DNA from: Flavobacterium sp. ENC
GTDB taxonomy: Bacteria; Bacteroidota; Bacteroidia; Flavobacteriales; Flavobacteriaceae
DNA: 64,000 bases
Direction of reading: 5' to 3'
Assembly: GCF_020991415.1 (NCBI RefSeq)
Contig: NZ_JAJMOY010000009.1
Coordinates: 62,001 to 126,000, forward strand
Shown here: piece after piece, positions 1-64,000 of the stretch
Numbering within the stretch: position 1 is the stretch's first letter
Layout: the number at the start of each line of letters is the position of its first letter
Position numbers and translations under genes: made by a program
The notes under the pieces: model-generated
Database searches by the model: none
The model's input: only the letters and a program-made list of their open reading frames with translations
What the model was told of the DNA's origin: nothing

Positions 1-137
1 CGGCTGAAGCTGCTGAAGGAACTATTCGTAAAGCATACGCAACTTCTATCGGAGAAAATGCAGTTCACGGTTCAGACAGCGACGAAAATGCTGCTATCGA
101 AGGTGCATTCCACTTTGCAGGAAGAGAGCAGTTCTAG
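1..137 (+). CDS. ndk: Nucleoside diphosphate kinase, C-terminal end (partial)
   Basis: Only the last 44 codons are in the window; the frame opens at base 3 and stops with TAG at 135-137. The peptide contains [20 protein letters not shown], the NDK segment whose NAVHGSD histidine carries the phosphate in the ping-pong transfer from NTP to NDP. It continues [17 protein letters not shown], a normal NDK end, so the 3' end is intact. The stop codon is the first TAG of the heptamer array that follows. The family assignment is secure from these motifs; the rest of the gene lies upstream. Confidence 0.95.
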
Positions 138-200
138 ATTTTAGATTTTAGATTTTAGATTTTAGATTTTAGATTTTAGATTTTAGATTTTAGATTTTAG
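135..200. repeat. TAGATTT heptamer tandem array, about 9.4 copies
   Basis: A perfect 7-bp period (TAGATTT) runs from the ndk stop codon to base 200, directly before a terminator hairpin. It creates stop codons in several frames. The same word occurs as an inverted pair at 23020-23136, so it belongs to a dispersed family. Confidence 0.95.
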
Positions 201-201
201 C

Positions 202-240
202 AAAAAAAAAATCCATTCGCTGCGCGAATGGATTTTTTTA
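202..240 (+). terminator. Bidirectional intrinsic terminator between ndk and the next convergent gene
   Basis: Stem AATCCATTCGC / GCGAATGGATT with a 3-base loop (TGC), flanked by an A tract on the left and a T tract on the right. It can serve ndk on the plus strand and the gene at 257-976 on the minus strand. Confidence 0.9.
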
Positions 241-256
241 TTCTGATGTAAAATTA

Positions 257-976
257 TTAAAGTTTACCGTCTGTCTTTTTAATGATTTTAGCTACTTTTT
301 CATCTAAATCTTTCAAAAGTTCATCTAAGGCACTTTCACACATAGGTAATATTTTTTCAGCAGTTAAAACCGGAATTCCTCCTATGATAGCTCCGGTCTT
401 TTTAGAGTTTGCACCTTCACTAAAAGCAAATACTTTTTTTCCTGTTTTATCATATAAAGCAATTCTCGCATACGCTTTCATTTTAACCGTTCCGGTTCCA
501 CCCACAGCGAATCCTTTTTGTAAAGCAAAATGTATTTCAGTAAATAAAACACCATCTGCAACATCTTTAAACATAGTAGCAGTTCCTACTTCATTTTCAG
601 AACCATTCATACCTTCATAAATATATTTGTATCCAGGGTAGTTGATGATGGTTTTCCCTGCATCTCCTTCTCTGGCAAATTTAGGAACGAAATCAATATA
701 TTCCTGTTTTTGGATTACCTCATTTTCAGGAAGTAAATCAAAAGGGAATTGTTTAGAAAAAACATTAAAAAAAGAATTATGATACTTCTCTAAAATAGGG
801 GTAAGATTAAAATCAGGATTATTACCTAAATCAGCTATTGCAGCCAAACTGCCTAGTCCCAAATCAGCAAGACTGATTGTTTTGTCTGTGTAAAAACCGA
901 CAACTGCAACTTTTTTCTTTTGCGAATAACTGTTTAAAGCTAATAATACGGTTAAAATAAGGAATACTTTTTTCAT
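257..976 (-). CDS. Secreted protein of unknown function
   Basis: 239 aa beginning MKKVFLILTVLLALNSYSQ, a signal peptide with a probable cleavage after the SYSQ region; there is no lipobox cysteine. The mature part starts KKKVAVVGFYTDK and alternates short hydrophobic strands with charged loops, ending in a Lys-rich helix (about residues 205-239). I recognise no catalytic motif. It is a single-gene unit: the ndk terminator lies after its stop and the terminator of the next minus-strand operon lies upstream of its start. Periplasmic or secreted location is inferred from the signal peptide; function is unknown. Confidence 0.85.
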   Translation of the reverse strand: MKKVFLILTVLLALNSYSQKKKVAVVGFYTDKTISLADLGLGSLAAIADLGNNPDFNLTPILEKYHNSFFNVFSKQFPFDLLPENEVIQKQEYIDFVPKFAREGDAGKTIINYPGYKYIYEGMNGSENEVGTATMFKDVADGVLFTEIHFALQKGFAVGGTGTVKMKAYARIALYDKTGKKVFAFSEGANSKKTGAIIGGIPVLTAEKILPMCESALDELLKDLDEKVAKIIKKTDGKL

Positions 977-1052
977 TGTTTTTGGATTGTTTTTGGATTT
1001 AATTATTAAAAAAATATGTATTAAAAAAAATACTTATCGGTCAAATATATCA

Positions 1053-1090
1053 TAAAAAAAACACTTCCAAAGTAGAAGTGTTAATTTTAT
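1053..1090 (-). terminator. Intrinsic terminator after the DUF721 gene
   Basis: Stem AACACTTC (1060-1067) / GAAGTGTT (1075-1082), 7-base loop. On the minus strand the hairpin is followed by a run of T, matching the end of the transcript from the gene at 1141-1437. Confidence 0.8.
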
Positions 1091-1140
1091 TTTTTAATAT
1101 TAAAACCTAACGATCTAAATCGTTTAAAGTCAAATAGAAT

Positions 1141-1437
1141 TTAACGTAAAACGACATCCTTAACGACTTCACGCCCTAATTCTTCATTAATCATCTTGAC
1201 AATTTTAGATTTTCCGTGGCTCAGTTCCTCTCTCAAAACGGCAGATCCAAGTTCTACATAAAGCGTACTTCCTTTCAGGACAACATTTTTTGTATACGTA
1301 TTTACGCCATTTCCCATCAGCTGCCTCCAGGCTTCTTTTACATCAATCTGATCCATTCCCGGCTGAAGTTTATTCACCTGAATAATCTGTTGCAGCACAT
1401 CTCCAATCGAACTCTGATTATTTAACCTTTTTGCCAT
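1141..1437 (-). CDS. DUF721 (DciA-like) protein
   Basis: 98 aa. The pattern of an N-terminal helical part (SSIGDVLQQIIQVNKLQPGM), a central W (VKEAWRQLMG) and a C-terminal part with VVLKGSTLYVELGSAVLREEL and a final INEELGREVVKDVVLR is that of DUF721, the family containing the helicase-loading factor DciA. Whether this short Bacteroidota form has that job is not shown by the sequence. It overlaps the 3' end of the lipoprotein gene upstream by 20 bp (its start lies inside it), so the two are probably cotranscribed and translationally coupled. A terminator follows. Confidence 0.85.
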   Translation of the reverse strand: MAKRLNNQSSIGDVLQQIIQVNKLQPGMDQIDVKEAWRQLMGNGVNTYTKNVVLKGSTLYVELGSAVLREELSHGKSKIVKMINEELGREVVKDVVLR

Positions 1438-1858
1438 CGTCTAATAAATTTATGGGTCCTGCTTTTTTATAATGATATTCCTTATTTTCCTGGTTTTTCA
1501 CCACCAGTTCTTCATCTGAAATCGAAATCAATTCCTCACTCCACTTTGCATAATTTGTTTTATAATCTAAAAAAGTCTTTCCATCAGCAAATCGAACCGA
1601 AACATTTTCAAAAGAATCACTTGTCAAAAAAGTGCCGTCAAATTGCGGCATCACTTTCTTTCGGATTCCTTTATTTTTTTTAATTTCAAAAAAATCAAAA
1701 GTTTCATTCATGCCATAATCCTTCTCTTCCCCTTTATCAAAAACAACTTTCGTAATTTCCCAGTAGCCGTTCAGTTTTGCAATATCTGCTGGTTTAATTT
1801 CCTGTTTGCAGCTCACAAACAAAAGAGACAAAACCAAAATCATAAAAGAGTTTTTCAT
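1418..1858 (-). CDS. Small lipoprotein, possibly lipocalin-like
   Basis: The chosen start at 1858 gives 146 aa beginning MKNSFMILVLSLLFVSCKQE, a signal peptide with lipobox LFVSC; the open frame extends 23 codons further upstream, but that part runs into a structured intergenic element and has no signal sequence. The mature domain has the pattern LNGYWEITKVVFDKG, then FFEIKKNKG, FDGTFLTSD and a final EELVVKNQENKEYHYKK. Alternating strands after an N-terminal LxGxW resemble lipocalin-like lipoproteins, but this is only fold-level similarity. It overlaps the start of the DUF721 gene. Membrane anchoring is inferred from the lipobox. Confidence 0.8.
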   Translation of the reverse strand: MKNSFMILVLSLLFVSCKQEIKPADIAKLNGYWEITKVVFDKGEEKDYGMNETFDFFEIKKNKGIRKKVMPQFDGTFLTSDSFENVSVRFADGKTFLDYKTNYAKWSEELISISDEELVVKNQENKEYHYKKAGPINLLDDGKKVK

Positions 1859-1878
1859 AATAAGTATACTATTAATAA

Positions 1879-1953
1879 GGAGCTGATTCCTGCTGTCCGC
1901 TTTATCTTTTATGGCGAACACCGCCATAAAAGGATGCCGCTCCCATCAGGGCT
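1879..1953 (-). other. Structured intergenic element with 11-bp perfect hairpin
   Basis: Read on the minus strand, the element begins AGCCCTGATGGGAGCGGCAT and ends CAGCTCC. Its core is an 11-bp perfect stem (CTTTTATGGCG at 1906-1916 with CGCCATAAAAG at 1922-1932, 5-base loop). An outer GGAGC (1879-1883) can pair with GCTCC (1939-1943). It lies in the divergent spacer, within the probable 5' leader of the lipoprotein gene. It has no T tract, so it is not a standard terminator. It could be a conserved structured repeat or a cis-RNA. Confidence 0.6.
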
Positions 1954-2092
1954 AAGACTCCCGTTTTCAAAAAGAAAATTTCGTGAGTCACAAAGTTAAC
2001 CTTATAAAAATTCAAAAGAAATAAAAATTCACAAAACCCATTAAACTATTTTGCATATTTTTGGTCAAACCCCAAACCTAAAAACCAAAAAC

Positions 2093-3157
2093 ATGACCAA
2101 AACTATTTTTAAGCTGCTGATACTCTTAAGTTTTATCAGTTGCACTAAAGAATCATCCGATGCGGAATCGACTCCGGTACAAACCATGTATTTTCCACCT
2201 TTAACAGGAAGCACCTGGGAAACAAAATCCATTTCAGACCTCAAATGGAATCACAATGCAGTACAGCCACTTTTGGATTATTTAGAATTAAAACATTCCA
2301 AATCATTTATTATTTTAGTAAACGGACGAATTGTTTTAGAGAATTATTTCAACAATCACACTGCAACCACGAACTGGTATTGGGCTAGTGCCGGGAAAAC
2401 ACTAACATCAACGATGACCGGAATTGCTCAACAAGAAGGATTGGTCAACATCAACAACAAGGTTTCGGATTATATCGGCACAGGCTGGACAAGTGAATTG
2501 CCTGCACAGGAAAACCAGATCACCTGCAAACACTTACTCACCATGACATCCGGACTTGATGACACTACAGACGATGTAGATCCTGCCAGCTTAATCTACA
2601 AAGCCGACGCCGGAAAACGCTGGGCATATCATAATGTATACGTAAAACTGCAGGATGTCGTAGCGAAGGCAAGTAAACAAACCTGGGAAAACTATTTCAA
2701 TACTAAACTAAGGGACAAAATTGGTATGAACGGCAACTGGGTACAACTTGGCGTAAATAGCGTCTACACCAGCACCACAAGAAGCATGGCCCGTTTCGGA
2801 CTCTTAATGCTCAATAGAGGAAAATGGGAGAATACCACCATTCTGAATGAAAGTTATTTTAGTGAAGCTACCAACACTTCGCAAAACATCAATTTAGGAT
2901 ACGGATACCTGTGGTGGTTGAACGGAAAAGCCAATTACCATTTACCACAATCACAGCTTACGATTCCGGGAAGTATAATTCCAACCGCGCCCAACGATAT
3001 GTTTATGGCACTTGGAAAAAACGACCAGAAAATATACGTTATTCCAAGTAAAAGTATGGTCGTGATCAGAATGGGAGACGCCGCTGACGATGTCAACCTC
3101 GCTTTATCTGATTTTGATGAAACTTTATGGGAGAAAATTAGTGCCTTGTACCAATAG
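2093..3157 (+). CDS. Serine beta-lactamase-fold hydrolase, lipoprotein
   Basis: 354 aa from ATG 2093; the 14 upstream codons of the open frame overlap a TATTTTTG -7 box (2056-2063) and are excluded. The N-terminus MTKTIFKLLILLSFISCTKE is a lipoprotein signal. The SxxK nucleophile motif is SAGK (S99, K102) and the second motif is YHN (Y179-N181), as in class C beta-lactamase/esterase-like proteins (COG1680). The family includes peptidases, esterases and beta-lactamases, and the substrate cannot be read from the sequence. Nothing suggests a resistance cassette. It is an isolated gene followed by a repeat hairpin. Confidence 0.85.
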   Translation: MTKTIFKLLILLSFISCTKESSDAESTPVQTMYFPPLTGSTWETKSISDLKWNHNAVQPLLDYLELKHSKSFIILVNGRIVLENYFNNHTATTNWYWASAGKTLTSTMTGIAQQEGLVNINNKVSDYIGTGWTSELPAQENQITCKHLLTMTSGLDDTTDDVDPASLIYKADAGKRWAYHNVYVKLQDVVAKASKQTWENYFNTKLRDKIGMNGNWVQLGVNSVYTSTTRSMARFGLLMLNRGKWENTTILNESYFSEATNTSQNINLGYGYLWWLNGKANYHLPQSQLTIPGSIIPTAPNDMFMALGKNDQKIYVIPSKSMVVIRMGDAADDVNLALSDFDETLWEKISALYQ

Positions 3158-3180
3158 TTTAATAAAATAAATAAAAAAAG

Positions 3181-3260
3181 AAATTCCAAATTCCAACTTT
3201 AAAATTGGAATTTGGAATTTAATACATTGGAATTTAAAACTTCAGTATTGGAATTTGGGA
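3181..3260. repeat. GGAATTT word repeats with a 16-bp perfect hairpin
   Basis: The 16-base arm 3181-3196 pairs perfectly with 3205-3220 (AAATTCCA-type arms, 8-base loop). Two further TTGGAATTT copies follow. It sits between convergent genes and may terminate both. Same family as 23738-23858 and 54744-54832. Confidence 0.9.
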
Positions 3261-3285
3261 TTTAAAAATTGGATATTTATTTATT

Positions 3286-3465
3286 TTATCTTTTTGTGCG
3301 GATTCTTTTTAGCATTCCCATAAAAAAGAATACAAGGCCCAAAACCAATAAGATGTAATAAAAAGACAAACTTTTATCTTTTAAAACATTGGCCAAAACA
3401 AAACTTAAAACACTTGCGAAATAAAAAGTTACAGGTGTTATATTTTTTAAAGAAGAAAAACTCAT
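3286..3465 (-). CDS. 59-aa membrane protein upstream of ftsY stop
   Basis: A small gene: ATG at 3465, TAA at 3286, 59 codons. It lies 7 bp after the ftsY stop codon in the same direction. The peptide begins MSFSSLKNITPVTFYFASVL, has two hydrophobic segments (about 11-28 and 35-51) joined by LKDKS, and ends in a basic tail (KRIRTKR), so two transmembrane helices with both ends inside are likely. The tight spacing and coding-like composition support a real cotranscribed gene. Function unknown; I know of no family name. Confidence 0.75.
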   Translation of the reverse strand: MSFSSLKNITPVTFYFASVLSFVLANVLKDKSLSFYYILLVLGLVFFFMGMLKRIRTKR

Positions 3466-3472
3466 TCTGCTA

Positions 3473-4426
3473 TTATTTAAAGAAACTATCTACGAATTCA
3501 TATTTATTAAAGACCTGTAGATCTTCAATTCCTTCACCGACACCAATATATTTTACGGGAATCTGAAATTGATCTGAAATACCAATCACGACACCACCTT
3601 TAGCAGTTCCGTCCAATTTAGTAACGGCAAGCGAAGTTACCTCTGTGGCCGCAGTAAACTGTTTTGCCTGCTCAAAAGCATTCTGTCCGGTGGAACCATC
3701 TAAAACCAAAAGAACATCGTGAGGAGCATCAGTAACAACTTTCTGCATCACACGTTTTACCTTGGTCAGTTCGTTCATCAAATTAATTTTATTATGAAGA
3801 CGTCCGGCAGTATCAATAATGACAATATCGGCATTTTGAGCTACAGCAGACTGCAGGGTATCAAAAGCAACAGAAGCAGGATCACTTCCCATATTTTGCC
3901 TTACGATAGGCACATCTACACGGTCGGCCCAAACCTGTAACTGATCAATGGCAGCAGCACGAAAAGTATCTGCAGCACCTAAAACCACTTTATAACCTGC
4001 TTTTTTAAACTGATAAGCCAATTTACCAATTGTAGTGGTTTTTCCAACCCCATTCACTCCAACCACCATTAAAACGTATGGTTTTTTATCTTTTGGGATT
4101 TCAAACTCAGTTGCTTCACCGGTATTTGTTTCAGATAACAAAGAACCAATCTCTTCGCGAAGAATCTGATTTAATTCTTCTGTTCCTAAATATTTATCTT
4201 CGGCAACACGTTTTTCGATTCTCGAAATTATCTTTAATGTTGTATTTACGCCAACATCGGAAGCCACCAGAATTTCTTCCAGGTCATCTAAAACATCGTC
4301 ATCAACCTTAGATTTTCCGGCTACAGCTTTGCTTAACTTTGAGAAAAAAGTAGTTTTTGATTTTTCAAGACTTTTGTCTAAAGTCTCTTTTTTTTCGGTA
4401 GAGAATAATTTTTTAAAAAAACTCAT
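3473..4426 (-). CDS. ftsY: Signal recognition particle receptor FtsY
   Basis: 317 aa. FtsY is the SRP receptor GTPase that docks SRP-ribosome complexes at the inner membrane. The NG domain is complete: G1 GVNGVGKTTT, DTFRAAAIDQLQ, G3 DTAGR, G4 TKLDGTAKGG and the closing GVGEGIEDLQVFN. The acidic A domain typical of E. coli is reduced to a short Lys/Glu-rich N-terminal stretch (MSFFKKLFSTEKKET), as is common outside Proteobacteria. The 59-aa membrane gene follows 7 bp downstream. A TATATTTG box at 4610-4617 is the likely promoter, implying a leader of about 180 bases. Confidence 0.97.
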   Translation of the reverse strand: MSFFKKLFSTEKKETLDKSLEKSKTTFFSKLSKAVAGKSKVDDDVLDDLEEILVASDVGVNTTLKIISRIEKRVAEDKYLGTEELNQILREEIGSLLSETNTGEATEFEIPKDKKPYVLMVVGVNGVGKTTTIGKLAYQFKKAGYKVVLGAADTFRAAAIDQLQVWADRVDVPIVRQNMGSDPASVAFDTLQSAVAQNADIVIIDTAGRLHNKINLMNELTKVKRVMQKVVTDAPHDVLLVLDGSTGQNAFEQAKQFTAATEVTSLAVTKLDGTAKGGVVIGISDQFQIPVKYIGVGEGIEDLQVFNKYEFVDSFFK

Positions 4427-4609
4427 TTTTTTTATTTGTTGTTAGTTCTAGACTATATGATTTTTCGATAATCAATAATCTTAATGTTTACAGAAGAAAT
4501 TCAACTCTCAGCTGCTTCTGATTCCCTCAGCAATTGCTTTCAATTGTTATAAGAAAAATCGGAAACCTTTTCTGAAGAACAATACTATTTTGTTTCTGTA
4601 AATTTTAGA

Positions 4610-4617
4610 CAAATATA
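4610..4617 (-). promoter_or_regulatory. TATATTTG -7 box, probable ftsY promoter
   Basis: A perfect TAnnTTTG match on the minus strand between the ribosomal-protein operon terminator and ftsY. No TTG was found at the usual -33 spacing; that position falls in the terminator hairpin. The leader 4427-4605 shows only weak hairpins. Confidence 0.5.
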
Positions 4618-4625
4618 AAAAATAA

Positions 4626-4655
4626 AAAAGCTACTTCCGAATGAAAGTAGCTTTT
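4626..4655 (-). terminator. Terminator of the rpmB-rpmG-DUF4295 operon
   Basis: Stem AAAAGCTACTT / AAGTAGCTTTT around CCGAATGA, A tract on one side and T tract on the other, 20 bp after the DUF4295 stop codon. Confidence 0.85.
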
Positions 4656-4674
4656 CTATATGCGATGTATGTTA

Positions 4675-4827
4675 TTATTTCTTTTTCAAGAAATTATCAA
4701 CTTCTTCAGGAGTCATAATAGATTCTACGAATGTATATGCACCAGTTTTAGGAGATTTTACCATTTTGATGGCTTTTGATAATCTCTTAGAAGCTGTTTG
4801 TAACGATGCTACGGTTTTCTTTGCCAT
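4675..4827 (-). CDS. DUF4295 small protein of the ribosomal operon
   Basis: 50 aa with ATG at 4827 and TAA at 4675. It begins MAKKTVASLQTASKRLSKAI, contains VKSPKTGAYTFVE and ends MTPEEVDNFLKKK, matching the Bacteroidota-specific DUF4295 family that follows the bL33 gene. It starts 7 bp after rpmG, so it is cotranscribed with rpmB and rpmG. The basic, small character and conserved position suggest a role with the ribosome; that is inference, as the family has no assigned function. Confidence 0.9.
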   Translation of the reverse strand: MAKKTVASLQTASKRLSKAIKMVKSPKTGAYTFVESIMTPEEVDNFLKKK

Positions 4828-4834
4828 GACTTAA

Positions 4835-5017
4835 TTATTTAATTTCTTTATGAACAGTTACACGTTTCAGGATTGGATTAAATTTTTTAATCTCAAGTCT
4901 GTCCGGAGTATTTTTCTTGTTCTTAGTTGTTATATATCTAGAAGTACCTGCAACACCAGAAGTCTTGTGTTCTGTACATTCTAAAATTACCTGGATTCTA
5001 TTACCTTTCTTTGCCAT
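4835..5017 (-). CDS. rpmG: 50S ribosomal protein bL33
   Basis: 60 aa beginning [20 protein letters not shown] with [20 protein letters not shown], typical of bL33. Only one cysteine (ILEC) is present, so this is the zinc-free type without CxxC pairs. It lies between rpmB and the DUF4295 gene with gaps of 27 and 7 bp. Confidence 0.97.
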
Positions 5018-5044
5018 CTTGCTATATATTTATTTAGGAAAAGA

Positions 5045-5281
5045 TTATTTGATAAATCCTTCTGACTGTGCTTTTTTCAAAACAGCAGTGATTCCATTTT
5101 TATTAATTGTTTTTATCGTAGATGCTGCTACTCTAAGAGTAATCCATCTATCTTCTTCTGGAAGATAAAAACGCTTTTTAACTAAGTTTACAGAAAATTT
5201 TCTCTTAGTTTTGTTCATAGCGTGAGAAACGTTATTTCCTACCATCGCTCTTTTACCTGTAAGGTCACAAACTCTTGACAT
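5045..5281 (-). CDS. rpmB: 50S ribosomal protein bL28
   Basis: 78 aa: [20 protein letters not shown], then [19 protein letters not shown] and a C-terminal [14 protein letters not shown]. This is a full-length bL28. It keeps only one cysteine near the N-terminus (VCDLTGK), so it lacks the zinc-binding CxxC pairs of the other type. First gene of the three-gene operon ending at the terminator 4626-4655. Confidence 0.97.
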
Positions 5282-5352
5282 TATACTTATCTTTTATCGT
5301 TATTCAAAATCAGGGTGCAAAGAAAAGAAAAATAAACCATTGTAGCAAAAAA

Positions 5353-6606
5353 TTAATGCACAATTTTTAAAATTTCTTTCTGTAATATTTCTAAACTCTT
5401 AATCGTAGCTCTATCTATCACTTTTTCACGTGGTTGGCCAAAATTAAATTCTTCCGTAATTATACCATTTGGTGTTGCCAAAGCGATAAAAACGGTACCA
5501 ATTTCCGCATCTGAGTCACCTTTTGACGGTCCGGCGTTCCCCGTAGTCGCAATTGCATAGTCTGTTTTAAGTATCTCTTTCACATTCAAAGCCATAGCCG
5601 ATGCTACCTGTGCACTTACGACCGAATATTGGTTAATGATATCCTGTGAGACCCCAAGAACATTAACCTTCGCCTCCGTTGCATACGAAACCACACTGCC
5701 CTTGAAATAACCGGAAGCTCCGGGAACTGCTGATAAAACCGATGCAATTTTTCCACCCGTAAAACTTTCAGCCGTAGCAATGGTTTTATTTTGTTTCGTC
5801 AATAGTTTTCCGACTACCGACTCTATCGTTTCGTTTTCTTCATAACCTACTATAATATCATGAATTATAGCATCTAATGATTTTATATTGGCTTCAAGCG
5901 CCTCTTCGAGCACTTCTTTATCGGTACCTCTTGCCGAAAGACGCAAACGCACTCTGCCGGGATTTGGAAGGTACGCCAATTTGATAAAATCAGGCAGATT
6001 GTTCTCCCAGTCTTCAATACGTTCCGCGACTAAACTCTCGCCCTGCCCGTACGTTAAAATCGTTCTGTGGATAATATACGGTCGCTTGTATTCGCGGATA
6101 ATTTTTGGAATTATTTCGTTTTCGACCAAATATTTCATTTCATACGGAACTCCCGGAAGCGAAATAAACACCGTATTTTCTTTCTTCATCCACATTCCCG
6201 GTGCTGTACCCACTTTATTATGGAGCACGGTACAGGTGGAAGGAACCAGTGCCTGATCCTTATTTAATTGCGATATCGGGCGTTTGTAAAATCCTTCTAT
6301 TAATTCCGTTACATGCGCCAATACTTCAGGATTCACGACAAGCTCATCATTAAAATATTCGCAGAATGTCTTTTTAGTGATATCGTCTTTTGTCGGCCCT
6401 AATCCGCCGGTAATCACAACGATATCAACTTTGTTCTGCAATAGTGCAAAGGTGTCTAAAATATGTTTTTTGTCATCGCTTATTGAAATCATTTCATGAA
6501 CCTCAACACCGATCCGGTCTAATGATTTTGCAATAAAACCGGAATTAGTATCTACGATCTGACCGATTAAAATTTCGTCTCCAATAGTAATGATGGTTGC
6601 TTTCAT
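5353..6606 (-). CDS. cinA: CinA-family protein (competence/damage-inducible)
   Basis: 417 aa from ATG 6606, where the conserved [20 protein letters not shown] begins; the 35 open codons upstream overlap a structured intergenic element and are excluded. The N-terminal half is the MoCF/COG1058 domain ([18 protein letters not shown]), linked in some CinA proteins to ADP-ribose pyrophosphatase activity. The C-terminal half is the CinA/PncC nicotinamide-nucleotide amidase domain ([21 protein letters not shown]). The length fits two-domain CinA. Likely roles are NAD-cycle repair of NMN and damaged nucleotides, from family knowledge only. Confidence 0.95.
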
Positions 6607-6660
6607 AGCTGTGGAATATTTTTGCTTACTGAATTGTAAGTCATTATTATAAAGAAGATT

Positions 6661-6726
6661 GTTGCCGCAACGATTTGCATGCGGGGAAGAAACGGCATCT
6701 TTTTGCGACAAAAGAAATACCGCATT
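6661..6726 (+). other. Second, divergent copy of the structured GGCATC element
   Basis: The plus strand reads GTTGCCGCAAC, GCATGCGGGGAAGAAACGGC, then ATCTTTTTGCGACAAAAGA and ATACCGCAT. The order (GGGAnG, CGGCATC, T-run/A-run hairpin, AGAnA) matches the element at 1879-1953, with weaker stems. It lies upstream of cinA on the opposite strand. Confidence 0.4.
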
Positions 6727-6764
6727 ACTATCTTATGAACAAAAGAATAGCTATCGGCATGACT

Positions 6765-6800
6765 CTGTTTTTGATTTCATTATAAGAAAACCAAAAACAG
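6765..6800 (-). terminator. Possible terminator after the HPt gene
   Basis: 9-bp stem CTGTTTTTG / CAAAAACAG with an 18-base loop, just after the HPt stop codon at 6816. The loop is long and no clear T tract follows, so this is weak. Confidence 0.35.
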
Positions 6801-6815
6801 GATCGTGTCTGTATA

Positions 6816-7160
6816 TTACAAATCAAAGTCTTTTTTGATTTCCTTAATCGCATCTTTTACCTGTATTTTTATACTTTTAAAAGTTTCGATAATTTCTTTT
6901 TTCTTGCCTTCGGCCTTTGTCCAGGCCTCCACTTGCAGGATTTCTTCGAATGCAACATTTAACCCCATCAAATCCAATGTTGGTTTTATCTTATGCGCAT
7001 AAGAATAAGCATATTTATGATCTTTCTTTTTGATTCCTTCCTTGATTTGTTTCAAATCCTCGGGAACTTCGGTAACAAATAGTTTTAGAATTTCGTTTAC
7101 AAATTCAGGATCATTATCTGAAAGTGCATACACTTTCGAAAGGTTGTACTTTAATGCCAT
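6816..7160 (-). CDS. HPt (histidine phosphotransfer) domain protein
   Basis: 114 aa, a single HPt domain. The phospho-accepting site is H56 in AYSYAHKIKPTLDLMG, followed by the GL-x-L/V pattern (MGLNVAFEEI) of four-helix HPt bundles. Stand-alone HPt proteins shuttle phosphate between hybrid histidine kinases and response regulators; no kinase or receiver gene is adjacent. The start ATG overlaps the stop of the FAH-family gene (TAATG), so the pair is translationally coupled, although no functional link between the two is evident. Confidence 0.9.
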   Translation of the reverse strand: MALKYNLSKVYALSDNDPEFVNEILKLFVTEVPEDLKQIKEGIKKKDHKYAYSYAHKIKPTLDLMGLNVAFEEILQVEAWTKAEGKKKEIIETFKSIKIQVKDAIKEIKKDFDL

Positions 7161-7771
7161 TATTTTACTTGTATTCTGAATAATTTTTTATCTTCTAAAA
7201 AGCCTTCCAAAACGTCGTTTGGTTTAACAGAGGCAACCCCTTCCGGTGTTCCTGTAAAAATAATGTCGCCGATTTTTAATGTAAAATACTGTGACACAAA
7301 CGACACCAGTTCATCAATTTTCCAGAGCATAAAGCCGGTGTTTCCTTTTTGAACGGTCTTAGAATTATTTGTCAATTCAAAAGTAAGATTTTCCATAGAA
7401 ACAAAATCTGTTTTAGGCAAAAAATCACCGATAACAGCAGAGCCGTCAAAGGCTTTGGCTTTTTCCCATGGCAATCCTTTTGCTTTTAGTTTATCCTGTA
7501 AATCCCTGGCAGTAAAATCAATACCCACACTAATTTCGTCATAATACTTATGCGCAAACTTAGGTTCAATGTACTTTCCTACTTTATTAATTTTAACAAT
7601 TATCTCAATTTCGTGATGAATTTCCTCAGAAAATTCAGGGATTACGAAAGGATGCTGCTTTAATAAAACCGCTGAATCGGGCTTCATAAAAACAACAGGT
7701 TCTGTTGGCCTTTCGTTTTTTAATTCCTCAATATGATTGGTATAATTTCTACCGATACAGATTATTTTCAT
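7160..7771 (-). CDS. Fumarylacetoacetate hydrolase (FAH) family protein
   Basis: 203 aa starting MKIICIGRNYTNHIEELKNE. FAH-fold features: EIEIIVKINKVGKYI (metal-binding glutamates), SVGIDFTARDLQ (metal-binding Asp region), and IGDIIFTGTPEGVASVKPND. The short single-domain form resembles acylpyruvase/oxaloacetate decarboxylase-like proteins (FAHD1 group) rather than tyrosine-pathway FAH. The substrate is not determined by these motifs. Coupled to the HPt gene; separated from the exonuclease gene upstream by a repeat hairpin. Confidence 0.9.
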   Translation of the reverse strand: MKIICIGRNYTNHIEELKNERPTEPVVFMKPDSAVLLKQHPFVIPEFSEEIHHEIEIIVKINKVGKYIEPKFAHKYYDEISVGIDFTARDLQDKLKAKGLPWEKAKAFDGSAVIGDFLPKTDFVSMENLTFELTNNSKTVQKGNTGFMLWKIDELVSFVSQYFTLKIGDIIFTGTPEGVASVKPNDVLEGFLEDKKLFRIQVK

Positions 7772-7779
7772 TATTTTTA

Positions 7780-7869
7780 GTTTTCAGTCTCGGTTTTCAG
7801 TCACAGTCTTTACTAAACGCAAAATCAGTCCCAGCGCAAAACTGCATACTGAGACTGCGACTGAAAACT
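7780..7869. repeat. AGTCTCAGTCGCAGT-family inverted repeat
   Basis: Left arm reads TTTTCAGTCTCGGTTTTCAG and TCACAGTC; right arm reads ACTGAGACTGCGACTGAAAA. The arms are complementary in patches around about 40 bases. It fills the gap between the exonuclease stop and the FAH start. Confidence 0.85.
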
Positions 7870-8639
7870 TATTTCGTATTTAACTTTCTTAATTTAATTG
7901 CTGTTAAAACCTTTTTGGTATATAATGGAAAGTCAGCATTTTGAATCCAGCTGAAATAGCCCGGTTCTGTTTCTAATATTTTATCGACTTTGGCGCCTTT
8001 GTGTTTTCCGAAAGTAAAAATTTCCTCATTGTCCTTGTCAAAAGCGATCATTCCGGCAAAATCGGCAATTTTTTTACGCGTTGTGAATTCAGATAATGAT
8101 TTCATATCGTTTTCCAATTCCGGATAACGGTCCAACTGTGCTTTCAGGATTTCGTAAGTCGCCATGGTATCGGCTTCTGCCGAATGCGCATTTTCAAGAC
8201 TTTTCCCGCAGTAAAACTTCAAAGCGGCACTTAGCGTACGCTCTTCCATTTTATGAAAAATAGTCTGCACATCCACAGAAACTTTATTTTTCATGTCAAA
8301 ATCAACTCCGGCGCGAAGTAATTCTTCTGCCAGTAACGGAATATCAAAACGATCTGAATTAAACCCTCCCAGATCACTGTCCTTAATCATATTATAGACC
8401 TGTGGCGCCAACTCATTGAAAGTAGGTTCGTTTGCCACTTTTTCATCTGTTATACCATGAACAGCCGTAGTCTGAGGCGGAATTGGAATTGTAGGATTCA
8501 CCAACCAAGTTTTACTTTCTTTATTTCCGTTTGGGAAAACTTTAAATATTGAAATTTCTACTATTCTGTCTTTTCCGATATCAATACCAGTCGTTTCAAG
8601 GTCGAAAAAGCAAATTGGTTTATTGAGTTTGAGTTCCAT
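7869..8639 (-). CDS. DnaQ-like 3'-5' exonuclease (DEDDh)
   Basis: 256 aa. Exo I is FFDLETTGIDIGKDRIVEI (D, E), Exo II is GGFNSDRFDIPLL (D), Exo III is AHSAEADTMATYEIL (H, D), giving a complete DEDDh set as in DnaQ/epsilon and RNase T-like nucleases. The C-terminal 60 residues (EEIFTFGKHKGAKVDKI, YFSWIQNADFP) match the small domain found after exonucleases such as exodeoxyribonuclease X. A repair or turnover nuclease is likely; it is not obviously the Pol III proofreading subunit, which usually lacks this tail. Confidence 0.9.
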   Translation of the reverse strand: MELKLNKPICFFDLETTGIDIGKDRIVEISIFKVFPNGNKESKTWLVNPTIPIPPQTTAVHGITDEKVANEPTFNELAPQVYNMIKDSDLGGFNSDRFDIPLLAEELLRAGVDFDMKNKVSVDVQTIFHKMEERTLSAALKFYCGKSLENAHSAEADTMATYEILKAQLDRYPELENDMKSLSEFTTRKKIADFAGMIAFDKDNEEIFTFGKHKGAKVDKILETEPGYFSWIQNADFPLYTKKVLTAIKLRKLNTK

Positions 8640-8746
8640 TTTTGAATTTTATAAGTCTACAAATATAAATTTTAAAGCTGAATTTCACTTGTTTTTTTCA
8701 TAAAGTTCCTGATTTCTGTTCCGATTTTAACAATGTAAAAAGAAAA

Positions 8747-8779
8747 AACCCTTTCTATGTTTAAAACACGGAAAGGGTT
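8747..8779 (-). terminator. Terminator after the E2 gene
   Basis: Stem AACCCTTTC (8747-8755) / GAAAGGGTT (8771-8779), loop 15. On the minus strand it is followed by TTTTTTC. Confidence 0.8.
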
Positions 8780-8802
8780 AATTATTTATAAGACAGATCC
8801 TT

Positions 8803-10152
8803 TTAGAAATCCCTGTCTACATCAAAAGCTTCTAAATATTCTGCAACTCTCTTTACAAAACTTCCTCCAAGAGCGCCATCTACTACCCTGTGGTCGTAAG
8901 AGTGGGACAGGAACATTTTCTGACGGATTCCGATAAAATCACCTTCCGGCGTTTCGATAACTGCAGGTACTTTACGAATTGCTCCAAGTGCCAGGATTCC
9001 AACTTGCGGCTGATTGATAATCGGCGTCCCGAAAACACTTCCAAAAGTTCCTACGTTTGTAACCGTATATGTTCCTCCCTGTGTGTCGTCCGGTTTCAGT
9101 TTTCCTGCTTTTGCACGATTCCCCAAATCATTCACCGCTTTCGCCATTCCGACAAGGTTGAGCTGATCTGCATTTTTAATCACCGGAACAATTAAGTTTC
9201 CGTTTGGTAAAGCAGCAGCCATTCCTAAATTTATATTTTTCTTTTTAATGATATAATCCCCGTCAACAGAAATATTCATTCCAGGGAAATCTTTCAGCGC
9301 TTTTGCAACAGCTTCCATCATAATTGGCGTAAAAGTAAGTTTCTCGCCTTCTCTTTTCTCGAAAGCAGCTTTTACTTTATCTCTCCATTTTACAATGTTG
9401 GTTACATCCACTTCAATAAAAGATTGTACGTGAGCCGAAGTCTGCACCGAGGCCACCATGTATCCTGAAATCAATTTACGCATTCTGTCCATTTCGATGA
9501 TTTCATCACCTCCGTTTACAGAAACCGGAACCGCCTGCTGACTTTTCTGAACCGCTGCCGGTTCTGCCGCTTTTACCGGAGCAGCTACTTCCTTAACTGT
9601 TTCTGTAACAGCTTTTGGAGCAGCAACCGCGCCTGCTTTGCGATCTTCAACATATTTTAAAATATCTTCTTTTGTAACACGTCCGTCTTTTCCGGAACCC
9701 TGAACATTCTCTAACTCAGCAACAGAAACACCTTCTTCCTTTGCGATATTTTTCACAAGCGGAGAAAAGAATTTATCGGACGCTGAGAAATCCTGAGGCG
9801 TAACGGTTTCTTTAGCCGCATCGATTGTTTTTTCAATTTCAGCTGCTGCGGCCGGAGCTTCATCCTCTACCACTTTATCGACTAAAAACGATGATGATAT
9901 TTCAACGCCGCCTTCTGTTTCGATAATTGCAATAGTCTGCCCTACCTGAACTAAATCATCTTTGCCAAATAATTTTTCGACCAAAATTCCCGACACCTCG
10001 CTGGGTACTTCACTATCAACTTTGTCAGTTGCTATTTCCAGTACCGCTTCGTCTGCTTCAATTTTGTCTCCAACTTCTTTCAACCAGTTTGTAATAGTTG
10101 CTTCAGCTACACTTTCTCCCATTTTGGGAAGTTTTAATTCAAATCTTGCCAT
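8803..10152 (-). CDS. Dihydrolipoamide acyltransferase (2-oxoacid dehydrogenase E2)
   Basis: 449 aa. Order: one lipoyl domain (about 1-76; lipoyl lysine K44 in EIATDKVDSE), an Ala/Glu/Pro linker, the E3-binding domain (about 125-170; SPLVKNIAKEEGVSV, GKDGRVTKEDI), a second Ala/Pro linker, and the catalytic acyltransferase domain with active-site SHSYDHRVVDG near the C-terminus. The domain set fits branched-chain, pyruvate or 2-oxoglutarate complexes; the motifs do not decide among them. No E1 or E3 gene is adjacent, so complex partners are encoded elsewhere. A terminator follows. Confidence 0.95.
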   Translation of the reverse strand: MARFELKLPKMGESVAEATITNWLKEVGDKIEADEAVLEIATDKVDSEVPSEVSGILVEKLFGKDDLVQVGQTIAIIETEGGVEISSSFLVDKVVEDEAPAAAAEIEKTIDAAKETVTPQDFSASDKFFSPLVKNIAKEEGVSVAELENVQGSGKDGRVTKEDILKYVEDRKAGAVAAPKAVTETVKEVAAPVKAAEPAAVQKSQQAVPVSVNGGDEIIEMDRMRKLISGYMVASVQTSAHVQSFIEVDVTNIVKWRDKVKAAFEKREGEKLTFTPIMMEAVAKALKDFPGMNISVDGDYIIKKKNINLGMAAALPNGNLIVPVIKNADQLNLVGMAKAVNDLGNRAKAGKLKPDDTQGGTYTVTNVGTFGSVFGTPIINQPQVGILALGAIRKVPAVIETPEGDFIGIRQKMFLSHSYDHRVVDGALGGSFVKRVAEYLEAFDVDRDF

Positions 10153-10236
10153 ATTGTTAACCTCAAGGGTGATTTTGATTTTCAGATTGCGAAATTACTG
10201 AATATTTTAAATATAAATTACATTTAATATAATTTT

Positions 10237-11400
10237 TTACTCGATTTTTACCACTTGCCCCCTGTCATTTCTGGAATTACTTCCAATAATAAAATTTGTG
10301 TTTTTGGGGAAAATTTTAAAAGTAATACGCTTATCTTTAAGACTTTCTATGATTTTGATACAATTTCCGAATGAAACATGCTGATTATCTAAAATAATCT
10401 CTACTGTTTTACCCTTCAAAAGCAGCCACGAATTTACCATTTTTTCTTTTTTGAAATTGAAAACAACTACTTTATTTTCAAAAATAGCAGCCAATTTTTC
10501 AGACAATTTCACATCAGAAGAATATAAAACATAACTTTCGGGTCTTGGTTTGTCTTTTGGTTTTCCCTGAAACATTTTAGCGAAAGAAAAAAACACAATC
10601 CCTATTTTGATAAAAATAGAGAAAAACAGTGATTTCCTGAAATGTTTCTGATAAAAAAAAGTCATCGCTTCCTGAAAACGTTTCATGTATTTTTCATCTT
10701 TAACTGTACTTTCTCCCTTGTAATGCAGGACCGTTGTTTCATGAAAATAATAATTATTTTTCCCGTCCCGTAATGCGCGGTACGATAGATCGATGTCGTC
10801 TGCATACATAAAACAGTCTTCATCAAAACCTTGTAATTCAAGATATAAATTTCTTTCCATCAGCATAAAAGCACCTACCAAGATCTCGACTTTACCGGTC
10901 TCATTTTCAAAAACATGCTGTGCATAATACTGATTGAAAAGGGTGCATTTTGGAAAAATTTTATACAGACCAAAAATCTTGGTAAAAGCGACCCAGGGCG
11001 TCGGAATGCCACGTTTGCTTTCGGGCAAAAACTGTCCGGTTCCGTCAATTAATTTACAGCCCACAATCCCTAAATTATGCTGCTTTTCAGCGAAAGCCAG
11101 AATTTGGGTAAAAGTATCTTCGGCCACAACCGTATCGGGATTGAGAATGCAGATGTATTTTCCGTGCGCCTCTTTTACTCCAATATTATTGCCTTTTGGA
11201 AAACCAAAATTTTCTTTGTTCTGAATCAGTCTGACATCCGGAAACCGTTCTTTCATCATAATGCAGCTATCATCAGACGAATTATTATCAATGACAATAA
11301 TTTCGGCATCAAGCGTCGCAATGGCTTCCTGAACACTTAAGACGCATTGTTCCAGAAAGTAACGTACATTGTAATTAAGAATAATAACTGATAACTGCAT
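10237..11400 (-). CDS. Family 2 glycosyltransferase
   Basis: 387 aa. GT-A fold motifs: LSVIILNYNVRYFLEQ at the start, EIIVIDNNSSDDS, NFGFPKGNNIGV, CILNPDTVV (the DxD-like site) and DEDCFMYADDIDLSYRALRDG. This pattern is that of GT2 rhamnosyl/galactofuranosyl-type transferases that elongate surface polysaccharide. One hydrophobic segment around residues 262-278 may anchor it to the membrane. It is followed on the same strand only by the E2 gene, but the polysaccharide genes at 12908-15064 lie nearby. Confidence 0.9.
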   Translation of the reverse strand: MQLSVIILNYNVRYFLEQCVLSVQEAIATLDAEIIVIDNNSSDDSCIMMKERFPDVRLIQNKENFGFPKGNNIGVKEAHGKYICILNPDTVVAEDTFTQILAFAEKQHNLGIVGCKLIDGTGQFLPESKRGIPTPWVAFTKIFGLYKIFPKCTLFNQYYAQHVFENETGKVEILVGAFMLMERNLYLELQGFDEDCFMYADDIDLSYRALRDGKNNYYFHETTVLHYKGESTVKDEKYMKRFQEAMTFFYQKHFRKSLFFSIFIKIGIVFFSFAKMFQGKPKDKPRPESYVLYSSDVKLSEKLAAIFENKVVVFNFKKEKMVNSWLLLKGKTVEIILDNQHVSFGNCIKIIESLKDKRITFKIFPKNTNFIIGSNSRNDRGQVVKIE

Positions 11401-11493
11401 GAAAAAATGGGTCTCTTTATTTTTTCGGAAAGTTAGAAATTTTCAGATAAACCCAACGGTAAAGACGCATCGTTTTTATAAAGGGTTGAGAAT

Positions 11494-11579
11494 TAGTCGC
11501 AGTTTCCAGTCGCAGTCGCAGTATTCAGTCGCAGTCTCGGTCTCAGGTGGACTGCGACTGGAAACTGCGACTGAAAACT
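11494..11579. repeat. AGTCTCAGTCGCAGT-family inverted repeat
   Basis: The left arm is a run of AGTCGCAGT words (AGTCGCAGTTTCCAGTCGCA and on); the right arm ACTGCGACTGGAAACTGCGA with CTGAAAACT is its reverse complement, around GTCTCAGGT. Located directly after the stop codon of the acyltransferase-like gene at 11581. Confidence 0.9.
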
Positions 11580-11580
11580 C

Positions 11581-12771
11581 CTATAAATGCAACTGAATCT
11601 TATACTTGTTGCAGATTTTCATTACTAATAACATAATCGTTGAAAAAACCAGACTCCAGATAATGCCCGGAATGCCTTCACGGAAATAATCGGGAATGAT
11701 ATGAAAATTAAAAACAAGCGTAAAATAATAAATAACACCCGGTAAGATGTAAATCAACAATGGGTTTGCCGCTGCAGGCATAAAGAAATTACTCCATTTG
11801 GTTTGTTTTTTAATTTCCATGAGCCAGTACAAAAAGTAAAACAGCACGGTACAAATTGCAGCCGAAAACATCGTCCAGGATGGTGTTCCTTTTATTTTTG
11901 AGATTCCGAAATACGGTCGTAATAAATATCCGGTTACCAAAAGCAATACTGCAAAACCTATCACGGGCCAATTAATTTTCGGAGTGACTTTTCGATCGAA
12001 AAACAATAGCGAAATAATCACACCGGCAGTTACCACGGCAGCGTGCGTTAAATGTCCGGCAATAAAACTAAGTACTGTATTTTGATGAACCAGTGATCCT
12101 TCGATTAGATTAAGTGAATTGGCAAGTACGCAAATTACCAGAAACAAAATCATGGCTCCTAATTTTCCGCTAACGAGCCAATAATACACTACTGTAAAAA
12201 GGTACGCCCAGCCAATTAAGCCCAGAATTCCCCACCATTTTGGCGTCATCCCAATTGCTCCCGTATCCTGAACGTATAAAAAATATAAGGCCACTAATAC
12301 TAACATTCCGCCATATTGAAGCGTATTCTTTAACCAAACCGGAAAATCTTTGGCATACTTATTCCAAATCGGAATGGGCATCGCATACGCTAAAAGGCCC
12401 CATAGCGCCGGAGTGATAATCATTTTTGAGGCGTCATAGCCATATTCGGCATTGACCATAAAAACACCAATAATAATTAAGGCCAATGCCCTTTTTAAAG
12501 TATGTGTCCAGATCGTTCTGGCACTATCACCTTTTAACAGCCGGGCATTGAATGCAAACGGAACCGACATTCCGACAATAAATAAAAATGCCGGAAAAAC
12601 GACATCTACAAAGGTCATGGCATCTGCGTCTGCCGGCATGTGTTTCATCCATTGCGGTACGTTTTTCACACTTGCCAGTTCATTGACAAAAATCATTACA
12701 AAAATGGTAATTCCGCGCAGGGCATCTATTGAAATAATCCTTTGATTGTATAAGTTTTCCTTTATTTTCAT
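11581..12771 (-). CDS. HGSNAT/DUF5009-like membrane acyltransferase
   Basis: 396 aa, about ten to eleven hydrophobic segments. The N-terminus RIISIDALRGITIFVMIFVN is the signature of the DUF1624/DUF5009 group related to heparan-alpha-glucosaminide N-acetyltransferase, followed by TFVDVVFPAFLFIVGMSVPF. Members move acetyl groups across the membrane onto amino sugars; activity here is inferred from the family. It is alone between a repeat hairpin and the divergent CpsB-like gene. Confidence 0.85.
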   Translation of the reverse strand: MKIKENLYNQRIISIDALRGITIFVMIFVNELASVKNVPQWMKHMPADADAMTFVDVVFPAFLFIVGMSVPFAFNARLLKGDSARTIWTHTLKRALALIIIGVFMVNAEYGYDASKMIITPALWGLLAYAMPIPIWNKYAKDFPVWLKNTLQYGGMLVLVALYFLYVQDTGAIGMTPKWWGILGLIGWAYLFTVVYYWLVSGKLGAMILFLVICVLANSLNLIEGSLVHQNTVLSFIAGHLTHAAVVTAGVIISLLFFDRKVTPKINWPVIGFAVLLLVTGYLLRPYFGISKIKGTPSWTMFSAAICTVLFYFLYWLMEIKKQTKWSNFFMPAAANPLLIYILPGVIYYFTLVFNFHIIPDYFREGIPGIIWSLVFSTIMLLVMKICNKYKIQLHL

Positions 12772-12896
12772 AAATTATTGCGTTTTTAATAACTCCAAAT
12801 ATAATATAATTACGAAATGAGCAGTTACATTGTTACCTTAATTTTGAGTGGTGAATTTCCATTTAACAAATTCTTCAAAAACACATCCTTTTTTTT

Positions 12897-12904
12897 ATTT
12901 TTGC
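12897..12904 (+). promoter_or_regulatory. TATTTTTG -7 box four bases before the ATG
   Basis: TATTTTTG followed by CAGC and ATG 12908. If transcription starts 4-5 bases after the box, the mRNA begins at or next to the start codon. No TTG is visible at -33. Confidence 0.5.
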
Positions 12905-12907
12905 AGC

Positions 12908-13645
12908 ATGTTATCACTTTTCAAATCAAAACCATTCCTGAAAGACCTTCTTTCCGATAATTATATCGACATTCATTCGCATCTTTTACCCGGAATTGAT
13001 GACGGCGCCAAAACTATAGGTGACACCCTAAAACTCGCAAAGGATTTTGCCGAAATTGGCATTTCTCAATTTATAACGACGCCGCACATAAAACACCATT
13101 TCTGGGATAATTCGCCTGAGGTCATCAGGATCAATCACCAGGAAACGGCAATGGCATTAAAAGAAAATGGAATTACTACTCCCTTTCGTGCCGCGGCAGA
13201 ATATTTTATGGACGACTGGTTTGAAAATCATTTTAAAACTGAAAAACTGCTGACCCTAAAAGACAATTATGTACTCGTAGAAATATCGTACATCAGTCCG
13301 CCGGCACAATTACACAAAACACTTTTTGATTTGCAGGTCGCGGGTTACATTCCGGTTTTGGCACATCCTGAAAGGTATTTGTATTATCATCAAAACTTTA
13401 GCGAATATGAAAAACTAAAAAAGTCCGGCTGTTTGTTTCAATTGAATTTACTGGCTGCCGTTGGCTATTACGGTAGCGGAGTCACTAAAATTAGCGAAGA
13501 GTTACTGAAAAAAGGAATGTATGATTTTGTTGGTTCTGACGTCCATCATCGCAACCACATGAAGGAATTGGGTAAAAAAATAAAAATAAAAAATGCTTCT
13601 GCTTTAAAGGAGGTTATTGCAAACAATCAATTTTTCAAATTTTAG
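12908..13645 (+). CDS. CpsB/YwqE-type PHP tyrosine phosphatase
   Basis: 245 aa from ATG 12908; the 20 open codons upstream include the -7 box. Metal-binding motifs of the PHP family: YIDIHSHLLPGIDDGAK, TTPHIKHH, LAHPERY and GSDVHHRN. Relatives dephosphorylate the tyrosine kinases (Wzc/CapB-like) that control exopolysaccharide and capsule polymer length. The next gene, converging from the right, makes the first sugar-lipid of such a polymer, which supports this role. The two stop codons are directly adjacent (13643-13645 and 13646-13648), leaving no room for a terminator. Confidence 0.9.
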   Translation: MLSLFKSKPFLKDLLSDNYIDIHSHLLPGIDDGAKTIGDTLKLAKDFAEIGISQFITTPHIKHHFWDNSPEVIRINHQETAMALKENGITTPFRAAAEYFMDDWFENHFKTEKLLTLKDNYVLVEISYISPPAQLHKTLFDLQVAGYIPVLAHPERYLYYHQNFSEYEKLKKSGCLFQLNLLAAVGYYGSGVTKISEELLKKGMYDFVGSDVHHRNHMKELGKKIKIKNASALKEVIANNQFFKF

Positions 13646-15064
13646 CTAGTAGGCGTTTTCTTCCCCTTTGAAAATATTAATAATCGTTCTGACAATAATT
13701 TTAATATCCAGAAGCAAACTCCAGTTTTCGATATACCAAATGTCGTAATCGACTCTGTTTTCCATATCGATGAGCTCTTTCGTTTCGCCGCGATACCCAT
13801 TTACCTGTGCCCAGCCTGTGATTCCCGGTTTCGCATATTGACGTACTAAATAATTATTAATCAGTTCGCTGTATTCTTTTGCCAGATTGACCATATGCGG
13901 TCTTGGTCCGACAACAGACATATCCCCCCAGAAAACATTAAAAAACTGCGGCAATTCGTCTATACTTGTTTTGCGGATAAAAGCTCCAAATTTGGTAATC
14001 CTGCTATCGCCTTTTCCAGCTTGTTTGTTGTGTGCCAGATCATTGACATACATACTTCTGAATTTAAGACACATAAAAGATCGGTTGTCCCTGCCCGAAC
14101 GTTCCTGTTTGAAAAAGACCGGACCGCGGGATTCCACTTTAATAATAAGCGCCACTATTGGCAAAAGCCACGGAAAAATCAATAAAATAACCCCAAGCGA
14201 AAAACAAATATCAAATACCTTTTTGATAAGCCTGTTGGAAGCAAATTCCAAAGGTTCAGGACGAAACATCAATACGGGAGTATTTTCGTAAAACGTAACC
14301 TCAACTTTACTTGACTTTGTATACAACTGAAAATCAGGAATAAATTTAATACGAATCATGTTCTGTTCGCATATTTTCGTGAGCTTATTAATTACTTCAA
14401 TTTTATCAATATGAAGTGCCACATACATCTCGTCAATTTTTTCGTCAATGATAAAACTCTCAATACGGTCAAATCCACCTAAAAGCGGGCCTGAAAAGCC
14501 GGGAGCAATCCCTTCTTTATCATCAAAAAAACCTAAAAACCGATAACCGTATGTTAAATCTTTCGCCAGGATTTTTTGCATTCTTTCTCCCGTATCATTA
14601 GCCCCGACAATAATTATTTTTTTAAAATTAAAGCCGTTCGCCCTGATTTCTTTTAAAAGTTTCATCAATGCGTAACGCGAAATCATGATCAGCAAGAAGA
14701 AAAACAGATAAAAATATAATAATCGAAGCCTTGAAATGTCGGCATATTTTAAAAAAACAACAAAAATCGCCACCAGTGCCGCATGGATCACAATTTTATT
14801 GATGGTTCTTTTCAGTATCGATTCGATACGTTCAATGCGGATCATTCGATAGGAATTTCTATGCAGCAACAAACCGATCCAGATTAAATTCATCAATAAG
14901 GCAATCGTTTTTTCCTCCTTTAGCAGGAGTTCCTTCAAACCTCCAAATCGGGCCAGTGCAGAAAGATTTATTGCCAGATTCAACAATAGAATATCTAAAC
15001 AGACAAACAAAATTTTGAAGTAGCGGGAAAAACGGTAATGTGATATTTTTTCAGAAATTTTCAT
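13646..15064 (-). CDS. Undecaprenyl-phosphate sugar phosphotransferase (WcaJ/WbaP type)
   Basis: 472 aa. Four N-terminal membrane helices (about 18-130), a Rossmann-like middle domain (KKIIIVGANDTGERM), a further membrane helix (about 285-307) and the C-terminal bacterial sugar transferase domain: FFKQERSGRDNRSFMCLKFR, RKTSIDELPQFFNVFWGDMS, VVGPRPHM and PGITGWAQVNGYRGET. The enzyme transfers a sugar-1-phosphate to undecaprenyl phosphate to start exopolysaccharide or capsule synthesis. The sugar (glucose is common) is not determined. It converges on the CpsB-like gene with zero spacing. Confidence 0.93.
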   Translation of the reverse strand: MKISEKISHYRFSRYFKILFVCLDILLLNLAINLSALARFGGLKELLLKEEKTIALLMNLIWIGLLLHRNSYRMIRIERIESILKRTINKIVIHAALVAIFVVFLKYADISRLRLLYFYLFFFLLIMISRYALMKLLKEIRANGFNFKKIIIVGANDTGERMQKILAKDLTYGYRFLGFFDDKEGIAPGFSGPLLGGFDRIESFIIDEKIDEMYVALHIDKIEVINKLTKICEQNMIRIKFIPDFQLYTKSSKVEVTFYENTPVLMFRPEPLEFASNRLIKKVFDICFSLGVILLIFPWLLPIVALIIKVESRGPVFFKQERSGRDNRSFMCLKFRSMYVNDLAHNKQAGKGDSRITKFGAFIRKTSIDELPQFFNVFWGDMSVVGPRPHMVNLAKEYSELINNYLVRQYAKPGITGWAQVNGYRGETKELIDMENRVDYDIWYIENWSLLLDIKIIVRTIINIFKGEENAY

Positions 15065-15218
15065 ATTCGGGGGACTGTGCGCAATACTTTCTCAGAATAA
15101 ATTCGGATCTAAGCAATCGTGGTGCAAAATAACATTTAAATTATATTTTTTAGCTTATTTTAAAATCAATTTATTTTTAAATTTTACTTTTAACCTGTCT
15201 GAATCTAAAACGACTTCA

Positions 15219-16181
15219 ATGATAAAATACTTTTTATTATTTATAGCAACAATATCAGTTTCTTATGGTCAGATTTCCGGCTGTACAGACCCGCTTTCCA
15301 TAAATTACAATCCGGCCGCCACAAGTAATGACGGGAGTTGCCAGTATAAATCTTTAAAAATAAAACCGGAATATTCCATCCGATTAAGTGATTCCTTAAA
15401 AGAAACTTCCGGATTAATTGCTTTTGACGGTTTGTTATGGTCACACAATGATGATCACGATACGACGCTTTACGGATTGGATTCCCTGGGCAAAATCAGA
15501 AAAAAAGTAATTCTCAATACTGTAAACCACGACTGGGAGGAAATTTCACAGGATAGTACCTATTTGTATGTTGGTGATTTTGGAAATAATTTCAGGGGAA
15601 ACCGAACGGATCTGCATATTTTAAAAATTGAAAAAAAATCTTTTTTAGGTGGAAATCCTACTATGGACACGATCTCCTTCTCCTATTCAGACCAGACTGA
15701 TTTTACTGCCCAAAGAGGAAACACGACCAATTTTGACTGTGAAGCTTTTATTGCAACCCACGACAGCATTTATTTATTTTCCAAGCAGTGGAGCTCTTCC
15801 AAAACCAGTATTTATGTGTTGCCCAATCAACCCGGGAAACAGATTGCCCAATACAAGGAAACCCTTAACACAGAAGGTTTGGTGACCGGAGCCACTTATC
15901 TGGAATCCAAAAAACGGATTGTACTTTGTGGGTATTCCAAAACAGGAAAAACTTTTTTATATCTTTTGTATGATTTTAAAGATCATAATTTCTTAACCGG
16001 AAACAAAAGGAAAATTGACCTTAAACTCCCTTTTCATCAGATTGAAGGTATTGCAACACTCGACGGTCTTCATTATTATGTAACGAATGAAAGCCTGGTG
16101 CGGAAACCTATTCTCAATGTTCCGCAGCAAATTCATTATTTTGATTTGAGTTCGCTTTTGAATTCGGATCTCGATAAATAA
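15219..16181 (+). CDS. Secreted propeller-like protein with GCTDP..NYNP motif
   Basis: 320 aa with signal peptide MIKYFLLFIATISVSYG. Residues 21-42 carry GCTDPLSINYNPAATSNDGS, the short Cys-containing motif widespread in secreted Bacteroidota proteins. The rest has repeated strand-rich blades such as LIAFDGLLWSHNDDHDTTLY, DSTYLYVGDFGNNFRG and ATHDSIYLFSKQW, consistent with a beta-propeller. No C-terminal sorting domain is evident. Function unknown; the protein at 49973-50809 is another propeller-like protein but not clearly homologous. Confidence 0.8.
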   Translation: MIKYFLLFIATISVSYGQISGCTDPLSINYNPAATSNDGSCQYKSLKIKPEYSIRLSDSLKETSGLIAFDGLLWSHNDDHDTTLYGLDSLGKIRKKVILNTVNHDWEEISQDSTYLYVGDFGNNFRGNRTDLHILKIEKKSFLGGNPTMDTISFSYSDQTDFTAQRGNTTNFDCEAFIATHDSIYLFSKQWSSSKTSIYVLPNQPGKQIAQYKETLNTEGLVTGATYLESKKRIVLCGYSKTGKTFLYLLYDFKDHNFLTGNKRKIDLKLPFHQIEGIATLDGLHYYVTNESLVRKPILNVPQQIHYFDLSSLLNSDLDK

Positions 16182-16274
16182 TTCGCAAATCGCAATATAA
16201 TAACTTACTTTTGCAAAAAAGTTGTGATTTGTAAAACATTCAGAACTTATAATTTATAACTCATAATTTACAAA

Positions 16275-18137
16275 GTGAATTACTTATCTGTAGAAAACAT
16301 ATCGAAGTCGTTTGGGGAAAGAACCTTATTTGACAACATCTCATTCGGAATCAATAAAGACCAAAAGATTGCTTTTATTGCCAAAAATGGTTCTGGAAAA
16401 ACAACCATTATGAGCATTATTAACGGTTTGGATGAACCGGATACCGGTCAGGTCGTTTTACGAAAAGGAATCCGCATGGCTTTTCTTTCGCAGGACAACA
16501 ACCTTCAGGAAGAACTGACTATCGAAGAAAGTATTTTCGCTTCAGATAATGAAACACTTAAAGTAATTGAAGCCTACGAAAAAGCATTAGAAAATCCGGA
16601 TGACGAAGAAGCCTACCAAAAAGCTTTTGACGGAATGGATCAGCATAATGCATGGGATTTTGAAACCCAATACAAGCAGATTTTATTCAAATTAAAACTC
16701 GAAGATTTTAAATTAAAAGTAAAAAATCTTTCGGGTGGACAAAAGAAGCGTCTTTCTTTGGCTATCATATTGATCAATCGTCCTGATTTATTGATCCTGG
16801 ATGAGCCAACCAACCATTTGGATCTGGAGATGATCGAATGGCTTGAAAGTTATTTTGCCAAAGAAAATATCACTTTGTTTATGGTGACGCACGACCGTTT
16901 CTTTTTAGAACGTGTTTGTAACGAAATCATTGAATTGGATAACGGAAAATTATACCAGTACAAAGGAAATTACTCTTATTATTTAGAGAAAAAAGAAGAA
17001 CGAATTACCTCTGAAAACGCAAGTGTTGACAAAGCAAAAAACCTATTCGTAAAAGAACTGGAATGGATGCGCCGTCAGCCAAAAGCGAGAACGACCAAGT
17101 CAAAATCGCGTCAGGATGATTTTTATGTAATCAAGGAAAAAGCACAAAGCCGTCGTCAGGAAAACAAAGTCGAGCTTGAAATCAATATGGAACGTATGGG
17201 AAGTAAGATTATTGAGCTTCACAAAATCTCCAAAAAATTTAAAGACCACGTAATTCTGGATCAGTTTAGTTTTGATTTCCAGCGTGGCGCACGTATCGGA
17301 ATCATTGGTAAAAACGGAACCGGAAAATCAACCTTCCTGAACCTTCTTACCGGAACACTTCCGTTGGATAGCGGACGTGTCGTAAAAGGCGAAACTATAA
17401 AAATTGGTTATTACACGCAAAGCGGAATCAACCCGAAACCGAATCAGCGTGTGATTGACATTATAAAAGAATACGGCGAATTTATTCCGCTTGCGAAAGG
17501 CAGAATGATTTCGGCTTCACAATTGCTGGAGCGTTTTCTTTTTGATGCTAAAAAACAATATGATTTTGTCGAAAAATTAAGTGGTGGAGAATTAAAACGT
17601 CTGTACCTGTGTACCGTTTTGATTCAGAATCCAAACTTCCTGATTCTGGATGAGCCAACGAACGATTTGGATATTGTAACCCTGAACGTTTTAGAGAGCT
17701 TCCTTTTAGATTACCCGGGTTGTTTGCTTGTGGTATCGCACGACCGTTATTTCATGGATAAAATTGTCGATCATTTATTTGTTTTCAGAGGAAACGGTGA
17801 AATCGAGAATTTCCCAGGAAACTATTCTGATTTCAGAGCCTACGAAGACAGTGCCGATGTAGCGCAGAAAGAAGAAAACAAAGCAGAGAAGAAAGACTGG
17901 AAACAAAATAATCCGACCGGAAATCTGACTTTCAACGAACAAAAAGAATATCAAAAACTGGAAAGGGAAATTAAAGATTTAGAAATTGACAAAACCAAAA
18001 TCGAACAATTATTCTCTGACGGAAAAGTAGCAGATGCCGATATCGAGAAAAAAGCAAACGAACTGCAAAATATCATTAATAAAATAGATTCTAAAGAAGA
18101 ACGCTGGTTTGAGCTTTCGGCGAAGATTGAAGGGTAG
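16275..18137 (+). CDS. ABC-F family ATPase (Uup-like)
   Basis: 620 aa, GTG start at 16275, since MNYLSVENISKSFGERTLFD is the natural family start and no ATG precedes it in frame. Two ABC cassettes: Walker A AKNGSGKTT and GKNGTGKST; signatures NLSGGQKKR and KLSGGELKR; Walker B ending LLILDEPTNHLDLEM and FLILDEPTNDLDIVT. No membrane domains. The C-terminal 80 residues form a charged coiled coil (KEYQKLEREIKDLEIDKTKI), as in Uup. ABC-F proteins act on ribosomes or branched DNA. A TACTTTTG box (16206-16213) and a TTATAATTTATAACTCATAA word repeat precede it. Confidence 0.93.
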   Translation: MNYLSVENISKSFGERTLFDNISFGINKDQKIAFIAKNGSGKTTIMSIINGLDEPDTGQVVLRKGIRMAFLSQDNNLQEELTIEESIFASDNETLKVIEAYEKALENPDDEEAYQKAFDGMDQHNAWDFETQYKQILFKLKLEDFKLKVKNLSGGQKKRLSLAIILINRPDLLILDEPTNHLDLEMIEWLESYFAKENITLFMVTHDRFFLERVCNEIIELDNGKLYQYKGNYSYYLEKKEERITSENASVDKAKNLFVKELEWMRRQPKARTTKSKSRQDDFYVIKEKAQSRRQENKVELEINMERMGSKIIELHKISKKFKDHVILDQFSFDFQRGARIGIIGKNGTGKSTFLNLLTGTLPLDSGRVVKGETIKIGYYTQSGINPKPNQRVIDIIKEYGEFIPLAKGRMISASQLLERFLFDAKKQYDFVEKLSGGELKRLYLCTVLIQNPNFLILDEPTNDLDIVTLNVLESFLLDYPGCLLVVSHDRYFMDKIVDHLFVFRGNGEIENFPGNYSDFRAYEDSADVAQKEENKAEKKDWKQNNPTGNLTFNEQKEYQKLEREIKDLEIDKTKIEQLFSDGKVADADIEKKANELQNIINKIDSKEERWFELSAKIEG

Positions 18138-18140
18138 TTT

Positions 18141-18304
18141 TAGTTTTTAGTCGCAGTTTTCAGTCTCAGTCGCAGTCTCAGTCGCGGTTTACAGTGAATT
18201 GTCGAAATTCTTTGGGTTAAAATTAAAAAACACATTACAAAAAGCATTTTTGTAATGTGTTTTTTTTTGTTGAAACCCGCCGAAGACTGCGACTGAAAAC
18301 TGAG
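18141..18304. repeat. AGTCTCAGTCGCAGT-family inverted repeat around a terminator
   Basis: Left arm about 18145-18193 (GTCGCAGTTTTCAGTCTCAG, TCGCAGTCTCAGTCGCGG); right arm 18285-18304 (AGACTGCGACTGAAAACTGA). A perfect terminator lies in the loop. The right arm touches the stop codon of the four-helix-bundle gene. Confidence 0.9.
18225..18265. terminator. Perfect 19-bp terminator inside the repeat loop
   Basis: AAAAAACACATTACAAAAA pairs fully with its reverse complement ending in a long T run, loop GCA. Symmetric, so it can stop the ABC-F transcript and the S23 transcript. Confidence 0.9.
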
Positions 18305-18306
18305 AC

Positions 18307-18675
18307 TTAAACAACACATCCAAATTTCGCTGGATTGTTTATCATGTAGTTAATCAACCTTCCGATTTCTATGCTTTTATAATTTAAGGTATCAAATGTA
18401 TCTTTACTGATGTAATTGCATTGTAGCGAAAATTCCAGCCAGACATTGGTTTCCGAATTTTCCGCATCGCTGTCTGTCAGCTTGCTTATAAAATGATTTA
18501 TATATCTTCTCTTTCTGTAGGACTCAGAAATATTAGCACTAACACTTCTTGAGGAACGACGGATTTGATCGGTAAGAGAGTATTTTTCTTCACATGGAAA
18601 TGATTTTGATAGTTCAAATATTTCCATTGCAAGCTGAAATGATTTTTTATAAGCCAGTAATTCCTTAAAATCCAT
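18307..18675 (-). CDS. Four-helix-bundle protein of the S23/IVP family
   Basis: 122 aa. Motifs MDFKELLAYKKSFQLAMEI, SLTDQIRRSSRSVSANISES and DAENSETNVWLEFSLQCNYI are those of the 23S rRNA intervening-sequence protein (S23/IVP) family, which forms pentameric four-helix bundles and shares its fold with bAvd, the accessory factor of diversity-generating retroelements. It is not inside an rRNA gene and no reverse transcriptase is nearby. It is bracketed by short-repeat arrays on both sides: the inverted arm before 18304 touches its stop codon, and the 12-bp tandem array 18739-18832 lies upstream. Cellular function is unknown. Confidence 0.9.
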   Translation of the reverse strand: MDFKELLAYKKSFQLAMEIFELSKSFPCEEKYSLTDQIRRSSRSVSANISESYRKRRYINHFISKLTDSDAENSETNVWLEFSLQCNYISKDTFDTLNYKSIEIGRLINYMINNPAKFGCVV

Positions 18676-18738
18676 GAATTTAATTTTTCACAATGATAAG
18701 AAAAAAAATAAGAAAAAACCTTCTTTTTACTAAAAATC

Positions 18739-18832
18739 AAGACTGAGACCAAGACTGAGACCAAGACTGAGACCAAGACTGAGACCAAGACTGAGACCAA
18801 GACCGAGACTGAGACTAAAAACTGCAACTAAT
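18739..18832. repeat. 12-bp tandem repeat, five perfect copies plus degenerate tail
   Basis: AAGACTGAGACC is repeated exactly at 18739, 18751, 18763, 18775 and 18787, then degenerates (AAGACCGAGACT, GAGACT) and ends ACTAAAAACTGCAACT. Same word family as the AGTCTCAGT repeats. The 12-bp unit keeps an open frame (LVSV repeats) that is not a gene. It occupies the space between the SDR stop and the S23 start. Confidence 0.95.
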
Positions 18833-18835
18833 CCC

Positions 18836-20389
18836 CTACCACGGAATCGGATTATAATCCTTCAAAAACTTCCCACACCAGTGTTTTCCTGTATTTATTC
18901 CGTCAAACAAAGGATCCATAACACGGGCTGCGCCATCTACAATATCCAATGGCGGCTGAAAATCTTCTAACTCTTGTTTTTTCTTTGCCAATTCAGCAGG
19001 ATCTTCGTCAGTTACCCAGCCGGTATCGACAGCATTCATAAAAATACCATGTTTCGCCAGAGTTCCCGAAGAAGTATGTGTTAACATGTTCAACGCTGCT
19101 TTCGCCATATTGGTATGCGGATGACGATCTTCTTTAAAAAAGCGGTGGAATTTCCCCTCCATTGCCGAAACATTTATGATGTGTTTTTGTCCGGTATTGT
19201 CTTTCTTCATGACCTCCGAAAGGCGGTTACAAAGCACAAAAGGAGCCACCGAATTCACCAGTTGCACTTCAATCATTTCTGTCGTTTCGATTTGACCCAA
19301 TCTCAAACGCCAGCTGTTCGTTTTCCTTAAATCTACCTGCTGTAAATCGGCATCGAGTTCTCCTTCCGGAAAAACTTCGTTTGCCACCAGGGCATTATCA
19401 AAAGAATACGGAATCTGGGATAATTTAGCCGAAGCGCGCAACCCAATCCCCGGTTCCGGTCCGTGCCATGTCACCGGCATATTTTGGTTTGAAGAAGCTC
19501 CGCTGGTCAGGATTTTCAATTCATCAAGACAATTGATATGATCCAGTAATAATTCCTGAGCCTGTTTTGGCAGAGAAGCAATGGAGCGCTCCTCATTTTC
19601 CATTAAATGTGTATAAAAACCTGCAGGACGCCTAACGGTCTGAGCGGCATTATTGATTAGAATATCCAGTCGCTCGTATTTCTGCTCGATAAAATTGCAG
19701 AAAATTTCCACGCTGGGAATATGTCGTAAATCCAGTCCATGAATTTTCAACCGGTGCCCCCACTCCATAAAATCGTCTTCTTTAGAAAAACGCAAGGCAG
19801 AGTCCACCGGAAAACGGGTTGTTGCAATCACAGTTGCCCCGCCGCGTAAAAGCATCAGTGTAATATGATACCCAATTTTTAACCGGGAACCGGTAATCAC
19901 AGCAATCTGTCCTTTTACATCAGCCGTCTGAAAACGTTTGGCATAATTAAAATCACCACAGTCGGTACACATAGTATCATAAAAGTGGTGCATTTTAGTA
20001 AAGCCTGTTTTGCACACATAACAGTTTCTGGGAGTTTCCAGCTCTAATTGTTCTTTATGAGCCAGCTCATTAAAAGCCAGTAATTTGGGCGCCGTAAACA
20101 CACTAGCTTCACGGGCATGACGAATTCCGGTTTCTTTACGGGCCGTTTTGTCTTTCTTTTCCATTTTGCGTTTGGCCGCTTGCTTCCCGTCCTTAATTCT
20201 TCTGGAAAACTCACCACGATCCGGTCTTGAGAACATTCCTGCCTCTTTGATCAACGCGATTCGCTGTTCTTTCGGAATATCAAATATCTGATCGGTATCC
20301 GTATTCAACTGTGCCAGAATAGCAATGCATCGCTCAATTTCTTCCGGAGTTATTATTTTCCTGTCTTCTGATTCTTCCTTCAGCATCAT
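18836..20389 (-). CDS. SDR-family protein with N-terminal zinc ribbon
   Basis: 517 aa. Residues 1-110 are a helical, basic leader; next a CxxC...CxxC zinc-ribbon-like knuckle ([24 protein letters not shown]); then a short-chain dehydrogenase domain with nucleotide motif [13 protein letters not shown] and NNA ([13 protein letters not shown]). The usual YxxxK is replaced: the lysine in [12 protein letters not shown] has threonine four positions before it, not tyrosine, so normal SDR catalysis is doubtful. The C-terminus is unusually long ([20 protein letters not shown]). The architecture is conserved in appearance rather than broken. Role unknown. The 12-bp array lies just after its stop codon. 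Confidence 0.85.
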
Positions 20390-20515
20390 AAATGTGTATT
20401 ATTTCAAGGCCGCAAATATAGTCTTTTAAGAGCGCAATAAACTTCTTAAAACCTATTGGCTTTTGGGTATTGTCTTTCGTATTTGTATCTTCGTCGCCAC
20501 TTTGTAACTGTTGCT

Positions 20516-21307
20516 ATGCTATTTCAGATAAAATCATACTTAAAATTTCTTTGGAACTCCAAAAACGAACATGCCGTTCATTCTCCGTTTGTATTTCATT
20601 TAATAACGAAGTGTTTTTACGATAAAAAAGCAAAGCCGGAATATGCAATTCTGAAAAAGTACAGAAAATCACTTCTGGAAAATAAAAATTTTATAGAAGT
20701 AACCGATTTTGGTGCCGGTTCAAAAGTTTTTAAATCGAATACGAGACAAATTGCAAAAATTGCACAAACAGCCGGAATTTCTCCAAAACGTGCCGAATTA
20801 TTATTTCGCGTCGTTCACTATTTTCAACCTGACACCATTTTAGAAATTGGCACCTCATTGGGTTTGGCCACTTCTGCCCTTGCGTTAGGCAATCCACAAG
20901 CAAAAGTAATTACGCTGGAAGGCTGTCCTCAAACTGCAAATCAATCTCAATTACAATTGCAAAAATTTAATTTCAATAATGTCAATTCAGTTATAACAGA
21001 ATTCGAAAAGTACCTGCAAGAGATCAAAGGGAGACTGAAAACTGAGACTGAAAACTTTGAACTCATCTACTTCGACGGTAATCATTCTAAAAAAGCCACG
21101 CTGGCGTATTTTGAACTTTTATTGCCTACCACTACAAATGATTCCGTTTGGATTTTCGATGACATTCACTGGTCCGCTGAAATGGAGGAATCCTGGGAAA
21201 TCATTAAAAACCACCCGAAAGTAAAAGTCACGATCGACACATTTCAATGGGGATTTGTCTTTTTCAGACGCGAACAGGAAAAAGAACATTTTGTCATCAG
21301 GGCATAA
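20516..21307 (+). CDS. Class I SAM-dependent methyltransferase (O-methyltransferase-like)
   Basis: 263 aa from ATG 20516; the preceding 20 open codons look non-coding and are excluded. The SAM-binding motif is DTILEIGTSLGLATSALALG, followed by VITLEGCP (motif II) and LIYFDGNHSKKATLAYFELL, as in the Methyltransf_24 group, and the closing WIFDDIHWSAEMEESWEII. Between motifs II and the FDG strand, codons for RLKTETENFEL are made from the AGACTGAAAACTGAGACTGA repeat, an in-frame intrusion of the local repeat family. The substrate is unknown. The terminator at 21306-21340 follows. Confidence 0.88.
   Translation: MLFQIKSYLKFLWNSKNEHAVHSPFVFHLITKCFYDKKAKPEYAILKKYRKSLLENKNFIEVTDFGAGSKVFKSNTRQIAKIAQTAGISPKRAELLFRVVHYFQPDTILEIGTSLGLATSALALGNPQAKVITLEGCPQTANQSQLQLQKFNFNNVNSVITEFEKYLQEIKGRLKTETENFELIYFDGNHSKKATLAYFELLLPTTTNDSVWIFDDIHWSAEMEESWEIIKNHPKVKVTIDTFQWGFVFFRREQEKEHFVIRA
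21031..21055 (+). repeat. AGTCTCAGT-family repeat inside a coding sequence
   Basis: GAGACTGAAAACTGAGACTG followed by AAAACT, two copies of ACTGAAAACTGAG words identical to the intergenic family at 27660-27687 and 61170-61195, in frame in the methyltransferase gene. Confidence 0.85.
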
Positions 21308-21340
21308 AAAAAATGACAACCATTTCTGATTGTCATTTCT
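21306..21340. terminator. Bidirectional terminator
   Basis: Stem AAATGACAA (21311-21319) / TTGTCATTT (21330-21338) between the convergent methyltransferase and lipoprotein genes, A and T tracts on both sides. Confidence 0.85.
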
Positions 21341-21370
21341 TATAATTATTACAATTTTTTTATTTTATTT

Positions 21371-22030
21371 TTATTTTTTAGCAGCTGCTGTCTCTTCAGA
21401 TTTAGCTCCCATTCTGTTAAGCGTATACATTGGAGCAAATTTCACTTTTAAACCTGCAATTTTTCTGTTATCTTCAGAAGTAAGACCTTCTTTTTCAACT
21501 GTATTTTTACGGCTGTCAAGTGCTTCGTACATTAATTTAATTTCATCCCAGTCTTCACGTGAATAACTGTCTTTGTTATTCTCTACTGTATGAACAAATT
21601 GTTGGTACACACTATGGATATTTTGAGCATTTACCCAGGCAAAACTCATATCGTCACCAATTTTTCCTTCACCAAATAACGCATTACGCAATTGTTGTTT
21701 AGGACTTGGTGCCGGTGGAGCCAAAACTTTGGTCATTTCATTTTTAAACTCTTCGTATTTAACTTTTGTAGTGTTTATTTTTTCTGTTTCTGCTGTATTA
21801 TCTTTAATGTCAGCAAGAGCCAATTGTGCATTTTCTGCTCTTCTGTTGTATTCAGCATCAACATCTTTCCAATCCGCTTTCAGATCATCTGCTGCAACAT
21901 TCTTTACTGAATCGACATAAGTCACATAAGCGTCGATTGTCTTTTTCGCATTTTCCTGTTTTTCATCTTTACATGATGTGAAGCTTAAAGCTATTAATGC
22001 AATACCTGATACAATTTGTATATTTCTCAT
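21371..22030 (-). CDS. Lipoprotein of unknown function, helical
   Basis: 219 aa starting MRNIQIVSGIALIALSFTSC, a lipoprotein signal with lipobox FTSC. The mature protein is rich in Lys, Glu, Asp and Ala, with long predicted helices (about 25-110 and 150-200) and a short Pro-rich break (LAPPAPSPKQQL). It ends in an Ala/Lys-rich tail. It looks like a conserved Flavobacteria-type lipoprotein, but I cannot name the family with certainty. It stands alone behind an A+T-rich 298-bp divergent spacer (22031-22328). Confidence 0.8.
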   Translation of the reverse strand: MRNIQIVSGIALIALSFTSCKDEKQENAKKTIDAYVTYVDSVKNVAADDLKADWKDVDAEYNRRAENAQLALADIKDNTAETEKINTTKVKYEEFKNEMTKVLAPPAPSPKQQLRNALFGEGKIGDDMSFAWVNAQNIHSVYQQFVHTVENNKDSYSREDWDEIKLMYEALDSRKNTVEKEGLTSEDNRKIAGLKVKFAPMYTLNRMGAKSEETAAAKK

Positions 22031-22328
22031 AATTTTGATTATTTAAATGTTATAGAACAAATATAGTTAAATATTTGAATAATTATAAATTATTTGAGAA
22101 AATTTAATAAAAATTTTAAACATAATTTAATAAAAATTACAAAATATGATAATTATGTAAAAACAAATTAGAATCATATAACAAAGATTTTTTTAAATGT
22201 TTTATAATTTTTAGAAAAGAAAAAACACCGCTAATAAATACTGCTTTCTGTAACAAAAATCAATTAATGGCTACTCATCGATTATTGAAAAGTGTTTTGT
22301 ACTTTTAAAACCAAAATTGTAAAACGAA

Positions 22329-23015
22329 ATGGCAAATCCATTAATTAAAATAACCGACATCAAACGAGACTTTGTCCTGGGCAACGAAATTGTTTATGTA
22401 TTAAAAGGTATTAACTTAGAAATCAACAAAGGTGAATATGTAGCTTTAATGGGGCCTTCGGGATCCGGAAAATCGACTTTGATGAATTTGCTTGGCTGTC
22501 TTGATACGCCAACTTCCGGACATTATGTTTTAAATGGAAAAGATGTAAGCAAGATGCGTGATGATGAATTGGCAGAAATCAGAAATAAGGAAATTGGTTT
22601 CGTTTTCCAGACTTTCAACCTTTTGCCGCGAACTACGGCTTTAGATAATGTAGCCTTACCTATGATATATGCCGGATATTCTAAATCCGAACGTGTCTTA
22701 CGTGCCACAGAAGTGCTGAAACAGGTAAATCTTGCCGACAGAATGGATCACCAGCCGAATCAGCTTTCGGGAGGACAACGCCAGCGTGTGGCCATTGCCC
22801 GTGCTTTGGTCAACAAACCTTCCATAATATTGGCCGATGAACCCACCGGAAACTTAGACAGCAAGACTTCTGTAGAAATCATGAAGCTTTTCGGAGACAT
22901 TCATGCATTGGGAAACACCGTAATCCTCGTAACACACGAAGAAGACATCGCAGCTTATGCACATCGCGTAATTCGTTTGCGCGATGGTTTGATTGAAAGC
23001 GACACTACCAAATAA
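22329..23015 (+). CDS. ABC transporter ATP-binding protein (LolD/MacB type)
   Basis: 228 aa. Complete ATPase: Walker [16 protein letters not shown]-loop [10 protein letters not shown], signature [15 protein letters not shown], Walker B with [14 protein letters not shown] and H-loop VTHEEDIA. This subgroup pairs with FtsX-like permeases for lipoprotein release (LolCDE) or MacB-like export. No permease gene is adjacent, so the partner is elsewhere. The start at 22329 follows a TACTTTTA box about 25 bp upstream (22300-22307). A TAGATTT inverted repeat follows the stop. Confidence 0.9.
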
Positions 23016-23019
23016 TTTA

Positions 23020-23136
23020 TAGATTTCTGATTTTAGATTTTAGATTCGTTGTGTAACTCATACTTTGAGGATTTAAATCGATTAAAATAATTTTTAGCTT
23101 CCAAATATTAAATCTAAAATCAGAAATCTAAAATCT
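23020..23136. repeat. TAGATTT-family inverted pair
   Basis: Left arm 23020-23046 (TAGATTTCTGATTTTAGATT and on), right arm 23110-23136 (AATCTAAAATCAGAAATCTA and on), loop about 63 bases. The right arm ends 7 bp before the adenosyltransferase ATG and replaces any recognisable leader. Confidence 0.9.
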
Positions 23137-23143
23137 AAAATAA

Positions 23144-23713
23144 ATGAAAGTATATACAAAAACCGGGGATAAAGGAACAACGGCTCTCTTTGGAGGCGAC
23201 CGTGTTCCCAAAGATCACATCAGAATTGACAGTTATGGAACTGTGGATGAACTCAACTCTTATATAGGACTCATTCGTGATCAGGAAATTGATTCGCATT
23301 ATAAAACCATATTAATCGAAATTCAGGATCGCTTATTTACCGTAGGCGCCATTTTGGCAACTCCGGCAGAAAAAGAAGTCCTGAAAAACGGACAACTCAG
23401 GCTAAAAAATCTGGGAATTGTCGATACGGATATCGAATTACTGGAAAATGAGATTGATAAAATGGAAGAAAGCCTTCCACAAATGACGCATTTCGTTTTA
23501 CCCGGTGGACACCCTACTGTGTCACATTGTCATATTGCAAGATGCATTTGCCGCCGCGCAGAGCGTTTGGCAGTACATTTAAGCCATAATGAACAGGTAC
23601 CTGAAATTGCAATACAGTACCTAAACCGACTTTCTGACTACCTTTTTGTCTTGGCACGGAAGTTGTCCTCTGACTTAAAAGCGGAGGAAGTGAAATGGAT
23701 TCCGAGAAAATAA
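23144..23713 (+). CDS. Cob(I)alamin adenosyltransferase, PduO type
   Basis: 189 aa. N-terminal MKVYTKTGDKGTTALFGGDR is the ATP-binding signature of PduO-type ATP:cob(I)alamin adenosyltransferases, followed by IRIDSYGTVDELNSYIGL and the C-terminal CRRAERLAVHLS and QYLNRLSDYLFVLAR. It makes adenosylcobalamin. With MeaB encoded at 42514-43605 this supports a B12-dependent methylmalonyl-CoA mutase in the genome, although the mutase is not in the window. Start choice is fixed by the signature at residue 1. Confidence 0.95.
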   Translation: MKVYTKTGDKGTTALFGGDRVPKDHIRIDSYGTVDELNSYIGLIRDQEIDSHYKTILIEIQDRLFTVGAILATPAEKEVLKNGQLRLKNLGIVDTDIELLENEIDKMEESLPQMTHFVLPGGHPTVSHCHIARCICRRAERLAVHLSHNEQVPEIAIQYLNRLSDYLFVLARKLSSDLKAEEVKWIPRK

Positions 23714-23737
23714 ATTTTCTTAAAATTCCAATTTTTC

Positions 23738-23858
23738 AAATCCCAAATTCCAGGGAAAAATTAAAAATTCTGCGAATTTAAACAACATACAAAAAGTTCC
23801 TCTATAGTAGGTTTTATGTTCCTTTTTTGGAATTTGGAATTTATTTTTTGGAATTTAA
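23738..23858. repeat. GGAATTT-family inverted repeat
   Basis: CCCAAATTCCAGGGAAAAA on the left and TTTTTTGGAATTTGGAATTT plus TTTTTTGGAATTT on the right. It fills the spacer between the adenosyltransferase stop and the DUF2795 promoter. Confidence 0.8.
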
Positions 23859-23901
23859 CAAGAGACGTTCTTAAATTTTCTTAAAATAAATCAAAATTTA
23901 C

Positions 23902-23931
23902 TTGTCTTTTTCAGTAAAAAATTTATTTTTG
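23902..23931 (+). promoter_or_regulatory. Promoter with TTG-N19-TATTTTTG
   Basis: TTG at 23902-23904, exactly 19 bases, then TATTTTTG at 23924-23931: a full match to the Bacteroidota TTG-N19-TAnnTTTG consensus. ATG of the DUF2795 gene follows 22 bp later. Confidence 0.8.
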
Positions 23932-23952
23932 CACAAACTAAACAGATAACAG

Positions 23953-24174
23953 ATGTATTGGACATTAGAATTAGCATCTTATTTAAGTGATGCGCCATGG
24001 CCTGCTAACAAAGACGAACTTATTGACTACGCTATTAGAGCTGGTGCTCCATTAGAAGTAGTAGAAAACCTTCAGTCTATTGAAGATGAAGGAGAGATAT
24101 ATGAATCAATGGAAGAAATTTGGCCTGATTATCCAACAGACGAAGATTATCTTTGGAATGAGGATGAATATTAA
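23953..24174 (+). CDS. DUF2795 family protein
   Basis: 73 aa, acidic: MYWTLELASYLSDAPWPANK, then ELIDYAIRAGAPLEVVENLQ and a C-terminal run of Glu/Asp and Tyr/Trp (YPTDEDYLWNEDEY). This is the DUF2795 pattern. It has its own consensus promoter and is separated from secA by a terminator hairpin, so it sits next to secA without clearly sharing a transcript. The function of the family is unknown. Confidence 0.9.
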   Translation: MYWTLELASYLSDAPWPANKDELIDYAIRAGAPLEVVENLQSIEDEGEIYESMEEIWPDYPTDEDYLWNEDEY

Positions 24175-24180
24175 AAAATA

Positions 24181-24223
24181 AACCAAAGGAAAAAGTCTCA
24201 TCACAGAGGCTTTTTTTTTGGTT
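24181..24223 (+). terminator. Terminator between DUF2795 gene and secA
   Basis: AACCAAA...AAAAGTCTC pairs with GAGGCTTTT...TTTGGTT around ATCACA (one G-T pair), with a run of T within the right arm. Confidence 0.75.
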
Positions 24224-24261
24224 CAAATACACATTTACATAATATAGAAATACAATAAATC

Positions 24262-27200
24262 ATGAGTTTCATAAACAGTATTATTAAAGTCTTTGTAGGT
24301 GACAAGTCACAGAAAGATGTCAAAGCTTTACAACCTTATTTAAATAAAATTAAAACATTCGAAACCAGCTTAATGAGTTTGTCTCACGACGAATTGAGAG
24401 CCAGAACTGTATATTTTAAAGAAAGGATAAAAGAAGCCAGAGCTGACAAAGATGCTAAAATCGCTTCGCTTAAAGCGGAAGTTGAAAACATCGAAGACAT
24501 TGACAAAAGAGAAGATCTTTATGATGCTATTGATGCTCTTGAAAAAGAAGCTTACGAAATCTCAGAGAAAACTTTACTGGAAATTCTTCCGGAAGCATTT
24601 TCTGTTGTAAAAGAAACAGCACGTCGTTTTAAAGACAATTCTTTTATTGAAGTTACTGCGACTGCAAAAGACAGGGAATTTTCTGCCACAAAAACATATG
24701 TGACCATAGAAGGTGACAAAGCTACATGGGCTAACAAATGGAATGCCGCCGGTAAAGAAATTACCTGGGACATGATTCATTATGATGTTCAGTTAATCGG
24801 AGGAATGGTTTTGCACGAAGGTAAAGTTGCCGAAATGCAAACGGGTGAAGGTAAAACGTTGGTGGCTACACTTCCTCTTTACTTAAACGCTTTAACCGGA
24901 AATGGTGTTCACTTAGTAACGGTGAATGATTACCTGGCAAAACGTGATAGTACATGGAAAGCTCCATTGTTCGAATTCCACGGTTTAACTGTGGATTGTA
25001 TCGACAATCACCAGCCAAGTACAGAACAAAGAAAAAAAGCATACGACGCTGATATCACTTACGGAACCAACAACGAATTTGGTTTTGACTACCTGAGAGA
25101 TAACATGGCACATTCGCCAAGCGATTTAGTACAGAGAAAACATAACTACGCCATTGTCGATGAGGTCGATTCGGTACTGATTGATGATGCCAGAACACCA
25201 CTTATTATTTCAGGACCGGTTCCTCAGGGAGATCGTCATGAATTTAACGAGCTGAAACCAAAAATCGAAAACTTAGTGGCGCAACAACGTCAGTTAGCAA
25301 ACGGATTTTTGTCTGAAGCAAAAAGATTAATCAAAGAAGGAAACACTAAAGAAGGCGGATTCTTATTGTTAAGAGCGTACAGAAGTTTACCAAGAAATAA
25401 AGCATTAATTAAATTTTTGAGTGAAGAAGGCGTTAAACAATTGCTTCAAAAAACCGAAAATCAATACATGCAGGATAACAATCGCGAAATGCATAAAGTC
25501 GATGAGGCTTTGTATTTTGTAATTGAAGAAAAAAACAATCAGGTTGAGCTTACTGATAACGGTATCCAATACCTTTCAGGAGATACAGATGCTGACTTTT
25601 TCGTACTTCCGGATATCGGGACTGAAATTGCGGCGATCGAAAAACAAAAACTGGACAAAGACGCTGAAGCCGAAGCAAGAGAAAAATTATTCCAGGATTT
25701 TGGCGTAAAAAGCGAGCGTATCCATACGTTAACACAACTTTTAAAAGCCTATGCTTTGTTTGAAAAAGATGTGGAGTATGTGATCATGGATAACAAAATT
25801 ATGATTGTCGATGAGCAAACCGGTCGTATCATGGATGGCCGTCGTTATTCTGACGGTTTGCACCAGGCGATTGAAGCAAAGGAAAATGTAAAAATCGAAG
25901 CTGCCACGCAAACTTTTGCAACCGTTACATTACAGAATTATTTCAGAATGTACAGCAAACTGGGAGGTATGACAGGTACAGCGGTAACAGAAGCCGGAGA
26001 GTTATGGCAGATTTATAAACTGGATGTGGTTGAAATTCCAACCAACCGTCCAATTTCAAGACAAGACAAAGAAGATTATATCTACAAAACAACACGTGAA
26101 AAATTCAACGCGGTAATTGAAGATGTAACGGAATTATCAAATGCAGGAAGACCTGTTTTGATTGGAACAACTTCTGTAGAAATTTCAGAATTATTAAGCC
26201 GAATGTTGAAAATGAGAGGCGTTACCCATAACGTTTTGAATGCAAAAATGCACAAACAAGAGGCACAGATTGTAGAAGAAGCAGGTAAAGCCGGAGTGGT
26301 GACTATTGCCACAAACATGGCTGGTCGTGGTACCGATATCAAATTATCACCGGAAGTAAAAGCTGCCGGAGGTTTAGCAATCGTGGGTACAGAGCGTCAT
26401 GATTCCCGTCGTGTAGACAGACAGTTACGTGGTCGTGCAGGACGTCAGGGAGATCCGGGAAGTTCTCAGTTTTATGTTTCCCTTGAAGATAACCTAATGC
26501 GTTTATTCGGTTCCGAAAGAGTCGCTAAAGTGATGGACAGAATGGGACTTCAGGAAGGTGAAGTGATCCAGCATTCGATGATGACAAAATCTATCGAGCG
26601 TGCTCAGAAAAAAGTAGAAGAAAATAACTTTGGTGTTCGTAAACGTTTATTGGAATATGATGACGTTATGAACTCACAACGTGAGGTAGTTTACAAACGT
26701 CGCCGCCATGCCTTGTTTGGTGAGCGTCTGAAACTGGATATTGCCAACATGCTTTACGATACTTGTGAAATAGTAGTAAGCCAAAATAAAGCGGCAAATG
26801 ATTTCAAAACTTTCGAATTTGACCTGATCCGTTATTTCTCAATCACTTCCCCAATTTCTGAAGCTGATTTTACAAAATTATCAGACATCGAAATTACCGG
26901 AAAAGTGTACAAAGAAACGTTGGCTTTCTATACAGAGAAAACAGAAAGAAGCGCAAGAGAAGCTTTCCCGATCATCAAAGGAGTTTACGAAGAGCCAAAC
27001 AATCATTTTGAGCGTATCGTAGTTCCGTTTACAGATGGAATCAAAACTTTGAATGTAGTTACAGATTTGAAAAAAGCGTACGATAGCGAAGGAGCGCAAT
27101 TAATTGCTGATTTCGAAAAAAATATCACACTTTCTATTGTGGATGAGGCGTGGAAAAAACACTTACGTAAAATGGATGAATTGAAACAATCTGTTCAATT

Positions 27201-27606
27201 AGCCGTTCACGAACAAAAAGATCCATTGCTTATCTACAAATTAGAAGCTTTTAACTTGTTCAGAGGAATGTTAGACAACGTAAACAAAGAGGTGATTTCA
27301 TTTTTATTCAAAGGTGATTTACCGGCTCAGAACGTTCCTGAAATTCACGAGGCAAAAGAAGTTCGTCAGAAAGAAAACTTCAAATTAAGCAAAGACGAAA
27401 TCGTTAACAGCGAAGACATCAACCGTGAAGCGGGAGAAACACAACAACGTCAGGTTACAGAAACGATTGTAAGAGATATGCCAAAAATCAACCGTAATGA
27501 TACTGTAACAGTTCAGGAAGTTGCTACCGGTAAAACCGAAACAATGAAATTCAAAAAAGCAGAAACCCTTTTGGCAGCAGGCACCTGGGTTCTTGTGACA
27601 GAATAA
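24262..27606 (+). CDS. secA: Preprotein translocase ATPase SecA
   Basis: 1114 aa, longer than the 901 aa of E. coli SecA. NBD1 has Walker [15 protein letters not shown] and DEAD-like [16 protein letters not shown]2 has [11 protein letters not shown] and [20 protein letters not shown]. The extra length is a Bacteroidota insertion (about residues 335-450; [19 protein letters not shown] region) plus a long C-terminal tail. The C-terminus ends [12 protein letters not shown] without the Cys/His zinc-binding motif that binds SecB in Proteobacteria. SecA drives post-translational export through SecYEG. Confidence 0.97.
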
Positions 27607-27687
27607 TTTTCAGTATTCAGTCGCAGTTTACAGTCTCAGTCTGAAACTGTAAACTGCGAACGAGACTGAAAACTGAGACTGCAAACT
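27607..27687. repeat. AGTCTCAGTCGCAGT-family inverted repeat
   Basis: Left arm TCAGTATTCAGTCGCAGTTT and ACAGTCTCAGTC; right arm CTGAAACTGTAAACTGCGAA, then GAGACTGAAAACTGAGACTG. Directly after the secA stop and before a terminator. Confidence 0.9.
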
Positions 27688-27689
27688 AA

Positions 27690-27728
27690 AATAAACCCGA
27701 CAGGTTTCAAAACCTGTCGGGTTTATTA
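27690..27728 (+). terminator. secA terminator
   Basis: Perfect stem AATAAACCCGACAGGTTT / AAACCTGTCGGGTTTATT, 2-3 base loop, T-rich 3' end. One of the strongest terminators in the window. Confidence 0.95.
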
Positions 27729-27803
27729 TTTAAAAAAATAAAAAAAATATTCATTGTAAAACGAATAAGATGTATTTTTGCTTCCGAAACAACTAAATTA
27801 ACC

Positions 27804-28181
27804 TTGAAGAAGTTTTTGATCATATTACTTTCCTTTATGCTTTTAGTGCCATCCTTTGGCAGTTTCTTTGTTTATACCTCCTTCAAATTAAATCAGGAAG
27901 AAATTTCAAAAACCATCTGTGTACAACGCAAAATGCTTTTTAATTCCTGTAACGGCCGATGTGAACTTCAAAAAAGTTTAAAAAAATACGCCGACAACGA
28001 AAAGAAAATGCAAAACAACCTGAAAGAAAAAGTTGAGGTTGTCTACATTCAAAATACTCCCATATTAAATTTCAAATTAGTAGCACTAATAGAATCAAAG
28101 GCAAAAAACTTTGCTTTTCCTGACAACAAACCTGTTTCAGTTTCGAATGCTACTTTTCGCCCTCCTTCCTTTTTTATATAA
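27804..28181 (+). CDS. Small secreted Cys protein of a metal-uptake operon
   Basis: 125 aa, TTG start at 27804 (no ATG precedes; a TATTTTTG box at 27773-27780 lies 23 bp upstream). N-terminal hydrophobic segment KKFLIILLSFMLLVPSFGSF is a signal peptide or anchor. A CNGRC motif (CxxxC) lies at about residues 48-54, after VQRKMLFNS, and the rest is Lys-rich. It precedes a TonB receptor and a PepSY protein, so a periplasmic metal-handling or accessory role is plausible but inferred. The end (RPPSFFI) resembles other small exported proteins beside TonB receptors. Confidence 0.7.
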   Translation: MKKFLIILLSFMLLVPSFGSFFVYTSFKLNQEEISKTICVQRKMLFNSCNGRCELQKSLKKYADNEKKMQNNLKEKVEVVYIQNTPILNFKLVALIESKAKNFAFPDNKPVSVSNATFRPPSFFI

Positions 28182-28192
28182 ATTTTAGCTGC

Positions 28193-28220
28193 ACTTTTCA
28201 GTTTTTTGAAAAGCTTTTTT
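28193..28220 (+). terminator. Intra-operon hairpin after the small Cys gene
   Basis: ACTTTTCA / TGAAAAGC with loop GTTTTT and a following T run; a second hairpin TTCCTG / CAGGAA follows at 28219-28240. It may lower readthrough into the TonB receptor gene. Confidence 0.55.
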
Positions 28221-28275
28221 CCTGTTTTAGAATCAGGAAAAATACCTGTTACTTTTAAAATTTATATAATTTAAA

Positions 28276-30435
28276 ATGAAAAAAATATACTTTACCCTAC
28301 TCATCATAGGGCAATGTGTCTTCGCACAGCATAAAGCGGAACAAGACACCACAAAATCGCAGGAACTTGAAAACGTTTTTATAACTGCCAATCGTACTGC
28401 GACATTACGCAAGGAAACACCTGTTGCCATAAGCAAAATAACGGCCAAAACCATTAATGAGACAAAAGCTACTGCTGTCTACGAGATCATCAACAAAACG
28501 CCGGGCGTTTTAATGGTCAATTTAGGCAACGAGCAGCACATGATGTCGATTCGTCAGCCGATGACAACCAATGCTTATTATTTATACCTGGAAGACGGCT
28601 TGCCGATTCGCCCCATGGGAATTTTCAATCATAATGCCCTGCTGGAAATCAATCAGTATAACCTGCAGAGCATTGAGGTGGTAAAAGGCCCGGTTTCTTC
28701 TTTATACGGACCGGAAGCTGTTGGAGGAACGATCAATTTAATTTCGCTAAAACCACCTGTCAATCCCGAATTTAAATTTGGGGTCCAGGCCGATAATTAC
28801 GGCTACAGAAGATTTCAGGCCGCCGGTGGTGCCACAATTGGAAAAGTGGGTTTTCATATTGCCGGAATTTCAAGTCTTCAGGAAAATGGCTGGATGACAT
28901 ATTCGGATTATAACAAAGACAACCTGAATGCCCGAATTGATTATAACATATCTCCTTCTACCCGACTGATCAGTAATACCATGTACGGAAAATATTATTC
29001 CGATATGAGCGGAAGTGTGAATGAAGATGCTTTCAATAACAGAACCTACAAAAGTTCTTCTGATTTTACATATCGAAAATCTGATGCTTTAAGAACGAGA
29101 TTAACACTCGAACACGACTGGAATGACAAATCAAGCAGTTACATTACCGCTTATTTGCGAGATAACAAATTAGGCCAGAATCCTTCCTACGGAATCCGAT
29201 GGAGTCCAACCGTAAATCCCACAACAGCCAAAGGAGAAGTAAATTCGAATAACTTCAAAAGTTACGGCGCTATTGCACAGCATACCCAAAAGTTTGATTT
29301 CCTGAATACCAAAATTGTTGCAGGTGCTTTATACGATTACTCTCCCGTAACCTATTGGTCGTACGTCATTGACTTAAAAGCAAACCTAAATCCGGGAGAA
29401 GCAGGAAAACAAACTGTTGATTCTTATGAAATTATCGCAGAGCATCCCGATTCGAAACTGGCGGATTATACCGCAGATATTTTTAATACCGCGGGATATG
29501 CCCAGATAAGCATCAATCCATTCGAAAAATTTGTACTTACTCTTGGCGGCCGGTATGACAATATGAAAGTGAACTACGACAATGCACTGGATTTTTCTTC
29601 CGGAAGCAAAGTGTATGATAAAGCTACTTTTAAAATTGGAGCCAATTATAATCCTGTTGAATATGCCGGTTTTTACGGAAACTATTCACAGGGTTTTGCA
29701 CCTCCCGGAATTACTTCAATTTTCAGAACGAAACCCGGAACTGGCGGAACAACGGGCGTTCCAGCTGATTTTTATTATAATCTTGAACCTGCAACATTCG
29801 ATAATTACGAAATTGGCGGCTGGCTTTCTTTCCTGGAAAACAAATTAAACTTCGATTATGCATTTTATTATATGGAAGGCAAGAATGAATTATTGAATAT
29901 TAAACTGGCGGATAACTCAACCGATTATCGCTCCGCCGGAGAAACACGCCATAAAGGAATCGAGTTCGGTGCTTCGTACCGTCCATCAAAACAATTCAAT
30001 ATCCGTTTTGGCGGGACGTATGCACAACACACCTATATCGATTTTAAACTCTCTGATAAACCAAGCGACCCGATTCAGGATTTAAATGGAAAAGAAATGC
30101 CGGCAGCACCTAGATGGTCGGGAAATTCTGAGGTGAGTTATTACCCAGGCTGGCTTCCAAATCTAAGGACTTCTATCGAATGGCAGCTGGTGGGCAGTTA
30201 TTATCAGGATCAGATCAATACCATAAAATATGGCGGTTATAACTTCTTCAACGCCAGAATTGGTTACCAGTGGAAAAAAATTGAGATCTACGGAAACGTA
30301 CTCAATCTTACCGATAAACTATACGCTTATAATGTTTCCAGAGCCAACACCACAAATGCTCAGCCTACTTACACAGCGGCAGCCCCAAGAACTTTTGTCT
30401 TTGGAATTCAATATAATTTTTCACTAAAAAAGTAA
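28276..30435 (+). CDS. TonB-dependent outer-membrane receptor
   Basis: 719 aa. Signal peptide MKKIYFTLLIIGQCVFAQ. Plug domain about 30-155: LENVFITANRTATLRKETPV, GVLMVNLGNEQHM, LYLEDGLPIRPMGI and VVKGPVSSLYGPEAVGGTIN. The remainder is a 22-strand-type barrel (NPFEKFVLTLGGRYDNMKVN) ending in FVFGIQYNFSLKK with a terminal aromatic strand. No carboxypeptidase-like N-terminal extension, so it is a classic siderophore, haem or metal receptor rather than a SusC type. Substrate is not determined; iron or copper is likely given the PepSY neighbour. Confidence 0.93.
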   Translation: MKKIYFTLLIIGQCVFAQHKAEQDTTKSQELENVFITANRTATLRKETPVAISKITAKTINETKATAVYEIINKTPGVLMVNLGNEQHMMSIRQPMTTNAYYLYLEDGLPIRPMGIFNHNALLEINQYNLQSIEVVKGPVSSLYGPEAVGGTINLISLKPPVNPEFKFGVQADNYGYRRFQAAGGATIGKVGFHIAGISSLQENGWMTYSDYNKDNLNARIDYNISPSTRLISNTMYGKYYSDMSGSVNEDAFNNRTYKSSSDFTYRKSDALRTRLTLEHDWNDKSSSYITAYLRDNKLGQNPSYGIRWSPTVNPTTAKGEVNSNNFKSYGAIAQHTQKFDFLNTKIVAGALYDYSPVTYWSYVIDLKANLNPGEAGKQTVDSYEIIAEHPDSKLADYTADIFNTAGYAQISINPFEKFVLTLGGRYDNMKVNYDNALDFSSGSKVYDKATFKIGANYNPVEYAGFYGNYSQGFAPPGITSIFRTKPGTGGTTGVPADFYYNLEPATFDNYEIGGWLSFLENKLNFDYAFYYMEGKNELLNIKLADNSTDYRSAGETRHKGIEFGASYRPSKQFNIRFGGTYAQHTYIDFKLSDKPSDPIQDLNGKEMPAAPRWSGNSEVSYYPGWLPNLRTSIEWQLVGSYYQDQINTIKYGGYNFFNARIGYQWKKIEIYGNVLNLTDKLYAYNVSRANTTNAQPTYTAAAPRTFVFGIQYNFSLKK

Positions 30436-30512
30436 CCTAAAGTTTTTGCCACAGACTGAAGCGATTCAAAATCCTTTCAATCTGTGGCTAAAAAAAATAC
30501 CAGAAGCTAATC

Positions 30513-32117
30513 ATGAGTAAAGAGATAAATAAAAAATCTTCCAAAAAGAAAGATTCCAAATTCATTAAGAAAGTCAAACAGCACATGTACAAATGGCATC
30601 GTGTTATTGGATTAATTACAATTGTTCCCGTACTTTTCTGGACATTGTCCGGTTTGATGCACCCTTTTATGGCACATTTTTTTAAACCAGAAATTGCCCA
30701 TGAGAAACTGGAACAGCAAATCATCGATAAAAATCAGCTGCAGCTTTCGATTCAGGAAGTGCTGAAGAAAAACAGCATCAATGATTTCAAAAATTTCCGA
30801 ATCGTTTCTTTCAATAATACTACTTTTTATCAGGTAAAAATGATTCCGGGGGATTTACTGTATTTTAAGACCTCCACTGGAAAAAAACTCGAAAACGGAG
30901 ATCAAAAATATGCCCAATGGCTCTCACGTTATTTTCTGGACGATCAAAAAAGTCCGGTAAAAAAGAGCGAAGTCGTTACCGAATTTACCTCACAATACAA
31001 ATATGTAAACCGTTATTTACCCGTTTACAAAGTAACTTTCAATCGTTCTGATGCTATGGAAGTGTATGTGGAAACTGCTTCAGGCAAACTGGCCACGTAC
31101 AACCCCACTTCGAGACAGGCTTTTATCTGGTTTTTTGATACTTTTCACAACTGGTCGTTTATTGATGCCATTACGAACAACAGTATTCGAATCATTACCA
31201 TGATTTTTCTGTTGTCCATCATTGGTTTCTCTGCCCTGAGCGGAATTGTAATCTATGGTTTATTGTGGAAACAATTTAAAAAAACAGACCAGTTACAGCC
31301 CAAAAAAGGACTGAGAAAATACCATCGCCAGATCGGAATCTGGGTTTCCCTTTTTACTTTAACGTTTGCTTTTAGCGGAGCCTATCATGCTACTACAAAG
31401 TGGGCACCTTATACTTTATCGCAAATGGTGTATGAACCTACATTTTCGACCAAAGAAATTCATTTTCCTAACAACGACTTAAATCTGGACTGGAATCGTT
31501 TTCAAAACATTGGAATCATCAGCCTTAACGACAGTACCTATTACCGTTGTCAGCTCGTGGAAGCAGAAACCAAAAAATTCAAAAAACCAAAGGCAGACCC
31601 CAGTTCTAAATGGAATAAAAAAGACGAGCCAAAATCAGAGGTGGTGTATATCAATGCGGTCACAAACAAAATCGCCCCCAACCTGGATTTTGATTATGCA
31701 GAATTTTTAGCCTATTATTTTACCGGTGGTGCCCCAAGAGAAGCTTGCTGCGAAATGATCGAAAGTGATGACGACGAACCTCAGCCTTCTTTGGAAAATG
31801 TAAAATTACTGGAATCAAAAATTTTAACTGATTTTGAAAGCCGGGAATATGGTTTTGTCAACAAAAGATTACCCGTAATAAAACTGGCTTACGACACACC
31901 CGAAAAAACCACTTATTTTATCGAAACAGCCACTTCAAGACTGGCCGCCGTCGTTAAAAATTCCGATAAAGTGGAAGGATATTCGTTTGCCATCCTGCAT
32001 AAATTTTTATTTATGGACTGGGCGGGAAAAAACATCAGGGATTTGACCATGGTTTTGGCGGCACTGACTATTTTAATTGTTAGTGTTTTGGGATTTATTC
32101 TTTTCTTAAAGAAATAG
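30513..32117 (+). CDS. PepSY-associated transmembrane protein
   Basis: 534 aa. Basic N-terminus (KKSSKKKDSKFIKKVKQHMY), then four membrane helices: about 34-55 (IGLITIVPVLFWTLSGLMHP), 228-250, 268-290 and 510-531. Histidines lie near helix ends (KWHRVIGL, FDTFHNWSF, YHATTKW, FAILHKF), as in the PepSY_TM family of periplasmic ferric reductase-like proteins. A periplasmic loop contains EACCEMIESDDDEP, a vicinal Cys pair next to acidic residues. It follows the TonB receptor by 77 bp and probably reduces or releases the imported metal. Confidence 0.88.
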   Translation: MSKEINKKSSKKKDSKFIKKVKQHMYKWHRVIGLITIVPVLFWTLSGLMHPFMAHFFKPEIAHEKLEQQIIDKNQLQLSIQEVLKKNSINDFKNFRIVSFNNTTFYQVKMIPGDLLYFKTSTGKKLENGDQKYAQWLSRYFLDDQKSPVKKSEVVTEFTSQYKYVNRYLPVYKVTFNRSDAMEVYVETASGKLATYNPTSRQAFIWFFDTFHNWSFIDAITNNSIRIITMIFLLSIIGFSALSGIVIYGLLWKQFKKTDQLQPKKGLRKYHRQIGIWVSLFTLTFAFSGAYHATTKWAPYTLSQMVYEPTFSTKEIHFPNNDLNLDWNRFQNIGIISLNDSTYYRCQLVEAETKKFKKPKADPSSKWNKKDEPKSEVVYINAVTNKIAPNLDFDYAEFLAYYFTGGAPREACCEMIESDDDEPQPSLENVKLLESKILTDFESREYGFVNKRLPVIKLAYDTPEKTTYFIETATSRLAAVVKNSDKVEGYSFAILHKFLFMDWAGKNIRDLTMVLAALTILIVSVLGFILFLKK

Positions 32118-32132
32118 ATGCTGAGGTACTAC

Positions 32133-32174
32133 GTCTCTAAGGTTCTAAGAAGAGAAACTCAGAACCTTAGAGAC
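32133..32174. terminator. GGTTCTAAG-family hairpin terminating convergent genes
   Basis: GTCTCTAAGGTTCT (32133-32146) pairs perfectly with AGAACCTTAGAGAC (32161-32174), loop 14. Located between the convergent PepSY and TrmH genes. Same word family as 39191-39287. Confidence 0.75.
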
Positions 32175-32179
32175 TTACC

Positions 32180-32842
32180 TTATCGCTGATTTTCCTCAAA
32201 ATATCTCGCTTCGATTCTCTTGATATCTTTGATGGAACTTTTTGCCCAAGCCAGGCGTTTTTCAAGAATTTCTTCTTCCGATAACTGCCAGGCAATATCT
32301 GAATTACGCAATCTGTTGGTAAGGTTTTGAATGATGATGGCAGCGGAAACAGAAATATTCAGACTTTCTGTAAAACCGACCATGGGTATTTTCAGGAAAC
32401 CATCCGCTTTCTCCAGAATTTCCTGTGAAAGTCCGTCGCGTTCCGTGCCGAAAAATAAAGCACTCGGTTTGTTGATATCAAAGTCTTCCAGCAAACAATC
32501 GTTTTCATGAGGTGTTGTGGCAATAATCTGGTAGCCCTGATTTTTTAAGGTAGAAAGACAATTCGTAATCGAATCAAACTGATTGATATCTACCCATTTC
32601 TGGGCACCCATTGCAATTTCCTTATCGATTCTTTTACCGTAACGCTGCTCAATAATATTTAATTCCTGAATTCCGAAAACTTCGCAGCTGCGCATCACGG
32701 CACTGGTATTGTGCATCTGAAAAACATCTTCGACAGCAATCGTAAAATGTTTGGTGCGGTTGGCCAGCACTTTTAGGAATTTTTCTTTTCGGTTATCTGT
32801 TAGTATATTTTCAAGAAAGGCGAGGTAATCTAAATCAGTCAT
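32180..32842 (-). CDS. TrmH/SpoU-family RNA 2'-O-methyltransferase
   Basis: 220 aa from ATG 32842; the open frame extends 7 codons upstream to a TTG inside a TATTTTTG promoter box, so that start is rejected. SPOUT motifs: AVEDVFQMHNTSAVMRSCEV (motif 1), ALFFGTERDGLSQEIL (motif 2) and IPMVGFTESLNISVSAAIII (motif 3, knot). This is the tRNA Gm18 methyltransferase TrmH pattern, with the basic C-terminal helix (RLAWAKSSIKDIKRIE) that contacts tRNA. tRNA Gm18 modification is the likely role. Confidence 0.9.
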   Translation of the reverse strand: MTDLDYLAFLENILTDNRKEKFLKVLANRTKHFTIAVEDVFQMHNTSAVMRSCEVFGIQELNIIEQRYGKRIDKEIAMGAQKWVDINQFDSITNCLSTLKNQGYQIIATTPHENDCLLEDFDINKPSALFFGTERDGLSQEILEKADGFLKIPMVGFTESLNISVSAAIIIQNLTNRLRNSDIAWQLSEEEILEKRLAWAKSSIKDIKRIEARYFEENQR

Positions 32843-32897
32843 TTTTGCTTGTATTTGCTGCAAAAATACTAAAAAAGAATCGTTAATAAAGTAGTCC

Positions 32898-33872
32898 TTA
32901 ATTTCTGTCCGTCAATTGTCCGGATAATTTACTTTCTAACTTTTCATACAAATGATTAACACTGGTGAGATCCATCGCTAAATTTTCACTTAGAAAAGAA
33001 TCACCTTTAAAAGTGTTCCCTTCATTTTTAGAATGCTTTTTAAAACGTTCGTACATCTGGTCGATTTCTTCGATATAATAATCGCCATTGATCATATCAA
33101 TAACCTTTTCGAGAATATCCCGCATCCCGTCTTTGTAATTGTAGACCAGTACATTTTGATCTGTTTCATGAAAATCAAAATAAGCCTGATAATACTTTTC
33201 AAGAACTACGGCACTATATTGCTGGAAACTGATTTCTTCCATCTCTTTAGTGGTAATTCCAAAAATTTTGGGAGGGAGTAAATTGGGAACCATATGCATT
33301 CCTTTGAGTTTGGAATGTGATTTTAATACTTCTGTTGGATTTCTGTACAACAGCACAAAAGGCAATTCAGGAAAAAGGCTTCTTAATTCATCTGCTTCAA
33401 AGATGTGCCAGGAGTCTAATTTTACCACTAAATTCTTTTCTTCAGGAAATCTTTTTTGTCCCAGTAAAGCGATCACGGCTTTTATCAGTATTCTTTTTTG
33501 GGCCGGATCAAAAAGTTCACTTCTTAGGATCGCATCAAGAATCGGAGCTTCTGAAACAACTATATTTTGCGGGGACACTGCCAAAGACTGCGCCAGCATA
33601 GTCGAGCCACAACGCGAGACATGAAACACAAAAGCTTTTAATTCCGCAGCAACCAATTGGTCTGCCCAGTCAATAAGATTAGTTGCGGTGCTCACTACTT
33701 TAAATCTTTTTGAATTGTTCGGATGACTTACGCATTTTACCAGTGTTTCCTCAAAAAAAGGATCCAGGTACCTTTTGTCTCCCAAATAAATCCACTCAAA
33801 ATATACCTCTCCCTCCTTTTCAATTAACTTATTGGGAATCCAATGCAAAAGGGGGTGATCTGTATTTTCCAT
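32898..33872 (-). CDS. Sulfotransferase family protein
   Basis: 324 aa. The PAPS 5'-phosphosulfate loop is FVFHVSRCGSTMLAQSL and the 3'-phosphate site is FVLLYRNPTEVLKSHSKL, both typical of sulfotransferases (Sulfotransfer_3-like). It lacks a signal peptide or membrane segment, so it works in the cytoplasm. It lies directly after the APS kinase gene, 23 bp apart in the same direction, which gives PAPS to this enzyme. The acceptor molecule is unknown. Confidence 0.88.
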   Translation of the reverse strand: MENTDHPLLHWIPNKLIEKEGEVYFEWIYLGDKRYLDPFFEETLVKCVSHPNNSKRFKVVSTATNLIDWADQLVAAELKAFVFHVSRCGSTMLAQSLAVSPQNIVVSEAPILDAILRSELFDPAQKRILIKAVIALLGQKRFPEEKNLVVKLDSWHIFEADELRSLFPELPFVLLYRNPTEVLKSHSKLKGMHMVPNLLPPKIFGITTKEMEEISFQQYSAVVLEKYYQAYFDFHETDQNVLVYNYKDGMRDILEKVIDMINGDYYIEEIDQMYERFKKHSKNEGNTFKGDSFLSENLAMDLTSVNHLYEKLESKLSGQLTDRN

Positions 33873-33895
33873 GTTTTAAAATTTAGTTATAGTGC

Positions 33896-34432
33896 TTACT
33901 GAACGGTATTGCTGATGTTCTCCACTATAAAAGAGTACAGTTTATGGGTTGAAACAAACTCTGTTTCTGAATCGGTTTTTAAAGTTAAATCAGCCTTTAA
34001 AGGAACTTCATACACATCACTTATTCCGGTAAAATTGCTGATCTTATTGCTGTCAGTATCGGGCAGCAGTGCTTTTTTGTACAATCCTTTCGGATCTCTT
34101 TTAATGAGATTGTCTATCGAGCAGTCGAGATAAACTGTTCTGACAAAATTATGCCGGCTGATTTCATTTCTTAAATCTTCATAGGGATTAATTACCGACA
34201 TTAAAACAATAACCTTAGACTGAATAAAATCCTGTCCGACATTAAACAGGCGTCTTACATTCTCGTACCGATCCTCTTTTGAAAAGCCCAGGTCTTTACA
34301 AATTGTTTTTCGGTATATATCACCATCTACGATTTCCACTTTGTGTCCCTGCTGCACCAGCAAATGTTCGACATTTTTAGCCAATGTAGTTTTTCCCGAA
34401 CCTGACAAACCGGTAAATTGTATTAGTAGCAT
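33896..34432 (-). CDS. cysC: Adenylyl-sulfate (APS) kinase
   Basis: 178 aa. P-loop GLSGSGKTTLAKN; DGDIYRKTICKDLGFS, KEDRYENVRRLFNVGQ, and KRDPKGLYKKAL, the full CysC motif set. It phosphorylates APS to PAPS. No ATP sulfurylase (CysDN or Sat) or PAPS reductase is adjacent, but the sulfotransferase follows, so PAPS is probably made here for sulfation rather than for assimilation. Single-gene start at the P-loop Met is natural. Confidence 0.93.
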   Translation of the reverse strand: MLLIQFTGLSGSGKTTLAKNVEHLLVQQGHKVEIVDGDIYRKTICKDLGFSKEDRYENVRRLFNVGQDFIQSKVIVLMSVINPYEDLRNEISRHNFVRTVYLDCSIDNLIKRDPKGLYKKALLPDTDSNKISNFTGISDVYEVPLKADLTLKTDSETEFVSTHKLYSFIVENISNTVQ

Positions 34433-34603
34433 TTAAAAATCATTTTTTACGCATAAACAAAACGATATAAATCAATGTTTTGCTGTTTTATTTATAGTAA
34501 AAATACTAAAAAAACAACTACGTCAACACATTCATTTTTTTATAAAATACGTAACTGAGTTCATTTGGAATTGACTATTTTTATTTTTGATAATCAAATA
34601 AAA

Positions 34604-35293
34604 ATGAAAAAGAAACTAGTCGTTTTAACCGGTGCCGGAATCAGTGCCGAAAGCGGTATCAAAACCTTTCGGGACAGTGATGGTTTATGGGAAGGCCATG
34701 ATGTAATGGAAGTGGCAACTCCAGAAGGCTGGCACAAAAACCAGGAATTGGTATTGGATTTCTACAACAAAAGACGCCAGCAGCTCAAAGAAGTACAGCC
34801 GAATCCTGGCCATCGGATTTTAGCCGAATTGGAACAGGATTTTGACGTCCATATCATCACTCAGAATGTAGACGATTTACACGAGCGCGCCGGAAGCACC
34901 AAAGTATTGCACCTGCATGGCGAACTGCTGAAAGTAAGAAGTACGCAGAACCGCAATCTGATTTTAGACTGGCAAGAGGATTTGTTTACCGGGGATTTTG
35001 ATGCAAACGGACATCAGCTGCGTCCGCATATTGTCTGGTTTGGCGAAGAAGTGCCTGCTTTGGAGGAAGCCATTAAGATAGTGGAAGAAGCAGATTATTT
35101 TGCCGTAATCGGAACCTCACTGCAGGTATATCCCGCTGCCGGACTGATTTCTTACACTTATAGTGATACTCCGGTTTTTTATATTGATCCCAAGCCCATT
35201 GCAATTCCGAATATTCAGAATAAAGTAGAAATCATTCCTGAAATTGCTTCTGAAGGAGTGGCGATTTTAAGAGACCGTTTAAAATCAATTTAA
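34604..35293 (+). CDS. cobB: Sir2-family NAD-dependent deacylase without zinc cysteines
   Basis: 229 aa from ATG 34604; the upstream 13 open codons overlap a TATTTTTG box (34582-34589). NAD site GAGISAESGIKTFRDSDGLW, TQNVDDLHERAG, and active-site LHLHGEL. Class III sirtuins such as CobB bind succinyl-lysine with Tyr/Arg in FYNKRRQQL, present here (DFYNKRR). The protein contains no cysteine at all: the zinc-knuckle region after HGELLKV reads RSTQNRNLILDW and GDFDANGHQLRP, so the four zinc cysteines are gone. A deacylase or desuccinylase role is inferred. Confidence 0.9.
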   Translation: MKKKLVVLTGAGISAESGIKTFRDSDGLWEGHDVMEVATPEGWHKNQELVLDFYNKRRQQLKEVQPNPGHRILAELEQDFDVHIITQNVDDLHERAGSTKVLHLHGELLKVRSTQNRNLILDWQEDLFTGDFDANGHQLRPHIVWFGEEVPALEEAIKIVEEADYFAVIGTSLQVYPAAGLISYTYSDTPVFYIDPKPIAIPNIQNKVEIIPEIASEGVAILRDRLKSI

Positions 35294-35339
35294 AAGTACA
35301 ATTGCCCGTTTTGATGCCTTCTAATCCCCAAATTCTGTT

Positions 35340-35347
35340 TATATTTG
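35340..35347 (+). promoter_or_regulatory. TATATTTG -7 box of purB
   Basis: Perfect TAnnTTTG box 26 bp before the purB ATG (leader about 21 bases). The nearest upstream TTG (35311) is 26 bases away, longer than the usual 19. Confidence 0.55.
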
Positions 35348-35372
35348 CACCTTTCGAACAAACAACATAACA

Positions 35373-36719
35373 ATGACTACTTTAAACGAATTGAATGCTA
35401 TTTCTCCAATTGACGGAAGATATAGAAGTAAAACCCTTTCATTAGCGCCTTTTTTCTCTGAAGAAGCCTTAATCAAATACCGTGTACTGGTTGAAATTGA
35501 ATACTTTATTGCCTTGTGCGAAGTGCCATTACCACAACTAAAAGATGTAAACCCGAATTTATTTGACAGTTTACGTAACATCTATAAAAACTTTTCTACT
35601 GAAGATGCCCTTTGGATCAAAGAAACAGAAAAAGTGACCAATCACGATGTAAAAGCAGTGGAGTATTTTATCAAAGATGCTTTTGAAAAACTGGGTTTAT
35701 CTCAATACAAAGAATTCATTCACTTCGGATTAACTTCTCAGGATATTAACAACACTGCAATTCCGCTTTCTACAAAAGAAGCTTTTGAGCAGGTTTATAT
35801 GCCATCCTTAATTTCTCTAATTTCAAAATTAAAAGAATTAAGCACAGAATGGGCAGCCATTCCAATGTTGGCGCGTACACACGGACAGCCGGCTTCCCCT
35901 ACCCGTTTAGGAAAGGAAATTCTGGTTTTCGTGGAGCGTTTGGAAGAGCAGCTTCGTCTGTTGTTCAACGTTCCGTTTGCGGCGAAATTTGGCGGGGCGA
36001 CCGGAAATTACAACGCACATCATGTAGCCTATCCGCAAATCGACTGGAAACAGTTTGGAAGCAAATTTGTTGAAACTGGTCTTGGCTTACACCATTCCTT
36101 TCCAACCACACAAATTGAACATTACGATCATTTCGCAGCATTTTTCGATGCTTTAAAAAGAATCAACACGATCATTATAGATTTGGACCGTGACATCTGG
36201 ACATATGTTTCGATGGATTATTTCAAACAAAAAATCAAAGAAGGTGAAATCGGATCATCGGCTATGCCACATAAAGTAAACCCGATTGATTTTGAAAACT
36301 CTGAAGGAAACTTAGGAATAGCAAATGCTATTTTTGAGCATTTATCGGCTAAATTACCAATCTCAAGATTACAGCGTGATTTGACTGACAGTACGGTGCT
36401 GCGTAATATTGGCGTTCCGATCGGACACACCATTATTGCTTTTGAAGCTTCCCTGAAAGGGCTGAACAAATTACTTCTGAACGAAGCTAAATTTGCTGAA
36501 GATTTAGAAAAAAACTGGGCCGTTGTAGCCGAGGCGATTCAGACGATTTTGCGTCGTGAAGCGTATCCGAATCCTTACGAAGCTTTAAAAGGCCTGACCC
36601 GGACAAACGAAGCAATTGACAAAAAAGCAATTCATAATTTTATTGCGACTTTAGAAGTTTCTGATGCTGTAAGAGCAGAATTAATGGCAATAACACCTGC
36701 TAATTACGTCGGAATCTAA
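35373..36719 (+). CDS. purB: Adenylosuccinate lyase
   Basis: 448 aa. Fumarase/aspartase superfamily signature GEIGSSAMPHKVNPIDFENS (mobile catalytic loop), ARTHGQPASPTRLGKEI (catalytic His) and FIHFGLTSQDINNTAIPL. The order and length are those of the PurB group that cleaves SAICAR and adenylosuccinate in purine synthesis. It has its own promoter box and a strong terminator. Confidence 0.97.
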   Translation: MTTLNELNAISPIDGRYRSKTLSLAPFFSEEALIKYRVLVEIEYFIALCEVPLPQLKDVNPNLFDSLRNIYKNFSTEDALWIKETEKVTNHDVKAVEYFIKDAFEKLGLSQYKEFIHFGLTSQDINNTAIPLSTKEAFEQVYMPSLISLISKLKELSTEWAAIPMLARTHGQPASPTRLGKEILVFVERLEEQLRLLFNVPFAAKFGGATGNYNAHHVAYPQIDWKQFGSKFVETGLGLHHSFPTTQIEHYDHFAAFFDALKRINTIIIDLDRDIWTYVSMDYFKQKIKEGEIGSSAMPHKVNPIDFENSEGNLGIANAIFEHLSAKLPISRLQRDLTDSTVLRNIGVPIGHTIIAFEASLKGLNKLLLNEAKFAEDLEKNWAVVAEAIQTILRREAYPNPYEALKGLTRTNEAIDKKAIHNFIATLEVSDAVRAELMAITPANYVGI

Positions 36720-36741
36720 ATAAAACACAAAATATTCTCTC

Positions 36742-36774
36742 AAAAAAAGCTATCTTTATCGATAGCTTTTTTTA
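36742..36774 (+). terminator. purB terminator
   Basis: Stem AAAGCTATC (36746-36754) / GATAGCTTT (36761-36769), loop TTTATC, then T run. Confidence 0.9.
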
Positions 36775-36957
36775 TTAAATACCATAGGAAGTTAGTCCGG
36801 ATTGAAATAAAAAGCCTTTTGTGAAAAAAATGTTCTTTTTTTGACTGTTACAGAGCGACAATCAAAAGCTGCTCTGACGGTTACAAAAAAAGGGTTGTTT
36901 TGAGTAAAAGCCTGGAATGGAAAACCGGATTAAGCTCCTGGAAAAACACCTCCTTAT

Positions 36958-39192
36958 ATGATTACCTTAAACGCCGCTGCCGCAACTACACACCATTTAC
37001 AACCTTTAATCAGCGACCTCGGATTGATTCTGATTACCGCCGGAATTGCTGTGCTCTTATTTAAAAAAATGAAACAGCCTCTTGTTTTAGGCTATTTGAT
37101 TGCCGGATTCCTCGCAGGAAACCACTTTGATTTCTTCCCTTCCATTACCGAAATGAAAAGCGTTGAAGTCTGGGCAGAAATCGGAGTAATTATTCTCCTC
37201 TTCAGCCTGGGGCTCGAATTCAGTTTTAAAAAATTAATGAAAGTCGGCGGAACCGCCTCTATTACTGCCATCACTCAGATTATCACCATGGTGATTATTG
37301 GTTATCTCGCCGGACAATGGATGGGCTGGTCGCAGATGGACAGTATTTTTCTGGGTGTCATTTTATCTATTTCTTCCACTACAATAATCTTAAAAACCTT
37401 TGATGAACTTGGTGTAAAAGCGCAGAAATTTGCCGGAATTGTGATCGGCTCCCTAATCGTACAGGATATTGTAGCTATTTTAATGATGGTTTTACTTTCG
37501 ACCATTGCCGTAAGCCAGCAATTTTCCGGAAGTGAATTAATGATGTCGGTTCTAAAGTTGATTTTCTTTCTAACGGCCTGGTTTGTGGGCGGTATCTTTT
37601 TTATTCCGACGCTTCTTAAAAAAGCCAAACATTTACTGACAGATGAAATGCTGCTTATTATCTCCCTTGCCTTGTGCTTAATGATGGTAAGTTTTGCCTC
37701 CAATGTTGGTTTCTCTCCTGCCTTAGGTGCTTTTATAATGGGATCCATTATTGCCGAAACTACTCAGGCCGAGCATATCGAGCATTTAATAAAACCCGTT
37801 AAGGATTTATTTGGCGCTATCTTTTTTGTATCAGTCGGAATGTTAATAGACCCGAAAATGCTTTACGAACATGCCGTTCCGGTCGCTATCTTAACACTGC
37901 TCACGATCGTTGGCCAGTCGGTTAGTTCTACTATTGGAGCTTTACTGGCCGGACAGCCTTTAAAACAGTCCGTACAAACCGGAATGAGTTTGTCTCAGAT
38001 TGGTGAGTTCTCGTTTATTATTGCCACACTCGGAATGACTTTAAACGTTACCAGTTCCTTTTTATATCCGGTAGTAGTTGCGGTTTCTGCCGTTACTACT
38101 TTTACTACTCCGTTTATGGTAAAATACGCGGTTCCATTTTCAGAAATTTTGGAACGAAAACTTCCGAAAAAATGGGTCAAAAATATCAATCGCTACAGTG
38201 TAAACGCCCAGGCGATAAAATCGGTCAGTACCTGGCAGAAAGTACTGCATGCTTATATTATTCAGATTATTTTACATACTATTGTTATTGTTGCCGTAAT
38301 CTTACTATCGTCAAAATTCGTAGCGCCGTTGGTGGTGGATACGCGATTCGGAAACACATTGGCCGCACTGATCACCCTGATCATAATTGCTCCGTTTTTA
38401 TGGGCACTTTCACTGCGACGCATTGCAGTCGAAGAAGTAGAGGAATTATGGGCAGAACGAAAATACAGAGGTGCCCTTTTGATGCTGATTCTGATTAGAA
38501 TGAGCCTTGGTCTGTTCTTTGTTGGTTTTTTACTGAACATCTTCTTTTCTCCTTTAATCGCTTTGATTGCATTGGTGATTGCGATTGGAGCCTATCAGAT
38601 CTTCCCTAAAAAGCTGAACGAACAATACCATAAAATAGAAAATCACTTCTTAAAAAACCTGAACGATCGTGAAAACAAAAAAATTGACAGAAGATATGCC
38701 AACTTAATGCCATGGGACGGCCACATGTCATTTTTTGATATTGGAAAAGAATCGAATCTGGCAGGTAAAACGCTGGAAGAATTAAGAATCAGGGAGCAAT
38801 TAGGAATCAATATTGCTTATATAAAACGTGGAGAGGTCACTATACCAATTCCAACCAAAAACGAGCGCCTGTTCCCCGGTGATGAAATCTGTGTTATTGG
38901 TACCGACGCCCAGGTAACCGAATTCACAAAATTTCTAAATCAAAATGAAATGGAAGCTCCTGCAAAAGTAGAGGAGGCTAATATAGTGTTACGCCAGCTC
39001 GAAGTTTCCCAGGAAGAATTTATTCAAAAATCTATCGGTCAATTCAGAACTAAGACAAACGGAATGGTGGTCGGAATTGAGCGAAACGGAAACAGGATAC
39101 TAAATCCGGAATCCAGTTTAGTCTTAGAGAAAAATGATATTCTTTGGGTGGTTGGAGACAAAAAAAGAATGTCTGATTTGTTAAGGTCCTAA
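36958..39192 (+). CDS. CPA2 cation:proton antiporter with TrkA-C domain (KefB-like)
   Basis: 744 aa. N-terminal ~380 residues are the 12-13-helix CPA2 antiporter: GLILITAGIAVLLFKKMKQP, ILLFSLGLEFSFKKL, and the ion-binding IGSLIVQDIVAIL with FSPALGAFIMGSI. A second helical part (about 430-560) and a C-terminal TrkA-C/RCK-C segment (GKTLEELRIREQLGINIAYI, RLFPGDEICVIG) follow, repeated at the end (QFRTKTNGMVVGIER, NDILWVVGDKKRM). No KTN/RCK-N domain is seen. Exchange of K+ or Na+ for H+ is inferred. The 183-bp spacer before it has no clear promoter. Confidence 0.9.
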   Translation: MITLNAAAATTHHLQPLISDLGLILITAGIAVLLFKKMKQPLVLGYLIAGFLAGNHFDFFPSITEMKSVEVWAEIGVIILLFSLGLEFSFKKLMKVGGTASITAITQIITMVIIGYLAGQWMGWSQMDSIFLGVILSISSTTIILKTFDELGVKAQKFAGIVIGSLIVQDIVAILMMVLLSTIAVSQQFSGSELMMSVLKLIFFLTAWFVGGIFFIPTLLKKAKHLLTDEMLLIISLALCLMMVSFASNVGFSPALGAFIMGSIIAETTQAEHIEHLIKPVKDLFGAIFFVSVGMLIDPKMLYEHAVPVAILTLLTIVGQSVSSTIGALLAGQPLKQSVQTGMSLSQIGEFSFIIATLGMTLNVTSSFLYPVVVAVSAVTTFTTPFMVKYAVPFSEILERKLPKKWVKNINRYSVNAQAIKSVSTWQKVLHAYIIQIILHTIVIVAVILLSSKFVAPLVVDTRFGNTLAALITLIIIAPFLWALSLRRIAVEEVEELWAERKYRGALLMLILIRMSLGLFFVGFLLNIFFSPLIALIALVIAIGAYQIFPKKLNEQYHKIENHFLKNLNDRENKKIDRRYANLMPWDGHMSFFDIGKESNLAGKTLEELRIREQLGINIAYIKRGEVTIPIPTKNERLFPGDEICVIGTDAQVTEFTKFLNQNEMEAPAKVEEANIVLRQLEVSQEEFIQKSIGQFRTKTNGMVVGIERNGNRILNPESSLVLEKNDILWVVGDKKRMSDLLRS

Positions 39193-39287
39193 GAGGTTAA
39201 GGTTCTAAGGTACTGAGTAAAAAAAAGGTTCTAAGTTTTCACAATAGAAAAAACTTAGAACCTTAGTACCTCAGAACCTCAGTCCCT
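39191..39287. repeat. GGTTCTAAG-family inverted repeat
   Basis: Left arm AAGGTTCTAAGGTACTGAG and AAAGGTTCTAAGTTTT; right arm AAAACTTAGAACCTTAGTAC and CTCAGAACCTCAG. Occupies the whole gap between convergent antiporter and peroxiredoxin genes and probably terminates both. Confidence 0.9.
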
Positions 39288-39925
39288 TATTTATTAGGCT
39301 GCGGAGTCATTCGTAAATACGGTTTGATTGGCGTATGCCCTTTTGGGAATTTCGCCGGAATATCACTATCCGGAACTGCTGGTGTAATGACCACATCTTC
39401 TCCGTCTTTCCAGTTTGCAGGAGTTGCCACGCTGTAATTTGCTGTTAATTGCAAACTATCGATAACACGAAGCAGTTCTTCAAAATTTCTTCCTGTAGAA
39501 GCCGGATAAGTCAATGTCAATTTTATTTTTTTGTCAGGACCAATTACAAAAACCGAACGCACCGTAAATTTCTCACTGGCGTTTGGGTGTAACATGTCAT
39601 ATAAAGTTGCAATCTTTTTATCTTCATCAGCGATTATTGGAAAATTAACCGTTGTATTTTGAGTTTCGTTAATATCTTTGATCCATTCTTTGTGGGACTC
39701 CAGACCATCAACGCTCAATGCTATTACCTTTGTATTTCTTTTTGTAAACTCAGGAACATAATTGGCAACTGTACCTAATTCAGTGGTACAAACAGGGGTA
39801 AAATCTGCAGGATGCGAAAATAAAACGCCCCATGAATCCCCTAACCATTCATGAAAATGAATTGTTCCTTCTGTTGTTTCGGCCTGAAAATCCGGAGCTA
39901 TATCGCCTAATCGTAATGTTGACAT
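39287..39925 (-). CDS. 1-Cys peroxiredoxin (Prx6 type)
   Basis: 212 aa. Peroxidatic cysteine C46 in HPADFTPVCTTELG. No other cysteine is present, so it is a 1-Cys enzyme needing an external reductant. The Prx6-type C-terminal extension is present (ATPANWKDGEDVVITP, FPKGHTPIKPYLRMT). It reduces peroxides in the cytoplasm. It stands alone with A+T-rich upstream DNA. Confidence 0.95.
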   Translation of the reverse strand: MSTLRLGDIAPDFQAETTEGTIHFHEWLGDSWGVLFSHPADFTPVCTTELGTVANYVPEFTKRNTKVIALSVDGLESHKEWIKDINETQNTTVNFPIIADEDKKIATLYDMLHPNASEKFTVRSVFVIGPDKKIKLTLTYPASTGRNFEELLRVIDSLQLTANYSVATPANWKDGEDVVITPAVPDSDIPAKFPKGHTPIKPYLRMTPQPNK

Positions 39926-40076
39926 AATTTAAAGTTTTTTAGTTCCTCTAAAATTAATAAAAAAATAGTTAAAAAAAACTAAACTCTACCTTTTCTATCA
40001 ATTTTAAGAGAATAAATTATTTCTTGTTTTGAATGTTTGGCAGAAAATAAGCTAAAACTCCAATTAAGGGTAAAAT

Positions 40077-40987
40077 TTATATAAAACTAACGATAAAATA
40101 CCACAGCGAAAGAGTTACGAAGGAAACCGGTATTCCGAAACCAATCATCATGCTGCTTAATTTAGGTTTTAATCCGTATGTCGAAGCCAGAATTGCACCT
40201 GTGATCATGGGTGCCATCGCCATTTCCATAATAGTTATTTTAATTACCTCAGAATACTGCCTTAAGATCAAAACATATAAAACGAGGATTATCAGAGGAG
40301 CCAGAATTAATTTATAAAGAAGTCCGAGCTGCAAAAATTTCCAGTGTCTGCTTTTCCGGTCAAACGTAAGCTGCAATCCAACTGAAAGCAGCGCTAAAGG
40401 CGTGACAAAACTTCCGATTTTCAATAGAACAGCTTGTAAGTCGTCGTTAAATTCAAAGCTAAAAACATTCATCAGGCAGGCAAAAACGAAAGTCAGGAAA
40501 GGTGGAAAAAGTGCCACTTTTTTTATAATTCCGAAAGTGTCAGGACTTCCCTTAGAATAAAAAGCAGCCACGAAAACGCCCAAAGTCGAAACCACAACAA
40601 AGGTTCCCGGCTGATCGACAAGAACTGCTGTTTCCAAACCTTTTTTTCCAAATAAGGCTTCAATTATCGGATAACCCAAAAAGGAACTGTTACTTAATCC
40701 TGCGGTTAGGATCATACAGCCAATCAGTTTATTCGACCAGCCCAGCCGTTTTCCTAAAAAATGAAAAAATATAAAAGCCAACAGAAAACTAATCCAGCCC
40801 GCTCCTATCGGAACAATAATTCCGGATTCCAATTTATTTTCGGGATATGGTATAAGGTAATCGCTGGCAGGCAAAAATAAATGACAATTTTGTTTAAATG
40901 CTTGTAGATATGCACCGGAAACTGCTTTATTCTTTGCAAAAGCAAACCTAAAGCCAGGAAGAAGAATATTAGAATAAAGTTGTTCAT
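40077..40987 (-). pseudogene. AEC-family transporter, interrupted by one frameshift
   Basis: Two overlapping frames together encode one transporter. The first 60 codons (40987-40805; MNNFILIFFFLALGLLLQRI to NPELLFR) end at a TAG; the second frame (from about 40812 to 40077) continues PIGAGWISFLLAFIFFHFLG. Inserting one C into TTGTTCCGATAG gives LLFPIGAGW and a single ~303-aa protein with ten hydrophobic helices, the normal AEC size. The lesion is in a short C run near 40810, so either a recent pseudogene or a base-calling error is possible. The rest of the frame has no other defects. Confidence 0.85.
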
Positions 40988-41077
40988 AGTACAGGATCAG
41001 GACAAAAATAGCGATTTATAAAACACTGAAGAACATTAATTTTTAGTTAAAACTTTTTTTTACTGAATAAAACGTTT

Positions 41078-41085
41078 TACATTTG
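41078..41085 (+). promoter_or_regulatory. TACATTTG -7 box of the Rrf2 gene
   Basis: Perfect TAnnTTTG 19 bp before the ATG at 41105; its last two bases overlap the palindrome-like operator candidate. Confidence 0.55.
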
Positions 41086-41102
41086 TAACATATTTTATTA
41101 CA
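41084..41102 (+). promoter_or_regulatory. Candidate Rrf2 operator, copy 1
   Basis: TGTAACATATTTTATTACA, an inverted repeat TGTAA/TTACA spaced by 9. It overlaps the end of the -7 box and lies just before the ATG, a position suited to autorepression. Copy 2 at 41532 matches 17 of 19 bases. Confidence 0.65.
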
Positions 41103-41104
41103 GT

Positions 41105-41512
41105 ATGATTTCAGGTAAGTTTGCCATAACGATTCACATTTTAACTTTACTCACTAAATTCCCGAATGATTTTTTGTCATCCGAATTTATTGCAGGAAGC
41201 ATGAACCTCAACCCTGTTTTGGTTCGTAAAGAAATTGCGAATCTGAAAGCACACCATATTGTAGAAAGTAAAGAAGGTAAAAACGGAGGTACAAAATTAT
41301 CTAAGAAAGCTTCAGCTATCACTTTAAAGGAAATATTCGAACTTACTTTTGACAATATCAATTTAGGCTATGCCAAAAACCAGCCGAATCCTGACTGTCC
41401 GGTTGGGAAAAAAGTCAATCAAAATTTGGCTGAATTATATGCGGACATCAATGAAAATGTAGGTTTACAATTGAAAAAAATCACACTGGAAGATTTTTCG
41501 AGTCAGTTCTAA
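41105..41512 (+). CDS. Rrf2-family transcriptional regulator
   Basis: 135 aa. Winged-helix pattern: SGKFAITIHILTLLTKFPND, SEFIAGSMNLNPVLVRKEIA (recognition helix) and KEGKNGGTKLSKKASAITLK (wing). Only one cysteine is present (NPDCPVGKK), so the three-Cys [2Fe-2S] site of IscR/NsrR is absent; this resembles the YwgB/YwnA-like Rrf2 group paired with NAD(P)-binding proteins. The adjacent reductase-like gene 54 bp downstream and the shared upstream motif support local regulation. Confidence 0.9.
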   Translation: MISGKFAITIHILTLLTKFPNDFLSSEFIAGSMNLNPVLVRKEIANLKAHHIVESKEGKNGGTKLSKKASAITLKEIFELTFDNINLGYAKNQPNPDCPVGKKVNQNLAELYADINENVGLQLKKITLEDFSSQF

Positions 41513-41531
41513 CCCTTTTTTTATACAAAAC

Positions 41532-41550
41532 TGTAACATTTTTTATTACT
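41532..41550 (+). promoter_or_regulatory. Candidate Rrf2 operator, copy 2
   Basis: TGTAACATTTTTTATTACT, differing from copy 1 at positions 9 and 19 only. It lies 16 bp before the ATG of the NAD(P)-binding protein gene. Confidence 0.65.
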
Positions 41551-41566
41551 AATTAAATTATATATT

Positions 41567-42208
41567 ATGAAAATTGCAATCATTGGAGCTACAGGATTTG
41601 TCGGCTCAGCTATCTTAAACGAATTAGCATCCAGAAACCAGGACATCACAGCGATCGCCAGAACTCCAAAAGAAACATCAAATGCAAACTGGATAGCTAC
41701 GGATATTTTTAATGTCGATGCATTGGCTGAAACTCTTAAAGGACACGATGTTATTATTTCTGCTTATAATCCGGGATGGGCTAATCCTAATATTTATGAG
41801 GATTTTATCGCAGGATCTAAAGCCATTCAGGAAGCGGTAAAAAAATCCGGTGTGAAACGTTTTATCACGATTGGCGGTGCCGGAAGTTTGTTTGTAGCCC
41901 CGGGTTTACAAGCGGTGGACACACCTGATTTCCCAAAAGAATACCATGCCGGAGCAACTGCAGCAAGGGATTACCTGAATATTTTGAAAGAAGAAAAAGA
42001 TCTGGACTGGGCCTTTTTTAGCCCTGCTTTTGAAATGCATCAGGGCATTACAACCGGAAGAACAGGAAAATACCGTTTAGGTTTGGATAACCCGGTTTTT
42101 AACGACGAACAAAGAAGTATTCTTTCTGTTGAAGATTTGGCGGTTGTTATTGCCGATGAAGCAGAAAATGCAAGACACCATCAGGTTCGTTTTACGGCGG
42201 CATATTAA
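41567..42208 (+). CDS. NAD(P)-binding protein (NmrA-like, atypical SDR)
   Basis: 213 aa. N-terminal dinucleotide motif MKIAIIGATGFVGSAILNEL; later IISAYNPGW, KRFITIGGAGSL and WAFFSPAFEMHQG. This is the NAD(P)-binding atypical SDR / YwnB-like group, often found beside an Rrf2 regulator. It lacks the YxxxK catalytic pair of classical SDRs, so activity is unknown. Probably regulated by the Rrf2 protein encoded just upstream, through the shared 19-bp motif. Confidence 0.88.
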   Translation: MKIAIIGATGFVGSAILNELASRNQDITAIARTPKETSNANWIATDIFNVDALAETLKGHDVIISAYNPGWANPNIYEDFIAGSKAIQEAVKKSGVKRFITIGGAGSLFVAPGLQAVDTPDFPKEYHAGATAARDYLNILKEEKDLDWAFFSPAFEMHQGITTGRTGKYRLGLDNPVFNDEQRSILSVEDLAVVIADEAENARHHQVRFTAAY

Positions 42209-42456
42209 GGAGAAAAGGTTCTGAGGGTGAGGTTCTGAGGGGCTAAGTTCTTGAGTTTGGAAGTATTTTTTTTTGCCACGAATTTCGCGAATTTCCCGAA
42301 TTTTTTATTGCTGTCATCCTGACGCAGGAAGGATCAAATTGATATTCTACAAAGATTGGCGACTTTCTGTGTGGAGTTACGAGTGTGATCCTTCCTGTTT
42401 TAGGATGACAAAAGTCAAAAAAAAATTTGTGTAAATTCGTGTAATTCGTGGCAAAC
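42209..42456. repeat. Nested inverted repeats: CACGAATT arms around CATCCTG arms
   Basis: GGTTCTGAGG words come first (42217-42250). Outer arms TTTTGCCACGAATTTCGCGA... (42273-42308) and ...GTGTAATTCGTGGCAAA (42419-42455) are complementary. Inner arms TGTCATCCTGACGCAGGAAG...(42312-42336) and the reverse complement (42386-42410) match 22 of 25. A unique stretch lies between the inner arms. No ORF. Confidence 0.9.
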
Positions 42457-42463
42457 TAACTTT

Positions 42464-42493
42464 TTGAAACTGTCTTTGTTTTCTGTACTTTTA
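42464..42493 (+). promoter_or_regulatory. Probable meaB promoter
   Basis: TTG at 42464-42466, 19 bases, then TACTTTTA at 42486-42493 (TAnnTTTG with the last base changed). The TTG start codon lies at 42514. Confidence 0.5.
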
Positions 42494-42513
42494 CAAAAAC
42501 CAAAAAGCACACT

Positions 42514-43605
42514 TTGTCAAGCTTAAAGAAACAATCAGGCAGTTTACACGAAAAAGCTGGGATTTCACCTCCTGAAATCACCAATAGTGCTGCTATTCAT
42601 CAGATTCAGAAAAACAGAAGAAAACAGCCTTCTGCGGCTGAATTAATAAATGGAATCCTCGATCAGAACAGGACGGCTTTAAGCCGTGCCATAACTTTAG
42701 TAGAAAGCACTCATCCCGAACATGCTGAAAAAGCAAATGAAGTAATACAGGGCTGTCTTCCTCATGCCAATAAATCCGTACGCATTGGGATTACAGGTGT
42801 TCCGGGTGTTGGAAAAAGTACTTTTATAGAAGCCTTTGGTAAATTCCTGACCGCTTTGGGGAAAAATGTGGCTGTATTGGCAGTTGACCCGAGCAGTTCA
42901 CTTTCGCATGGAAGTATTCTGGGGGACAAAACCAGAATGGAAGAATTGGTAAAGGATGAAAATGCCTTCATAAGACCCAGTGCTTCCGGAGACACTTTGG
43001 GCGGCGTTGCAAGAAAAACCCGTGAATCGATTATTTTATGCGAAGCCGCAGGTTTTGACACCATTATTATCGAAACTGTTGGTGTTGGGCAAAGTGAAAC
43101 GGCCGTACACAGTATGGTTGACTTTTTTCTGCTATTGAAAATTTCCGGTGCCGGCGATGAACTTCAGGGAATCAAACGCGGTATTATGGAAATGGCAGAT
43201 GCTATTGTCATCAATAAAGCAGATGGTGACAACATCAAAAAAGCACAGCAGGCGAAACTGGAATTCAACAGGGCTTTGCATTTATTTCCACCCAAAAAAT
43301 CAAACTGGCAGCCCAAAGTTACGACTTGTAGCGCCATCACCAATGAAGGGATTTCTGAAATCTGGGATACTATTTCCCAATATTTTGTACAGACTAATGC
43401 ATCTGGTTTCTTTCAGGAAAAACGAAAAGACCAGAATCAGTTCTGGATGATGGAAACTATCGATGAACATTTGAAATCAAACTTTTACAATCAGCCCGGG
43501 ATTATTGGGCAATTGGAACAAATAAAAAAAGCGGTGCAAAATGATGAAATATCACCTTTTGCAGCCGCCCGGTTTTTATTAAGTGAATATAAAAAACAGC
43601 TCTAA
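42514..43605 (+). CDS. meaB: MeaB, GTPase chaperone of methylmalonyl-CoA mutase
   Basis: 363 aa, TTG start (MSSLKKQSGSLHEKAGISPP); no in-frame ATG occurs before the GTPase domain, and the promoter lies just upstream. G1 ITGVPGVGKSTFIEAFG, VDPSSSLSHGSILGDKTRM, G3 ETVGVGQSE and G4 VINKADGDN identify MeaB/ArgK (G3E family). It protects and reloads adenosylcobalamin in methylmalonyl-CoA mutase. The mutase genes are not in the window; the matching cobalamin adenosyltransferase is at 23144-23713. Confidence 0.95.
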   Translation: MSSLKKQSGSLHEKAGISPPEITNSAAIHQIQKNRRKQPSAAELINGILDQNRTALSRAITLVESTHPEHAEKANEVIQGCLPHANKSVRIGITGVPGVGKSTFIEAFGKFLTALGKNVAVLAVDPSSSLSHGSILGDKTRMEELVKDENAFIRPSASGDTLGGVARKTRESIILCEAAGFDTIIIETVGVGQSETAVHSMVDFFLLLKISGAGDELQGIKRGIMEMADAIVINKADGDNIKKAQQAKLEFNRALHLFPPKKSNWQPKVTTCSAITNEGISEIWDTISQYFVQTNASGFFQEKRKDQNQFWMMETIDEHLKSNFYNQPGIIGQLEQIKKAVQNDEISPFAAARFLLSEYKKQL

Positions 43606-43632
43606 ATTCCTTAAAGCTTTTTTTAATTTCAT

Positions 43633-44175
43633 TTACTTCTCATTTACATTGATTGCAATGGTATAAGTTTCTTCACTTTCTTCAATAGGATATTTACCAG
43701 GAGTTAAAATGTCTGAATTGAATTTTAAAGATTTAACTAATTCCGGAGCTATAATTTGACCTTCAGGTATTACATACACTCCATTTCTTAATAATTCTTT
43801 CTGATGCGCTGCAGTCAAAGCACTTTTTTGAATTTCCATAACAAAATTTCCTTTTTCATTTGCAACACGTACTGGTGTTCCGGTAGGTTGTGGTTTAAAA
43901 AAGTTGTGCCAGCTAAAGGTATAAATATCATAACAAAATCCTTCCGGCTGACTGCAATCAATGTTATGCGCTCCCCAATTTCGCACAATAATGGCATCGT
44001 CGTCATAGATTCTTCTGGAAACTGACTGATTTTGCTGCTCTGTTTTTAAGGATTCAGCATTTTGATCTTCACCGGATTCGTTGTTACAGCTCATAAAAAA
44101 AGCTGCAAACACAAAAACTAGCATTCCTTTTAATACTTCAGATTTTTTTAATTTTTTTTGTTGTAAATTTTTCAT
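43633..44175 (-). CDS. Lipoprotein of unknown function
   Basis: 180 aa. After a basic start (MKNLQQKKLKKSEVLKGMLV) a hydrophobic core ends in the lipobox FFMSCNN. The mature part has WGAHNIDCSQPEGFCYDIYT with two cysteines, then a strand-rich region (NEKGNFVMEIQKSALTAAHQ). The end of the protein is typical of short secreted proteins with an Ig-like appearance. I do not recognise the family. Isolated gene. Confidence 0.75.
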   Translation of the reverse strand: MKNLQQKKLKKSEVLKGMLVFVFAAFFMSCNNESGEDQNAESLKTEQQNQSVSRRIYDDDAIIVRNWGAHNIDCSQPEGFCYDIYTFSWHNFFKPQPTGTPVRVANEKGNFVMEIQKSALTAAHQKELLRNGVYVIPEGQIIAPELVKSLKFNSDILTPGKYPIEESEETYTIAINVNEK

Positions 44176-44365
44176 AATACATAAATTTAATTGACCTTAC
44201 TCTATCACAGGCTTTTCAGGTTACGCCTTTTGGTTTATGATATATCAATTAAATTTATTTTTTGTTACCCTCTCATTTGGCTTTTAATTCAAAAAAAATA
44301 AGAATTGTTCCATTGCTTTCATTCGTTGCTGGTTTAAATTGTCAGTAAATCAATCTTTTTAAAAG

Positions 44366-44408
44366 AAAAAGCTGCTAAGTATGAAATTACATACCCAGCA
44401 GCTTTTTT
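44366..44408 (-). terminator. Terminator after the LTA-synthase-like gene
   Basis: AAAAAGCTGCT (44366-44376) pairs with AGCAGCTTTTT (44397-44407), with an inner GTATG/CATAC stem. 17 bp after the stop codon on the minus strand; T tract on both strands. The remaining spacer up to 44175 is A+T-rich with nothing else clear. Confidence 0.9.
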
Positions 44409-44424
44409 TAAAATGAAATGAAAA

Positions 44425-46365
44425 TTATTTTTTTGTACCTCTAAGTTTATATTTGTTTTCCTTGTACAAATTTCCTGCTGTAATTACATGTGCCAAAGCA
44501 TCTTTGGCCAGTTCTTCGTTTAGTTTTACAGGAATCAGGGTCGTATCATTTTTGATTTCAAATTGCAGTGGTTTCAAATTCGGCTGCATAATCACCACCT
44601 GATTTTCGACTCTAAAGGCATTGATATCATTAAACTGCATGATGGATCTTCCCTGCACTTTAGCGTCCAGTTTATTCAGGTTTCGTCCCACCATCGGCGT
44701 TTCAAACGGAATTCCTAAATAACCCAATAAGGTTGGCGGAATATCGATCTGACTGGCCAGTTTGCTGTATACTTGTCCTTTTTGAACTCCGGGCCCCATT
44801 ATTAATGCCGGAATATGAAATTTATTGATCGGTACCAGATTCTTTCCGTACGTTCTTGTATTATGATCGGCAATGACAATGAAAATCGTATTTTTAAAAT
44901 AAGCTTCTTTTTTAGCCATTTCGAAGAATTTTCCAATCGAAAAATCGGCATATTTCATGGCATTATTTACCGTCGCAGGTTTCTGGTCGTATGGTTTTAT
45001 TCTTCCTGCCGGATATTCAAAAGGTTCGTGATTTGAAGTCGAAAACATTAAGGAGAAGAAAGGTTTGTTGCCTTTTGCCTTAAAATAATTGTTTGCTTTG
45101 GTCACTAAATCTTCATCAGAATAACCCCAGGTTCCTTTGAACGCATATTTATTTCCATCGGATTCAAAATCTTCCTGATCCACAATATCCTGAAAACCGT
45201 TTCCGTTGAAAAACGAAGCCATATTGTCAAAATTGGCCATTCCGCCATAAATGAAGCTGGTTTCGTATCCTTTTTGTTTTAAAGCATCAGCGAGGGTAAA
45301 AAAGCCCTGTTGGGAGTTTCCTAATTTCACCACACTTTCAGATGGTGAAGGCAGAAATCCGGTTACAACGGCTTCGATTCCGCGTACACTTCGGGTTCCT
45401 GTGCAATATAAATTGGTAAACAGCAAGCCTTCTTTCGATAATTTATCAAATTCCGGGGTTAATGGTTTTCCGCCTAAAATCCCCACATATTCCGCACCTA
45501 GGCTTTCCTGTAAAAAGATCACCAGATTATACGGTTGCTTTACTGTTGTATCGGGCTGCTGTACGTGAAGAAACGGAATTTCAGCATCGGTAAAATCCGT
45601 TGGTCCCGCAATCATGTATTTTTTGACACGGGCGATCGCTTCGGCTTCGTCCATTTTTCCGTACATTTTGGTGTTTCCTTCATTTTTAATGGAATACGCC
45701 GCAAAAGCAACCGTATAAAAAGAATTCAGTCCCAAAGTATTCGTCAGCTGATCGGTAGAAAAAACCGCATTACTGGCATTGATTGGCCGTTTTGAAGTCA
45801 GACTGGAACGGGCTCCGAAAAACAATAAAAACGCCACTACTGGAAAAACGATTAATTTGAATTTATAGGCTGTACTGGTGGTATGAAAAAGTTTTTTCCC
45901 TTTTTTGAAAGCAAAATACAAGACCAGCCCCAATATAAGGAAGGTCACAATTATGGAAGTCAGGTAACTTTTCAGGAGCATCCCGACCACTTCCTTTGGA
46001 TAAATCAGATAATCCAGGAAAATTTTATTCGGACGCGTGTCGTATTGTTTTACAAAATCCGGCGATGCCAATTCTACAAAAAGAATCAGGAACAGGAATA
46101 AAAAGCTGTAAATCACCAGAAAGTTATTGGTAAACTTAACCCATTTGTTCGGCAGGAATGTAATCAAAACAAAAGGAAGAAAGGACAGGTAGCATAACAA
46201 GATCATGTCCATTCGCAGACCAATTGGAAAAATATACCAGAAGTTTGGTGTTTCGACGACTCTTTCTTTAAACAGAAAAAACAAAAATATTCGACTTAAA
46301 GTAGTAATCAGCAATCCGATTGCTATGAAATTAAAAACAGGTTTTAAAAAACTTAATTTTTTCAT
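44425..46365 (-). CDS. LTA-synthase-like phosphoglycerol transferase / sulfatase-fold membrane enzyme
   Basis: 646 aa. Five N-terminal membrane helices (about 10-200), then the extracytoplasmic alkaline-phosphatase-like domain: VIFLQESLGAEYVGILGG (metal), nucleophile Thr in LYCTGTRSVRGIEAVVTG, SFIYGGMANFDNM, STSNHEPFEYP and IVIADHNTRTYG (metal His). The architecture is that of LtaS/OpgB-like proteins. In Gram-negative Bacteroidota such enzymes decorate periplasmic or surface glycans or lipids with a phospho-alcohol; the substrate here is unknown. Confidence 0.9.
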   Translation of the reverse strand: MKKLSFLKPVFNFIAIGLLITTLSRIFLFFLFKERVVETPNFWYIFPIGLRMDMILLCYLSFLPFVLITFLPNKWVKFTNNFLVIYSFLFLFLILFVELASPDFVKQYDTRPNKIFLDYLIYPKEVVGMLLKSYLTSIIVTFLILGLVLYFAFKKGKKLFHTTSTAYKFKLIVFPVVAFLLFFGARSSLTSKRPINASNAVFSTDQLTNTLGLNSFYTVAFAAYSIKNEGNTKMYGKMDEAEAIARVKKYMIAGPTDFTDAEIPFLHVQQPDTTVKQPYNLVIFLQESLGAEYVGILGGKPLTPEFDKLSKEGLLFTNLYCTGTRSVRGIEAVVTGFLPSPSESVVKLGNSQQGFFTLADALKQKGYETSFIYGGMANFDNMASFFNGNGFQDIVDQEDFESDGNKYAFKGTWGYSDEDLVTKANNYFKAKGNKPFFSLMFSTSNHEPFEYPAGRIKPYDQKPATVNNAMKYADFSIGKFFEMAKKEAYFKNTIFIVIADHNTRTYGKNLVPINKFHIPALIMGPGVQKGQVYSKLASQIDIPPTLLGYLGIPFETPMVGRNLNKLDAKVQGRSIMQFNDINAFRVENQVVIMQPNLKPLQFEIKNDTTLIPVKLNEELAKDALAHVITAGNLYKENKYKLRGTKK

Positions 46366-46404
46366 CAGAAAGATTTAGAGCTTAAAAATATATTGAAAAC
46401 AAAA

Positions 46405-46632
46405 TTATTCTTCGTAACGGTTTATTTCCCTGTCGTAAAATTCATTTGCCAGAACAATCAAGCCTTCCATTTCTGCATTTAGTTCAGCTTCATCAAGATC
46501 TTCGGCCTCTTCCATAAATTCAACCTCATCATCTTTAAGGTTGATAATAAATCTTGGATAATCAAGGTGAACGATAAAAATATCATCTGGAAAATCAGTG
46601 TTATCTCCGAGTAAAAATTTAGGTAATTCCAT
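46405..46632 (-). CDS. Small acidic protein, unknown
   Basis: 75 aa, strongly acidic: MELPKFLLGDNTDFPDDIFI, then VHLDYPRFIINLKDDEVEFM and a Glu/Asp/Ala-rich C-terminus with NEFYDREINRYEE. Soluble, no signal peptide. It lies between the LTA-synthase-like and MATE genes on the same strand (gaps 39 and 29 bp), suggesting a shared transcript. I recognise no characterised family. Confidence 0.8.
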   Translation of the reverse strand: MELPKFLLGDNTDFPDDIFIVHLDYPRFIINLKDDEVEFMEEAEDLDEAELNAEMEGLIVLANEFYDREINRYEE

Positions 46633-46661
46633 TTTTTAATTTATTTTTTTATGTTTCAAAT

Positions 46662-48047
46662 TTAGTTATTTGCAACTGAATTATTAATTAATTTTTTAGT
46701 TAAGTAGTGAAAACGAATATAGAGAAAAATTGCAGCAGAAGTTAATCCGGCCAAAAGTCCAATCCACACTCCCTGTGCTTTCCAGGGCGTATATTCTGCC
46801 AAATAGTATGAAATTGGGAACCCAATGACCCAATACGCCACAAATGTAATGTACATGGGTATTTTCACATCCTGTAATCCCCGCAAAGCACCTAAGACAA
46901 CAACCTGAATACCATCGGAAATCTGAAAAACTGCAGCTATTAAAAGTAATTTTGAAGCAATCTCTATTACTTCTGTATTATCGGTAAGCTGCAATGTATT
47001 TTCCATATTCAGGAAGAGATAAGGCAAAATGCTGTGAAAGGCAATAAATACCGCTGCAAAGACAACTTCAAGGATAATGGAAAGCAAAAAGACAGACCGT
47101 GCTACAACTACCAGGTTTTTATAATCCATGAGACCTCTCTGATTACTGACACGAATCATAGAAACAACACTAAGCCCCATAGCAAACATAAAAGTCAGGG
47201 ACGAAAGGCTTAAAGCCACCTGATTGGCTGCCTGACTTGTTTTTCCGATATTGCCGCAAAGCCAGATCGAAGCCGTAAAAAGTACTACTTCAAAAAGCAT
47301 CTGCATGGCGGATGGCAAACCTAAGCTTATAATTTTCCTAAGTGTTTCTTTTTTGATTTCTTCAAAACTAAAATTCTGAAAGTAGGTTTTAAGCTGTTCT
47401 CTTCTCGATAAGATAATGTGCATGAACAGCACCATCATAATTCTTGAAATTACGGTACCCAAAGCCGCACCAACAATTCCCATTTTAGGAAAAATCCAGA
47501 CGCCGTAAATCAGCATATAGTTAATTCCGACGTGAATTATATTGGCAATAATAATCGCATACATCGAGTATTTGGTCATGGATAAGCCATCTGCAAATTG
47601 TTTGTAGCCCTGATAGATAATAAGCGGCACCAGTGAAAAGGCCACCCAGGCCAGGTAAGGTTTTGCCAGGACAATAACATCTGCAGGCTGGTGCAGTAAT
47701 TCCATCAAAGGCATGGCCAGCACAATTACTCCGAAAAGCAAAACGCCCAGAATGATACATAAAAACAATCCGTGATGAAACGCAGCACGAATTTTCGATT
47801 CATTTTTTTCTGCATCGGCCTCTGCTACAATGGGAGTGATAGCGGTAGAAAATCCTATTCCTAATGACAGCGCTATAAATATCATACTATTTCCAAGTGA
47901 AACCGCTGCGAGTTCCGTACTTCCCAATTTACCTACCATTATATTATCGACAATACCAATTAAGGTATGGCCGACCATTCCCAGTATGATAGGGTACGCT
48001 AATCTTAAATTATAGGAGAACTCTTTTGTGTAATTTTTTAAATTCAA
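46662..48047 (-). CDS. MATE-family efflux transporter (NorM type)
   Basis: 461 aa from a TTG start at 48047 (MNLKNYTKEFSYNLRLAYPI). The longer open frame begins at another TTG (48107) that overlaps a TATTTTTG promoter box, and a second box TATCTTTG lies between the two, so the downstream start is preferred. Twelve hydrophobic helices in two repeats with the MATE pattern PIILGMVGHTLIGIVDNIMV and SLGLPSAMQMLFEVVLFTAS. The transporter exports cationic drugs or metabolites with Na+ or H+. Same direction as the small acidic protein gene. Confidence 0.88.
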   Translation of the reverse strand: MNLKNYTKEFSYNLRLAYPIILGMVGHTLIGIVDNIMVGKLGSTELAAVSLGNSMIFIALSLGIGFSTAITPIVAEADAEKNESKIRAAFHHGLFLCIILGVLLFGVIVLAMPLMELLHQPADVIVLAKPYLAWVAFSLVPLIIYQGYKQFADGLSMTKYSMYAIIIANIIHVGINYMLIYGVWIFPKMGIVGAALGTVISRIMMVLFMHIILSRREQLKTYFQNFSFEEIKKETLRKIISLGLPSAMQMLFEVVLFTASIWLCGNIGKTSQAANQVALSLSSLTFMFAMGLSVVSMIRVSNQRGLMDYKNLVVVARSVFLLSIILEVVFAAVFIAFHSILPYLFLNMENTLQLTDNTEVIEIASKLLLIAAVFQISDGIQVVVLGALRGLQDVKIPMYITFVAYWVIGFPISYYLAEYTPWKAQGVWIGLLAGLTSAAIFLYIRFHYLTKKLINNSVANN

Positions 48048-48235
48048 TTTTACTGCTTTTAAGTCGGCAAAGATACTCAGAAGCTTTGAATTCTTTTCTA
48101 TTATCAAAAATATAAGCCAATATTAAGAATAAGTGTAATAATCCTGAGATTATATAACAATTGTCAAGAATTATATAACAAAGCTCAAACCGTTAGATTT
48201 TACTTTTACACTATTAATAATTAAAAAAAATTGTC

Positions 48236-48748
48236 ATGATGAAATCAGGAAATCTAAAAATGTTATGCCTAGCAGTTATTGCTTTATTATACGCCAACAC
48301 AACTTTCGCTCAGGACAGTGAAATTAAAAATTACGATCAGGGATTCAGATTGGGATTTGGAATTAATGGTGGTATACCAACTGACAACGATTATGATTGG
48401 GCACTTGGTGGGGATGTACGTCTGCAATATGACTTAACGAAAAGAACATCATTAACCCTGACTACAGGTTTTACGAATTTATTTAACGGAGACGACGCTA
48501 AAGATCTTGGCTTTATTCCGGCAAAAGCAGGTTTTAAAGCTTTTGTATGGGAAGATCAATTTTATGTTTTAGGTGAAATCGGTGCCGGTTTTGCTGTAAC
48601 AAACGGTTACAACGACACAACGTTTTTATGGGCTCCTGGAATTGGGTATGCTAATAAATACATCGATTTAAGTGTTCGATATGAAGATTATCACGATTTC
48701 AGAACCAATCAGGTAGCGCTTCGTGTAGCCTACGGTTTTGACTTGTAA
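48236..48748 (+). CDS. Small outer-membrane beta-barrel protein
   Basis: 170 aa. Signal peptide MMKSGNLKMLCLAVIALLYA ending TTFAQ. The mature protein has amphipathic strands separated by Asn/Asp-rich turns: FRLGFGINGGIPTDNDYDWA, LQYDLTKRTSLTLTTGFTN, FYVLGEIGAGFAVTNGYN, IDLSVRYEDYHDF and terminal VALRVAYGFDL, with a final aromatic-ended strand typical of BamA substrates. Eight-strand OmpA-like barrel is likely. The role is unknown. A terminator follows. Confidence 0.85.
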   Translation: MMKSGNLKMLCLAVIALLYANTTFAQDSEIKNYDQGFRLGFGINGGIPTDNDYDWALGGDVRLQYDLTKRTSLTLTTGFTNLFNGDDAKDLGFIPAKAGFKAFVWEDQFYVLGEIGAGFAVTNGYNDTTFLWAPGIGYANKYIDLSVRYEDYHDFRTNQVALRVAYGFDL

Positions 48749-48781
48749 AAATACATTTATTTTTATTCTTTTGTTTTTGGT

Positions 48782-48818
48782 AAAAACCCGGCAGTTGCTC
48801 ATAGGCTGTCGGGTTTTA
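48782..48818. terminator. Bidirectional terminator
   Basis: AAAACCCGGCAG / CTGTCGGGTTTT (one G-T pair) with an 11-base loop, between the barrel gene and the convergent PPK2 gene. Confidence 0.85.
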
Positions 48819-48822
48819 TATT

Positions 48823-49698
48823 TTATTTTGCCAGTTCTTTTTTGTACAATTCAAAATTGGCTTTGATTTCCTCATCCAGTTCAGGCTCTTTAATGTCGGT
48901 GTATTTTTGCATTTCTTCCCAGATAATTTTGGCTACGATATACCGTGCCATTTCCTTATCGTCGGCAGGAATAATATACCAGGGCGCATGATCGGTTGAT
49001 GTTTTATTAATGGCCTGCTGATAATATTTCTGATATTCATCCCAGTGTTCACGCTCTTTTAAATCACCAGGGGAAAATTTCCAATTGTGTTTTCCTTCTT
49101 CCAGACGGCGCAACAATCGCTGGCGTTGCTCTTCTTTGCTCAGGTGCAGGAAAAATTTCATGACAATAGTGCCGTTTTCAGCAATATGTTTTTCGAAATT
49201 ATTGATCTGCTCAATTCTTTTTTTCCAAAATTTGGGTTTGATATCTTCGACCGAATTGATTCCGGGCAGGTTTTCACTTAAAATAAATTCCGGATGCACA
49301 CGTGTTACCAAAACATTCTCGTAATGTGTTCTGTTAAAAATCGCAAATTTTCCTTTTTCGGGAAGCGCGATATAGTGTCTCCATAAATAATCGTGTTCCA
49401 ATTCGGTTGAATTGGGTGTTTTAAAACTATGCACCACAACACCACGCGGATTAAATTCCTTAAAAACTTCCCGAATCAGACTGTCTTTCCCGGAAGTATC
49501 CATTCCCTGAAGACAAATCAGAACGCTGTATTTATTGTGCGAATACATCACATCCTGCAAGTCGCTCAGTTTTGCCTGAACCTTATCCAGTTTTTCTTCT
49601 TTTTCGTCATCATCCGCTTTTATATCCAGGAGTGTCGGAATATTTTTTAAACTTACTTTCTTAACAACTTTAAAATCATTTGGATCTATCGATTTCAT
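48823..49698 (-). CDS. Polyphosphate kinase 2 family protein
   Basis: 291 aa. Walker A is LQGMDTSGKDSLIREVFKEF; then RGVVVHSFKTPNSTELEHDY and LWRHYIALPEKGKFAIFNRT with HYENVLVTRVHPEF, followed by the lid region LHLSKEEQRQRLLRRLEEG. This is the PPK2 family, which moves phosphate between polyphosphate and nucleotides. The single-domain, short form is of the class that phosphorylates nucleoside mono- or diphosphates; which one is not decided. Convergent with the barrel gene across a shared terminator. Confidence 0.93.
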   Translation of the reverse strand: MKSIDPNDFKVVKKVSLKNIPTLLDIKADDDEKEEKLDKVQAKLSDLQDVMYSHNKYSVLICLQGMDTSGKDSLIREVFKEFNPRGVVVHSFKTPNSTELEHDYLWRHYIALPEKGKFAIFNRTHYENVLVTRVHPEFILSENLPGINSVEDIKPKFWKKRIEQINNFEKHIAENGTIVMKFFLHLSKEEQRQRLLRRLEEGKHNWKFSPGDLKEREHWDEYQKYYQQAINKTSTDHAPWYIIPADDKEMARYIVAKIIWEEMQKYTDIKEPELDEEIKANFELYKKELAK

Positions 49699-49972
49699 AT
49701 TTGAAAATTTTAGGTATTAGTGGTATTTCTTATGTTATTACCGCATCGTAAGGGTAATTTCATAACATTCCGTTTTATCGTACTAGTAAATATAGTACTT
49801 TTACGAAGCATATTCCTGCTATTCATTGCAATACTTTTTCAATAAATTGTTTTTTTCCAAGCCATAACAAGAGCTTCCGCCGGTCGCTTTGTTCTGCCGG
49901 AAAAAATACAATTTCTCCTCAAAGTATTTTCATTACTATCAGGGCTGGGCACTCTTTTACAAAATAAAATTC

Positions 49973-50809
49973 ATGGAAAAATTCACTTTAGAAATATTAT
50001 TTCAAATCATCGGAATCGGTTCGGCATCAGGATTATTCTTCAATAACAATTCCCTTTACATCATTGGTGACAACAGCGGATTCTTATACGAATACAACCT
50101 GCAGGACCAGCAGTTAAGCCAACATCCTTTAATTGACAATCCATCGCAGAACATTCCTAAAAACATCAAACCGGATTTCGAATCCCTTACCCATCACAAG
50201 GATACTTTGTATGTTTTTGGTTCTGGTTCCACCGAAAACAGAAACAAAATGATCGAGTTTGACCTGAAAACCAAAACGATTTTACAAAAAAATAACCTGG
50301 TCGACTTATACGGTCTAATGCAAAGTTTCGGAGAAATCAAACCGGAAGATTTCAACCTTGAAGGCTCCATTTTCGATGGGGAAAACTGGTACTTATTCAA
50401 TCGCGGAAACGGAGTCTCCAATAAAAATACCATTTTTACGATCCACGCTAAAAGCTTAGGGGAAGAATTTGCCCTGGTAGCGACCAACTATAAACTTCCT
50501 AAAATAAAAGGGGTTCGTTCCAGTTTTACCGATGCGGTTTTAGTCGACGACAAGATCTATTTCCTTTCAACCGCCGAAGATACCCAATCCACTTACGACG
50601 ACGGGGAAATTCTCGGAAGTTTCATCGGACGCATCGATCTTAAAACAATGAAAATCGATTTTACCCAAAAAATAACGTCTACCAACAAATTTGAAGGCCT
50701 GACTTTCTACAAAAAAGAAAACAACAAAATTGAATTTTTGCTTTGCGAGGATAATGACACGGAGTTATTGGAAACTAAGATTTTTAAATTGAGTTTGCCG
50801 GTTAAGTAA
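49973..50809 (+). CDS. DUF6929-like propeller protein, cytoplasmic
   Basis: 278 aa from ATG 49973 (MEKFTLEILFQIIGIGSASG); the 28 open codons upstream are excluded because they do not look coding. Strand-rich blade-like repeats: NNNSLYIIGDNSGFLYEYN, HHKDTLYVFGSGSTENRNKM and DDKIYFLSTAEDTQST with LEGSIFDGENWYLFNRGNG. No signal peptide. It matches the DUF6929 pattern as I know it; function is unknown. A repeat region follows. Confidence 0.75.
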   Translation: MEKFTLEILFQIIGIGSASGLFFNNNSLYIIGDNSGFLYEYNLQDQQLSQHPLIDNPSQNIPKNIKPDFESLTHHKDTLYVFGSGSTENRNKMIEFDLKTKTILQKNNLVDLYGLMQSFGEIKPEDFNLEGSIFDGENWYLFNRGNGVSNKNTIFTIHAKSLGEEFALVATNYKLPKIKGVRSSFTDAVLVDDKIYFLSTAEDTQSTYDDGEILGSFIGRIDLKTMKIDFTQKITSTNKFEGLTFYKKENNKIEFLLCEDNDTELLETKIFKLSLPVK

Positions 50810-50840
50810 ATTCAATGTTTTTAACAAGGAAGAGAGATAA

Positions 50841-50946
50841 GACGCACTGCTGTGCGCCTCTACAGCGGTAGAACCGCTGCTGCGCCCCTCTACGATAAAC
50901 CTTTGTCGCTTTGCAACTCTGAACCTTTGAACCTTTGAACCTTTTT
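50841..50946. repeat. GCACTGC/GCCTCTAC and GAACCTTT repeat cluster
   Basis: GACGCACTGCTGTGCGCCTC (hairpin GCAC/GTGC), CAGCGGTAGAACCGCTG palindrome (50863-50879), two GCGCC(CC)TCTAC direct repeats, then three GAACCTTT copies ending in a T run. Between the propeller and the sigma gene. Confidence 0.85.
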
Positions 50947-51013
50947 TAAAAAAAATCATCCTCCTCCCAACCTTTTTATCTTTTTAACCCTCTTTAGTAT
51001 AAAGACAACAATT

Positions 51014-51550
51014 GTGATAAACGAAACTCAGATTTCCAACTGCAAAAAAATGCAACGTGATGCGCAGCGTCAGGTGTATGAGTATATGGCTCCAAAGCTG
51101 TATCGCCTCTGCAAGCGATACCTAAAAAAGGAAGAGGAAATAGAAGAAGCGCTTGCCGATGCTTTCTATACCATATTTACCAAAATAGAACAGCTCAAGG
51201 AAGTTCAGGCTTTTGAGGCCTGGGCCAGAAAAATAACGGTGAACCATTGTTTGGCGACTATTAAGAAAAATACAAATTTCAATATGTATCTTGATGATGT
51301 CAAATTGCTGTCACAACCTTTTACGGACGAAATTACGCATTTAGAAGAAGAAGATTTACTCAATTTATTGAACCATATTCCGGATGGCTGCAAAACTGTT
51401 TTTAACCTCTTTGTCATAGAAGGTTACGGACATAAAGAAATAGCGGCCATGCTCAACATTTCTGAAGGCACCTCAAAATCACAATTGAATGCTTCCAAAA
51501 CCAAGCTCAAGGAATTAGTAAACAAATTGTATTATCAAAAAGCAAAATAG
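51014..51550 (+). CDS. ECF RNA polymerase sigma factor
   Basis: 178 aa, GTG start at 51014 (MINETQISNCKKMQRDAQRQ, the usual family start). Region 2: RQVYEYMAPKLYRLCKRYLK and LADAFYTIFTKIEQLKEVQA. Region 4: CKTVFNLFVIEGYGHKEIAA and MLNISEGTSKSQLNASKTKL, with the helix-turn-helix. Directly followed (2 bp) by an anti-sigma-like membrane gene. In Bacteroidota such pairs often respond to periplasmic or outer-membrane signals. Confidence 0.93.
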   Translation: MINETQISNCKKMQRDAQRQVYEYMAPKLYRLCKRYLKKEEEIEEALADAFYTIFTKIEQLKEVQAFEAWARKITVNHCLATIKKNTNFNMYLDDVKLLSQPFTDEITHLEEEDLLNLLNHIPDGCKTVFNLFVIEGYGHKEIAAMLNISEGTSKSQLNASKTKLKELVNKLYYQKAK

Positions 51551-51552
51551 TC

Positions 51553-52518
51553 ATGGACAATCACGATAAATTATTCGAAAAAATAAAAGAAGCTTCGCAC
51601 AACGCCGAGAGCAAAGATTTTCCCGCAATGGATAAAGTCTGGTCCCGCGTTGAAGAAAAACTGGACAAAAAAGAAGATAAAAAAACAATCGCATTATGGA
51701 AAAAAATTGCCATTGCCGCTTCTCTGCTATTGGTGATTTCTTTAGGTTCCCAATTTATAAAAACAAACCATACCTCAACTATTCCGGAAACGAACCCGGT
51801 AGTAACGAACGAAACCCAAAAAGAACCGATTCAAACCGGGTTAGAAAAAAATAAAATTGCAACTTCTGAAGATTCAGGAATAGTATCGAAAACAGAAGCC
51901 ACAGAAATTCTGAACAATCAAATAAAGCAGCAGGAAAAAGTAGCCCTTCACGAAACACAAAGTGCGAACAGAGCAACAACCGCTTATGAAGCAGCTCCTT
52001 CAATTGCAGCTGATGAAGTTGCGGCACCTGCTCCGTCTATATCTTCGGGTTTTTCAAGTGAAGAAGATTCGGTTGAAAAAGACAAGGCTTTTGCTCCCGT
52101 TGCAGCTTCAAAACCGCTAAAAGGCGAATCTTACCGAATGGCTGCTGCCGAGCAAGAAACTCAGAAGGCCAAAAAAAGCGCCCCTCTGGTAATCCTGAAC
52201 GGAAAAGCAATCTCCCATACAGATGACAAAAAAAGAGATCAGATGATGCAGGGCGAACTTTCGAACTTAAATCCTGAAAATGTAGAATCACTGGTAGTTC
52301 TGGACGAGCCATTATATATTATTGACGGCAATTATTATTCCGAAGATGATCTGTTCGGGAAAGATCCAAAAAGCCCCTATGCACCCTTAAACAGACAGGA
52401 GATCAAAACCATTACTATCCTTCAGGATCTTGAAGCTACTGAAAAATATGGTGAAAAAGGAAAAAAAGGAGTTGTCATAATCACCACCAAAACCGGAAAA
52501 CCAGCTCCGCAGCAATAG
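51553..52518 (+). CDS. Membrane anti-sigma-like protein with C-terminal plug-like domain
   Basis: 321 aa. Cytoplasmic N-terminus 1-49 (MDNHDKLFEKIKEASHNAES and on), one membrane helix at about 50-69 (LLLVISLGSQFIKTN), a low-complexity periplasmic spacer rich in Glu/Ala/Ser/Thr/Gln, and a C-terminal domain (about 255-321) with PLYIIDGNYY, IKTITILQDLEATEKYGEKG and GVVIITTK. The last pattern is that of SusC-type TonB plug domains. It follows the sigma gene by 2 bp. N-terminal anti-sigma activity and a plug acting as sensor are inferred. Confidence 0.82.
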   Translation: MDNHDKLFEKIKEASHNAESKDFPAMDKVWSRVEEKLDKKEDKKTIALWKKIAIAASLLLVISLGSQFIKTNHTSTIPETNPVVTNETQKEPIQTGLEKNKIATSEDSGIVSKTEATEILNNQIKQQEKVALHETQSANRATTAYEAAPSIAADEVAAPAPSISSGFSSEEDSVEKDKAFAPVAASKPLKGESYRMAAAEQETQKAKKSAPLVILNGKAISHTDDKKRDQMMQGELSNLNPENVESLVVLDEPLYIIDGNYYSEDDLFGKDPKSPYAPLNRQEIKTITILQDLEATEKYGEKGKKGVVIITTKTGKPAPQQ

Positions 52519-52544
52519 CAAAAACTTCACTTAAATTTACTATC

Positions 52545-53210
52545 ATGAAAAGTTTCAAACTTCTTTCATTAGTCCTTGTTATGCTTACAGGTTTCGTATC
52601 CGCTGCGCAGCAAAAAACAATAACGGGAACTGTTTCCGATTACAATGCTGTTCTGCTGGCCGGAGCGTCTGTTAAAATTCAGCAATCAGGAAAAGAAACT
52701 GCCACCAATTTCGATGGGGAATATACAATTGCTGCCCAAAAAGGAGATACACTTGTTTTTAGTTATGTGGGATGTCAGGTACAAAAACAAGTCGTAGGAA
52801 ATGAAAATATAATTAAAGTAAAACTAACTGCCACTTCTCCACTTCCTGAAAGAACTGGTTATAATCCGGAAATGGCTGACAAAAAGAACAAGAAACAATA
52901 TCTCCCGCTAAAGGAATCCCAAATCAGCACTATTGACTCTGTTGCATCTAAAAGCGAACCGTTGTTTATTGTTGACGGGATTCCTGTGAAATCAGGACAA
53001 ATAGCCAAAATTAATCCCTATGACATTGAGAATATCAGCGTCTTAAAAGAAAAAGAGGCTACGGCGCTGTATGGCACAAGAGGGTATTACGGAGCCATTA
53101 TTATCGTTACGAAAAACGAAATTTACAAGAACCTTTCAGAAGAAGAAATAGCTGTTGAGTTAATGAAGCTTCCGGTACCTTTCTCAAAAAAAGAAACCAG
53201 GCGAGATTAA
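52545..53210 (+). CDS. Secreted carboxypeptidase-like plus plug domain protein without barrel
   Basis: 221 aa. Signal peptide KLLSLVLVMLTGFVSAAQ. A carboxypeptidase-like regulatory domain (TITGTVSDYNAVLLAGASVK, ATNFDGEYTIAAQKGDTLVF, SYVGCQVQKQVVG) is followed by a plug-like domain with EPLFIVDGIPVKSG, IENISVLKEKEATALYGTRG and GAIIIVTKNE. There is no beta-barrel, so it is a stand-alone plug. The C-terminal motif is shared with the anti-sigma-like protein 27 bp upstream. Together they probably form a signalling set. Confidence 0.85.
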   Translation: MKSFKLLSLVLVMLTGFVSAAQQKTITGTVSDYNAVLLAGASVKIQQSGKETATNFDGEYTIAAQKGDTLVFSYVGCQVQKQVVGNENIIKVKLTATSPLPERTGYNPEMADKKNKKQYLPLKESQISTIDSVASKSEPLFIVDGIPVKSGQIAKINPYDIENISVLKEKEATALYGTRGYYGAIIIVTKNEIYKNLSEEEIAVELMKLPVPFSKKETRRD

Positions 53211-53312
53211 ATTATTAAAGTGTTTGAAATCGCCTTAGGCTTCATTATAGTTATTTTACTACATTTGGTTTTTAATAAAAGCCTTTATAAAATTAACTTT
53301 AAATAAAATTTA

Positions 53313-53900
53313 ATGAATCCAATTTTAAATCAGAATTTATTCCTTGTAAAAGAGCATGTTGGTATGTTTAAAGCAGCTAACAACTATGATATTTATAATC
53401 CGGAAACCAATCAGATCATCATGAATTGCCGCGAAAACAATCTGGGCTTTTTCACCAAAGTATTTCGTTTTACTGATTATAAAAGAATGACTCCTTTTGA
53501 TGTGGAAATTACGACTGCTTCCGGTGAAAAATTAATTACGGTGAGACGTGGTGTTGCCGTTTTCCGTTCGACTGTTGAAGTTCTGGATGAAAAGGACCGT
53601 CTGGTAGGGACTTTCAAGCAAAAGTTCTTTTCTTTTGGAGGTAAATTCGAAATTCTGGATAAGAATGAAAGACCTTGTGCCACCCTTCAGGGAAAATGGA
53701 CAGGCTGGGATTTTAAATTTTCGCATGAAAACAGGCAATTGGCTCAGGTAAGCAAAAAATGGGCAGGAATGGGTAAAGAGCTTTTTACCAGTGCCGACAA
53801 TTATGTACTTCAGATTGAAGAGCATGTAGCAGCTGACAGTCCGTTGAGACAATTAATCCTTGGAGCTGTTATGTGTATCGATATGGTACTGAAAGAATAA
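53313..53900 (+). CDS. Phospholipid-scramblase-like / LURP-one fold protein
   Basis: 195 aa. Starts MNPILNQNLFLVKEHVGMFK; contains NNYDIYNPETNQIIMNCREN, FDVEITTASGEKLITVRR, KQKFFSFGGKFEILDKNERP and ATLQGKWTGWDFKF, the strand pattern of the scramblase/Tubby C-terminal-like fold. A hydrophobic C-terminal segment (QLILGAVMCIDMVLK) may contact membrane. Function in bacteria is unknown. A TACATTTG box lies at 53260-53267. Confidence 0.8.
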   Translation: MNPILNQNLFLVKEHVGMFKAANNYDIYNPETNQIIMNCRENNLGFFTKVFRFTDYKRMTPFDVEITTASGEKLITVRRGVAVFRSTVEVLDEKDRLVGTFKQKFFSFGGKFEILDKNERPCATLQGKWTGWDFKFSHENRQLAQVSKKWAGMGKELFTSADNYVLQIEEHVAADSPLRQLILGAVMCIDMVLKE

Positions 53901-53933
53901 GAAAGTTGTTAAACTTAGATTAAGAAAATACCG

Positions 53934-53992
53934 GAAAGCATCATTTTAGCCATCAAAAGAATTATTTTTGTGTCACTAAGAATGATGCTTTC
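53934..53992. promoter_or_regulatory. 12-bp inverted repeat flanking a TATTTTTG box
   Basis: GAAAGCATCATT (53934-53945) and its exact complement AATGATGCTTTC (53981-53992) flank 35 bases that contain a perfect TATTTTTG -7 box (53963-53970). The SDR gene begins at 54014. It could be an operator pair or a long terminator. Confidence 0.5.
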
Positions 53993-54013
53993 TGCATTTC
54001 AAAAAATACGACC

Positions 54014-54730
54014 ATGACAGATTTAAAAAATAAAAATGCCCTGATTACCGGCGCCGGAAAAGGAATCGGAAAAGCAATTGCTATAGCTTTAGCCAAAGAA
54101 GGCGTCAATGTAATCCTGATTTCAAGAACGCAGGCTGATGTCGATCATCTGAGTGCTGAAATTTCCAGTTTAGGTGTAAAAGCGCTGGCTTTAAGTGCTG
54201 ATGTTTCAGATATTACTTCTATCAATACAGCAGTAGAAAAAGCATTGGCCGAGTTTACTAACATTGATATTTTAATAAACAATGCCGGTATTGCTGCTTT
54301 TGGAAAATTCCTTGAACTGGAACCAGCTGCCTGGGAGAAAATCATTCAGGTGAATTTAATGGGAACGTATTACACGACCCGCGCTGTTTTACCTAATATG
54401 ATAGAAAGACAAACCGGCGACATCATCAACATTTCTTCTACGGCAGGTTTAAACGGAAATGCTTTAACCAGTGCCTACAGTGCTTCTAAATTTGCGGTTT
54501 TGGGTTTAACCGATTCGCTAATGCAGGAAATGAGAAAACACAATATCCGTGTTACGGCACTAACGCCAAGTACAGTGGCCACCGATTTGGCGCTGGACTT
54601 AAACCTAACTGACGGAAATCCCGAGAAAGTAATGCAGCCGGAAGATATCGCCGAATTGATCATTGCCCAGCTTAAATTAAGCCGCAGGGTTTTCATTAAA
54701 AACAGTAGTATCTGGTCAACAAATCCGTAG
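54014..54730 (+). CDS. Short-chain dehydrogenase (3-ketoacyl reductase type)
   Basis: 238 aa, classical SDR. Nucleotide motif [24 protein letters not shown] in [13 protein letters not shown]; catalytic Ser in INISSTAGL and YSASK in [13 protein letters not shown]. All SDR residues are present. The closest match by pattern is 3-oxoacyl-[ACP] reductase-like (FabG group), but substrate is not certain. Monocistronic, preceded by the inverted repeat around a -7 box and followed by GGAATTT repeats. Confidence 0.93.
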
Positions 54731-54743
54731 ATTAATAAATAAA

Positions 54744-54832
54744 TTCCAATATTTTTTAAATTCCAAATTCCAACTGCCAATTGAATTGGATTTGGAATTT
54801 GAAGTTTGGAATTTGGAATTTTCCCCCCAATA
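54744..54832. repeat. GGAATTT-family inverted repeat
   Basis: AAATTCCAATATTTTTTAAA and TTCCAAATTCCAACTGCCAA on the left pair with TTGGATTTGGAATTTGAAGT and TTGGAATTTGGAATTTTCC on the right. Between the SDR stop and the next ATG (54861). Confidence 0.85.
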
Positions 54833-54860
54833 CAGAGATTGGAATTTAAAAAAAAACAGG

Positions 54861-55370
54861 ATGGAACAATATTTAAGACAATTAATTGCGATAGAATTCA
54901 CAGATAAAAAAGAAATTTTTACAGGCTTTCTTATTGATTATTCCGATGACTGGATTTTACTGAGAAATAATCCTGTCGATTATATTCTGGATGGTTTCGT
55001 GATTTTAAAAAACAAAAATATCGAAGCCGTTCACAGGGATCAGGATCTAGCTTTCACTGAAAAAGTAATCCGTATGAAAGGTTTGAAAACAAATGCCGAA
55101 GATATTATTCCGATAAGGGATCTGGCTTCCATTGTAAATTTCATTACTGATAAATACGGTATTTTCCAGATTTCAAAAAAATCGGCCAAATCTGCCTATT
55201 TAGGCAAATTAATCGAATTGACCGACGAAGAACTGACAATTGACTTCGTGGATATAAAAGGAAAGTTTGGAGGGGAACTAAGCTTCAATCCGCAAAAAAT
55301 AAGAGTAATTGAATTCGATACGGATTATATCAATTCCCTGAAATTGGTGATTCAGGAAGATGCGAAGTAA
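54861..55370 (+). CDS. Conserved-looking soluble protein, paralogue of the nearby pseudogene
   Basis: 169 aa from ATG 54861; the 25 open codons upstream encode only the GGAATTT repeat (LEFEVWNLEF). It begins MEQYLRQLIAIEFTDKKEIF and continues TGFLIDYSDDWILLRNNPVD, an LSM-like appearance of two small beta domains (second at 130-165: SAYLGKLIELTDEELTIDFV). No signal or membrane segment. The degraded copy at 56953-57145 aligns with its last third. I do not know its function. Confidence 0.78.
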   Translation: MEQYLRQLIAIEFTDKKEIFTGFLIDYSDDWILLRNNPVDYILDGFVILKNKNIEAVHRDQDLAFTEKVIRMKGLKTNAEDIIPIRDLASIVNFITDKYGIFQISKKSAKSAYLGKLIELTDEELTIDFVDIKGKFGGELSFNPQKIRVIEFDTDYINSLKLVIQEDAK

Positions 55371-55449
55371 AATATACTTTTTCAACATCGTAAATCTAAC
55401 ATTTGTCTGAACTTTAGTAGCCAAGTTTAGGTTTCCAGCTAAACAAAAC

Positions 55450-55471
55450 AACCCTTGAAAATTCAAGGGTT
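55450..55471. terminator. Palindromic hairpin AACCCTTGAA/TTCAAGGGTT
   Basis: Perfect 10-bp stem with a 2-base loop between the convergent genes at 55370 and 55582. T tract follows weakly on the plus side. Confidence 0.6.
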
Positions 55472-55581
55472 GAAAGTTTTTCTCCAAATATTGTTTTTTT
55501 TCGCAGGTAGTGAAAAATATAAATTCCGAATAAAGGAGGTCAAAACAAATTGAAGATGTATCCTCTTTTTGGAATTGCTTT

Positions 55582-56649
55582 TTAACCTTTAGATAAAGGG
55601 TCAATATACTCCCAAACATCAGTATCTTTTCGGTCATCTGGTATTGCTGTCCATTGATGGTAATCAAGATCTTTTTTCAATCTAAAATAATCTACCTCAC
55701 CTGAAGGCTTAATATGTATAAAGCAGTCTCCGGCATTACCACGATTGCGACTTTCCGGGTACGGTCCTAAGAATTCGTCAATTAACTCCCAAGTATCATC
55801 ACCACTCTGGTTCCTCTCCGGAAGAATAAAATTTGGTTTGACAGCATTATTTTTAAGTACAAAAGCTCTTTGAAATAGAGGAGCCCCTTCATTTATAAAA
55901 GGATTTGACTGATTAAAATATGGAGCCATATAAATTTTATTTATGAGCTCTTCTGAGGGATCTAAGACTTTTAAAGTCCATTGTTTATTTTCGTCCAGGT
56001 GAAAGTAGGCAGGGTCTGACCCGTAATACTCTTCCAATCCCCTCTCGGCATGAGGAAATAAAGCGACAGGGCGACCATTAACCGGATCAATATAAAAGCT
56101 GTTTTTTCTGGAATTAATTCTGAAAAGCACCAGCGACTTCAGATTTTTGTCATACATTGAATAAAGAAAGTCTATTTTTGAGTAAAATGATATAAATGGC
56201 GGATCTAAATCTTCTGCCATATAGGAGAAATATTTTCTTAGCACCTCTGCATCATCATAATATTTTGGTTTGAGGTACTTACCGTTGAGCTCGAATCTAT
56301 GCGAGATAAAATCTATCATATTTTCTTCCATTTGGATATAATTCCGACCATCTTCTGTATCGAAATCCAGTTTACCAAAGTAATAAACGGCTTTATTTCC
56401 GATGTTACTATGAAGACTTTGAGGATTGAGTCTGTTGTTTCCACGCAAAAACCTGTACATCTCCTCCGAGGTTTGGTATTGCTCTGGTGTCATAGCAGTC
56501 GTATTAACAGCACTTTTTTTTGCTGCCAAATTGGTCTTAGAACCAGAATCTTCTGCATCAAGATTGGGATTTTCACAAGAAAATAAACATAAAAAAGACA
56601 GTAGTAAAACTAAACGTCCCATTCGAAGGGTTATAAATCTCTTTTTCAT
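55582..56649 (-). CDS. Lipoprotein with repeated W-E-x-I-D tail, unknown
   Basis: 355 aa. Signal peptide with lipobox LCLFSCENP about residue 25; an earlier in-frame Met (MGRLVLL) is an alternative start. The middle part (NRLNPQSLHSNIGNKAVYYF, ISFYSKIDFLYSMYDKNLKS) has no motif I know. The C-terminus has two similar segments, DDTWELIDEF and DTDVWEYIDP, flanking NAGDCFIHIKPSGEVDYFRL, resembling short ligand-binding modules seen in Bacteroidota secreted proteins. It lies between the intact and broken copies of a duplicated gene, on the opposite strand. Confidence 0.75.
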   Translation of the reverse strand: MKKRFITLRMGRLVLLLSFLCLFSCENPNLDAEDSGSKTNLAAKKSAVNTTAMTPEQYQTSEEMYRFLRGNNRLNPQSLHSNIGNKAVYYFGKLDFDTEDGRNYIQMEENMIDFISHRFELNGKYLKPKYYDDAEVLRKYFSYMAEDLDPPFISFYSKIDFLYSMYDKNLKSLVLFRINSRKNSFYIDPVNGRPVALFPHAERGLEEYYGSDPAYFHLDENKQWTLKVLDPSEELINKIYMAPYFNQSNPFINEGAPLFQRAFVLKNNAVKPNFILPERNQSGDDTWELIDEFLGPYPESRNRGNAGDCFIHIKPSGEVDYFRLKKDLDYHQWTAIPDDRKDTDVWEYIDPLSKG

Positions 56650-56952
56650 AATAAAAAAATTTAAAAATTAGCGATTTACAAATATTTGAAATTTTTCTTA
56701 CAAAAAGAAAATTAAACTACTCGAAGTAACAAATAGCAGATCGAAGTAATAAATGGCATTTTTTAGATATTAACGGAAAAAAACGATAATAGAATTTGTT
56801 TCTTTCCAGGCAAAAATCGGTATACCGATTCCGTATTTTAGGATTTAAAACGACAGTAGTACAATAGAAATGAACAAGTTATAAAAAAAATGAACCTTTT
56901 TTTATACTAATAATAGCTACAATATTTTCGCTACAGACCAAAACTATCACAA

Positions 56953-57145
56953 GCATACGGCATTTTCAGATTTGTATAAAATATGCCAAATCTGCTTATT
57001 TAGGAAAAGTGATTGAAATAACTGATAAAGAACTTACCATCGATTCCCGGACATAAAAGGACAGTTTGGTAGTGAACTAAGTTTTAATCCGCAGAAGATT
57101 AGTGTGATTGAATTGGCTACCGATTATATCAATCCTTTGAATTAG
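56953..57145 (+). pseudogene. Degraded duplicate of the 54861-55370 gene
   Basis: Translation gives KYAKSAYLGKVIEITDKELT followed by IDS, then after a frame change IKGQFGSELSFNPQKISVIE and TDYINPLN, closely matching the last third of the protein encoded at 54861-55370 (AKSAYLGKLIELTDEELTID, KGKFGGELSFNPQKIRVIEF). DNA similarity begins at about TACGGCATTTTCAGATTTG. There is a frameshift near 57050 and no start. The N-terminal two-thirds are missing, so it is a fragment. Confidence 0.9.
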
Positions 57146-57194
57146 TGAGTCCTGAACATCAGAAATAAAACATTGGCCTTTTCAAAGGTTTTAA

Positions 57195-57235
57195 AAAACA
57201 AGAAAGCCCTTTTGATAAAGGGCTTTCTTGTTTTT
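57195..57235. terminator. Bidirectional terminator before mtaB
   Basis: AAAAACAAGAAAGCCCTTT / AAAGGGCTTTCTTGTTTTT, 19-bp perfect stem, 3-base loop. Located after the mtaB stop on the minus strand and after the pseudogene on the plus strand. Confidence 0.9.
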
Positions 57236-57269
57236 GTCATTTGGAACGAAATGACTCGTAATTCGTTTT

Positions 57270-58604
57270 TTAGGCTTCCGCCAGTTTATTTAAAAACTCC
57301 AGGCGAACACTTCCGTCTTCATCTATTTTTGTTAGATTAATTTCCTGTAATGTATTGACTAATTCAGGATTCCAGGGTGTTTTTACTTTTACGTAGTTTT
57401 CGGTGAAACCGTGAATGTAACCTTCTTTATTTTCGCTTTCAAATAAAACAGTCCTGTTGGTCCCAATCTGGCTTTCGTAAAAAGCACGGCGTTTTTTAAC
57501 TGATAAGCCACGTAACATTTTACTGCGTTTGGCCCTTACGTTTGCAGGAACAATTCCGGGCATATTTGCGGCTTCAGTATTGTCTCTTTCCGAATAGGTA
57601 AATACGTGTAAATAGGAAATATCCATTTCATTCAGAAAATGGTAGGTTTCTAAAAAGTGCTCATCCGTTTCTCCCGGAAAACCGACAATTACATCGACAC
57701 CGATACAGGCATGCGGCATCACTTCGCGGATTTTATTGACACGTTCGGTATATACTTCGCGTAAATAACGGCGTTTCATTAATTTTAAAATATCATTACT
57801 TCCGGATTGTAACGGGATATGAAAATGTGGTACAAAAGTTCTGCTTTTCGAAACAAAATCAATGGTTTCATTTTTCAACAGATTAGGTTCAATGGATGAA
57901 ATTCGCAAACGTTCAATTCCTTCTACTTCGTCCAGTGCCTGAACTAAATCCAGAAACGTATGTTCGTGTTTTTTATTTCCGAATTCCCCTTTTCCGTAAT
58001 CACCGATATTGACTCCGGTTAAAACAATTTCTTTAATGTTCTGAGTCGATATTTCTTTGGCATTTTGCAACACGTTTTCAAGGGCATCACTTCGTGAAAT
58101 TCCTCTTGCCAAAGGAATTGTACAATACGTACATTTATAATCACAACCGTCCTGTACTTTCAAAAAAGCACGGGTACGGTCACCGATAGAATAACTTCCA
58201 ACATAAAAGTCGGCTTCAGCAATTTCGCACGAGTGAACCTCACCCATATCGTTTTTGCTTAAGTCATGAATATAATCGGTAATTTTAAATTTTTCCGTCG
58301 CTCCCAGCACCAAATCAACGCCATCGACAGCTGCTAATTCTTCGGGTTTTAGTTGCGCGTAACACCCAACTGCGGCCACAAAAGCTTTTTCGTTAAGTTT
58401 CATTGCTTTTTTTACCACCTGCTTAAATTGCTTATCGGCATTCTCTGTAACCGAACAGGTATTGATCACATAAATGTCGGCTACTTCTTCAAAATCGACA
58501 CGATCAAAACCTTCATCATTAAAATTTCGGGCGATTGTGGAAGTTTCTGAGAAATTCAGTTTGCAACCAAGCGTATAAAAGGCAACTTTTTTTCTATTTT
58601 CCAT
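57270..58604 (-). CDS. mtaB: tRNA-t6A37 methylthiotransferase MtaB
   Basis: 444 aa. N-terminal UPF0004 domain with cysteines at TLGCKLNFSE, VINTCSVTE and AAVGCYAQ (auxiliary cluster); radical-SAM site KVQDGCDYKCTYCTIPLARG; GVNIGDYGKG; LRISSIEPN; PLQSGSNDILKLMKRRY; C-terminal TRAM domain. This is the MtaB/MiaB family; the t6A subfamily (MtaB) is supported by the domain pattern and length. It adds a methylthio group to t6A37 of ANN-decoding tRNAs. Monocistronic. Confidence 0.92.
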   Translation of the reverse strand: MENRKKVAFYTLGCKLNFSETSTIARNFNDEGFDRVDFEEVADIYVINTCSVTENADKQFKQVVKKAMKLNEKAFVAAVGCYAQLKPEELAAVDGVDLVLGATEKFKITDYIHDLSKNDMGEVHSCEIAEADFYVGSYSIGDRTRAFLKVQDGCDYKCTYCTIPLARGISRSDALENVLQNAKEISTQNIKEIVLTGVNIGDYGKGEFGNKKHEHTFLDLVQALDEVEGIERLRISSIEPNLLKNETIDFVSKSRTFVPHFHIPLQSGSNDILKLMKRRYLREVYTERVNKIREVMPHACIGVDVIVGFPGETDEHFLETYHFLNEMDISYLHVFTYSERDNTEAANMPGIVPANVRAKRSKMLRGLSVKKRRAFYESQIGTNRTVLFESENKEGYIHGFTENYVKVKTPWNPELVNTLQEINLTKIDEDGSVRLEFLNKLAEA

Positions 58605-59111
58605 AGGAATACACTACATTTTAAGTAGTAAGATATTATATTTACATCTTCAATTGAAGAGTTTGCAAATTTACATACAATATTCTTTAAAATAAAATCA
58701 ATAATATACTATATATCAACATTTTGCATTAATCGAACATTTAAATTTGACTGAAAAACTATAAGCGCAACCCGGTAATATCTAAAATATGTTTTATCTT
58801 TAAAAGATCGCAAAACTTATTTCAATAAGAATAAAATGACAAAAACATCGATTAAATGCAAATAATATCGATTAAATACATTTTTTTGATAATTAAATTA
58901 AAATTTTCTTACATTTAGCTTTCAAAAAGATGCTTTGTACCCAAAAGGTTAAGCAATTAAAAATTTAACATAAATAAATTAATTTAGCAACAGATTTTAC
59001 CATAACAATTTTGATATTTTGTCGTTATGTTGTTGTTTTGTTTAATAAAAATAAAATGGGAAAGCCGAAAACCATAAAGAGTAGGCAAAAATTAAAAACT
59101 CCAAACTTATT
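58605..59111. other. 507-bp A+T-rich spacer
   Basis: Divergent gap between mtaB and the gene at 59112. I see no ORF of note, no clear hairpin and no repeat family. It is very A+T-rich, as expected for promoters on both sides, but no consensus TTG-N19-TAnnTTTG pair was found. Confidence 0.6.
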
Positions 59112-59633
59112 ATGAAAGCATTTTTACCCACAATCTGCTTGATGTTCTTAACCATTTTCAGTTCGCAAGCGCAAACTGCTGCTGCTCCGGCTACTAATCC
59201 GTTCCCATCAATTAGTACATTAACTGGCTGGGCAAGTTTAAACTCTCAATCGCAATTTGATATTGCCATTCGTGCTGTGGGATTTAAATTTGAAGTGAAG
59301 GAACCAGGAGAAGGATCAACTGCATATACTTACATCCGTAAAGTAACTGTAAATGAAGTGAACTATACTGATAGAATTGTTTACAGAATTACCAACAATA
59401 ATTCTGCAAGTATCATTTCATTGGTAACTGCTTCTACAGACTTAGTTAGTTTGTACACACCGCAATTGGCTACTTTTAAAAACAACAATTGCAAAACAGA
59501 AATGTCTAAAGATAAAAATACAACTTGTACTTGTTACGAAAGTGTAAATTTTGCCATCGATCTTTGCGACGAACGCGTAAAATTAACAATGGGTGACGGA
59601 AATAAATATTTTGTTTCTGTAGCTAAAAAATAA
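59112..59633 (+). CDS. Secreted Cys-containing protein, unknown
   Basis: 173 aa. Signal peptide MKAFLPTICLMFLTIFSSQA ending QAQT. The mature protein has alternating strands and Thr/Asn-rich turns (KVTVNEVNYTDRIVYRITNN) and a cysteine-rich patch NNNCKTEMSKDKNTTCTCYE with FAIDLCDERVKL. Spaced cysteines suggest disulfides. No family recognised. It stands alone between a long spacer and the minus-strand GNAT gene. Confidence 0.78.
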   Translation: MKAFLPTICLMFLTIFSSQAQTAAAPATNPFPSISTLTGWASLNSQSQFDIAIRAVGFKFEVKEPGEGSTAYTYIRKVTVNEVNYTDRIVYRITNNNSASIISLVTASTDLVSLYTPQLATFKNNNCKTEMSKDKNTTCTCYESVNFAIDLCDERVKLTMGDGNKYFVSVAKK

Positions 59634-59733
59634 TTCTGAATACTCAGAAACTAAACTTCGAGCTGTTTTCCAAATCTTTTTAAATCTTCAGGAGTAAGTT
59701 TAAAAAGGTTTGGGATGCATTTCTTAGGAAAAT

Positions 59734-60261
59734 TTATATGTTTGGATTCTTTGCTTCGTACCAAACGGTCATTTCTTCTTCATGTTCAAAAGAATTGACG
59801 TACTGCAAACCCAGCTTTTCTAAAATTCTTCGGGAGTTCTCATTCCCTTCATCCGCATAAGCATAAAGAGCGTCTACTTTCATTACATTAAAAGCATACG
59901 CTGTAAAAGCTTTTCCGGCTTCAGTAGCATACCCTTTTCCCCAGTGTCTTTCGATGAAACGATATCCAATTTCATAAAAATTTTTATGATTATTGATTTC
60001 ATCAGTTATAAATTTGATTCCCGACCAGCCTAAAAATTCGTTTGTTTCTTTTAGGATAACTGCCCAACGGCCTGTGCCAAAATCTTTATATTGCTGTTGC
60101 ACAAATTCAATGTAAGCACGACTTTCGTCAATGTGAGTAATAGGTTTATTCCCTAAATACGTATGTACATTTGGATTAGAATCCAATTCAAACATGCCGG
60201 CAGCATCTGAAGGAAGAAATTCCCTTAAGATCAGACGTTCTGTTTCAATTGGTTTTTTCAT
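59734..60261 (-). CDS. GNAT acetyltransferase (RimJ/RimL-like)
   Basis: 175 aa. Starts MKKPIETERLILREFLPSDA, with the GNAT acetyl-CoA loop region ERHWGKGYATEAGKAFTAYA, AYADEGNENSRRILEKLGL and WYEAKNPNI. The ETERLILRE... and G-x-G-x-A pattern fit Acetyltransf_3 enzymes of the RimJ/RimL type. The acceptor is unknown. Its start lies 3 bp from the HAD gene's stop, so the two share a transcript. Confidence 0.9.
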   Translation of the reverse strand: MKKPIETERLILREFLPSDAAGMFELDSNPNVHTYLGNKPITHIDESRAYIEFVQQQYKDFGTGRWAVILKETNEFLGWSGIKFITDEINNHKNFYEIGYRFIERHWGKGYATEAGKAFTAYAFNVMKVDALYAYADEGNENSRRILEKLGLQYVNSFEHEEEMTVWYEAKNPNI

Positions 60262-60264
60262 ATT

Positions 60265-61068
60265 CTAAGTTAAAATATAACGCTGCACTACCTCAGCCAC
60301 TCCGTCATTATTATTGGAAGCCACAATTACATTAGCCCTGTCGCGTAATTCAGGGGTTACATTATCCACCCAAACACCAAGTCCGGCATATTCAATCATG
60401 GTGAGGTCATTTCCGGCATTTCCTACTGCAATAATTTCACTTTGATGAATATTGAGCTTTGCTGCCAGAAGTTTCAGACTCGCCGCTTTATCGATTCCCT
60501 GCTGAGCCGCTTCTAAAAAGAAAGGTTTAGACATGGCAACACTTAAATGAGGCATCGCTACTTTTAAATCTTTTTCGACTTGTTTTAAATAAGACGGTTC
60601 TTCCAATAAAATACACTTTACTGCCGGTCTGTCTACCGCATCCTTAAAACTTGGCACTTTGCGATGTGGCAATCCGGTTATCTCTTTTTCAATTTCGATA
60701 TACTCTGAATCTGTTTCACTGATAATTTCATTATCCAGATAAGTAATGATGTGGGTTTTCATCTTCACACTATAATCGTACAATTCATGGATCTGTTCGA
60801 TTGTCAGTTTTTGCTCAAATAAAATAAGATCTTCTTTTACCGTGCTAATAATAGCTCCGTTAAATGAAATGATAAACGAATCGTTTAAATCTAATTCTAA
60901 TTCTTTGGCATAGGCAGTCATCGCAGAAGTCGGGCGGCCGGAAGCCAAAACCACGTAAACGCCTTTGGCCTGAGCTTCAAGAAGCACTTTTTTATTTAAT
61001 TCCGAAATTTTATGATCGTCAGTCAACAAGGTATCATCCATGTCGAGCACCAGCATTTTGTATTGCAT
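60265..61068 (-). CDS. Cof-type HAD-IIB phosphatase
   Basis: 267 aa. HAD motif I KMLVLDMDDTLLTDDHKI, motif II ASGRP, motif III region and motif IV IAVGNAGNDLTMIEYAG; the C2-type cap is present between II and III. This is the Cof/YkrA/YwpJ-like sugar-phosphate phosphatase group. Substrate is unknown. It is followed by a GNAT gene and preceded by the AGTCTCAGT repeat. Confidence 0.92.
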   Translation of the reverse strand: MQYKMLVLDMDDTLLTDDHKISELNKKVLLEAQAKGVYVVLASGRPTSAMTAYAKELELDLNDSFIISFNGAIISTVKEDLILFEQKLTIEQIHELYDYSVKMKTHIITYLDNEIISETDSEYIEIEKEITGLPHRKVPSFKDAVDRPAVKCILLEEPSYLKQVEKDLKVAMPHLSVAMSKPFFLEAAQQGIDKAASLKLLAAKLNIHQSEIIAVGNAGNDLTMIEYAGLGVWVDNVTPELRDRANVIVASNNNDGVAEVVQRYILT

Positions 61069-61082
61069 GTTTTTTTAGTTTT

Positions 61083-61197
61083 AAGCCGCAGTCGAAGTAG
61101 ACAGTGTTGTAGCTGTGAACTGAGACTGATTACTTTTACTTACTTTATATCAATCTGTTTTCTGTACTGAGACTAAAAACTGAGACTGAAAACTTAT
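61083..61197. repeat. AGTCTCAGTCGCAGT-family repeat
   Basis: AGCCGCAGTCGAAGTAGACA, then GTGAACTGAGACTGATTAC and, after a short unique stretch, TACTGAGACTAAAAACTGAG and ACTGAAAACT. It lies before the HAD start and next to the DUF2007 stop at 61198. Confidence 0.85.
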
Positions 61198-61416
61198 CTA
61201 AATACTCATTCTGAAATCCTCGATAACAGGATTTGCTTTTGCGAAATCTGTTTCTTGTATAAAGACTTCCACTGCCAGATCGGTTTGGCCAAAACCACCT
61301 AATCTTGCCGATTGAATATTATCTTTTTTTGTAGTTTCTACTCCTGCTTCTTCTAATCTTTGCTGTAAAGCAATGGCTAGTACTTCACTTCCTGAAAACA
61401 CCTTCATTAATCCCAT
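61198..61416 (-). CDS. DUF2007 family protein (putative signal-transducing)
   Basis: 72 aa starting MGLMKVFSGSEVLAIALQQR; a second start (Met4, MKVFSGSE) is possible. It has the pattern KVFSGSEVLAIALQQRLEEA and VEVFIQETDFAKANPVIEDF, typical of the small DUF2007 domain. No membrane segment. Its role is unknown. Separated from the hydrolase gene by 30 bp on the same strand. Confidence 0.85.
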   Translation of the reverse strand: MGLMKVFSGSEVLAIALQQRLEEAGVETTKKDNIQSARLGGFGQTDLAVEVFIQETDFAKANPVIEDFRMSI

Positions 61417-61446
61417 AACATTTTATTTTTTATAATTATTTAATTC

Positions 61447-62262
61447 TTACTCTAAAATTAGTTTTAACTGATTCTGAAATTCATTATTTTCATTCATTCC
61501 AATATGATCCTGATCCCTCAATGGATAAAAATGCCCATTTGATTTTAATATTTTACCCAGGCGAATGGAATTTTCATAAGGAATCAGTTGATCCTGCGTT
61601 CCATGAAAAATATAAATCGGGCCTTTAATTTTGGGCAAATATTCATATGTTTCAAAATGAAACTTTTTCATAAAGTCCGGAAAAAACGGTACTCTGGTAC
61701 TTGATAATTGCGTAAAACTAAAATATGGAGCCTGCAAAAGTAAAGCTTTGGGATTATTTTCCGAAGCCAAAATAGCTGCAAGTCCTGAACCAATTGAATA
61801 CCCGGCAACAATAATTTTATTTTCCGGATATCGTTTTTTTAATGTTCTATAAACAATAGAAATATCTTTATTTAATTGTTCTTCATTTTCAATTTCACCT
61901 TCACTTTTACCAAAACTTCTGTAATCTAAAATAAAAATATCATATCCTAAATTAGTATATGTACTCGCTATTTTGCCCCAGGTTTCTAATGTGCCGGCAT
62001 TTCCGTGAAGATAAAAAACCAGCCCTTTGGATTTCTCCGATTTAAACAGAAGCCCATTCAGCCTTGCGCCATCAAAGGACTTAATGTTTAATTCCTCATA
62101 CTTTTGGTGATAATCAAACCGATACTCTTTTGAAAGTTTTTCACTCTGAAATACCATTCCAACCTGATTGAAATAAACATAGGAAACAATAATAACATAA
62201 ATAACAACGAAAAAAACTAAAAGTACAATCGATAAAAATTTAAATGTTTTTAATATCTCCAT
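61447..62262 (-). CDS. Alpha/beta hydrolase, membrane-anchored
   Basis: 271 aa. N-terminal hydrophobic segment (FLSIVLLVFFVVIYVIIVS) acts as anchor; alpha/beta-hydrolase elements: nucleophile elbow GYSIGSGLAAI (Gly-x-Ser-x-Gly), oxyanion region FYLHGNAGTLE, acid in FHGTQDQLIP and His in RDQDHIGMN. This resembles YqkD/BEM46-like serine hydrolases with a peripheral membrane segment. Substrate unknown. It ends 30 bp before the DUF2007 gene. Confidence 0.88.
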   Translation of the reverse strand: MEILKTFKFLSIVLLVFFVVIYVIIVSYVYFNQVGMVFQSEKLSKEYRFDYHQKYEELNIKSFDGARLNGLLFKSEKSKGLVFYLHGNAGTLETWGKIASTYTNLGYDIFILDYRSFGKSEGEIENEEQLNKDISIVYRTLKKRYPENKIIVAGYSIGSGLAAILASENNPKALLLQAPYFSFTQLSSTRVPFFPDFMKKFHFETYEYLPKIKGPIYIFHGTQDQLIPYENSIRLGKILKSNGHFYPLRDQDHIGMNENNEFQNQLKLILE

Positions 62263-62279
62263 GAATACTTTTAAATAGA

Positions 62280-62939
62280 TTATTCTTCTTCAATCTGATC
62301 TTCTTCTTCGTCCAGTTCTTCTCCTTCTTCATCCATATCAAAAAGGTAAGGCTCCAATAACATTTTATCAGCCAAAATTTCGATGCGTTCCGTTAGCACC
62401 TCAGCGAAAATAAGACGCTGTGTTTTTGTAATACTATTTGAAATACGCATGATTTTAGTTTCATGACGCAACTTTAAAATCGGATCTGCATCATCCAGAA
62501 TAAACATTTTAAGACGGTTTACATTGTAACCTGCCGTCGTAAACATATCGCTCAATTTATTTGGCGTTCCGATTAAAACATCAACTCCTGTAGAAATATA
62601 GTTTTTATCGTAATCCATATCTCCTTTGTCATGAACCCCATACACTTCAAGGTCGGTATATTTTCCGTATTTCGCAAAAAGTTCAACCATTTCCAATACT
62701 TTGGTTTTGTCTTCCACAATAATCAAAGCTCTTGGTGATTCTTCTACCTGACCTGCCAATTGCTGAATGACATTCAGAACAATTGTCGTTGATTTCCCGC
62801 TTTGTTTTGGAGAAAGAATAATACAGTCAGAGCCACTTTTTATAGTCGAAAAAGTTTCTTTCTGTAATATATTAGGTTCTGTCAAACCGTTTTCTATTAA
62901 GGCGTCCTGTAGCTTCTCGTTTATCTTTTTTAGTTTCAT
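62280..62939 (-). CDS. DEAD-box-like protein with a single RecA domain
   Basis: 219 aa. Only the first RecA-like domain is present, 1-200, with motif Q-like ILQKETFSTI, Walker A SPKQSGKSTT, Ib-like VDVLIGTPNKLS and DDAD (motif II, DEAD replaced) in FILDDADPILKL. No motif III SAT is seen and no helicase C-terminal domain follows; the end is acidic (DEEGEELDEEEDQIEEE). It is therefore a half helicase, probably without unwinding activity. It is 17 bp from the hydrolase gene's start, same strand. Confidence 0.8.
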   Translation of the reverse strand: MKLKKINEKLQDALIENGLTEPNILQKETFSTIKSGSDCIILSPKQSGKSTTIVLNVIQQLAGQVEESPRALIIVEDKTKVLEMVELFAKYGKYTDLEVYGVHDKGDMDYDKNYISTGVDVLIGTPNKLSDMFTTAGYNVNRLKMFILDDADPILKLRHETKIMRISNSITKTQRLIFAEVLTERIEILADKMLLEPYLFDMDEEGEELDEEEDQIEEE

Positions 62940-62950
62940 TTTTTTTTAAT

Positions 62951-63190
62951 GCTGTAAGCTGCAGGCTGTAGGCTATAAGCTGTAGGCCGTGCGCAAATTG
63001 ATTTACTATTTAATGCTATAGGCTTTAAGCTATAAGCTGTAGGCCCCATGCAATTACTTTATTTATTTTAATGCTGTAAGCTATAGGCTATACGCTGTAA
63101 GCCTTGAGCAAGTACTTTATTTTTTTAACTTTCTTTTATCACAGTAGACACAGGGCAGTAAGCTTAAAGCCTAAATCGTATAGCCTAAAG
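62951..63190. repeat. GCTATAAGCTGTAGGC-type word repeat array
   Basis: Three dispersed clusters of GCTGTAAGC/GCTATAAGC/CTGTAGGC words (62951-62990, 63014-63045, 63072-63104) and a final AAGCTTAAAGCCTAAATCGT with ATAGCCTAAAGC in the opposite sense. Between the DEAD-like gene and the sigma-54 activator. No ORF. Confidence 0.9.
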
Positions 63191-63193
63191 CTT

Positions 63194-64000
63194 TTATTTA
63201 GTGGCAAACATTTTTACGTCTGTTTCCGAGATTTCGTTTCCACCAAGGATAATCAGTCTTTCTATTACATTTCGAAGCTCACGGATATTTCCTGTCCAGT
63301 CGTATTCCTGTAATAATTGTATCGCCTGGGCAGAAAATACTTTAACGGCATTTCCCTGCTCTGAAGCAATTTTCTCTGTAAAATGCGCAATCAAAGCCGG
63401 AATATCGTCACGTCTTTCATTTAAGGGCGGAACCTTAATTAAAATTACAGCCAGTCTGTGGTATAAATCTTCACGGAAACGGCCTTCTGCAATTTCTGTT
63501 TTTAGATCTTTATTGGTGGCTGCTACCACGCGCACATCTACTTTTATGTCTTTTTCGGCACCGACCCTGGTAATCATACTTTCCTGCAGGGCTCTTAAAA
63601 CTTTGGCTTGCGCCGAAAGGCTCATATCACCAATTTCATCCAGGAAAATAGTTCCTTTATCTGCTGCCTCAAATTTTCCGGCACGGTCTTTCACTGCCGA
63701 GGTAAAAGCACCTTTTACGTGTCCGAACAACTCACTTTCGATTAGTTCACTTGGAATCGCCGCGCAGTTTACTTCAATCAGAGGGAAATTAGCGCGTTCG
63801 CTTTTTTCATGTAACTGATGTGCCACTAATTCTTTTCCGGTTCCGTTTGGTCCCGTAATCAAAACTCTCGCTTCGGTTGGAGCCACTTTGTCAATCATCA
63901 GTTTAATATGACTGATGGCTTCGCTTTCCCCCACCATCTCGTAATTCTTACTGACTTTTTTCTTCAGGATTTTATTCTCAACTACCAGTTGTTTTTTATC
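63194..64000 (-). CDS. Sigma-54-dependent activator (NtrC-like), C-terminal part, truncated by window
   Basis: The gene runs off the window; 268 codons are visible. The frame stays open to 64000 with a coiled linker (QLVVENKILKKKVSKNYEMV), typical of the join after a receiver domain, which is probably upstream. AAA+ part: Walker A ITGPNGTGKELVAHQL, GAFTSA in place of GAFTGA, Walker B GTIFLDEIGDMS and the arginine-finger region REDLYHRLAV. It ends NEISETDVKMFATK, without the Fis-type DNA-binding helix-turn-helix. A repeat array follows the stop. Confidence 0.9.
   Translation of the reverse strand, partial: DKKQLVVENKILKKKVSKNYEMVGESEAISHIKLMIDKVAPTEARVLITGPNGTGKELVAHQLHEKSERANFPLIEVNCAAIPSELIESELFGHVKGAFTSAVKDRAGKFEAADKGTIFLDEIGDMSLSAQAKVLRALQESMITRVGAEKDIKVDVRVVAATNKDLKTEIAEGRFREDLYHRLAVILIKVPPLNERRDDIPALIAHFTEKIASEQGNAVKVFSAQAIQLLQEYDWTGNIRELRNVIERLIILGGNEISETDVKMFATK

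Follow-up and report, generated by a model that had tools for sequence, protein, structure and literature searches.

A two-gene locus in this Flavobacterium genome is, at a probability of about 0.85, an autoregulated monothiol switch like SifR/YwnA, in which an Rrf2-family repressor with one cysteine would control its own gene and that of a YwnB-type reductase, with quinones as the probable signal by analogy with SifR. The locus lies in the 64,000-nucleotide stretch of DNA that was analysed (the window), and its features, all on the forward strand, are as follows:

41078..41085, +: -7 promoter box TACATTTG, fitting the Bacteroidota sigma-A consensus TAHHTTTG and overlapping the first two bases of site 1
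41084..41102, +: site 1, predicted 19-bp operator TGTAACATATTTTATTACA, TGTAA-N9-TTACA core 10/10
41105..41512, +: gene for an Rrf2-family regulator, 135 aa, single cysteine Cys98 in NPDCPVGK, matching Pfam Rrf2 and 1xd7
41516..41522, +: seven-T tract, separated from site 2 by a 9-bp spacer; TTT-N9 is conserved in relatives
41532..41550, +: site 2, predicted 19-bp operator TGTAACATTTTTTATTACT, core 9/10
41567..42208, +: gene for an NAD(P)H-binding YwnB-like reductase, 213 aa, the presumed target, matching NAD_binding_10 and 4r01/3dhn

Both sites, their conservation and promoter context, the conserved cysteine and the families of the two genes are established here and documented below.

Conservation and specificity of the two predicted operators

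Sites 1 and 2 agree at 17 of 19 positions. The sequence of site 1 forms an almost perfect palindrome with the core TGTAA-N9-TTACA, and the core of site 2 is that of site 1 with the last base altered. The ATG of the Rrf2 gene (41105) comes 2 bp after the end of site 1, and that of the YwnB-like gene (41567) 16 bp after the end of site 2, which bears out both the coordinates and the identity in the original prediction of paired 19-bp motifs, 17 of 19 alike, each less than 20 bp from an ATG. Searching the window for the pattern with up to three mismatches returned two places, sites 1 and 2, each with 0 mismatches; because 0.77 matches are expected at this loose threshold and 17 of 100 shuffles reached two matches, this window-only test is a weak one. 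When both intergenic stretches were dinucleotide-shuffled 5000 times, no shuffle combined a 10/10 TGTAA-N9-TTACA core with a second one of 9/10; in 19 of them some pair of 19-mers on one strand agreed at no fewer than 17 positions. Cores of at least 9/10 occurred in 0.34% of 5000 random 120-bp draws from the window. The two sites are not due to chance, and the decisive evidence is their conservation in other species.

We assembled 162 loci with a relative of the regulator, comprising 47 from a genus search and taken by hand (L001-L047), 35 from a phylum search (L077-L111) and 80 from named genomes (L112-L191); motif matches (L048-L076) were excluded from the locus counts. One locus is the window itself, and 141 of the 162 are distinct, some repeating one contig. 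Distinct sequences numbered 110 close and 22 distant (40-57% identity) near site 1, and 92 close and 22 distant near site 2. A site 1 core of at least 9/10 was found upstream of the Rrf2 gene in 159 of the 162 loci (10/10 in 148) and a site 2 core of at least 9/10 before the gene behind Rrf2 in 152, both spread across Bacteroidota; the latter figure is 149 of 153 for loci with the reductase gene directly behind the regulator. Phylogenetic footprinting at orthologous loci, on which the original prediction had staked both motifs, thus found them conserved. Even where regulators are 40-57% identical, a core of at least 9/10 is kept at site 1 in 22 of 23 loci and at site 2 in 21 of 23, and the ten core columns of this distant set carry 1.7-2.0 bits, versus a mean of 0.38 bits for the upstream flank. 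Site 2 is one core base short in the window and in most of the genus, reaching 10/10 in 6 of 134 close loci.

The loci that fall below 9/10 are few. At site 1 they are L037, L107 and L108, and at site 2 they are L025 (8/10), L037, L043, L044, L047, L099, L108, L109, L111 and L139, the last of which is cut by a contig end. In L037, whose regulator is 65% identical, both sites are absent in this form and the regulator is not followed by a reductase gene; L043, L044 and L099 have kept the reductase gene without site 2; and L107 has kept site 2, with no site 1 at 9/10. The distance from site 1 to the ATG in the distant set is 27-35 bp in 11 loci and 1-9 bp in 11 others, and in L045 and L046 site 1 is inverted about 30 bp from the ATG with both sites retained, so the site 1 element moves as a unit. 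Similarly, L103 and L107, from another genus of the family, keep site 2 though a different gene follows (in L107 its product has a PNPOx_N, pyridoxamine 5'-phosphate oxidase, domain; 47.8 bits against a cut-off of 28.1), which makes the operator module portable.

The strict motif TGTAAYANWNTTTATTACW has two perfect matches in the 5.3-Mb genome, sites 1 and 2. Among 150 genomes of the genus, the regulator is present in 46 (E 2.3e-28 or better), and 39 of these 46 have the strict motif at this locus; a strict match occurs somewhere in 6 of the 104 genomes without the regulator. Off-locus strict matches in the 150 genomes numbered 10, against 9 for the reversed control pattern, and no further conserved target was apparent with the strict motif in this set. 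At least 23 distinct exact TGTAA-N9-TTACA cores occur in the genome, site 1 among them; 20 exact-core loci (L057-L076) divide into 14 within open reading frames 70 codons or longer, a few of which may be spurious, and 6 intergenic ones, and the extended motif was absent at all 6. With up to two mismatches, the extended motif is no commoner in the genome than its reversed control (25 + 23 versus 21 + 26), and on these two grounds we rejected a wider regulon. The bare core with one mismatch was commoner than its reversed control (509 versus 384 per strand), a difference that we took as no evidence because a palindrome and its reversal make an unfair pair. The regulator may have further weak targets in the genome.

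Several neighbouring observations stand apart from the switch itself. Two of the exact cores in the same genome (L059 and L060; contig 7, positions 3136 and 3343) are 207 bp apart, are reverse complements of each other and lie near divergent reading frames, one of which resembles a short-chain dehydrogenase by eye; they are perhaps an operator pair of another regulator. A second Rrf2 gene of this genome (L047; contig 41, 1546-1998), 31% identical and with a PECP motif, has a 9/10 core upstream and is followed by a gene for a DUF417 membrane protein (106.9 bits). We also considered control by site 1 of the divergent AEC-type transporter gene (40077-40987, - strand) and did not adopt it; the N-terminal part of the transporter turned up close to the regulator in 131 of 162 loci and in none of the four distant loci displayed. 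This transporter gene is split over two reading frames in the window; its halves form one frame in 119 of the 120 loci where both were found, the exception being this genome, and the split may be a real mutation or an assembly error.

The promoter at site 1 and the T tract at site 2

The -7 consensus of Bacteroidota sigma-A is given as TAHHTTTG in the accessible text of the source (PMC6847099). An exact box begins 6 bp before site 1 in 132 of the 133 close loci with site 1, and 19 of 26 distant loci have a box near site 1. Overall, 153 of 162 loci contain an exact box no more than 60 nt upstream of the Rrf2 ATG. Among the 153 loci with the reductase gene, no exact TAHHTTTG was found between the regulator stop and the reductase ATG (0/153), and the final 150 nt of the regulator gene contained none either. 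The two sites therefore differ, site 1 lying on a promoter box and site 2 lacking an exact one, a distinction that the original prediction had missed.

Site 2 has a mark of its own. TTT ends exactly 9 bp upstream of its TGTAA in 152 of 152 loci (130/130 close, 22/22 distant) and in all 114 distinct sequences; at the equal offset from site 1, TTT occurs in 0 of 133 close loci and 1 of 26 distant ones. The spacer is constant in length, though two of its positions are almost unconstrained among the close loci (0.40 and 0.50 bits), and the gap between the regulator stop codon and site 2 ranges from 15 to 22. Nine successive nucleotides ending at -10 from site 2 are all A/T in 104 of 130 close and 22 of 22 distant loci; the corresponding counts are 110 at -9, 60 at -8 and 2 at -11 among the 130 close loci, and 17 at -9 and 21 at -11 among the 22 distant ones.

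Two readings of this arrangement have to be weighed. The first, which is plausible while falling somewhat short of an even chance, is that site 2 acts as a roadblock: polymerase coming from site 1 would halt with the 3' end of its transcript inside the T tract, a position at which the hybrid would consist of A-U pairs only, and would be released. Polymerase stops about 14 bp before a bound protein in the case of EcoRI Q111, and the RNA-DNA hybrid is about 9 bases long. The roadblock is favoured by the lack of an exact promoter box between the genes, by the fixed TTT-N9-operator spacing, by the all-A/T stretch ending at -10 and by the missing T tract at site 1; roadblocking as such is established for LacI, CcpA and CodY in the available portions of the reports (PMC4132739; PMC10310618). 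Against it, the stretch between the genes often contains a box with a single mismatch. In addition, of the three loci that have the reductase gene and lack site 2, whose longest T runs are 3 (L043), 5 (L044) and 3 (L099), L043 alone has clearly lost the tract, since distant loci commonly have runs of no more than 3-4 T (11/22).

The second reading, to which we give the same odds as the first, is that site 2 guards a weak promoter of its own, so that a bound repressor would block initiation; the T tract would then be a degenerate -7 box, or the box would be TAAATTTA after the operator. At least one box with one mismatch is present in the intergenic stretch of 125 of 153 loci, with TATTTTTT, counted 99 times at -18 from site 2, and TAAATTTA, counted 75 times at +22, as the commonest, and their frequency leaves room for a weak second promoter, for which a fixed distance from -7 box to operator would be natural. 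The exact box, however, is found in 0 of 153 intergenic stretches versus 153 of 162 loci in the 60 nt before the Rrf2 gene, and in 20 aligned distant loci the TTT is invariant and the TA of the box is not.

Other explanations of the tract were tried. Folding of the sequence upstream of the T tract in 20 of the 152 loci, each compared with 100 base shuffles, gave a mean z of -1.0, with z below -2.5 in 5 of the 20 (L030, L041, L089 and the pair L103/L107), and an intrinsic terminator before the tract was rejected as a common explanation, not being general. UP elements are known from E. coli, and reading the A/T tracts as such an element misfits four loci in which 7-9 bp separate site 2 from the ATG.

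It is very improbable that the repeats are general promoter or translation-start elements with no specific operator function: site 1 does overlap the -7 box, both repeats adjoin start codons and AT-rich leaders are normal here, but the strict motif occurs at these two places of the genome only, palindromy is retained, and the core is kept in L044-L046 and in eight further loci, where 27-35 bp separate site 1 from the ATG, despite the shifted box and ATG.

A one-cysteine Rrf2 regulator and its reductase neighbour

The regulator belongs to the Rrf2 family (PF02082; 88.1 bits over residues 3-131, cut-off 30). Its best solved relative is YwnA (1xd7; E 2.4e-17), a sequence match that settles the fold; its closest named match is from F. 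cupreum (99% identical), and the best plasmid-borne Bacillota relatives among the matches listed are 33-36% identical. All 47 aligned proteins, the window protein among them, share Cys98, and its column is the only one with cysteine throughout. No cysteine besides this one occurs in 38 of the proteins, and the extra cysteines of the other 9 fall in columns common to no more than three. The window sequence NPDCPVGKK aligns with NPKCPVGKK of YwnA, placing Cys98 in an NPxCPVG motif and, by the 1xd7 alignment, probably at the start of helix 5, as in SifR and YwnA.

SifR is a pneumococcal Rrf2 repressor whose operator core, TGTAA-N9-TTACA, is the same for HypR; it has one conserved cysteine, in PNPxC, with which quinones react to cause release from DNA, as described in the accessible part of the report (PMC9218516). 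The window shares this core at the presumed regulated genes, at 10/10 and 9/10 in conserved, predicted sites. The HxxPNPxC signature of the SifR/YwnA monothiol cluster (SSN cluster 6) is incomplete, KNQPNPDC in the window keeping PNPxC with lysine in place of histidine. Because this histidine is missing, we would place the regulator in a sister branch, probably working like SifR, outside the published cluster. It does not reach the HypR model (NCBIfam NF041852; 58.7 bits against a cut-off of 180) and, having Cys98 alone, does not have the pair Cys33 and Cys99, whose disulfide is the switch of HypR (PMC9218516, same excerpt).

It is highly unlikely that the regulator senses through an Fe-S cluster in the manner of IscR, NsrR or RirA: it shares their Pfam family and gives weak matches to the IscR and RirA models, but IscR needs Cys-X5-Cys-X5-Cys-X2-His (PMC9218516, in the part available), and the window protein has one cysteine, at the only column where all 47 proteins have one. 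The absence of this pattern of three cysteines and one histidine, together with the invariance of Cys98, makes thiol chemistry in preference to an Fe-S cluster well supported, in line with the earlier proposal of a thiol- or ligand-based signal.

The protein encoded downstream scores 85.1 bits against Pfam NAD_binding_10 (cut-off 27.2). It matches pneumococcal YwnB (4r01) over its full length (residues 1-209, E 1.6e-25), and its best solved relative is 3dhn (E 1.7e-57). YwnB is described as a quinone reductase under SifR control, with ywnB among the most tightly bound SifR targets, in the text available for PMC9218516. The original reading, that the regulator controls itself and its NAD(P)-binding neighbour, is supported by the conservation of the sites, by the core shared with SifR and HypR and by ywnB being a SifR target, and it stands as a probable interpretation by analogy.

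The proposed switch and known systems

In the switch that we propose, DNA binding, repression, quinone chemistry and reductase function would all follow SifR. With Cys98 reduced (a residue that homology with YwnA and SifR would place where the dimerisation helix begins), a dimeric repressor would bind TGTAA-N9-TTACA. At site 1 it would cover its own -7 box and start region and so limit its own synthesis; at site 2 it would limit transcription of the YwnB-like gene, either as an obstacle to polymerase arriving from site 1 or as a block on a degenerate second promoter. Electrophiles, most likely catechol-derived quinones or other thiol-reactive compounds, would modify Cys98, whereupon the repressor would leave both sites and the reductase would be made and remove the electrophile.

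A more far-reaching proposal, which we regard as rather unlikely, is that site 2 is a repressor-gated terminator: the regulator's own bound dimer would halt polymerase fresh from transcribing the regulator gene, and the T tract 9 bp upstream would weaken the RNA-DNA hybrid and lead to release, so that one repressor would limit initiation at site 1 and elongation at site 2 on one transcript. The T tract-N9-operator module is conserved in several Bacteroidota families and stands before a non-reductase gene as well. If site 2 truly were a roadblock terminator, it would provide a sequence-defined module for repressor-dependent termination. The type of switch is already known from other bacteria, and the T tract at strict spacing from site 2 stands out as its oddity; the two-gene system is simple enough for tests in Flavobacterium.

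Relatives in other phyla offer a limited comparison. In nine plasmid-borne relatives, the best core within 250 bp upstream is 10/10 in three (L192, L194 and L200) and 6-9 in six, and the core within 250 bp downstream is 10/10 in one (L197), which is weakly consistent with a shared operator. One relative, on a plasmid of Treponema saccharophilum (L196), sits directly behind genes of the NAD(P)H-binding and pyridoxamine 5'-phosphate oxidase families, similar partners in another phylum, with no core above 7/10 within 250 bp.

Expression data on genes named ywnA or ywnB come from two studies. A F. johnsoniae gene annotated ywnA, a candidate orthologue of the window's regulator gene, rose by 2.5 log2 units when the strain was cocultured with P. 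koreensis, and it appears there among the koreenceine-dependent genes (PMC9239112, in the accessible part). Allicin shifts the expression of ywnA and ywnB in B. subtilis by 4.6-6 log2 units, and in that study YwnB is termed a MerA-like flavin disulfide reductase, not a quinone reductase (PMC6943732, likewise in part).

Among known systems, the roadblocks of CcpA, CodY and LacI resemble site 2 in having a repressor site downstream of a promoter, where it could halt elongation; the accessible portions of those reports mention no T tract at fixed distance, and the papers listed by a literature search on Rrf2 proteins and roadblocks, judged by their titles and opening abstract lines, apparently describe none. 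HypR-MerA of Staphylococcus aureus likewise pairs an Rrf2 thiol repressor with the identical operator core, but HypR works through its Cys33-Cys99 disulfide and controls MerA, whereas the window protein has no second cysteine. YwnA-YwnB of Bacillus subtilis shares the adjacent gene pair, and YwnA (1xd7) is the closest solved structure by sequence. This ywnAB operon of a Gram-positive bacterium shifts in expression under thiol stress, and the available text on it mentions no operator.

A close parallel is SifR-YwnB of Streptococcus pneumoniae, which, as judged by sequence, shares a one-cysteine PNPxC Rrf2 repressor, the TGTAA-N9-TTACA operator and a YwnB-type NAD(P)H reductase as the probable target. 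The pneumococcal genes lie apart, whereas those of the window are adjacent with a predicted operator before each; the SifR regulon includes catE, yhdA and fre, whereas here no further conserved target was found; and the window protein has lysine at the histidine of HxxPNPxC. The excerpted report names Firmicutes and a few Actinobacteria for the SifR/YwnA cluster (PMC9218516), and a literature search that covered few subscription papers showed no study of a monothiol Rrf2-YwnB switch in Bacteroidota among the matches listed. The present locus would extend this switch, known from those two groups, to Bacteroidota, together with a predicted operator map.
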